The notes under the pieces are model-generated. The model saw only the letters and a list, made by a program, of their open reading frames with translations. It ran no database searches and was not told where the DNA came from. From positions 62,001 to 126,000 of the forward strand of contig WIXG01000020.1 in the NCBI GenBank assembly GCA_009869945.1: 64,000 nt of DNA, written 5' to 3'. A program made the translations under genes and the position numbers. The stretch comes from Mesaphorura yosii (taxonomy: Eukaryota; Arthropoda; Collembola; Poduromorpha; Tullbergiidae). Position 1 is the first letter of the stretch. Each line of letters opens with the position of its first letter. Positions 1-64,000 of the stretch are shown piece after piece.

Positions 1-1106
1 AACTCGCCTTACCTTTCCCACACACGTTTCTTGGTCCTTGATCCTTTGTATACGCTCACATGAGAGAGAGGGCGAGACGAGGAAGTAGAACTGGAGAAGG
101 GCTCACGACAACAATGTAAAAAATAGGAAACCGGACTCAATCCCGTCGTAAAACTGGCCATGAGAAAAAAGTGCAATATAATGGCCATCATCACGCATGA
201 TCATATATATCTCTGACCGAATCATCTTGAGGATGTGGGCAAGACCTTTTTTCAATGCCTTCAAAATCTCACGTAGAAGGAGATTTACAGAAGAGATTAG
301 GCGAGGGAATCGATGTGGTCATTTTTAAAAAAGACAGATTGAAAAATTCTTTTTGTTTGAGAAAAATAGGAATAGGAAAGCTCATGTGCGAGTGGAATGT
401 TCGACCGACAAGGATATTTGATCTGCCCGCACTGCATTAAAGAAATATGCCCAAATTCGGAATTAAAAGAACGAAATCCCTCCGCCGTTGCAAGAGGAAC
501 TAAAAATAGTCCCGGATTGTCCAGCCGGAGCAGGGTCAAACAGAAGTCAATGTTAATATCGTATATTTTGTCAGAGTTTCACATTTCACTTGCTTGCTTT
601 GCGTGTCGCTCCGCTTGCACTCTGAAAATCACGTACGCGTCCTAAAATAGAAGTCTGGCGCATTATACTTGAGAATTCTGATGCTGATACCGATGCAGAT
701 GCAAGATATCCTTCTATGCACTATGAAAACTTTGGCATAACTTGTGCAAACACGAGTCACAGTCGCAAGTTTACTTTTTCTCCTGGTTGGTTTTAAATAT
801 AAATTAAAGGAGAGCATAATGCGATAATGAGGATACTTTCGGGAATTACATCTCCGCGTTTTTCGTGCATAAAACTTCGCATCTTGGTTTCTGGTTGTTG
901 TCCACGGACAATGCAGTGTTAAGGACGGAAAGAATCACGACGTTCGCTTTACTTTGCATTCTCTTTCTTGACATGATGACCCTATTATTTCTCAAGAAAT
1001 GAGCAAAATGTCATCATCGTCATTTTTGGCTAAATTCGTCACTATGAACAGCGTACAACAATGGAATTTTGAGATACCCAGTGATTTTGATCACTGAGCA
1101 GAAGCT

Positions 1107-1133
1107 TATATAAAAGTTCATCCACCTTCAGTC
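1107..1133 (+). promoter_or_regulatory. Weak TATA plus initiator-like pair in the first intron
   Basis: TATATAAAAG at 1107-1116 is followed by TCAGTC (1128-1133), an arthropod-type initiator. The spacing from the first T to the initiator A (23 bases) is shorter than the usual 30 or so, and no coding exon with a good donor was seen downstream. It could be an alternative BCL11 promoter or chance. Confidence 0.15.
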
Positions 1134-4100
1134 TGCGCTGTGCGTTGCTGTGATCTGGATCCTACCGTATTGACTTTGGTAATTATTGGCCGTAAACGCA
1201 GCAGAGGCAGAAGCAGAATTCAGAATTCGCTTTACGAGTGGAGAACAGAAAACTGAAGAATTGCGCCTTCTCGTTCCTTTGAATTCGGACAATGGGCTGT
1301 TCAAATGACAGAAGTTGGAAGCACACGAGTCTGTTGAATTCGACATTCGGTTGCTCGCCGCTTCTTGTTATTTTAACCCGGCTGATGAAGATGATGACGG
1401 CGACGTAATAGCACGATTTTAATTTGTGTCGTGACTTGCCCTTTAGGGAATAGGCGTTGTCCTTTCTTCTTGTATCGTAATATTACCTGACATTTCTCTC
1501 GTCCATTTACATATTACTCCGTATTATAGATTTTTGTCCATCCCTCAGTCCGAATTTACGCACCGCTGCTGTCTGGTCGACTGATACCCATCTCATCATC
1601 ATCAGTTCTAATCTACCCGACTTTCCTTCTCTGCCTATCCGTAATTATATTGATACGTCTCCTTGCATGTCCAGTCAGCTCTATTTAGTGTCTAATGCAA
1701 GCATGCCCCTCGTGACAGGCCAGACCAATTTGGATGCATTTTGTAATCAGAATCACTAATCGACTTTCCTAGTTTAATTTGTACGGGGCTGTTCTTTTCC
1801 TTTCTGACAGTAGGATACGGACAATGCAAGTTATCGACTCTTTCAAAGGAATCATTCTCAATCCTGAGGTGTCCATTATATAAAATCGGAACTTTCGATT
1901 CGTATCTGTCGTACATTTTTAAGTGATAAGATCAGATCTTTCCCGTCGGTACAAGCACAAAAGCGAGACGCAGCTACGAAAAAGCAAGGTTTCCATTGGC
2001 CAGTGTCTATCTCGTGGCTTTCCGCACGAGTAATTAAAATTACACAGTTGTCCACCTAACCAGCCGTCCTTGTTACTACAATATGCAGAAATTGTAGTCA
2101 AAGCAAAGGAAGGGCACAGGCATGAGATAAGTCTTGCCAGTATCACGCTGTCGAGCCATGGGCACACGTTTGGTAGACGGACATACGCCACCGCCACGTA
2201 CACGGTTATGTGCGTTTAAAGAGTGCATTAGCAAAACGGATATTGTCCAATGTGTACATTTGGCACATTGTAGTGGTCGACTCCAATTATGCAGTGTTTA
2301 ATGCGAATTACAAAAAGTCATGTCAAAGCCATGAGCTTAGTCAGTCTGTCTGTGCCATAAACTGTGTAAAGTAAAAAAAAAACTGACTCACGCAGTTTCA
2401 CTTTCATGCATTTCATACTTGTCTGTTTGCTCAACCTTAAATGAGTATTTTACATTTCACAAGTTTGTCGTCCCGACTTGCTACGTCCGATGAGATGACA
2501 AGAGAAGGTAGGCGTTGCTTCAAAAGCGTCCGCGCAGTATTAAATTACATCATCATGTATGCTAATATTACTATTAAAAGGCTTCGTTTTTGGTCGATGG
2601 ACTACACACCGAAGCACTAATTATTGACCATGAGAATGAGAACGGGCTGTTCCAAGGAGCTGAGCTGATGCTACTCGCTCGCTCGTAATGTGATTCCAAG
2701 AATAACAATGGCAAGGCTTCCTGCGCGAAGCAGAAGACTCGACTCTGTTCCAAATGAGAAAGCAGGAGGTATGTTGACGCTTCGGTAATAAAAATGGTGC
2801 AATGCAAATGCGCGAGGAAGCTGGGACAGAAATGTCCTCCTCTTCTTTGCTTTATTAGTAGTTGGAGATTCTCAAAGTTTTTGAATCGAACAGACACGCG
2901 GAATGAGTCCAGGACAAGTAGTCCGCGAAAGCTTTGTGTGTGTCACATGCGCGGAGCGCTGCTGCTGCTGTAAAAAGGCAATAACGGCGTACACGTGTGG
3001 GATTGAGATTAGGCTCCGATCCAAAATATTCGGATGAGAGGAATTAGTGACTGCGCGGAGCAGGGGAAGACGCGAGCTTCTTCTCATTATATTCACTCAC
3101 ATTTGACTTTTTCAGTTAAAAATACAAGTACTTTGGGCTTGTCCAGAGAAGAAGAAGCAGATATCACATGTATTTTTAAAACTCTGGGAAAGGAGATCCA
3201 TGCTTGGTAAAAAATGAAAGAGAATTCTTATTTAGTCGTCCTCGCACGCACTCGCATGTGTTCCGCACTCTGCCCTGCTCCGGGTAAGGCGTTTTCCTTC
3301 TCATGGAAAGAGAAATGAACCTGATAGTCAAGCTGCAGAAAATAATAATGTGCATTTCGAAATTTGACTTTTGCTGCAGTACTGAGCTACCAAAGTCACA
3401 TTGAACAGCTTTCGTATTCTGTTTACAAAAATAGTGCATGAGCGACATACAGCTTAAAAAGATGCAGCACATGACTTTGTCTGCTGTCGAGATCCGAAAT
3501 CAAAGAAAAGGAAGATTTACCCGTCTGCATGTGCATCTTGAAAAATGTTGGCTAAAGAAGCCAAAATCAAAATGAGACCGACCAAAGTCAGAAAGCGTGT
3601 GAGTCACAGTCACACGAAACCGACGTAAAGCGGACTAAAAATAAAGCGTGGCCAAGAAAAGTTTCGGAAATGTGACCCGCCGCATCCACTCACATATTTT
3701 TGGCTAGGCACGAATTCGGACACAGAAATTTCCACGATCAGATTTCCCCGCAGTATTCAATTTCTTGGCCAATGGCCATCGAGAAAGCACATTTGATTTG
3801 CGTTACTTGCATTTAGATTGGTCTCATCCACAAGAAAAGATTTGAATTGATGGAGATATCAAAGTAATAGACTAGTCTTTGTATTCTTCGTCGTTTCTAT
3901 GCTTGATTTGACAGATTAAATTATTTGTTTATGTTTTATTATTTGTATTCATCCGCATGCGTAATAAGTACGCAATGGCTACAAATGATTGGGCATGAAT
4001 CAGCACAATTAAACTTTTCTCCACTTGTGGTGTTTCGCTCGTTGTGCGTGTCCATCTCATCGTACATAACTCAACTAAAGATACACTGGAGAAGTTACTC

Positions 4101-7100
4101 GAGCAGGATTCGATGTTTTGGTTCGCAGGTCGCAGTTGAGCTCCACCTGAAATTTGAAACCTGAGCCAAATTCCCGAATTCTAAGAAATTTTGCCCGTTA
4201 GTTACGTATTTCACAGCTCATACTTTGATACTTATCTATTCATAGTATATTTTCTGAACTGCAACACACAAACACATCCACATCATATTGCAGAAGTCGA
4301 CAATGAACGGAGTCTTACACGCAAACAATGCATAAAAATAAGCTCCGAGATGCTTGCCTGCAGTGGAAGCTGATGAGGTCAGTCGTCTTGAACAAGAGGA
4401 CAGCGCCAGGAGAGTAGCAGGAGCAATGGTAGAAATGACATGCATAGGAATAAGAATAATGCAAAAAAAGTTCAGGCAAGGGTCATCGTTTTCATCTTGC
4501 ACATTGTAACGTTGTTGCGAGATTACAATAATGACTTTACAAAATAAAAATGTGATGATGTCAAGAGATCCTTTTTATTATACGCACAATATAATACGCA
4601 AATAAAAGAAGCTGATGATTGGAATTATTACACATTTTCTTGATCATGCATTCCGCACTGCGCTACGCGATGGGAGGACAAGGCAAAGGGTAGCTGGCAC
4701 GTTATAATAATGAAGTGCGTATTAATGAATGAATGGTGGACAGATGCCAATATCGCATAGGCAAATAATAATAGCCAGCGCCCGCGCTGCGCCTGCGCCC
4801 TGACTGACTGAGAGAAGGACGACGACATGACAGAGAACGGTGCAATACGAACGGTATGATGCAACACACGTGAGTTACATTTAAACAAAACTAATTTATA
4901 ATATTTGATCCATGGGTCGATAGTCTATTGCACCGTAAAGGCCGAACCAAGCGCTAACGAAATTATCTTGAATGACATGCTGGTAAAGGTAAAGGCCGCC
5001 GTCGCGAACTGCTGTGAAATGTGCGAGCATTTATACTAACGTTTCAGTGAGTGCAACAATAAGCCACAATTCGCCAATTTGAGTCAGCCAACTTTGATTT
5101 CTCAACCCGGTGTCAATTATGAAACACACAGTTTGTGACTCACGGTATGGGTTTCAAAATTCCATTTACTGCCTATTTAATGCCCAGGTGAGAAATGCGC
5201 AGAGTTAATTACTCCGTGTCTTGTTGGGCTACGAGAATGGCCAATCTTGATCTCTTCGCACTCTGCTCGGCTACCAACCTTCAGCCTGAAGGGACTGCGC
5301 TCACGGTTTTCAAGCGTACGGCAGTCTGCGTTCCTATTTGCATTGATAATGCATGATTTGTAGCTGCAAATGTAAAACAAAAAGATACAAATTTCTGATA
5401 CGGGCGAGGAATTCAAGTTAGCGAGAAGGGAATAAATGAAACATGAACAACGAGCGACGGGGTAGTGAATTATCTTGACCATCACATCATTAAAGATGAC
5501 CGTCAGTCTCCGTCTTGGCTCCGTCTCCTAAGAACGCATAGAACGCGGGATCAATCAGGACGCTGTATTCTTAGTTCTTTCGCTATTCTGCGGTTGTGTC
5601 TGCAAATCTTTGTACGCAACAGCGAAATCACGTAAATTATTACAGCTCCAAGTTTATTGCTTGCAAGTTTCCTGCACAAAAGGTGATGACGTGATTTGAA
5701 TTTGTAATGAGCTACGTCGCTTTGCACATTTCGCAGTACACGTATTTATGAATTATTTTGATATCCGCGCAGAGCCAAGTTGAACTTCATCGTTCACATT
5801 GACACATGGCATTCTTCGACTCACATTTCTTGGCAATTGCATAAGTTTCAATTACGATTATTATTGCGCAATCAACTCACACGCCAGAAAATTCTACATC
5901 GCCTCCCGCAACGGTTTAGACAAGTAACCTCAAAAAATTCAAAATAAGGCCGTCAAAGTCAAAGTACAAGAAAGAATTATGGTAAATTTGGCTTGGATTT
6001 TGTCAACATAAAAACTTCATCCCATTCATTGAATCAGGTTGGACAATGCGTCCCGAAGTTTTGTCGCATTTTTATGCAAATGTAAGCGCACAAATGTTGA
6101 AGAAACGACTGACGAATCGATTACCCGATCAGACAAACGCGAATGACGCTTGAGTTGAACTCGCAGTCTTGTCCACGGGTGAGATGGTTGAGCCAGGGTC
6201 ATTTACTTTGTCGAGTCTTGACCTTTACCGACAAAAGACATGTCTCAGGTCAACCCCATTGTGTACGCGAACACAATTCTTGCTTTCTATCCACGTTCAA
6301 GCTGTCTTCCTGCTGTCTTGTTTTTAGCTTCGCACACATGCAACTCGTGTCCATCCGTAGGTTATTTGTGTCATCTTTTCCTTTCCATGTATCTTTTGTG
6401 AACACAACTGTACTCTATCTCTTACCTGCCTGCCTGCCCGTCGTGGATGATAATTTGTATCCTGGGTGGAGTGCCTTCAGTTCGTTCAGAATGAAACTTC
6501 CACTCCGCCGCATCGCCGCAGAGCGTCGTTGGCTTAAGAATTCTGAAAAGTGTCGTTTCTCTTGTAATGTTCACACATATGGCACGCCAGAATAAAGAAA
6601 GAGCCGAGACTGCTGGTAATGTTAACTCAATTTGTCGTGCGGACAATAAGAAACGCCATTACAAATTTTTCATCCTCAAAAGCAGTCAATCTTTTGTACA
6701 CCCAAATTCAGGCGCTACTTCGGAAAGATAAATGGAACGATGTAATTATCATGCATCAAGGACAATGTGCACAATTCATTTTGGCACTCATGCTGCACTA
6801 GAGAATCGCGAATCCTTTCGTCGTTTCTTCGTCTTGTCCTCTGACACTCGCACACTCGTTTACTGTAAAAATTTCAATTATCTCAACTAAACCATCTTCA
6901 AGTGCTGTGCTTTGAAGCTGTTGCAGTGCAGGCAGCGTGGCTCGATGCTGCGTGCATCTGCATATTATTGTAATCCGACCAGGTATTGTTCACTGAATAT
7001 GAAATGATAATGGACTCAAGCCAGCCCGCGCGTTGCAATGTGTCTTGAACAAATTGGAAATGACTCGTGTGGAGCTGACAAGCAGACACGGATGCGGAGA

Positions 7101-8550
7101 ACTTTAGGAGGAGGTCCATCTCTCCGAATTACATTGTTAAAAGTGTAGTCCACATATTTCTGATTGTCACCGTTACAAGACATTCACAGCACAGTCACAC
7201 TGTAACTGTCTACAGGACTAACAATGAATATCCCCGAGTGCGGAGTATTCGCCACAATGAATCGTCATTTACCGCTGAACTGAATTCTTTGAAATGTAGG
7301 AATATGGGAAAGACACGTTAATTGAATTAATATTGCAACTTGCAGGCACAGAACGCGCATGAGAACGACGCCTTAAAAGTAGTGGTACTTAATGACCTTT
7401 TAATTTCGCACACCCTTCGTTCTTTCGTTCTTTTCATGTTTTCTTCGTAAACACCAACATCATCATCGCAAGATCAAAGGCACGACGCAGTCCGTCGCCC
7501 GTGCTCGCTGCTCTGCTCACAGATCTTGTAAATGCAAATAAAGCACTAATGGACTTTACTGTTACCGCTTGCCGCGACTAACGTGTCATGAGAATTGAAT
7601 TGAATTGGACAATTCGTGTAATATTTGTGAATGCATAATGCATAAGTCATTCAATTCCTTCGTCTTGGTCGTACTCTGATAACTCTTTGCTATAATTTAG
7701 AAGGATTATTCCATTGCACTTGAAATTATCTTAGACTCATTTCCGCCCCAGAATTGCATATTTCTCTTAATGGAGCCAAACCTGTAATTTACTCTTAAGT
7801 GGACTCGCCATGTCGCGCACGATGCGAGCCCACCAGCCTTCGCATCCCAGCCACCTTGAAATGCAATGCGTTCCGGTCACTTTTTGTGGTCAGTTTACGA
7901 TCGCCGGACAATGGGAAGGTGTTTATGAATGAACGACTTGTTTATAAGGCTCTGAATGAGACTTCGATGAATGGACAATGAATTCAATTGTGGTGGACCC
8001 ATACATGCGCTGAGCTCTTTTATCCGCTCCTTTTGAATTCATTCAAGTTTCTTTGAAACTGGACACAAGAGGAGCTTGTTTGTGTTTACTGTATTCAGAT
8101 TAATGGCAATGATACTGTTTAGCATAACATTCGGTTCCTGCAACCGAACTTGAATGGTGAAACGCTTTTTTATGCACGTCAAACCAGTTTTCTTATGGCG
8201 TACTCTGTTTACAATTAGAGACGTGTATCTGGAGAGTGAAAGTTGCCAAGTCAGGCGTCAGGTATCCGGATTATCGTGTGAGGAATGACTTAATGTCCTG
8301 TTTATGCATCGAAACATCATTTCTTCGCAATATTTCTTGTCTGAGACATTTTATGAGTCGTAATAATTTAAGCGATGACTACTAAAATAACACGTAAAAC
8401 TAACAAACATGCTGAGATGAAATCCTCTCGTGGAAGCTGGGCTGACGCTGTGTGGAACGGACACGTTCACAGTTGGCAGTCATGAACTTTCATACATTAT
8501 GGATCTGCGCACTCAAGAGTCCAATTTCCACGTTGGTCGCCAAACGTCTG

Positions 8551-8564
8551 CCATAAATCTGTCA
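8551..8564. promoter_or_regulatory. Hox/Exd/Meis-like composite site
   Basis: On the minus strand this reads TGACAGATTTATGG: a Meis/Homothorax TGACAG next to ATTTATGG, the Exd/posterior-Hox half of TGATTTATGG. Homeodomain-like TTAATTATTA and several T-rich sites follow within 60 bases. Motif evidence only. Confidence 0.25.
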
Positions 8565-10949
8565 ATGGCTTTGTTGTCAGTTTTATTATGATGGTTATTT
8601 CCACTTAATTATTACCCTTTCACATCCATCTTCTGCGTCAGCTCCTGCTCCTGGTCGCTGATGACAATTATTACTACAAATGTCGATAATTTGTATCTCA
8701 AAGGAAGTCGAACTGCTGCTACCGACAAGCCAAGAGCATGTTATCGCGCTAACAACTGTCGTGGTGCCGTGCGTACTTGTTTTTGTCATTTTGGGTTCAC
8801 TGATACAGAATTGTCATGTTTTTATTGTTATGATTGGACAAACTGAATTTATGATTTCTGTCCAACTTTTTGAGCATGAGTCAAACACAAACACCGTCTC
8901 CTGTCGCATGTCCGTGGCCGTGACATTTTCCGCATCTCTTCAACCCGACACAGATTTCAGTGTTAAGTCCGGCAGCAAACGCTCGCGCTTGCTGTCATCA
9001 TTGTTATTAATAACACATGACATGGTGGTCATAATCGGAACAGCAGTCTGCTCTGCTCAATTCAATGTCAAAGCCATGGTCTTCCTGCTAAGCTGTTTTC
9101 TGGACAGATGACGATTAGTAATTTACCTCTGTAATGGAGCACACATGTACTCATGCAGTGAACCCCCGAACCCTTTCTGTGTCTGCTCACACGAAGCCTG
9201 TCTACGCTGGAATAGAATGGGCATGCAGCAAAAATACTGAAATACTTGCCCCTGTCCTTGTGCCCTTGAATTTACAACAATAAACATTGTTACAAATACG
9301 CATTATGATACGTGAGGGTGCTCGACAAAAGGTGTCAACAGCATTGCTAAACACAACTGCAGAAACACCAGTGCAGTGCAGCAAAGCTGGCGCTGCTGCA
9401 AGCTGGACAGTCCACATTTTCATGAGCTGTACATGCAAATTAATTCATCCCCTTTCTAAGCTTAAGTCTCAAGTCTCAGGGAGGCGGCAGCGTAAATTGC
9501 ACTCCATCAATCTCAGTCGGATTAAGCGACCAACGAGCAAGTGAGAGAAATCGGAAATCCGTGCAGAACTCTCCGCTTTTGCTGGTTCGGAAGGGGTGAG
9601 ACGGTCGAGATTAGGCGACAGACACCGCAGCCACAATCCGAGTACGCAACCCGAGTAATAATGGTATTAAGAGATTGTATCATTCCATTCTCGTCTTATA
9701 AATAGCAATATGTATTGTTATTTTTCGCCCGGACAAGACAAGAACGAGTATCGTCAGACTCAATCAATCACACAGTAGGCATTACACATGCTTCGCCGTC
9801 TGAGCTATCCATGAGTTCTGCACTGCGTACAAATTGTGTGCAAAAAACGTTCTGCGTGGATAATACAATGTAAATGTTGACGGACGAGGAGGCAAATGAG
9901 CTTGATATTTATTTAATTTTAATTTTCAATTTATTCATTCATTCATTTCGTTCGTGTGCATGGATTGAGTTATGGTAATGCGGTTTGTTGCACAATGAAC
10001 GATACATTTGAATCCTGCAAACAACTGTCCGGTCGGAATTCAAGGGGCCACGGCCCAGGAAAGAGTTCAACGGAATCAGAATGAAAATGTGTCTAATTAA
10101 ATGCGATTGCATGTTCGTTCACTGCTCTCCAAACTATTCGACAGAATAAGCATGTCGAGTCGCGATTTGCAAGACAATAAAATTGTTGATTTGTCAATTT
10201 CGCCGAGGTGGCTGAAATCCTGTCCTTCGGGTCCGTATTTAATTCAGTCTCCGCGTCAGCATGTCTGCTACAGATGCCGCTTTGCTTTGTGTGTCGTGAC
10301 TGATGATGAATGAATGAATTCAGGATTCTTCAATCGATGAACTTTGCACATTGCTTTTATGCCGATTGTATTCTCAAACTATTAGTACGTGCCAAATGCT
10401 TTCTAATTTGATGATTGAGTAGGGTGACCAACAGGATTACGAATTCGTATGGGGCACCTTTAACCTCTTCGTTTTCTTGAAACGAAGTTGATCTGATCCG
10501 TGATATGGGACTGTGCGACTAATTGAGATTCCTTGCCAGTACTTCATCATATCACGAATATAATATATACCTGGCTACAAGTTCACAATTCAAAGCTGAC
10601 CATTTGTAAAATTTTGTCAAGCATTAGTCGATGTCGATACGGGATTATAAATCTTGCAATGCATCGACTAATTATGCAGGAGATGCAGATTATTGACTCT
10701 ACAATAGTGTGTGCATTGGCTATTGTGCTACGGACTGCATGAGTCCTCGATGATGGACAGGAGAAGCAGACGGGGATTTGATAGGCTGTCAAGGAAGCAA
10801 CATATTGAGTGCATGCCGGTTTGGAACTAATCTTGTACATGAATCTCATATTTCACCATTTCGGATCTTTGCACTGATAACGTGAGTCCTGTTTCGGTAT
10901 CCTGTCTTTTCATGATGCACGCATATATATTAAATTAAATTGGAATTTG

Positions 10950-10963
10950 CGAATTCGAATTCG
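10950..10963. repeat. 14-bp palindrome CGAATTCGAATTCG
   Basis: Two overlapping TTCGAA/GAATTC units make a perfect 14-base palindrome within AT-rich intron sequence. Confidence 0.8.
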
Positions 10964-13900
10964 AACGCTACACGGATGCTGATTCCGTTGTTATTCTTTT
11001 ATTTACTCACTGAATTGAAAACGCTGCTTCAGATTTTCGAGAGGATTTGTATTGGGCTTTTATAAGCATTGCATCTAAGCCAACGGCCGTACACGTCGCG
11101 ATATGAATTAAGACGTCATGAAAGTTTTGCAAGAAGCTTCAGTTTCCTTTTAGGGCAAGCAACTGGCAGGCTTCTTTCTTCCTCTGATTACTGCTGTCTT
11201 TGTGACAAGGCAGGGATCATCTAATTGACCGAAACGGATAAAAGTTGAAGGAAATGTGACATTCCCCTGCTGATCAGAATTTGATTAATCCTCGCAACCT
11301 CTGCCGCGCTCAGCATTCGCCCTGTCTTTCTGAGCATGAGTCTTTTGTCTTGCAGCAAGTTGTACGTGCGGAGGATTGCCACTGTCCATCTAAATAAACT
11401 AAATCTAATTCAATTACTCCGAAAACGTTGAGCAAACTTTGGAAACTGTTCTGTCCTTGTAGTTCATGGTTCCACAAGTTTGTCGTTGTCGCCGCACGTA
11501 CAGAAACTTAAGAAACTACTTTCTTATTTATATGGCTTATAGGCTTCGTTTTGTTTTCTGTTTGCCACAGCTTGGACGGCATCAGCGTTTTTGTAGCTCA
11601 TCGACCTTCAGGCGATGCCATTGATTCACAACATACTCTGGTCTATCATAATTGCATTGGCAAAATTCCGAGGAAATTCCAATTTTTTCTACAGCTTATG
11701 ATGGCAGGTAGAAGCCGAAATTGCTTTCTGCGGAAGTAAGCAAATTAATACTGGGCAAGTTGGACAGTGGCAGGGAAGCAGAGGGATGGCCAGCGCCGTA
11801 GTAGGGATTAGCCTCACTATAAGTGGAGCGGCGAGAATGAGACGAACGGAGAGATATATTTTAACATCCAGGCTTAGCCTCAACAGTTATCCTCTGTCCA
11901 TGATGTTTGATGTTCAGTATCCGAGATCCTTCCACAACACACTCATTTGGTTCCTCACCAATTTAATGGAGCTAGGGCTCACCAACAATTACACGAGGAG
12001 TTGCGACATCAATTACACGCATTGTCACTGATCACGCCACAAGTTGGCGCCGAGTACGAAATTAATGTCCTCTTTTCACTAATGGACACTGCACCACGAA
12101 AGACCCCAATTGACTCCTGACTTCATCGATCCAGTCACCCAGATTCACTAATTATTTTCTTCCTGCGCGACGTGGACCGCGGTACGAAGGTGAAGCTCCA
12201 AATTCCAAATGATAATTTCCTTCCTTCTTCATTTATGGCCTAACGATACCCATTTAAAGGCTGATGTGTTCTTAACCTAACCTCGCACATGCACATTACC
12301 GTTAATTATTCTGCTCTCCTGCATGACTTCCATTGATTGTGTGAAGAAAAGTATTACTTTATGGAGCATTTCTCAGCAGGCTTTGGCTAATTCCTTTTTT
12401 ATTATTCAGAGAATGATGTGCAGTTGACATTTGACATTTCTGTCGTTTTTTTTGTCTTCATTGGACATTACTTCCATTGCTGTAATATAAAATATGAATC
12501 AACCAGCCTTGAGTCTCTACAAAGAATCGAATTCTAATTTTTCTGTATGGTTGTATTTACACACATTCATCTCGAATTAATATGAGTCATGATTTAATAT
12601 TGTTTCATGCTTGAGTAGGCTGAGCTCCAGTTCCGTATTCATGGACTGTGAAGCCGGACTTTCTCCGTGGCGTGACATGTCATTGAATCAACAAAGCTCA
12701 AACAGGGCAGCACAATGAGAAAATGTTTTATTTCATTGTACTCGAAAGATCCATTCTTTCCGCGTGAGTCCGCGTACTTGATAACAAAAGTGGTACATGA
12801 TCACATTTGAATCTCTGTGGACTGTGAACTCGGTCCGCGGCCGGGTCGAGTCTGATGTTTGAGGCAATGGAATGAATATTCTTCCGCAAAGATTTTTATT
12901 TTGCAATTGCAATCGCCACGATGTTCTCACTGATGATGATGATATGGAAAAGAAAAGGGGAAGCCTCCTGTAGGTTCGGGTTTGTCATAAAAATGGACAA
13001 CGGGTGGTCTGTCCATATCATCATCGTATTATTAGTTTACTTTGCGTTTATGCAAAGAGTGCGCTCGAGAAATGGAGTTTGAAATGCAGAATAAAAAGCA
13101 ATCTTGGAGTGAGATTTCTTTTGTGTCTGCATCTTTTTCTGCCGCTGTCGCTGCTCCGGCTCTCTGCACTCTATGCTATTATTACCGCAGCCTTTATAGT
13201 GCCGAAATTTTATTCTTGTCTGATAGAGATGGCTGAGAGTGTTTGCAGTTCGTTCGCAGGGAATTCGCGGACCAACCCAGCGATAAACCCTTTAACAATT
13301 CCTCGCTAGTAGGGGCCGCCGTAGCCATAGCCATACCTGCTCTTTCTTTATTACAATCCGCGTAGAGTCTTCTGTAGAGAGCAGAGCGGAAGGAGAACAG
13401 GCTGTAAGCTGATGTTTAGCAATATGCAATGGTAGCAAGGTAAAGTGACAATGCAAAGGGGCCAAGTCACTCTAAATTACATTTTTATTATTTTGCATAT
13501 GCGATTGCACATTTGGAGACTCTCGTAATGCGCGTCTCGCTGTGATTCTGAATGGAATCGCACAAGATGCGAAAGACAATTCTTTCCTGCAGTCGGGCAG
13601 GCAGGCTACGGGCTTCCACCGTCCTTCGGCCAGTAGCCTTGCTTCACTCTAATGCGCACTATTACGTGGTGGAGAAAAGGCAGCGAGAGATCTGAAAGAT
13701 AAAAGTTTCCTTTCCTCTCGGCCTCATGTGCTGTGTTGGTGAAGATATAAAAACTTCAATTTGATTATACGTGTATTATGGGTATGGGAATAGCTAGACG
13801 ACCAATAGCCATAGATAGCGAGACCGATAGCCATATAGGAAGGAAGGCAGAGGTGAATCGAATATGATCTGATGGCTCTCCGTGCCTGTATCAGCAGCTC

Positions 13901-16900
13901 CTTTTGTCTGGCCCATGTTGTTCAGTGGCGCATTGCGGATGCCAAATCAAACAATGAGCTCCGCGTGTCCCGTTCGCATTTTTGAACGATGATGAACGTG
14001 AGCACTCTTTGACCCGCACGAATCAGACGAGCTCTTTCTTCCCGTAGAAGATAATGAAGGAAGACACGAAAGGAGACGGATTGGCTTGCAGTTGCAGCCA
14101 ACCAACCAATTCACGAAAGCGTCGTTGCAAATTACCATGTGTTCTTTCGCAAATTTAATTTGGGCACTCAGAACGGCGGAATTGGAGAGTTCATTTAGCT
14201 GGCTGAAGTCAGCTCTTTGCCCTCCGAATCCACGACAGACTTTTATCCTCATCCTTTAGCCCTAAATTATTTCCTTCGTTTTGTGAATGTATCATGAATA
14301 GTAGACTTGAGAGTCTCTCACAGCAAAAGTGCAGTGCATTGCACGAGAGTTTTAAGTGGTCATAAATCAATTATAATGCCGTACCAGAGGGCTAGAGTGC
14401 AAATACTCTGGATGCTTTACTGGATGGTGATAGAACAGAGAACATCATTTCTAAACTGTACCCACCGACACCGAAATGAGAGAAACTCCAATTACTTTGT
14501 GCAGGACCACTCGAACTCGAACTGAGGAAATTAAGACACAAGCCGTCGCGTCAATCGTCAATTGCATTGTGGTATTAAAGATATTGTCTAAAGTGACATC
14601 GGTGGAGCTGCGAGTCCAGCAAACAACTTAATGATTTCCCAGCAACACTTCACTTGTTCATTTACTGCACTGATCAATTGAACAGTGCCGTCGACCAGCA
14701 TTGCCGCGGTCGGTTTTTGAATGCGAGTTGCATAATACACGCTCGTAAAACGGACTCCCGGTGAGTCGTTAAGTTGCATGGTGTAAAAGTAATAAAAATG
14801 CGAAAGAACTTGCTGCGCATATACTTACAAGAGATTATTGTTCTATTATCGGAGATGAGTGTAGCGTAATTGAAAAGCGCCGTGGCACATGTTCATGTTC
14901 GTCTCGACGAGGATGCACACCGTCTTTTACAACTCCTCTTTCAAAAAGCCAATTTCAATCTTTCGTGTTCCTGGAGCGCAAGTTGAATGAATAGGTAAAT
15001 GACCAGCTTAACATTTAATTCCACTTTTACGATACTCATCGCCATCGCACATGCACACCCGTTCAAGCTCAAGATGTTTCGAGTTTCGAATGAAAGGAGA
15101 CGGAACAAAGTTCAAATACTGGTCCAACAACTTTGGATTGAATGGAGTTTTTCACAGTGCATCTTCCTGCTGCTGGTAATGACCTGTCTCATCTCGGTTT
15201 GCGTTGAGAAGGTTACTTTTCATCTGGGAAGGTGTGCGAAGCTGCCAGTTGTTATTTAGACGCATGCATGGAAGGGTTGTAGGACGAGAGTACTTAAACT
15301 TGAAATTTCTATGTGAGCGTCTCCATTCAGAGATGACGACCGCTATTTGAGTAAATACATTCAAAACATGAAAAGGGAGTTATTTTCGTTTCTTAAGGCA
15401 AGACCCAGGTTTTATAGCCATCATCGTAAAAGCCCAGTGCAGTCCACAGAAGCAGGAAGTCAATTTGGACGGTATAATGTGCGTGTGGCTCGTATCTCTG
15501 TTTTATGAGACCAATTCACTCAGGAATTGCTCGCTCTTTATTTGCAAGCGTTTATTTTTAGAAACAAGTGGACAATTTGGTGAATTTTGTTCACAGCCAA
15601 ATTCATTCCCACCACGTTTTCTGTAACGTCAATCACAGACTCATCATTTAAAGTCGGGGCCTATTCTATTCATGCGATCGCATTGCTGCGTAAAGCAGTC
15701 TGAATGCGAGGGAAACTGGCATCCATCTTTTTGAGGATTTGGTACAATCAAACTAGCTTTAACAACTCATAAATCATTGAATTGACACAAATTTTGATTG
15801 AAGGTTCTTTTCTATGTGCCTTCTGTCTGAGTTTCGTGTTTGACTCCTGACAGAAATTCTGACTTCAATTCGGTTTGGTCTTCCAACAGTTTCCCGATTT
15901 TTTGTGGTACAAAATACTTTTGGGGTCATTTTGAGTATTAGACAGATTATGCTATTACACGCATTCGAATTTATTTGCTCCGCGTCCACATATGTGCGTA
16001 TTTCTATAGAACGAACAACATTGATGTGAATTCATACGGATTTTGGTGGGTGGATCCGCAGATCTCTAAGCTGGATCAAAAAGTCCGAATGTGCTCGTCT
16101 TCACACGTACTACTCAAGTAAACGAGACCAAAGCATGTAGCCGACACCACGGCAGCAGAGGGCTTTGGTTTAACGAAAACGGTTTAATATTTTCAATTCA
16201 ATCCATATTCCTCGCACTTGGCCCTCATAATCGTCATAATTCCGCATACCCAAAAATGAGTATGGGGACAAGCTACGATGCCAAATAACAATGATACTCA
16301 CCGAATCGGATTTTTAGTTCCTGTGGCCAACATTTTAATATTTATCGTGTATATTTGCTATGATTTCCTCCCATGAAATATGGACACGCACTCGCATGGA
16401 CCGTGCAGATCAGTTTGTTTATTGTTATTGTTTGTCATGTACTTCTACACACCCTGCGAGCACAAATATCTCAAATTGTATGCGCGCAACATGGCAAGGT
16501 GGATTTGTGCTCCGAAGAGGCTAAAGATTTTCTGAGTGGTGTGACATTCGGTATGAGAAAGGGGATGCAGAGCACGGCAAGGCGGAAGGAAAGATGATGG
16601 ACAGCAGAACAGGCGAATAATATCGCTTTTCTTATTATGAATTCGGTTTTCAACTTCCAGAGTGTTTGTTCTTTTCTTCGGAGCCTCTCAGCGGGCCAGC
16701 CAGATTTGGCTTTCTCGAATTGTATGTTTTTATTATGAGTGTGAGGGAATTTTCATTTTGTCAATTCATGCTTGACCAGCGTCTCCTTCCATCATCATTG
16801 CACGTCGTACCGCACCGAGAGTGACACCCCAGAATGCGTGCCACTCTCCAAACAATATGCGGCCGCAGAACTCTGATGGACCAAGACAGGATGTGTGCTC

Positions 16901-18735
16901 AGACCAAAAATCCTTTTCTCCTGCGCTTGACTCTCGTCTGACATTGTACGAGCATGCATGCATGAATGCCAATGTCACCTTGCAAGTTAAAATGACATTG
17001 TGACCTTCTTCAGGGTCCAAATCATATGATTGACACTTCTGGAGAAATGTGTGAATGAACATTTCAGCTGCGTCCAGTCCTAAGTCTGTCGTATCGTCAC
17101 GCAACGCAGCCGTCTGTTAGCATGCCGCAACACAGCACAGCGCAGATTTCATTTCGTATGAAATAATGAAAGATTGGTCCGACGGTCAAGGTGGGCGTGC
17201 GTGGAGCTGAGGCGCAAAATCATTTTGCTTCAATAAGCGAGGAAGGACAGGACAAAAACTTGTTTTTATTTCGCTTTGCACTCGCCCTGCACGAAAGAGT
17301 TTTATTATATTCGTTGTTAGATTGGATGTGAGAACATGTTGAATTGACCACAAGGAGAATTGAAATTGAACCAAACCACAAAAGCGTAGCGCAGAGCACA
17401 CGCTACAGAAAATGTTGCAAAAACTCCTCCTTTCCACGTACTGCCTTTCGCTTTAACGTTACGCTATACAAACTGTGATAGGCGCTATGTTATTGTACTC
17501 TCGTTCTCTAAATGAAAGCTTGCTAGAAAAATCTAGACCACATCAAACACTTTTTAGATTCATTTGCAGCCCCTGACTTTTGCGTTTCGTGAACTTTACA
17601 CCTTTAAACAGGGCCACAGGTTTCAAATGTGATGCAAGTTTCATATTTTAATTAAGCGCTTTAAGGGTGCCAAACCTCAGCTTTTTTGAGGTTGTCATGA
17701 ATGTTTATGAAGTGTTTACACTTCGGATAAAATAACAAATTAACCTCAAATGTGGTCGAAAATGTCCACATCTCATAACTTGTCCTCGCCATCGTAGCAC
17801 ACTCACTCTAAAATAAATCATGGTGTGGTGGAGACCCCCAAGATTACGTCAAGATTACACAAATAGTCGGGAGGCAGGACGGCTGCTGACGTCCGTGGCC
17901 ATCCGCCGAGGACATTCGACAGAGGAAGTGTTTGTACTGCCCCGGGCCAGTTGGATTCGGTTGCGAATGAACGGAGGGAACGCGCTATTCCATGACAAAG
18001 TATTTCTGTGCCATGGCAGTCGAATAAATATATTATTTGTATTGAAAATATTGACAATCTTTCCAATCAAAAAAGTTGGTTCTGACTTGGTCTCTCATTC
18101 CTGCCTTTGTTTCCAGTAACAATTGTCAATTTTCGTTGCCTTTCACGTAAAACTGGGGAAAATACGAGAAAACCCACCGCAGACATATGTACCCGCATTA
18201 CACAATAATAAAAATGCATTGTCATTTTATTATTACAGTATTTCCCCTCACGGTCTTATTATTCAAGTTACGAGTTCAGCAGAGTCCGGCATTATGCGGA
18301 AAATCCATTTTGTCTCATCCATCTCCTCATCTCAATTCCTCCATGGCGTAATAGTCAATTGACTTCCCGCCGCTGTTCTGGGTAATACGCACACGTTTGT
18401 GCGTAGCCTTGCTTATTTGCTTTTAATATTGGAACGTGTCACTGCTCCATGGATGCAGTATGCAGAACAAATTTATTGTGAATTTACTTTGCCAATATGA
18501 ATAAAAATATCGCATTATGCGGCCCGAATGCGTATTGTTTCATTTGAGATGCATTCGTAATTGGCCCTCGGAGGAGATTCTGGGCTTTTGACGGCGTAAT
18601 AAAAGTTTCCTTCTCTCTTTGGCTATCATCCACCATGATTCACAATGAAACGTTTCTAGACTGCTGCTTCCGTATGCTTGATAGTACGAAATATCCGGAT
18701 TCAATTAACCGAGCCTTTATTTCTTTAATTTACAG

Positions 18736-30464
<11,729 letters not shown>

Positions 30465-30578
30465 CTGTTGCCTTGGGGGCAGTTTCCCCAGCTGCCTGGG
30501 CTCAGACCAGCGTTTCCACCACCACCACCACCCATGTTTCATCAAAAAGGAGCCTCGCCGCCTACAAGACTCTTCTGA
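30465..30578 (+). CDS. BCL11: Putative stop-codon readthrough extension (37 codons)
   Basis: Directly after the TGA at 30462-30464, the same frame stays open for 37 codons (30465-30575) until a second TGA at 30576-30578. The translation begins LLPWGQFPQLPGLRPAF, continues through six prolines, and ends MFHQKGASPPTRLF. The sequence looks like a disordered protein tail rather than AT-rich UTR. The first stop is UGA followed by CUG, near the leaky UGA-CUA context. Short G/C stems are possible just downstream (TGGGG 30474-30478 with CCCCA 30486-30490, or GGCAG 30478-30482 with CTGCC 30492-30496). Alternatives: chance openness of a GC-richer stretch, an unrecognised splice that bypasses the TGA, or a base error at the stop. 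Confidence 0.45.
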   Translation: MLPWGQFPQLPGLRPAFPPPPPPMFHQKGASPPTRLF

Positions 30579-30705
30579 GAAACCTGGTTAATTGGTCAGT
30601 TTGAATTTGCAATAGTGTAGATGAGATTTTAGACTCACGGGGAAGTAAATGCGTGGATTCTTGTGATAGAGTTCATTGTACATTGTATTGACCATATTCA
30701 GAACT

Positions 30706-30721
30706 CATATGACGTCATATG
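30706..30721. promoter_or_regulatory. 16-bp perfect palindrome containing a CRE (TGACGTCA)
   Basis: CATATGACGTCATATG reads the same on both strands. It contains the full CREB/ATF site TGACGTCA (30710-30717) flanked by two E-box-like CATATG hexamers. It lies about 240 bases after the stop codon, in the presumed 3' UTR. Confidence 0.45.
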
Positions 30722-30827
30722 CAATATAAATGTGAATGTAATGTTCTCTTTTCTGGGGCAATCTGCTACCGTAAGCTGAACTCGTCTTTATTTTCATCCA
30801 TGCATGGATTACACCACAAAACACATC

Positions 30828-30833
30828 AATAAA
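30828..30833 (+). terminator. Candidate polyadenylation signal AATAAA (proximal)
   Basis: First AATAAA after the stop codon, about 365 bases downstream. No clear GT-rich element follows it, so its use is uncertain. Confidence 0.35.
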
Positions 30834-31983
30834 TCAAAGCATTATAGCATAACATCATCATAATTAGCGCTGTAATAAAAGGATGTACAAAACGCAATAA
30901 CAAAATAGCGCATTAGTACTTAAAAGAGCAATTAAAAGAAGGATGATGACGAAGTGAGCTCGCATTACCCATATTTTGGTTATAATAAAGCAATAGCGGT
31001 AACAATAAACGTTCTTTCCCGGGATCAGCACTTTTTATTGCAATTTTCGAATCGAGATCGAGTCGCTGACCTATTTATTGCGAGGTGGAATATTTCGTTG
31101 ACGATTCATTCACTCCAATTCAACAATAATAATAAAATAACGCAATAGTTGAACACTTTTGCAACCTTCCGCCTTCGAAGTCAATACTTGAATACTTCTT
31201 TTCGCTGGGAACGCAACGAACACTATCCTTAAAAGACACGCATTTAAGAGTCTACTACGCAATTTGACCTGCCTTCACGGTGAGACACGTCGAGATAGAA
31301 TTTCAGAATTTGTTGCGTGAACAACGCAAAAGACCACTGGCCAAAAACTCCATTGTGTATTGTCGTACTTAGAATTAATTAAAGCTTTGTTTCGCATTTT
31401 ATCGTATTCGTAGGGATAAAGTCGTTGAGTTTGTGAACTACTTGTTATTGGTGTTGGCTTATGGGTTCACACGTTTGCTATTTACTGCAGTGCACATAAC
31501 TTTTATGCAAACGTAACTCGATAGGTAGGAAATTGTTTTGTAACTTTGTAGGATGCATCGTGTAAATAACGAGATATGTTTAATTGTTCGTTTCTCAGAA
31601 GTACGCCGACACATCTGCTTCTTCTTAGAATTTATTAAGTAACTGATTTAGCTCGTGTTTAGGTTACAATGCGAAGTCTGACACACAAATACAAATGGCA
31701 TGAAAACATCCCGGTGAAAGAATGACGCACCTTTTGCTTGTAAAGCTCAGTGACTTTAATCACGACACGAGGCTTTCACACCGAATTTACTTTAAAAAAT
31801 TTTTGCATTGCGCAGATAGAAACGACAGCTTTACATCAACTTTTACAGTGTACTGAGGCTAGAGTATAGTCTATTTTGTTCTACAGAATTTTATATCTAC
31901 TATCGTAAAGATTAACGTAGTTAGTGTATGAGATTCGTTAGTTAGGGCAGAGTGCTGCGTCCCAAGCACTCTCGAAGGCAAAG

Positions 31984-32017
31984 AATAAAAAAACAGGGTT
32001 GAATCGAACCAAATAAA
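31984..32017 (+). terminator. Paired candidate polyadenylation signals
   Basis: Two AATAAA hexamers at 31984-31989 and 32012-32017, about 1.5 kb after the stop. The clustering makes this a plausible intermediate 3' end. Confidence 0.35.
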
Positions 32018-33038
32018 CTATTTCTAGGGCAGGTTACAAACGTGCAGCGTGCTAGGTTATCCAATAGCGTAATGAGTTCATAACTTAGAGAAATGCACCG
32101 GGAAGATGGAAGGAAGCTTTCATTTTGCTTTCGTAGGCTCCGTAGTTTAGGCTTTCAAAGCTAGCAAACTGCCAGCAGAATATTTCTCGACTTGGTTTTG
32201 TTTTTGTACAGTTTCTTAATTGAGTTTTATTTGTGGGGAATTGAAAGTATTCTGAACTGCAAAGATTTAGTTAATTTCCATAAACTGGACCACGCTTTAG
32301 CGAAACGAGTAATTTAAGCGTTTTCGAGTGGTTTTACTGACAGTTAGTTCCTAGGGTGATCTAGACCGAGTTCGTAGTCAAAGGTTCAATGGGGGAATCA
32401 TCTGCTTTGTATCGTGTGATTTTCTAATTTTTTATCGTTAACGATTTGTACTTAAGGCGGTTACAGGCCGGGATCGACGACACTTTGGGCAACGGGCTAA
32501 TGTGAGGTGTACTATTTCATAAATAGACACAGGAGTAACTGATACAGTTTACTAATTTTTTTACATGAATACGGTTAAAGCATTACGGAACTACGCGAAC
32601 TCCATGCATAAGCTAATGTTAATTCTGTAAGTTTTCGAACATGTTGAGGGCTGTTTGCTGTTTGGGGTCGTTGATAAGGCTATAAAATTGAGTTTTGCTA
32701 GTAATTACCAAATCTTTTTCACTATCCGAATTATTGTGGTTTGGTGTGCATTCAATTGAAATTTCTAAGAAATACGGTGTAAGACTATGCGAGAATTCTT
32801 TTTGCAGTATAATAATTAGACGCAGTTTAGTATGTATTTGTAGTGCTACATGTAATATAAAATGTGAACTAGATTCTTTTATACATTACTACTATATTGC
32901 GTAGGGATAAATCACTTAGAACGCAAAACTGTACTAACACGTAGGATCCTGCAATCTAATTTGCGAAAAACCAAAAATCAAATACAGGTTTGGTGGAGTG
33001 TGTTTACTTCCAAACATAGCAGCGTATAATTAAGTTGA

Positions 33039-33044
33039 AATAAA
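33039..33044 (+). terminator. Candidate distal polyadenylation signal AATAAA
   Basis: AATAAA about 2.6 kb after the stop, shortly before the local composition becomes less AT-rich. It is a plausible distal 3' end of the BCL11 transcript. Confidence 0.3.
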
Positions 33045-36000
33045 ACTACTTTAATTAATTATGTACAAAAGAATTCAATCGAGCAAAAGTAAATAAATAA
33101 AAACGTGTGCAGTATTTGCTTCGGTGCGAACACGCCGTGAGTTTCTTTCCACAGACGAATGCCTTGGTTTCCGAAATTGCACATTCTCTGCAGAGCATAG
33201 TGACCTTGACTTAATTAGCATGTCATTAAAGCATGCATTCTTTGGCACCTTCTCATCAAACAGAATCTCATTCATTTATTCGCACTTTCTCATTATAGGA
33301 ATCCAGCGCCAAACTTTGTGCATCTCGCCTTTGTATTGCATCATCTACAAGCACGACTATGAGAGATACGCGAGTCGAGACAAAAGCGTAACATTGAACT
33401 TGACTTTACGCCACACTTTGCAAAATTATATCTTTTATGCGAGGAACAGGAAGAACTAAACACTGAAAGGAAAAATTCTTCATTCATTCATCCAACTTTA
33501 CAAGGCTACGAGGAGAGGAGCACAAAATACTACTAAAGCGCAGCGCACGGTGCTGCTATGCCCTGTAATATTTGAATTCATTTGCAATTAAAATCTTTGG
33601 AGTGCGTATATACAAGCACTTTATTATTAAAGCGTCTAGTCTAGTCGAGCGCCTTGCAGAACTTGAAAGATGCACAAGAGCACGAAAGTTTTCTCTCCGA
33701 GTTTCTTTAGAACAATGCGGACGTGCTCTTACGCTTCGCTCTTCCTATAGCGTGAGGAGAAACGAAGAAGATACCAACAGTTTATATAAATTATACATGC
33801 ACGCGATATTACTACACGCTTCTCATGCACCGTAGACTTCAGATAATGTTTATTATACGGAGACGGAACAAAGTGAGAAACTTCTGCAGTTTGTAGAGAC
33901 AGCCAAAAGACTATTGACCTACATTTCGCGAACGCCTACACAACACAAGTCTCTAAAACAAGCGTTGACGGAGCGACTACGAACCAGAACAGTAAATTTT
34001 CTAATTGCAGAGTGTCCACATTTGTCCACAGTGTCAGAGATGGAAATGGATTCGGATGCAACACACATCAAAATTGGGAATCGACGAGAGCGTGCGAGAG
34101 TCTCATTCTCTACATCTGTCGGAGAGTTGTCCAACTTGATTCATGTGTGAATGTGGTTTCTTCTCCCCTTCCAACTACGCGTACCAACACTTGCGTGTGG
34201 GATTCACTATCGAAACGCAGACTCTCTTCTGAGCTTCCCTGAACAAAGAAATTCTACGCTCAATTATTGGCAAAAGAAAGATTTATTTTATCCAATTAAT
34301 TTTCATGCATTTGTTTCATCAAAATGTGTACATTTTGGACCCAAATTTATTTTGTAGGTTTATGACTGAAAATATACGAATTCTGAATTTTTGATGATTC
34401 ATTACTTCATGTTTGTTTGGTTGCTGAAGCAAAACAAGCATTTCGTCTATCATATTTATATGTATCCGTAAATCTCGCCTCGGCTTTTATTTTCTGATAT
34501 CAGTATTCTGATGTCGGTGCTTCTCTGCGCAGTTCTGAAGTCCAGAGTTCGCCGTCCCTCTGCAAAGTCATGCGAATAATGGTCACTTTTCTTTTAATTG
34601 GATAACACTAAGAAGTGACACCGAATCTTATTTCACTGTATGTGAACCCCCATCGGAAGGGTAAGTTTATATTCACAGATACGATAACCATCTCATACTT
34701 CTCCCAGACCCAGTTCGAAAGCTCATCCATCCATAAGCAGATGAGTGACGCACAGATCTTATTTTAGATTAGGCAAACCGAACCTTGATATAAGAGTGGG
34801 CCATGATTTCTGAGTGTTCAAGTGTCATCGATTCCAACTGAATGCATTTCAATGCACCTTCTTAATTATAAAGTTGAAGTGTTTGCTGCGTCGCCTCTGT
34901 TGATGGTTCCCAGACCAAAATTCAGTTTCGCATCATTTTACAAACCGCGTCCATTGTCTGCTCAGCTCATCTCGCAAAATTCGGCCAGGAAATGAACAAC
35001 TTAATTTTATAGTGTCTGCATTGTGTACAAATTAATTCCGCGGCATGCACACGTCAAGCCGAATAGCTGGGCAAGGAGGCTGAGTATGGGTGCGTATGGA
35101 AATTACTTATTATCTGGCGTGGGCTTGGGAAGCATGAGCATTGATGCATCGCAGGTTTGTAAGCATTTTGCGAGTGGAACGTAACTCAATAAAAGATTCC
35201 CATTTTGTCTTGGCAATGCACAATAATGTCATCATAACTTTATTTCACTCCCGTTTCATTATTGAAAATATGCCGCACTGCACACCGTCAACCACGTCAG
35301 ATAGACTGGAGGCAATCAGTTTTGAAGTCTTGTGGCATTACACGCATGTCATTAGTAACTTGTATTTCTACATCATGATTATTGTGTTTCATCAATTTGT
35401 TGCGTATTCAAATTGCTCGAGAGACCTGGAGACTGGCAAGCCAAAGACGAATGATGGCTAGATTTATGAGACTGGCAAGGAAAACAGCAGCAAAGACACA
35501 AGCACAAGCACGGCGAGGAATGTTAATAAAAGTGAACTTTCTCCTGTAATTTCAGTAATACTTAATAATGTACTTGTGCCCACCATGCAGTTCCACGAGA
35601 GTGAAAGCAGGGAAAGCAGTGGCAAATGTATTTTGTTGTAATTGTAAATTGTAAGTCTCATTTCGAGAGTTCCCTCACACTGTCAGCTCGACCTGCCATG
35701 CACTTGTGTATGTAGAAGGGTCCGCCCAGTCTGTGCAAACAATCGCACATGTGTTGTAATAATAAATTTGTCTTTAATTTAAAATGTACAACGAGCGAAA
35801 TCGTCGTACGTGTCTCACAAGCAGGAAATGTAACATGCACTTAGATCAAATGAGAGTCTCAGAGGATGCCAAGTGACAAGAAAATAAACGAGTCGCGTAC
35901 GAGGAAAGGGAGTGGAAAGTCAAAGTGACAAACTCACATGTAAACTCGTCGTTGTTGGGAACCTCGAGTCAAGTCTCTCGAAATCGAGGCTGAATTTGGA

Positions 36001-38620
36001 GTGAGAGGCCGCCGTTCTTCGCTGTGTTCATGTCACACTTTGCGTGCCATGGCCGCTGCACTGCGAGAACGGACAGCGGTGATCTTGTTATGCTTGAGTT
36101 TGAGTTCCAGGACGGCTGGCTGGCTGCTCGTTTTTTCCATTAATCCAATTGCATAGAAATTTCCAGTTCTCGATCGCTGCGCCTCATTGAAGAGGATGAG
36201 AGCTGAAGTTGCTAAGCAGAGTCGAGTCGTCTCCCGTGATTATTATTGTAGGAGGACTGCAGCTTTTATTATGCCAATTTCCTGTACATTCTTTGATGCT
36301 GTCCCTCCTTTGCACTACACACAGCTTGCACTGGGAGTGAAAGTGATGGAGAGAGTTCGCATATGCGATCTCTCGCATAATGTCATGAAATATTGGAGAA
36401 CATGGCCTGGGCTGGGAACAGATTGGCTCTCGTTGTAATATGAGTTATACCTTCCCTTCCACTCGCCGCACCGGGCTGGCTTTCTCTCTGCATTTCTAGC
36501 CTTTCATTTGCATTCTCTGTCCATGCAGTCAGTGTGTGCATTACGAATTCTACATTTTGTGTGCACTCTCCACCGGGAGAGTCACACAGACGGATTGAAA
36601 AATGGAAACTTCGGCTTGCGCTTGGTGCTTCAGCTGGAGAGGACACGTAAGCAGGCTGCAAAAGAAATGAGGAAAAGCAACCAGGCCCTGCACTGCACAT
36701 ATTTCACAATTGAAAATGGAGATTTGATGGTGAAGTGATGTTGTTCTTGTTGAAGGCAGGAGACTGACAGATTGTACGCGGTTGCAGAGCGCCCGTATTT
36801 TTAAAAGGGATCTTTTCCTGCTCTGTTCTGGAGCATGTAAGTAGCATGTTGTTATTGTTGGCGAAAGTGCTCGAGCATCGCAGTGTAAACGCTTTCACTC
36901 GGCATCCGTGCACGAGAAGGCAAGGGAAAGTTTATTCGAAAAATAGTGGTACACAAATGTATTGATAACCTGTGCAGGAGACGAACGGAAGACAAGGGCG
37001 AGACTCTGACTCACATGCAACAAAAATGTAGTTTCTAATATCCTATCTATCCATTTCAACCAGCCGTACATGATGACAGGGCGAAGCAATTGGTTTAATA
37101 ACACGCGTGTGTACACACGTATGCTCCCTTCATTTTTCACTTTCCTCCAATTTCACGTTTTTCACTCAAAATCCACTCAAGCGACTGTGCATCGTAATCT
37201 CACTGTGGCGGGCCGTGCCCAAAGTCAAAAGTGGTTGCAGACTTTCTCCCAAAGTTCACGCGATGAGAGCTGATGCTGCCTGGGCCCTGCCGCTCGCATT
37301 ATACTGTACTAACCGCACATTTGAGAGAAGCGAGAAATGCTCCCTCACCGCACACAATTTTTCTGGTAGTTTACTGCGCATTTTCCTAGTCGATGTTCTC
37401 TTGTGAAATTGTTTGCCAATGTGTGATATGGACCTCGACTGTGAAATGAGAAATCAGTTTCATCGTTGGTTGAGTGCTGATGCGTTGTTGAGTGGAGTAA
37501 ACACCAGTGTGTTGCTTATGATGCCGCCGTTATCGAGTGGATGTAGTGTTATGCTCCGGAATGGAATGTGGCGAGAGGTGCATTAAAAAAAGCAAGCTGT
37601 TGGCTGACAGACTTTCTCAGCAGGCGCTGCTTCTGGAAAGAATGCAGGCACGCACATTTAATGTGCTCTCCTGCATGGAGTGATGAAAGTGTACGTAAAA
37701 CGAAATATTTGAGTTGTACAAACTATTTGGACCATGGTACAATAATTATTCCATTAGGTCGTTCATGCAGGTTGCTAATAGCTCGGCTACAAATAATGGA
37801 ACCCAGCCTTGCAGAAAAATTCAGACGCAGTTCTCCTCGTGCCCAGTTTCCACTGAATCGGTGAAGCACGTGCAGGATTCCAGAGACTGGGAACCATTTT
37901 CCAGTTTCCAGATTCTTGATATTCTGGAAACTATGCGCAGAAGTGATTTCTGGGGGCACGCATGCATGCACGAATTCGCCGCTGATTTTTACCCCAAAAG
38001 AATTGGCAACAGATTTTCAGGAAGAATGCATGAAATACCGATCGAAGAAACCAGGATGAGTCTTAGTTTGGTTGACTGGATTGATCAAATCTTCATTGCA
38101 TGAACTTTCAGGGGAAAATAATAATATTTCGACGGTTTGAGTGGAAGAATCGATGAAGCATTTTCACGTCTTTTACCTTCATTTCGGGTAACAAGTCTTG
38201 CACTACATCGTAATAAAATTATTTGCATAGAAAGTGACGTTTTTCTATTTCGTCACCAAAGTTACCAAGAATTTTGATGTGAATTGCTTTTGTTTCTTAT
38301 GTGAGGAAATCGAGCTTCAGACTAAAATTTCGAGCCTAATTTTCAGCGCAGGAAGGTCCATATGGCGCAAACTCTTCGCCTGATGAAACTGATCATTGTA
38401 TGGACAACCTCTGTGGATGACTGTCATTGATTTATTTAAATACGCAATCCTGCAACCACCGTGTGAAATGCTAAAGCCGCTTGTGGATGATGCCCGTTTC
38501 GAAGAGCGTTTCATTTTCAAACTATGGTGACTGACTTCTGGAAAAGTCGGGCTTAAATTTCGACATTGGCGTCATGAACGAGTTCATCCTTTTCCCGCAG
38601 CACTACCGTGTATGCGAACT

Positions 38621-38634
38621 CACACACACACACA
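38621..38634. repeat. Short CA microsatellite
   Basis: Seven CA units. It is the only dinucleotide CA run of note in the window. Confidence 0.8.
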
Positions 38635-41148
38635 GAATGGAGAATTGAATTAATCGCACCGGAAGGCCTCGCTCCTACGACTTTGGCTTTGGCTCGTGCA
38701 CCCTACCAGGCAGAAGCTGATACGTTGTCGCATTGTTATTATTATTTTATGGGAGAAAGGACCACAGGAGAATGATGAGAGGATGAAAGAAAAGTAAAAT
38801 GCCAAAGATCGGTTGTCAAGTACGATACTCGCTCACATGCTTATTATCATCGTTCACCCGCTCGAGCGAAGCAGGCGTCTTTAAACTGACGATATGTGAA
38901 TGTGTCTCGAGCACATGTAAATTGTATATTTTAATATCCAACATATTCAATATTATTATTATTTCATAACGAAAAAGAACCTTGTCATTTCACAAAGAGC
39001 ACTGGGGCTCCCACTTTTTCATAACAATGGCAATATTCGCCGCTGCACGCCGACAAAGAGCAATGCCTTGTATCGGGCGAAGGGAAGACGAGCAGCACCA
39101 GTCAAGCAGGTTTTCTTTTATCTCGTAAGTGAAATTATTATTATGATAGTAAAGAATCACCATAACCTGCCATATAAAAAGTTTCAGAAATGCATTACTG
39201 CCTATACGCAACATTCATCTGAATCCATTTATACGGAGATAACTGGAAAACATACAAGTGAAGGGAAACAACCGCAGCGGCAACAGTCAGCCAGACGACG
39301 GGGCGACGGCGAGCGAGAGATGACGACCAATAATAACGTGCACAACGTGTGATGGTGATGAGAAAGCATTACGCTCAAGTGAGACGGAGAGAACGCAAGG
39401 TAGGAGAAACAAGAAGTATCCCTTTCATTTTTTCTCTCGCCCTGACGTTTGCTGGTGGTGGTTCGGGAGTGATAAGATGAAAGTGAAAAACGGAGAAAGG
39501 TAAGGCCGGAGAGAACCTACAAGTACATTTATTTTCCTGCCATATTTATTTCTATTTTGAGGGCACAATGCAACACGAGCGAAAAAATGCAAGATGAAAA
39601 AGCCAGCTTAAGTACTGCACTGTAAATACGCACACAGGATCAGCGGAGTAGTAAAAATAATGGTTGCTATTTGTTGTGGGACTTCTCCTTTCTTCCCGTT
39701 CTGCGCCCGGGAGATATCAACACACAAAATATAAGAAATCACTTTCTTTCCACTCGACTGCGAAAAGATGATATGAAAAATTAGAACTAATTTGTCAAGA
39801 GCAGCAGCATAGGAACAAGTACAACAACATACGGAAGGAGTAGGCACGAGGATCATCAGTTAAAATGAAATTGTTTACCATGTGAGCAATAATGCTCCAT
39901 GGCCTCAATTCGCCCGCCAGCCAGGAAAGTGCTCCTTCCCATTTATTGTGCTCACAAATAGGGCCTTGTTCCTCTTCGCTGAGAAATCGCTCAGGTATAC
40001 TTGGCAGGGAAATAGCTCACTTGCTCCGCTCTGCTACGTTTCCTTTTTATTACAATCCCTCCGCCTGCTTCCTGTTTACAAGACGAAAGATACAAATTGC
40101 ACATTCAGAAATGGAAAGCAATTATTGAAATACAATCATCCATCTTTTCCCTTGTAGCCAGTTTTATTGTGTTTTGATGGCACTCACGCTTTCACTTGCG
40201 CAGCGAAGAAAGCAGTTGTGAGTTGCATTCAGCAGAAACTCACATTTAATTTTTTTATCTGCCGTGCATCATTTTCCAGCTGAAGTGTGTGTAATTTTTT
40301 CACAATAGCACAAGCCGAGCATTGCAAGAGTGATGCGTGTGGGTTTCTTCAAGATGTTAGTCAGGGAAAAAATCTGTTGCCAAGTCCTTAAAGACCGCGG
40401 TTGCAAGTCAGCGTTTGATTCCAGCAGACTCGCACGTGGAAACTGAGCATTTGTCTGGGCATGGTGCATGGTTTTAAGTTTCAGTGGTTTTCGTATATCG
40501 CTCTTACTTTTCTTTCGCCATTCACCCGACGCCGCCGCGCCACAGCCCTCGCTTGTATCAGTTTTTCTGGATATTTATTTTTTGGTCTGATGACGATTGT
40601 TGGTTAGAAAAGAGAGAGAAAGTTCAGCAAATGCGACTATGCCGCACACTTGCAGGCAGCGGCTCAAAAAAGGAGAGCCGCAACCTGAAAACCACGAAGA
40701 CTTATCTCAGCGGCTGGCCCAGCGTTTTACGAAATAATGATACGGCGTGGAGCTGCTGCATCCATAACATCTGATCAGAGTTGAGTATACGCGCACTTGA
40801 AGGGGTTTCGTTATAGACACCAATTTATTTTACATCAGAGCGAAAGAGAGAAAGATAGAGATAAATTTCACTGTCCTCCGTCGCTGTCGTGATTTTTGGT
40901 GCCATCCCACACTGGTACTCTTTTCCCATTACAATTCCATTTTGAATAATATGGCTTTCTTTCTCCTTTCTGCTGCTGCCTCCCTCGTTCGCCTGATTTC
41001 TCCTCGTGTGTTAATGCAATGCATATGAAGGATGCCCACGCCGAGCGAGCGAGAGCAGGAGAAAGTGCGTACAATGTGTGAGACAAAACAATCAGTCCCT
41101 CACTTTGAACTTCCCATATCCCTTTCTCCGTAAAAGTGCAGGGCAGAA

Positions 41149-41257
41149 CTGCTGCTGCTGCTGTTGGTCTCCTCTCGGAACAAGTAATGAGTGTAGTGAG
41201 CATAAATTCTGTATTGAGTCAGAGTAATTGTACTTTGCCTCCTGACAGCAGCAGCAG
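41149..41257. repeat. CTG run facing a CAG run (inverted triplet pair)
   Basis: (CTG)5 at 41149-41163 and (CAG)4 at 41246-41257 lie on the same strand in opposite sense with 82 bases between them, so a transcript of either strand could pair them. Confidence 0.8.
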
Positions 41258-43000
41258 TGCCAGGCGAGGCGAATGCTTTCCTGGCTGGCATGTTAAGTGC
41301 ACAAACAGAGCAAGGTTTGTCTGCGAGAGAAAGGAAATCGCCTTCGACTCTTTTCAGACATGTGCAATTTATCTCTGACTCCGCATTTCATTCTCTCGCG
41401 TGAGCACAATGCTCAGAACTTTAACTCCACGAGACAGAGAAAAAAGTTAGGCGTATGCAGAATTCCCTTCATTAGAGCGCTTGTCCACGCGGCGGAGAGT
41501 GAGGCGAACAAACGATTCCATTGGTTCAAACATACATATACAACGTCCAACAACAAAAGCTATGCCACTGCTAACAAAAGTATTTTACGATGCGTACCGG
41601 GCACTAGAAAATACTCAAACTAATTTTAAAATTATTACTTGATTTTGACTAAATACTAAAGATTATATCACCTTGAGAACACGTGTAGAATATTAAGAGT
41701 AGCACAGTTTAAAACCACACAAGTAATACATAAGTAATATATTTATATAGTCTATGCCAGCACAGTCAATGAGACAATTAATTGCATTTGTGATTGTCTA
41801 AATTGGTTCAAACGCTCCACTTCTTCAATTGTAAAATATAAGTCGGGTGTAAATTAGTTTTCTGCCAATTAAGCTTCCACTTTTCATTTCTTCTTCCGTT
41901 GTAGCAGCAGCACGCATTCTGCTCGAGGCCTCCAAGCACTCCAGGTTGATGGTTTCAGGTATCTCTGTTAGAAAAATATGAGATTTATTTATACTGGCAT
42001 GCCAACACAAAAAAGAAGAAATAGTACAGCAAATTACTTCCACTGCTGCTCCAGTTGCATTCACTTAGAAACCCCGTTCCAAAGCCCATCAACATAATTT
42101 CTCGCGTCGGACCTGTCGAATAAAGAAATAAAATCCCGTCACTAAAAGTCAATTCGAAAGCTTCAGTAAATTTTTCATCACGTTTGGCAACGACTTATTT
42201 CGAAACAAGTCTCAATTTAGTGTAAGTGTTTTCAGGTAGCAAAATGTAAGCGCATGCGAGAAGACGTGCTTCCTATTTTGGACACAAAAAATATAATTTT
42301 CCTTTCTTCTTTTCCCTTGAGTCCCTTTTCGCCGACACTTCGAAACGTAACCTTACACTTGGCGAGTACTTCTGCACTTCTCGTTAGCATATGCATGCGC
42401 TTTCCTTCCGAGAGGTTGTATCGCATTCTCGGAAACAAATGAAAGTCTACTGAAAGTTTATATCCACATGGTCGTACAGCGTTCACAAGTTCAAGTCATA
42501 TTTTTACATTATAAATAGTAAAAAGACGCAGAGCAATAAGAATGAGTCTCAGTTCTGAAATAAAAAATTGTGATAAAATTACACACAGAGAAAGGCGCAA
42601 GGTGAAGTCTATAATATTAAAGAATTACATTCTCACTTCATAAAAACTGTGCTCGCGCTCGCAAAGTCAAAGCGCGGCGAGACGACCGCGCAAGGAGAAA
42701 GTTTGTCTTGGCGTCTGTGCTGTGCCTCTTCCGAATTCATTACAGCTCATTCTTTTCCGGCTCGTATCTCGGAATCCGCCTTACCATATTGCCTTGACTC
42801 TCCTAACCTAATTAGCATGAGTTCACTCCTCGAGAAAATGTTGAGTCAGAAACTCGAGTGTGAAGATTTTATACACAGATTCTTAACACAAAGAAATTGG
42901 CGTGGGATTTACCGGCAAGAATTCCTGTCGGTTTTAATGTTTTAATGCACGCGCACACATTTTAGCAGGACAATTTCAAGAAAGAAATTTTGTTCGATCT

Positions 43001-43038
43001 ATTCGAAGAAGAAAGAACAATTGTTCTTTCTTCCGAAT
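43001..43038. repeat. Near-perfect loopless palindrome
   Basis: ATTCGAAGAAGAAAGAACAA (43001-43020) is followed directly by TTGTTCTTTCTTCCGAAT, its reverse complement apart from a two-base discrepancy near the tip. The centre is CAATTG at 43018-43023. Arms of about 18-20 bases without a spacer can form a cruciform or an RNA hairpin. Confidence 0.85.
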
Positions 43039-44639
43039 GCCGAGCGCGCCTTTCTAGATGCTCAGCCATGTTGAATATTGTGGCCCTGCATTCGTATGGT
43101 TACGTTCTTCATGCCAGTTTCTGCGTTTCCTTATAACTTAATAACGAATTTGATTGATCGCCACGAACATTGCCAGCGTCAGTGCCAATGCCGGTGGCAG
43201 CAGCAGCACAACAGAACAAGAAAAATACCTTTTCAACGAAATTGAACTTTTTCAATAAATGGCACCAGCATGGAATGAGAAGGGGAACACAAACAGCTTT
43301 CATAAAACATAAGCAGAGCCAAATTCAACGCTTGGCTTTACTTTGATGAGACCAGCCAAAAATAGTAAGGCGGAGAAGGCATTTCAGGTTACGCACTTGC
43401 ATTTTACACCGTTTCACCGGAGCTGACTGGCACAAAGAAAAAGTTATTTTACGATGATGACGATTTCTCTTTAGCTGATTGTGATTTCTCTTCCACAATC
43501 CGGAGCACTTAAGAATCCTGTGCTATCGCCTGTAATTTCATGGTGACAACAAAAAACTATACTCGCAAGTTTTCTAGCTGTACTAACGCCAAATGTAATC
43601 ATGAAAGAGCAGGAATGTTTCCAATCTCAATATTTACCGTCCGAAGGGAAAGGTTTCCCATTTTGGATTTGCAGCCTGGTAACTGACTATGAAATGAAAT
43701 ATGGGACTGTACTCGAGTCTTTGGCCTCCAACAATAATTTCGAGGTTGTACTTATTTCTGGTCCCTCGAGGTTCACGGCAAAAATACAAATTTGAAGCTG
43801 CGTCGTAAATTGTAATTTGCTGGTATCAAAATTTGTAGCTGACAATCTGTACATCGCTGGGTCCCGCATCTTTGTTTAAGAAATCACAGCCTGCCATGTG
43901 ATTGCAGGAATATATTTGATGATGTACATAGACAGAATACAAATCAATCTACATGCGTATTTAATTTAAATTCTCTACTTGGTCAATATATATCATTGAG
44001 GCATTCGGCTTGACTGCACTGCACGTTCGAGAAACGCATGACGATTCGTAAAAGGCGTTTCTGCTTTCTTGAAGCACCCGTGCGAGGCTTCTCCTGAGCC
44101 AACATTCATCATGGACTCCGAGGCTTGGATCTGCTGGCTAGTTTCTGCGTCTACTGATGTTATTAAGAAAACTCAATTTATTTTTAATATCCGGATCTTA
44201 AAAACAAGTTGGGAGATTTCGCTTAAAGGCGCTCTTGTTCAGAACGACGCAGTATTATGTTGATGTTTGGATAAGTTTTACTAAATTATTTTGAACAGTT
44301 GCTACGTAGCGATCATTCAGTCACCCGATACACAATGCAATGAAGGAAAGTATCCAGAAAAGTTTCTCGTTTCCCGTGAAGCACAACTTTGTCGAATTTA
44401 TCTTAAGGCCTAAAGTTTTGACGTGCTGCATTCTGCGTGCTTCTTGACGAAGACTTTGGACCCTGCTTTGAGTAAACAACATTTGCAGGGAGCAATTATA
44501 ATGAGCGAGCAATTTTCAATTATTAGCACACAAAACTCAATGCATTTGTTGACCTCGTCGTAGTAATTCTACCATAATACGTACATAATAACACTGAATC
44601 TGAATGCTTAGCCGAAATTGCATTATTATCGTTTGCAAT

Positions 44640-44790
44640 TTGAATGCATTATGCTAATGAAGGAAAAGTGCATGGATGCTTTCATTCAATTCCGTGTTTC
44701 CCCTCAGAGGAGATGAATGAGCGGGATGAGCACTAACGCTACACATATGCGATGCATTTTCATTTGCATATGACCACGTCATTAATATTC
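44640..44790. promoter_or_regulatory. POU/homeodomain-rich candidate enhancer
   Basis: Within 150 bases there are ATGCTAAT (octamer-like), CATTTGCATATG (octamer core inside a palindrome-like context), GATGCATTTTC and ATTAATATTC. The density of POU and homeodomain half-sites is above what I noticed nearby. Conservation is untested. Confidence 0.25.
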
Positions 44791-46329
44791 CTATGCACGC
44801 GGACTCGGGTCGTAATCATAAGGAAGGCGCAAATGCAAAATGCATCTCGTTAAAAGTGAAATGAAAGAGAAGAGTCGGGAGAGCGATCCGGTGCGTGAAC
44901 CAAAACCCTTTCATTCTCATACCAATGGAGCGTTGTTATAATGCTGGGCAATCCATACTGGCGGAATGAAAGGGAGACCATGCACCATTTAATTTTGAAT
45001 ACATAATCATCGGCACAAAAGACGAGAGAGAAAAAATTGTGATTGAAGTTGCAGAAGAATGCGATCAGACGAGCTGAATACGGAGCACGTATAATTTTAT
45101 AATCCATGCACACATGCTGCATAAAATTAACATATAAATACGGAAGCGAGAAAGAAAAAGCGGATATCAAGGTGTCCGTCATTTAATAGTAAGAGACGTG
45201 AAGGGTTCACTCAGAACCCATTGTGCGTCGAATTCGAATAGAAGAAAAGGACACAAGGTGTTTGAACTGTTATTAAAATGAAATGCATTGCAATTTAGAT
45301 CGATGATAGACCTTCATTGTATTTCAGAACGCAAGCGACGCACCGCAGGAGTAAATTAAAATATTGCATTAGTTTGTCACCGGCAGTAAGTTTGCATTGG
45401 CCAGTCCAATTTGGTTTGGAGCAGACATACGCAAACAATTATGGAAGCACGAAGGCGAAATTATTGATTAGTTTCTGAGTGACATTGGCCGCATAGGGCG
45501 AATCGGCGAATGGCGAGTTAAGATGAAGGATTCCAAATACAAATACGAAAAAACGAAGGCAAGTTGTATTGAACCGAGTGGCAATAAAAATGGATAGAAA
45601 TGGAAATCCATATGTTTGTGACGAGTAGCGGGGAATCCCTTCGCATTATATGATTCGGGAGGAGGTTCTTTCGGTATAGCGATCATCGGAAGGGGGGAAG
45701 TGAACTGAACCAGAGCACAGGGCAGAGCAGCACGGCCAGGAGAGCTGCAGGAGAGGAAAGCGAAGAGCAGAGCTGGCTCAGAAGCCCAAATGGAATCGTT
45801 TGGTGCGTGTGTGCGATGGAGAGATGGGAAAAATGTCCGGTGTGGTCAAGATGTGTGAAAATATTGAGCGCGTGTCGGTTCGGTGGTGCCTGGTTTTTTT
45901 TTATTTTGGGCGGAGCAGTTTTTGTTGCTTGCCAACTCTAGTTTTTTCCTTCCTCATTCTTTCACTCGTATCTTCATCTAACATCGCGTCGGCACGAGCA
46001 CGCTGCTGCAAGCGATGAAATAAAATTAGAATGTAAAAGTTCACTGGTCATAGTAATTACTTCATTTTCATTATGGTTATATTTCTGAAATTAATTTACT
46101 GCCATCGCCAGAAAGAAAGGGCACGTTCAGAATGGACAGTTGATGTCAAAATAGTAAGTGTATGCCTGTTTCGTTGTGTTACTGCTGAGATTAGCACTGG
46201 TCCCATAAATCGAAGAATAAACGCAGAATTCTTGGCTCCTTTGGCCGTATATCGAATACACAATTTTGGTTCCTTCGGATATTGCGATTGGACAAGACGG
46301 GCGGGCAGTCTCGGGCGCAAGAGTCGATA

Positions 46330-46440
46330 TTATAGATTTTTTTCTTTTTCTTTTCTCTCTAACTTTCTCCTATTTCTTCCTTCTGTCTGACTGACTTCTC
46401 CCGTGTGCCTTGCTCCTTCTCCCCTTCTGTCTACCCTTTC
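46330..46440. repeat. Polypyrimidine tract
   Basis: About 110 bases made almost wholly of C and T on the + strand, with T runs and CTCTCTAA-type blocks. A similar tract lies at about 47390-47480 and a looser one at 63500-63700. No exon follows any of them, so they are not explained as splice acceptors. Confidence 0.65.
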
Positions 46441-48499
46441 AAAGTAAAAATCCCCAAACATTTGCATGGCTCGTGGACCAGGAAGACCAAGTCAGCGTCA
46501 GCAACCGTCGAATAATAACGGGATAAAAAACCGAAGAGTGCAGGCACGGACGGTGCACTTGCTCGGTGCGTAATGTGCATAGACGCTGGCGCTGTATGCC
46601 TTATCTCGATAAATGGGAAAACAGGAATAATAAATACGTGTGCATGCACGCACGGAGAGAAAGTTTGCTCCCCTTTCGATTCATTCAATATTCAACTCTC
46701 CTTCGTCCAACACACCCGAGTAAAAAACTCTTTTCTTATGCGTTCTCTTTCTGCTTGACCGTGACCCGTCCTGGCGGCTTCCCTGCTCTTTTTATGCATT
46801 GCACTGCATGCGGTCCTGTCTTGTAGTAGCATGTATAGAAGGAAGTGTCGAGGTCGTCGCTGGTCTACGGAGTCCAATACTTGAGTAATGAGGTGGCTCT
46901 TGCATACACAGCACACAGAGCGAAAAGTAATATTCTACTCGTCCAAACTCGTCCGAAGGGAAAGCGGACAAGTGTGCGATGGCGATTCTATTCTATTTTC
47001 TTGACTCTCCTTCCTTTTTGTCTACACGACACGGGAAATTGCTTAACACACGAATACGTATGAAACGTGTACCGCATTCTAGAATTACAGGTGTGGACTA
47101 TTTCTCATTGTCAGGGCACAAATGAGTTGCTTGTGCTTGTACATTTGTGAATCGTGGCCAACATAAATCATTATTCGTGTCTTCTCCGCTTCTGATCAAT
47201 ATTGATGTAATGAGAGATCAATAATACAGTTCGCTGATTCAATTCGTCTGGGCCTGCTTCTCGGGAATTGCTGGCTATTTCATTCCATCCTTCAATGGAG
47301 CATGATTAGAAGCCTGAGCGCAAGACTTTGTAGTTTCGGTTAAATCTCTACGATTCTTTTCTTCGAGCACGCCTTTCTAAATTCTGCGTTTTAAGCTCTT
47401 TCTCTTTCTGTACTCTTTTCCTTTTTTACTTTCCTGTTTCATTTAATACCTTTCCACTTTCTGTTTCCCTTTACGTCCGCGCTTTACTTATCTGTACGGC
47501 TTAGGGCCGCTCATCAGTTCTGTTCGTAGTCGCCCCATTCTAAATTGAGTTTCAATATTTACAAAGAAAATACGAACACGAAAGACGTATATAGCATTGG
47601 TCCTCCTGATTTTCTTCCGGCTTTAACATAATCATCTAAGCACATTCACTTTACGGCACTGAATAACATTTCCATTTCAAACTCCAAATCATTTTAAAGA
47701 CTCGAGAAGAGAATCCAATGCAAATGATAGATTTTTTATGTTCAAAGGACATGTGACAGTTGCTCATAAATGAATGTATAGTAAGTAGTTCATCTTAATA
47801 TATAGTATATATAAATCGCATCCTAATCGCAATCAAAAGCAATAACAAACGAATGCAGTTTAGGAACGTAGGGACGAACCTTTAGAAGCAAATAACCACG
47901 GTTTTCAGTGCCAATTAAAAATTTCTCTGAATAAGGAGAAGGACGAGGCTAAAACAAAGACGGATGCAAACTTCCATGAGTTCTGTACTCCCACCGCGTG
48001 TGGGAGTAGTAATGAGACTACTAATGAGCAAGTGTGAGTTCAGGGAGTCAAAACACGGAATAACGTGACTCGATGTGTTTACGTATTCTGTATCAGTGTC
48101 ATTGCATCGTACCGTATCGTGTAACACAATGCGAAGGAGGAGTAATGAATGAATGTCTTCACACTTGCACTGCTTATGTAAGATATTGTTTAGCTATTAT
48201 CAGCAAAAAAAGATACTCACAGTTAGTACACACACACATTTGCCCTTTGTATTCTATTGTCTTTAGGCTCCAATTATCACACTATGGCAATCATTCAAGA
48301 CGGGAGAAGCGGAATTTAGTCCAGAACGACGTTCAGCATCAATTATTCCACACGAATATGGCAAAGTTTCATTATGGTCGTCTGAACGTGTCGCGATTTT
48401 CCTGATATTGTCTTTCTATGATTGACTATTGAACAGGGCAACAAGTGCCCACAGCCAACGACTCTTTGCGATGAGTCATCTACTGGAATCTAAGCCAGG

Positions 48500-48610
48500 C
48501 TAACGTGCCCGCGTTAATGGTGGCCATTATTGGTTGGTGCATCTTGGGACCGAATTATTGATAATGCTGCCCGTCCCATTATAATATCATGATTTATGCC
48601 TGCATCTAGA
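48500..48610. promoter_or_regulatory. Homeodomain/Exd-like cluster
   Basis: It contains GTTAATGG, GGCCATTATTGG, GAATTATTGATAATG, CCCATTATAATAT and TGATTTATG (48590-48598), which is one base from the canonical Exd-Hox TGATTTATGG. Candidate regulatory element by motif density only. Confidence 0.25.
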
Positions 48611-49150
48611 CCAACGCAGATCTATCCAGAGTGGAATTTCGATTTTTAAATAGTGCTTTATATCGTGCTTTACGGCTCGATTGTTACGCTACACTTAAAT
48701 ACTACGCATTTTCAGTTGCACATGGACGCTCTCCGCATCTGATCCCTTTTGAATTTGAAATTTAAGAAACGCGATTAAGGAAGGGTTTGCTTCTAATGTA
48801 CGCTATGCAAACACGAATGGTGGTTTTTACGAGCGGTGCGTTGCAGCCATTCCATCAAATAACTAATGTCATGCTAATACCCAATTTCCCATGTTGTTTC
48901 TCCATGTGAGAGGGTGGACTGCTGCCCGGCCATTGCGGAACCAGCATGCATTCCGTAATGATATATATTATTTCGAAAATAGATATTATAGAGGAAATAA
49001 CATTACACACGACACTGTGCATTACGTTCCAGGAAAAATGTCAATAACGACCTTTTGTGTTGTCTGCCCTCATGGGAAGCCATTTTCATTTTGAAGGAAG
49101 GGAAAAATGTAAGGGAAAGTAAATTGAAAAGTGTAGTCATCGGAGTATTC

Positions 49151-49165
49151 GTCGGTCGGTCGGTC
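49151..49165. repeat. GTCG tetranucleotide repeat
   Basis: Nearly four GTCG units. Similar tiny tetranucleotide arrays occur at 49435-49449 (GGCT), 20372-20385 and 63006-63019 (GGAT/GATG), and 9933-9947 (ATTC). Confidence 0.75.
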
Positions 49166-49609
49166 CTCGCTTCCTCTCCATTTGGTTGTCATAGTTATCT
49201 CGGGGATAGTTCGTGCAGGCAGTGCAGCAGCAGCAGTCGTGGAGAAATAATGCATGGTTTAGTTGGGTACGGTGTGTGACATTTCGGACGACTGATATAA
49301 CCAGAAGAAAGAAAGGGCAGGCAGGATCGAGGAAGTTGAGTTCCTGCGAGCCCATAGACACACAGTTTGAGTTTGAAAGTGGTTGAGTATTATTACGACG
49401 GCGAGACTCTCCACTTGATGCTTATAGCTCGACCGGCTGGCTGGCTGGCATGGCGAGTCATGGCCACGGTGGCTATAATAAGTTAAGGATTGGAATTTTT
49501 CTTTCTCCTTTTATTTCTTTCCCTCACGGTCTCCATTTGTTGAGCATAAATATTACTTTGGGTCTCCTCGACAACTGCTCTTGAGGAAGTTTAGGCTAAT
49601 GCTAATGCT

Positions 49610-50596
49610 TCAAAGAAGTAGAAATTTAATGTTACGTATGAAATGGATGTCATTATGATGAGGGAGAAAAAAGGGGGAAGGGCGACACAAATGGTCACAC
49701 TTGGCGAGATTCTCGTGGCTAAAAACCGAAATTTCTGCGCATTCAACTACGCTGCACTCTCCTGAGTTACCACGATGGAATAAAATCATCAGAGGAAAGA
49801 AAGAAGGAAACGAAGGGATAAAGACTGCACTATTAACGAAAACGCGGACAAATGGATCGCAGTGAGAAAGAGCCATCAAAAACTTTACGGGGCAAAGTGT
49901 GTGGTGCTCGCTGACTGCGTGAAGTGCAGGGAGCCTTTCGGAAAAATGAAATTTTGTGTTTGAGACTCGTTCCTCCGGCAAAGGTTTTACATCGTAATAA
50001 AATATTGTTTCAGAAGGGTCGGCTGAGCGTACAGCACGACATCGTGCTATTACTACAGTAAAAGTTTCTGAAAAATAAATATCACGTAGAGCAGCAGCAG
50101 CAGCAAAATACTTGCACTGGTCTCTGCACATATGCAGTTCGTGCACGCATGCTTTGTATTTGTATCGTAGTACTCGTATTTTATTTGTGAAACATTACAG
50201 AGAGGTAGACTCGAGATTATTGGACGTTTCCCCCATTCTCAAATTATTACACGGGTACACTTCTGCTGCTGCTGCTCTGCTCCGCCGCGTGGACCTTGCA
50301 ACTGGCAGCGGAACTGTGCTTTGTACGTGCCTGCGACAAACTCGCCCTTCTTGTGGACAGTTGTGCAAGCCAATGACGCCAGGTTTTGACCAGGGGTTCT
50401 TTTTATAACTGGCAGCCCAGTCACAGGCAAGCGCTAAAATTTTTGACGACAAATGTAATGTTATTAAACGTGAAACTGAATTCAATGGGAGCCTTCCCGA
50501 CTGAAATTGGATTCTACTTAATGATGTATAGTGCGGATACATTATGCCACAGAGGACTGGATCGAATGGCATCGTTTGGCTGTGGTGCCTTGACAC
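49610..50596 (-). other. Two long open stretches in one minus-strand frame
   Basis: Frames of 133 codons (50596-50195) and about 194 open codons (50194-49610, first Met at 50146) share one reading frame and are separated by a single TAA. Neither resembles a known family; the second has Cys/His and Phe-rich patches without regular finger spacing. It could be a decayed host coding sequence, an intron-containing gene read across, or chance in a slightly GC-richer block. Confidence 0.12.
50092..50274. repeat. CAG run facing a CTG run (second inverted triplet pair)
   Basis: (CAG)4 at 50092-50103 and (CTG)4 at 50263-50274 are separated by about 160 bases, the same arrangement as at 41.1 kb. Single (CAG)4 or (CTG)4 runs also occur at 49225-49236 and 2959-2970. 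Confidence 0.8.
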
Positions 50597-50689
50597 TTTC
50601 TCCGTGATTGGTCCCCCTTTATTAAATTAATCTGCACAAAATGGCCTCTCGTTATTGATCAAGGGTAGCAGAATCGTATCGTGTCGGCT

Positions 50690-50910
50690 GGACCATAAAT
50701 GTTTTTATCGCTCAGAGCAACGTGCGTATGTTCATAAAGAAATGGAAATAAAATTTTCGCCATTAAATGCCAGGTCTTAAATATTTACGCACATTTTATT
50801 GCAAAAACATTTTTCATAAAATGTCGCACCACTTTTCAATATAAAATCCCCTTTGCAGGCCGACGACGACGACTTTATCATTTTTCGCAGACGCTAGGCC
50901 ATAAAATATT
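50690..50910. promoter_or_regulatory. Cluster of TTTAT/CATAAA (caudal/posterior-Hox-like) sites
   Basis: ACCATAAATG, TTTTTATCG, TTCATAAAG, TTTTATTGC, TTTTTCATAAAATG, ACTTTATCA and GGCCATAAAATA occur within about 200 bases, on both strands. These match Cdx/Abd-B-type preferences. The region has no open frame of note. Confidence 0.28.
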
Positions 50911-53900
50911 ATCGCCTTCGCTTGCCAAAATCAGAAATGCGTCCACATGTCACAACACCCTTCCGCAGTCACCCTTTCAGACTATAGCGATGGCCTGAAA
51001 GAGTTTATTGCACACGCATGATGAATGAAGATGGCATCTGTTGACTGATAATAATTCTGAATCCATTCAGTTCAATGTCAACCATGGCTCATGACTCAAG
51101 TGGCTCCAACTGGCGGCTTATCTTCAGTTTGCATGCAAGATACAACTTTTGGCTTCGTCAGCTTTGTGCTCATTACCTTCCTTCCTTAATCATTAGGAGA
51201 TTAGACAATGGATCGGTTCACTGGCTCGAACTCAGCTTGCCTTGGCTCGGCGTATGTCACATCACAGCGCTCAAAATGAAAATCTGACATTTGAATGTGA
51301 ATATGTTAGCTGTTAGGTGCCGACGAAACCGCATACGCAATGGAATCAGATACAAATTCGACAGTTTAATTAAACTTCAGGAGTTTGTGTCAAAGATGAG
51401 CTTTGTCTGGTTTCACCTCTTAACAAGGTATATAATTATCCGTGTGGAGCTGCCAAAATGAACTCGCCTTTTTTCGGGGAAGATCAAACTTATTTGTCCT
51501 ACGAGAGCTTCATTACATTTCGCGCACATGTGAGCTGATTATAATGTGATACTGTGGTAAACTCAGAAATCATTTTAATACTTCGCTGAACTGAAAAGTA
51601 ATAAGTTAAATTGCGAATTGTCAAGCATGGAGCGATACGCGAAGACCAGACATGCTCAAACATAGCCCCAAACCTCACTCACAGTGGAAGAAGGGATCAT
51701 TAGCAAGTTCACGTCAACCACAACCACGAACCAAGGCTACATTGCGCGAAATTGTAATTTCAGAAGATTTCGATATGCATGGTTCCCTGAGCAATTGAAG
51801 GAGCACGGATGCTTGGAAAATTTTCGTGAACCTTGAATCCTGGAACTCGCACATCAATCTGAATGAACACGGCGTACTAGCACAAAACGAGAAACTCGTT
51901 ACAATTTGTTAATAATTATGCGACCAAATTCGGGAAAAATGATAATAAACTTTTCGCATTTAGTGCGAAAGCGATATTTGAACTGGCTCCGACTGAAATG
52001 CTTGAATTCAATTGCACACATGTCGTGTGACTTGTCGCACATGTGAATAGAGCGAAATATCATTAAAAATAATGAGGTGCCTCCTTCCCTTTCTTGGCCG
52101 TTCCCTTGGCGGATCGCGTCTAGACATGTCGCAATTCGAATCATAAATTTGTTTGTCATATCAGTCTTGGAAATTGGGAGAAATGAATCCCTCGCGTAAT
52201 GATGCTCGAGAGCACAGAGATATCATTGACCTAATGCAATAGCAGTCGGCCATTTCCTCGACAATTTAAATAATGTCTCCGCATGATGATTTCATCGCGA
52301 ATGAATTCTTAGCAGTTCAATGAATACATGACACAACGGCAATCCGACCTCTCGTAACCTTTTAACGATGGTAACCAAAGCCTTTGTGCAAATTTCCTGT
52401 TTAATTTGAGGCAATTTTCAATCTTACTGTATTGTTTTTGCCGCGACTGAATGACAGAAACGGGAAACCTTCAAAGGTTTCAATTTCAATTTATTTGCCT
52501 AGCTCAGCTGAATCAAAGGTCTGTTTCTGAAAATGATGGAATGGATCGCAAATTAGGTTCTGTGAGGAGAAGGCGTACAAGTTCCCGGAAAGTATCCAAT
52601 GGTTTCTTTTGGTCGAAACCATTACCGAGACCCGAGCCAGCCGATTGTTTCAGTAATATAAGTTACCGTAACCATATCCATATCATTACACCGACGCTCG
52701 CCTTTCGGTGGTGATGCAGGGACGGAACACCACCGGTTTTGACATAATTTGAATTGATTAGGTATGAGCTCACCCAGTGAAATGCGCTCACTTTTTCTCT
52801 TGAGAAGTGGAAAGGACGAAGGAAGAAAGCGAAAGAGCCTGACAGCTCATAAATATAAACAAAATCAAGTTCCTGTGCAGGATTCATCATCGCTCTTCCA
52901 CTTCTCTCCTTCAAAGGCCGTGTTCGAGCTCGGGCATGGTCGAGTTGTTTCTCACATCAAATCCAAATTACAAATCCGGGTTGGACCGTGCTCAAAGTAA
53001 GTACAATTTTTGTAGTGCATGATAAATTATACGAATCCAAGAAGTGTTCGTAGTCGCCAGGCACGAGTTATGACGAGCCTTCTTTGTTAGCGTTTCTCAA
53101 ACACTGGTCGTGCGTTCTGACATTGGCGAGCGTCAACACGAGGCTGGTCGCTTACTTTTATTACAATGACGTGCAATTTTGTTCCTTATCTGCACTCCCT
53201 CATTTCCATTCATGTAATGATAGTAGTACCGTTATCGGAGACACACGCCCACACACGGGTCGCATAAGAAATCATTCAAAATTGACACCTGGAGGCTAAT
53301 CTCACGATACAATGCATGCAACGGAGTATTCATGCATGAAAAATGGCGGAAAGACAAGAACAATATCCCGAAGAAGGGGAAAGGAAAGTATCATGGTGAC
53401 GCGACGATCTTATAAATTCACTTTGAGAATTCACCGAGACGCTTCGGAGTCAAGTGCACGCCATCGGTGCGTTTGCCCATTTCAAAACACCGCAATCGTT
53501 GAGCCTACCTGCCATACATCAAAGGAATATTTGAATGGTCTCGAAATGAAAGCAATCAAGACGGAGAATAAAAATAATCGATCAATATTCAAATCTGCAG
53601 TTGGTTCGAGGGCCATGCGCCTAAGATAAAATAAAGTGATCGCATTTTTCTTGGTCGGTCGATCTTTTTAAATGATTTATTTCGGAATATTCGTTCGTAT
53701 ATTGGAATCCATGCATCATCATCCACTTCCACCGTCGCCAGCACAGAGTCGAGGCTCGGATCGAATATGCATCACAATATGAAATGCAAACGAGTATATT
53801 GGTTGGGTTCGTTGTTGGTAGATTTATTTCCAAAAATGCAAATCCGCAACCTGCTCGCCTCCCGCCTGAGTGAAGTAAAGTATGCATATGATCCTCCGTT

Positions 53901-56900
53901 GTTATGACTGATGATCTTCCCATCTAAACATTGGCCAAACATTCGCGAGCTTTCTCCTTCCATTTCACGTGGATTCCACTTTGCTTTGCATTATCACAGC
54001 TCCAACTGGAATGGGAAACAATGCGGCAGGCCGCGTAAGAGAGCCCGAGAGAAAAGCGGCAGCAGACGAGAACAAAAAATGTCAAATCCCTCAAGGATAT
54101 TCTTTCTCTGTCGACTTGAAAAATTAAAGTAAAGATCTTTGAAACCACATACACACGTGCAGTGCACAGGAAGAAAGGAGATCATTTCTCTTTCCAGAGC
54201 ACACTTAACTCCGTCGAGCGGTTCTCGGGCTCGTCCCCACTCTCTTCGACTCATTCCTTGTGATGTATTTCCCGTGCCGTGATCTGCGCTTGATTCGATA
54301 TGAAACCTGTCTCGAGAAATCCATGGTCGTCTGTATTGGGAAATGGATCATATTTTTCCTCTTCCAATTTTGCTTTCACTTTTGGAATGTTCTCCTGTGC
54401 GCACATGAATGCGTTTGGCCGTATCCATTAAGCACTCGGCTTCCAATCAAGCACATGTGATTGCTATTTTGGCCAGAGGCAACTTTTTACATCAAGACAA
54501 AAAAATGAAAATCAAAGTCTGCAAATTTAAATTCAGGTGGAAGCATCCAGCACTTGTTTCCATACAGGAAATTAGAATTCTCTGCATCACCCACTCATCA
54601 CGACTACGTTTAATTGCGTAGTATTCACTTTTAGAGGCATGTGAATGATATTCACGAACGATTTTGAATTTCAAATATTTTTCAGATGTGAGTCTTCATC
54701 CTAATCATTAAAGCCACAGTGTACAGGAATTTGTGTACAAGCCAAGCCCAGCACACCAGGGCGATACCCGCCTTGCCCATAGTTCATTTCACTTTTCCTT
54801 TATCTTTTTTCGCCGTGTATTTACTTTCCCCTATGGCGAGCAGAAATTTCAGGATGAAAGTGAAATAGTTTGAGTGCATGCGTGGCAGCCGAGTTGCTGG
54901 CCTGACACTGGTCGATGCATGTGTATTCTGTTGCTTCTAATATAAAATGTAAATCAAGCTCCCCTCAGCCATGCACGCATTGTATTTTATGTCTTTCTTT
55001 TTTCCACGTCCTGCACTCTTGGCTGGCTACTGGCTGCAGTCGCAGTCATGGACACGGCACGGCTCTGGCCGGGCACGGACCCTCGCACTCTATAGCCAGA
55101 ATCATAGGCATAGTCATCGCCTGGCTGATGCCAGGCCATGGATGCGGCCGGGCTCTTTTATTATGGTGGTGGTCGTCGTCGTTGTCGCTGTGTCTGGACG
55201 ACGAGGAAAAAGAGTAAGAAGTCCGGACATTTTATCGATCTCCAACAACAGTCAGGCAACAACTACTCTGTGGCTACTGCCTGACAACTGAAATATTTAC
55301 AGAATTTCCATATTAGACTCTTTCAGTCACTGCGCTTTCCTACGCATTATATATTATGCATAAATGTCGAGCAACATTAGTAATATCTGCGCGTGGAGAT
55401 TTCAACCATATTTGGAACTCAACTCTACCGTGAGCACGAATTTATTTACATGCTCTTTCCCTGGAAATGCTGTCCTTTTGTGCACGTGAATTTATTCCGA
55501 CTACCAACTCGAATCCACTACAAAGAGAATGACCGCCATTTTGATGAATATTGCGGCACACACAACTACAAACGAGCGGAATTCTCTTCGTACTTGATTG
55601 TGAATTCGGAAAATGTAAACATTCAAATTCCACCAGGCGTAATTGCGATCTACATTTCTCTAGCCCGAACATTGTCTGACCATTTACAGAGTAATATAGC
55701 AATTAAAGCAAGGAAATTATCTTATTACAGTTTAATACAAAGCTTACGAAATGAAGACGATTTTGTGGGGCCATTACCAAAGTTTATCCGTCGTAAGGTT
55801 TAAGGGGGAATTGACATTGACATTGTTGGACAGGTTGTTGTAATTTAATGAAATCATTATGCATACATACATTGTCTCAAAGCGTAAGTAAGCTGGCGTG
55901 GCGTACAGCACGATGGCCAAGGTTGAGAACATTTTCTGCATGCAATTTTGATTATGTGAAACGCAGAAGTGTTATTAAACTTGTAAATGTAGATTTGCTT
56001 TGCTTCTTACGTGCCTGAACCTTTCCAGACAGACTGCCTATGAACGTAAGCGCAGCGAACACATCTTCCAAAACAAGGCTCAGTACAAGAGTGTAGAGTG
56101 CGTGTGGCACGGCGAATTGTGTATTCCAGACTCGTGCAATCAGTGTTTCTAAAATTACTACGTACCACTACCTTCCCAGCAACCATTGAGAAAGTCTCGA
56201 GTATGAATGAGCGCGTAAGACGGAGAAAGGTGGCACAGCTCTTGCTTAGCGGCCTCACTCGTAACTGCACAAGGCGCAGATGAGCATGAGGAGCAAGGTG
56301 AAAGAGCAAGCTCAAATGTGGAACAGAAAACACAAACAAGAAGACACGCGCGAGATTTATTAATAGAACCGAGATGAACGTGAGCTAGCGTAGAGCGTGA
56401 AAACTACTTCCAGTGCGTTGGAGAACGCATAAGATGGAAACATTTTATGCCGTCTTGAATTTCAGTAATTCCATGCCAAAACGCGAGTACTTTGAGCTTG
56501 TGGAACCCATAACAAATTCAAAGAATCCAAGTTTCGTACGCGTATGTAAAGAACGCCAAAAGTTGGTTAACAACTCCGTTGCCTTGCCCTTGATTTGCAC
56601 TGCCGTGATGAACTTGGTTCTAAAATCCCTTTTCTAAGAGCTGAGCATTCCCAAGAACTCCGTTCCGGCTGCACTAAGACAGAGAACCCTTTCCAGCGTA
56701 GTAATACAATCAAAGCATAAATGCATAGGTAAAGTTCATTCATTGCACCCACAAAGGTTTAAGACTGGCGTTAATAATGCACCGAATTGGCACGCAAAGT
56801 GTCCGCATATCCGCTTTGCCATTTTCGTAGCACCATCTTCCTCTTCTGTAGGAGAAGCCCGTTGTTGTGATCGTGATGACGATATTGACAGTCGTTTCTA

Positions 56901-58550
56901 TAATTACTGTCCGTTAGTTTTCTTTCACCAAATTCCGATGCCAAACAAGTCAAAGTGAAATCATGCTTTCCTCCTGCAGCACAACATTCTGAAACTGCGA
57001 GGAAAAGAAAGCAGGGAACTTTTGAGGTAGTAGTTACAAACAACAGTGGTTAGATGGAGGACTCCGTTTGGTTGAATGTTGCGACACACAACGCACAAAA
57101 GCTGTCTCAACAAAGGAAGGAAAAAAGGACCACGGGTGCTGTTGCGCAATGCCTTTCAGTGTTACGATGCATCAAGCTTTTGCTTTTAATTCCAGTCAAT
57201 GTTTAACATTTGGACTTAAAATTATTGAGCAGATTCTGATGGCAATACTGTCAATCGTTCGCAATTAGTCTTTGTTCAGCCCGTTCAGACTGGAATCCGG
57301 TTGGCACTTTAACTTGCGCGAGTCTTACTGTGCTGCGTTTGCAAATGAACACAGGAGGATGTGGAATCTGAGCTCTCTTTTGTTTTGTTTGATGGTATTG
57401 CATTGCTAACCAATAAGAAATTTATGCGTCTAGGATACTATATATATTAACCTCCTGAACTGCCTCTGCCGGCGCTCCTCCGCTTTGCGTCGTCAGTGGT
57501 TTTACTTTTCAAACAAAACAGGAGACAGACAATCAAAGAAGTCAATCCTTTATGATGTGAATGTGGAGGTTTCGTTTGAAATGATAGGACCGACCTTAAA
57601 TCATAATATCAAACACGGCGCCTGCGTATGGGAAGGCAACCATTCATTTAAGCTGACATTTGTTTGCTTCGGTCTCTTTGTCCTTGCATTATTATTAGTA
57701 TAGCGTTGGCTCATCCACTCACTCTTTTCGGCAACATGCGCGAGGAATTTCAGGAGAATGTTGTGTGTGCAGAAGGATTTCGAGAGTCAAAACGTCATTT
57801 GATATGTGTAGATTTACGATGTGGATGACGAAGGCGTGACTCTTCCTGGTTTCGCATGACAGTCACACACTAATTCATAAGTCTAGATCATTGGGTCGTT
57901 CGAGACAGTCTTCCCGAACTTCTAATGACATAATAGGTAATTCAATGTCGAACGCCAGTTAGTCCCAATTATTATTGTCCTCATATTGTTTATATGCGTA
58001 GAGAGTCCAATCCCCCTTCGCCATCGCCCAACTGTGGCAAAAGAACTTTCTCATTGCAGCTTAAGAGAGAGGCCCTTCTTCGAAGTGAGTTCTGGATGAA
58101 GAATATCATGAACGATTCTCCTACATCGAATCCGCCTACGCCTTTCGGGTTCTGCTTACAAATTTAACGATTACCAATTTCCCGAGGAAATTGGCGTTGA
58201 TCTTAGCAAAATCATTAGATATCAGGTTGCGTGTTTTAATATGCTTCGCTTTAAGGGTGAGACAATTAACCTGTTATTGCAAGACGGAGCGGAAGCAGAA
58301 GGGCTATCAGATATCAGAGCGGCAGCACAGTACGTCCCGTTCGCATTCCTCATCTTTCCTACGCGGACACGCATCACCTAGACTTTATGGATTTTGAACT
58401 AAATAATGCCAAGAGATCATTAATCATGTGTTTACGCACACATGATATGTTCCACGAAATGAAAAAGACTGAAGACATTATGCACAATGAAAAGTAGCCT
58501 TTTTGGTTCTTATAATCTCTCGGCGTGCTCTGACTTTCTGACCGTCTTCC

Positions 58551-59159
58551 TCATGCACAATGATTGGTTTGTGGCGGAACAGATGCACTAACCCAAGTCC
58601 GAAGTGTACGTTGGTCTTCTTTCAGGAAGAACACTGGGGTTGGGTTCGTAAAATTCACTTTATAATCCATCTTACGTGTGATCATATTTGATATTCCACA
58701 TTTACGTGTAAATTGACTGTCAGTCAACAGTTCGACGAGGAAACGACTTGAAGACAAGATGCATTGCTGTCCCAGCGTCACATCCTGCTGCTCATTGTAA
58801 TGTCGGTTCAATATTCTGACTTTTCTCTTGCGAAAAGAAAACATTTTAGAATGGATGGACTTCTTCTTGCCTGGCTGGCTGAATCGAATGCCAGACTTTT
58901 CCGTTTCTTTTTTCATTTCGTGACTTTCCTCCGCGGTGCTGTCTGTCACGTCTGCTGTTCCGACGAGATAGCAGGCTGCTTTGTCAAGACAAGAGTCACA
59001 GTCGGCAAAGAGAATCAGCCAAGTATTCAGGAGGAAGACGAGAATCGCGCCAGCTGAGAAGCAGGCGACATTAAAAGGAAAGAAAAGACATGGACCAAAG
59101 AACGAACAAAAATTTCCGACATGTGATGGATATTGCGGCTGAGTCATTTTGTTGTGCAA
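58551..59159 (-). CDS. Unrecognised 202-codon open frame (doubtful gene)
   Basis: Longest open frame outside BCL11. The translation has a hydrophobic, membrane-segment-like stretch (about residues 18-52: CSFFGPCLFFPFNVACF and onward), a Lys/Arg-rich middle and no motif I recognise. With about 42% GC, the chance of a frame this long somewhere in 64 kb is roughly a few percent, so it is notable but not proof. No promoter, splice or codon-use support was found. Confidence 0.15.
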   Translation of the reverse strand: MHNKMTQPQYPSHVGNFCSFFGPCLFFPFNVACFSAGAILVFLLNTWLILFADCDSCLDKAACYLVGTADVTDSTAEESHEMKKETEKSGIRFSQPGKKKSIHSKMFSFRKRKVRILNRHYNEQQDVTLGQQCILSSSRFLVELLTDSQFTRKCGISNMITRKMDYKVNFTNPTPVFFLKEDQRTLRTWVSASVPPQTNHCA

Positions 59160-59877
59160 GACGGAGAATAATCGCTTACACTTTGGCTATTATTTACTTT
59201 ACGAGTCTCAGTCTCAGCGTCCTCTCCTCCTTCAGCCATTCGCGAGTCGGTTCCTTCGAGGCTTTGGTCTGACCAAGACATTTGTCACCAGTCTGGATAG
59301 CGCTTACATTCTACTTTCAGGTCTCGTTTGGAATTGCTGGCATTTCCATATAACTAAATGCAATTTGCAACTCACGCTGGCCATACCCATCTTTTATGGA
59401 CCAGAGATCCATCAGATTGCAAAAGAAAATGCCCGTTTGATATCAAACATAAAAACTCGAGCAAAGAATAGACACGGCATGATGAGCATAAAAAGGATGC
59501 ACATGAATCATTTTATGGTTGAAGCACCTTTGCTGTGTATGTGCGTTTCGACCCTTTCGAACTCAATCAATGCAGCGCAATGAAACAGCAGAATACAGAC
59601 ACAACGCTATAAAAAAGATACCAATTGAACGTCAAAGTGTTACAACGCTAATGGAATGCGGTAGTCGAATAATGAAACGAGTGCTACAAGAGCAACTCTT
59701 TCTTTTCTCACGCTGTGAGACTGGTTTTTTCACTGCAGTCTCACGCAGTTTTTTATTGCGGCAACTGTAATCGAAAGGTTCAGAGATTTCTAACCCTTTT
59801 TCGTAGTCAGCGTCGCGTCTCTTTACGCTGAATCCATTATTAATAAAGAAATTGATAGAAAAAATCAAATTTTTTTC

Positions 59878-59896
59878 ATGCAATATATTATTGCAT
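59878..59896. repeat. Inverted repeat with 8-bp arms
   Basis: ATGCAATA, a three-base spacer, then TATTGCAT, inside a very AT-rich stretch with T7 and T8 runs. The arms are POU/C-EBP-like half-sites. Confidence 0.7.
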
Positions 59897-62800
59897 TATA
59901 AAATTATTCTATTTTTTTTTCGTAAAGGGACTCTGACCTTTTCCCGGCTGCGTGGCTATCGTGAATGACAATATTTTACATTTGATATCAGACGCACATT
60001 GAAATATTGCCTACGCGTCGTAACTCTTTTTCACCTTTATTTCTGGTTCCGTTGCAACGCGCTGCGACTGAATGCGATTTTTTCATCTTATTCTTGTGCT
60101 CAGTCGAACAATTTTTGTATCAATATCAATAACGGTGAGAGGGATGGCAAAAAATGCCATTTCCATAATGAAAAAGATAGAGAGCAGACGAAAGGGTGAA
60201 ATGATCAGCAGAAACAAGGCGAAAGAGAAATGACGACATGGACGAATAAGTTTCGGAACATTCAATAAAAGATAAAAAGTTAAAAAGAGAAATGAAAATC
60301 TTTCCGGTACAAAACACTTCTTTTGATATGCCCTTTACAAGGTTTTGTTGTTACAATAAATTTTACTGGTAATAGTTTTTTTAAATTTTAAATCCGACAA
60401 ATGTAACTCTTTCGCTCCCAAGTTTCAATGCATTGGCTTCAGTACGCCGGTTCATTTAAAATGCAGCCCGGATTTTATGGAGTACAGAGTACAGGGTATT
60501 AGTGACATGAAGTGAGATCAAGGTGATACTCGCATTATATGGTTACCAAAATACTCTTAACCCGCATTGTACACTAATCACACTAAGTACACTCAAGGGT
60601 TCTTGATTCCGTTGTTTGTTCAGCACGACAGACAGACTGCAAAACTGTCATACCCTGCATCTTTCCTGCTTCCATTGAGCCTAGACCCGAATTTCTGATT
60701 TATTTTGCACAGCGAAAATTTCTGACATTTTGTTGCCGAGACGCAAAGTTGTAATCCCTTTAAATACTTTTTGTTCGGGTCAGAATGTTGTGGTTTCTCT
60801 TCAAACGCAATTCAGCTTAGTTTCTGTTCAAGAGCATGATTTTAGGAGCAACTGCTAATGGTTGGTATCATTGAACACTTGAAGCCATGACGCTGATCTG
60901 GGCGTTAGAACCTAGCTAAATTTAGCACATTTCATATTGTAAGAGCTAGCACAAAGGCGTAAGAGGTTTTGTTTTAGCTCCGTCAAATTTCACAATTCGC
61001 AGAAGGTCAAATAAAGTTATTGAGTCGATGCTTGCCCCGATAGATATATCACTCGGGCGTAGAGAGCGCATTCTCACATATCGAATTTCCTTCATTTGTG
61101 AAATTTTTCCTGCCCGTGAATGAATGGAAATAAATTAAGTCATGAGAGTATCAATTTCACACCAAAACAAGTACTCAGATTTCATTTCTTTTCAATGTAT
61201 CGTTTTTGTGGAATATTTCACTCGCTTTGACCCCAAAACGGGCATGGCAGTGTTATACCATAAAAGTGGATAAATGAAAATCCAATGAATTCAATACATG
61301 CTTGTAATTCATACCAGAAATAATACCCAAAATTCCACACAAAAGTATAGAAAATCATTCAATAGCCAATAAGCACACAATGGAGTGTGTTTTTTTAAAC
61401 AGAAATGTCCCAAAATAACATAATCGTTACAAATCAGCTTAAGTTGATAAAAAGGGAGACAGGCAACCGGGCAACATTTGGGATAACTTCTCTCGTAATT
61501 ATTGCCCAGACAACAACTCTGCTGGTTGAGATCACCATTCATTATCAATGAATTAATGTCGTTGATGCATGTATGCATGTGTGCTCACGGTTCTACACTA
61601 AATTTGGGTTTACTCTGCCGACGCAAAAGCTTAACACGTAAAATGCTCTTCATAACTTCGGAATTGGAAGTTGAATTCATTCACTACAAGCTAACAGGTT
61701 GCGTTTATTCGTTCATACCGGTTTTAACTTAATAGAACTTGTCTACTAATTGCGCAATAATAAGCACAATACAATGAAACACCTGAAACCGGCCCGGCGA
61801 GGAGATTCAATTTCTGCTTGTACGTATTCACAAACACCGCTTTGTTGTACATAAACAAATTGCATAAATTGCAAATATTTTTTTAAATTTTAGTACGAGA
61901 AGATTACTTGAAATTTTTCCGTATACTCTTCGTCAGTGCAAAACATCCAATATGTGAGCCGGTGAAACAAAACATTTTCTGCTGTCTGTGATATCAGAAA
62001 TTTCACTGCTTTCGAGCCATTTCGGGTACGTTTGAATGGAATCTATACTCCAATTTCTACTTTGTTATTTTACAATTATTTTCATATTTTTGTGTATGCG
62101 TGAGTGCCATCAATGTGAATGGAATGCAGAATTCTATTTGCAAGTCAATTTCAATTCCAACTTAAAAGGCATACCTTCTTGGAATACTAAACTTGTAAAT
62201 TCCATTATTTTTGGGATATTTCCGAATGAAGAGTGGAACCTGACTCAAGTATGATAAGAAAATTTTACAAATATAAATTTAAGTTGCTTTATTATTATAT
62301 TAAATGCGTTTCACATTTACTTTGCGTAAACACGTGCATTATGAGAGGAGGAAAGGCAAAGGCTCTTCAGGCTGCGACCTTCTTGTCTCAAAGTTCTGTT
62401 TCGTAGTCTGCGCTCGTCGACTCTGCTCCGCTAAAGTGTTAAAAGTGTAAAAGTAACACGAGAAACAACTTGAGTGTATTATTCCGTGTAGTACTTGACT
62501 GCTATAAATAAGAAAATACCTGTTGCCTCTCCGCAAAGCCTTGTGCCGCTTTTTGAGTTTAAACTCCTCAACTTTGTCTAAGGTGTTTTCTATTTTATAA
62601 ACGTTTCATATTTTTTGAGAATCATTTTCTTCAAGAGTTTCCTGCGTTTATGTTACGCGTTTGGCACTAAGGAAATTAATTCGACTGCAATTACGATTTT
62701 TAGTGTATATATAGCATTAAATTCATATGAAAAGACAAATCCAATCCCACCTGAAATGCCACAAAAGGGAATCTAGCATCGATATTCGTTTGGCGTGCAG

Positions 62801-64000
62801 GAGTCAACCAGCGAGGCTCAGAGTCCAGCACTGCTGCGAAGGAAGGAAGCTAACTAGAGAGCTCAGCTCCCGCACGCACCCGAGGGAGATCTCCAACCCG
62901 GTTTTTTCTTTCTCTTTTCGCACTTGCCTCCGAACTGTCTAATGCATAGCCACGACAGAGCATCTATCTCCCGGAGCAGCTCTCCCTCACTTTCTCTGCT
63001 AAGTTGGATGGATGGATGGCAGGAATGGATGAATTGTTGGTTGGTGTTCCATTCCATCCGCACGAAGCGGCGGTGGAGTGTGCATGCAGAGAGAAAAGAG
63101 CACGGCTCGCATGAGAACGTAGAATTAGAGAGCAGCAAAAGTTGAGCTGAGCAAGTAATGGTCCTTGCTTGCCATTATCCTGCCTGCCGAACAGGCCGAG
63201 CGTGTGTTTTTCTCTTTTCCTTTCACTGGCTGCCCAACATTATTATATCGTGTACAACGTAATGTATGTGCACATATTCATATTATATTATGTGGGATAC
63301 GAATGGATTCGGATCGATTCTTTCCCAGAACTCATGCCCGAACCGAATAAGTTTTCTTTTCCTATGCACGCACGAGCCGCGCTTGGACGGGAGAGAGTCG
63401 TGAGCGGTACATGCGCCTTTCCTCCAAATAATGACCACTAACATGGCCACCAGTCATTTCCTAACACGCCCTTTCTGCCACTCACCGCACTTTTCTACAA
63501 TTCATGAGTTTCAAAGTTTCATTCGTCTCTCGGCTCAACCTTTCTCCTTTCTTTCACCGTCCTCTGCTCTCGACTCTCCACTCGGCGTACCATTATATAT
63601 CCTATTGTATTCATCTTGAGCATTTTCCTTTCTTTTCCTCAAACCGTTTATCTTTCCTTCCTCCGTCCTCTCCTGTAACACTACGCACATCGGCGAGGAC
63701 CTTCTTTTCCTCAACCTTACATCAGTCGACTCAAAATAAAAGCTATTTTAAATTCCACAGTCCAATTTCTGTCAATCATTTCCAAGAAAGATAAACGAAT
63801 GCAGAATGCAAAATACAAGACGTGTATCTAGCCTAGTTACTACTAATCACTATTCAATGGCAATTGTTACGAATTCATTTTCTTATTCGGAGGAAACTAC
63901 GTGTAGGAATAAACAACGCACGCACATGCAACACGTGTTCCGCGCAGAGGTTTGCAAGATTAAAAAACTTTCAAATTCAAAACACTACTTGGGCCAAGTA

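Follow-up and report, generated by a model that had tools for sequence, protein, structure and literature searches.

In the window analyzed here, a 64,000-nucleotide stretch of the Mesaphorura yosii genome, the reading frame of a gene of the BCL11 family, whose product is a transcription factor with a known role in brain development, reaches a UGA codon and then continues in frame for 37 sense codons to a second UGA. This arrangement raises the question of whether the first UGA simply ends the protein, or whether some ribosomes pass it and add a second C-terminus.

A BCL11-family gene and the end of its reading frame

The coding segments of the gene lie on the forward strand. The N-terminal exon, an open frame at 18729..19619, contains a BCL-11A-type CCHC finger at approximately 18774-18854 (Pfam PF25491 CCHC_BCL-11A, E 1.2e-13). 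A second open frame, with inferred boundaries at 26909..28072, carries the first C2H2-like finger, and its acceptor AG occupies 26907-26908 (AAATCCATTTTTGCTTGCAG). It is followed by a probable GT-AG intron of 129 bases (28073..28201; GC 0.33), which the long BCL11 open frame spans and which sits 5' of a zinc finger. Because its length is divisible by three and it holds no stop in the frame, its retention would add 43 residues before the zinc finger. The exon at 28202..30012 encodes the central fingers and the first C-terminal finger (Pfam zf-C2H2) and ends at the donor CAG/GTACGT. The last coding exon (30207..30461), delimited by phmmer and translation, encodes the C-terminal BCL11 fingers, the last of them C2HC, then VKLE and a short tail. 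Residues 1-41 of this exon matched PDB entries for the zinc fingers of BCL11A, 8tho among them, with an E of 1.8e-18 (phmmer).

Judged by its sequence, the locus is a member of the BCL11 family, as both the BCL-11A-type CCHC finger and the C-terminal finger array are present. Its zinc fingers are orthologous to those of Drosophila CG9650/Chronophage and vertebrate BCL11A/B. The last finger of the fly orthologue is described as ending in Cys rather than His, and is thus C2HC like the last finger of the gene in the window (PMC9482335). We searched the genome (93 Mb, 1,127 contigs) for paralogues and found five weaker zinc-finger matches besides the window locus. One of these (C101, L005), once translated, resembles a PRDM/EVI1-type gene. 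The viral contig collection yielded no BCL11 locus, and the bacterial and archaeal collection yielded no orthologue; the seven loci found there were 37-49% identical and look like generic C2H2 proteins. Among the article texts examined, none reported readthrough at the stop of CG9650/Chronophage/BCL11 itself. In one BCL11 paper (PMC9758057), the phrase "stop codon readthrough" occurs in the reference list only.

The original prediction placed 37 Pro-rich codons between two UGAs, and this is exact. The first stop, at 30462..30464, is followed by CUG; the candidate extension occupies 30465..30575 (translation LLPWGQFPQLPGLRPAFPPPPPPMFHQKGASPPTRLF; 12 of 37 residues Pro) and includes a (CCA)5 run at 30516..30530; and the second UGA lies at 30576..30578, all on the forward strand. 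The prediction also described an annotated stop of the leaky UGA-C type. The sequence TGA-CTG is indeed present at 30462-30467, so that TGA is followed by C as in the leaky context of functional readthrough genes, but the stop was inferred from the frame and not taken from an annotation. TGA, and C after it, are favoured at published readthrough stops (PMC5100048). The Drosophila and Anopheles readthrough genes of Jungreis et al. 2016 (PMC5100048) likewise have TGA-C and a second open frame of more than 10 codons; they differ in that their support comes from coding signatures across several species and from stops that are conserved, whereas the BCL11 candidate is known from one genome.

Two other origins for this arrangement were set aside. 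Internal duplication as the source of the tail was rejected, as the best similarity to the remaining BCL11 protein had an E of 2.4, which is not meaningful. Selenocysteine recoding of the UGA was also put aside, since no SECIS element or other Rfam family reached the gathering score anywhere in the window.

The length of the open frame carries no weight, because the other two frames are open across 30465-30575 as well and about a fifth of comparable triplets are followed by a frame this long. Counted on both strands of the window with coding parts included, at least 37 open codons follow 474 of 2,561 TGA, 112 of 505 TGAC and 10 of 44 TGACTG. The openness of all three frames and the TGAC count agree with ordinary termination at the UGA, according to which the 37 codons are the GC-rich beginning of the 3' UTR, open by chance, and any leakage is functionless background noise. 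We consider this explanation a strong competitor, somewhat short of an even chance.

Base composition around the two stops

The prediction that the extension is richer in GC than the UTR beyond it was borne out: GC was 0.586 in the extension and 0.361 in the following 122 bases, with 0.558 in the last coding exon. Within 30207-31000, the best GC change point fell at 30563, with positions 30533-30600 lying within 2 log units, and forcing it to the first stop cost 10.9 log units. Composition therefore remains like that of coding sequence up to about the second stop. The position of the fall near the second stop rather than the first favours a coding extension, and the adjacency of this boundary to the second stop counts against ordinary termination.

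The same composition could arise without readthrough if the protein normally ended at the second stop, or did so until recently, and the UGA entered this longer frame through a polymorphism, an assembly error or a nonsense change of recent date. In the single-genome test of Jungreis et al., cases of this kind are subtracted (PMC5100048, section 28). Against this explanation, the C-terminus upstream of the stop already extends beyond VKLE. VKLE after the last finger resembles a motif close to the ends of vertebrate BCL11 proteins, which terminate near its equivalent; together with the end of one fly isoform, this leads us to expect a stop about here. The fly evidence is a cloning primer that, as we interpret it, implies an isoform ending SLKEEA-TGA (PMC9482335). 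On balance, a nonsense change or assembly error appears unlikely.

Ras-family genes of this genome served as controls. The search for them listed 132 matches and gave 30 loci, and 23 fragments were traced to a stop, 15 of which had Cys among the last five residues. In the 111 bases that follow the stop, GC was lower than at the end of the coding sequence in 12 of these 15 and higher in C36, C41 and C663; among the eight fragments lacking the Cys, two (C531 and C227) were higher after the stop. Eleven of the 15 were kept as likely true C-termini, while C104, C36, C41 and C663 were dropped as possible runs into introns. Post-stop GC was lower in 11/11 of the kept controls, with C85 and C20 within 0.02, but this is weak evidence because the set was picked by eye with the GC values already known. 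In eight of the 11 the change point came later than +40 relative to the stop, and in four it came later than the +99 seen in BCL11, so a late GC fall is not special to BCL11 and is compatible with ordinary termination. BCL11 lies at the margin of this small group of 11 genes.

The sole TGA-C among the kept controls belongs to a Rho-like gene that shares its contig with BCL11 (L069; G000:C20, approximately 402786, minus strand), which ends in CTII and TGA-CTC and then has 48 open codons. The synonymous score of its extension, of the kind described below, showed no frame preference.

Codon usage in the extension

The prediction that the extension consists of protein-like codons gained some support from synonymous codon choice, which leans to frame 0, and none from whole-codon scores, which were flat or negative. 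We used our own codon scores, whereas the published frame test relies on the Z curve (PMC5100048). The training set comprised 23 of 30 kinase loci (seven were left out because of stops inside the match), two open frames from one PRDM-like gene and the BCL11 exons, one piece of which carried 8 bases of probable intron at 28073.

With whole codons, the extension scored -1.87 in frame 0, +0.59 in frame 1 and -3.07 in frame 2. Of 358 true coding windows, 7.3% scored no higher than its frame 0, while scores at least as high were reached by 18% of 160 open off-frame windows, 56% of 1,939 open non-coding windows (41% of the 56 whose GC was 0.55 or more) and 49% of 2,000 open shuffles. The power of this score is low for such peptides: of the 64 true windows containing six or more Pro, 47% scored no higher, and frame 0 was best in 67%. 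The whole-codon score thus contains no frame-0 signal, in agreement with ordinary termination, and has little power on Pro-rich peptides.

When synonymous choice alone was scored, frame 0 of the extension reached +5.05, compared with -2.6 and -3.3 in the other frames. This value exceeded 97.5% of 564 true windows and was reached by none of 1,128 off-frame windows (stops skipped) and none of 1,939 open non-coding windows. Approximately three of the five units came from the (CCA)5 run. Without the repeat the score was +1.92, a value reached by 2.0% of 3,000 shuffles, by 4.1% of full-length non-coding windows and by 10.7% of the 56 among these whose GC was 0.55 or more. With the overall coding base composition as background instead of the extension's own, frame 0 scored +1.45 against +0.47 and -1.23, and with the repeat removed +0.50 against -0.12 and -0.20. 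Synonymous codon choice therefore prefers frame 0, mostly through (CCA)5, and this speaks against ordinary termination. We regard it as modest support, because overlapping windows like these are not independent of one another and because the test was added once the whole-codon score had come out flat.

RNA structure after the stop

Short stems 3' of the stop had also been predicted. Folding gave a hairpin at 30465..30505 on the forward strand (-19 kcal/mol over more than 35 bases), with a 5-base loop and a 3-base bulge at 30474-30476, but this predicted structure is no more stable than shuffled sequence. Compared with dinucleotide shuffles of this single sequence, four overlapping stretches showed no excess stability (z +0.5 to +1.1), and 8.5% of 153 BCL11 coding stretches, or 14% of the 63 with similar GC, were at least as stable. 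The bulge also exceeds the limit of 2 allowed in a fly screen for readthrough stem-loops (PMC13170385). An unremarkable hairpin agrees with ordinary termination. Only some 9% of Anopheles readthrough candidates have a predicted conserved structure (PMC5100048), which implies that RNA structure within 100 nt is not required for readthrough. A close parallel is the fly gene dfr/vvl, in which a stem-loop promotes readthrough: it and BCL11 both encode transcription factors, and BCL11 has a predicted hairpin just after its stop. The gene dfr/vvl differs in that its stop is UAG and the tested element covers +10 to +58, whereas BCL11 has UGA and a predicted hairpin from +1 (PMC13170385).

Possible alternative splicing around the UGA

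The extension could also be joined to an upstream exon by alternative splicing that removes the UGA. The donor at 30013 has two candidate partners that keep the frame, acceptors whose last bases are 30482 and 30491; another possible junction would link a donor at 30326 with the acceptor that ends at 30505. The UGA lies within CTGAC (30461-30465), which resembles a branch-point motif, 18 and 27 bases 5' of the two frame-compatible AGs. The acceptors themselves are weak. Of all AGs in the window, on both strands, 25% score at least as high as the acceptor at 30482, 22% as the one at 30491 and 19% as the one at 30505, whereas the acceptors that the gene uses at 30206 and 26908 are equalled by 7.5% and 1.6%; these scores come from a general consensus rather than one trained on the M. 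yosii genome. The donor at 30326 scored 1.95, while the true donor reached 5.69. Such splicing seems more doubtful still than a nonsense change or assembly error.

Readthrough in arthropods and the lineage of this genome

The original prediction appealed to wide use of readthrough in arthropods. This holds for Pancrustacea but is too broad for arthropods as a whole: abundant readthrough is reported in Pancrustacea and not in the centipede or arachnid tested (PMC5100048). Tribolium castaneum and Apis mellifera also fell below threshold in the same test (PMC5100048, section 17). Within Pancrustacea, at least 5-6% of mosquito and fly stops are estimated to be read through (PMC5100048), and at least 306 functional cases were inferred among 851 candidates in bumblebee (PMC7826183).

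Regarding the lineage of the present genome, we found 66 Chitin_bind_4, four OS-D and four PBP_GOBP matches, one of the last being re-scanned with an E of 6e-7. Odorant-binding proteins of the PBP_GOBP kind point to a hexapod, and together with the chemosensory matches they make it plausible that the gene lies within Pancrustacea, where readthrough is abundant. The MRJP/yellow family gave only two matches in the genome, apparently one gene (G000:C124:68423-70782). Set beside the few odorant-binding and chemosensory matches, this suggests that the animal may not be a typical insect and perhaps belongs to the hexapods outside the insects.

In flies, readthrough proteins show a slight bias towards nuclear and regulatory functions, and those of their extensions that are long are disordered (PMC4999894); the BCL11 candidate fits this pattern.

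A possible second C-terminus of BCL11

The UGA of BCL11 is a reasonable but unproven candidate for functional readthrough, a reading that we regard as possible and as nearly tied with ordinary termination, ahead of a nonsense change or assembly error and of alternative splicing. These weights are our judgement. What can be seen directly at the locus is the UGA-C context, the open frame, coding-like GC to about the second stop and the synonymous preference for frame 0. If the readthrough reading is correct, some ribosomes would pass the UGA at 30462-30464 and go on to the UGA at 30576-30578. The product would be a minor BCL11 isoform with a 37-residue Pro-rich tail, probably disordered, after the last zinc finger. 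Translation of the extension, its rate and a function of the tail are what we infer from these features.

The tail contains FPPPPPP, which fits an EVH1-binding pattern. It is conceivable, though improbable, that readthrough of the UGA supplies a regulated second C-terminus of BCL11 in this lineage, and that the FPPPPPP tail would alter the partners recruited. Even if true, the import would be modest, since the gene would be one more in a known class, joining hundreds already proposed in insects rather than founding a new one. A conserved neural transcription factor would then have gained a second C-terminus controlled at termination, in a lineage possibly outside the well-studied insects.
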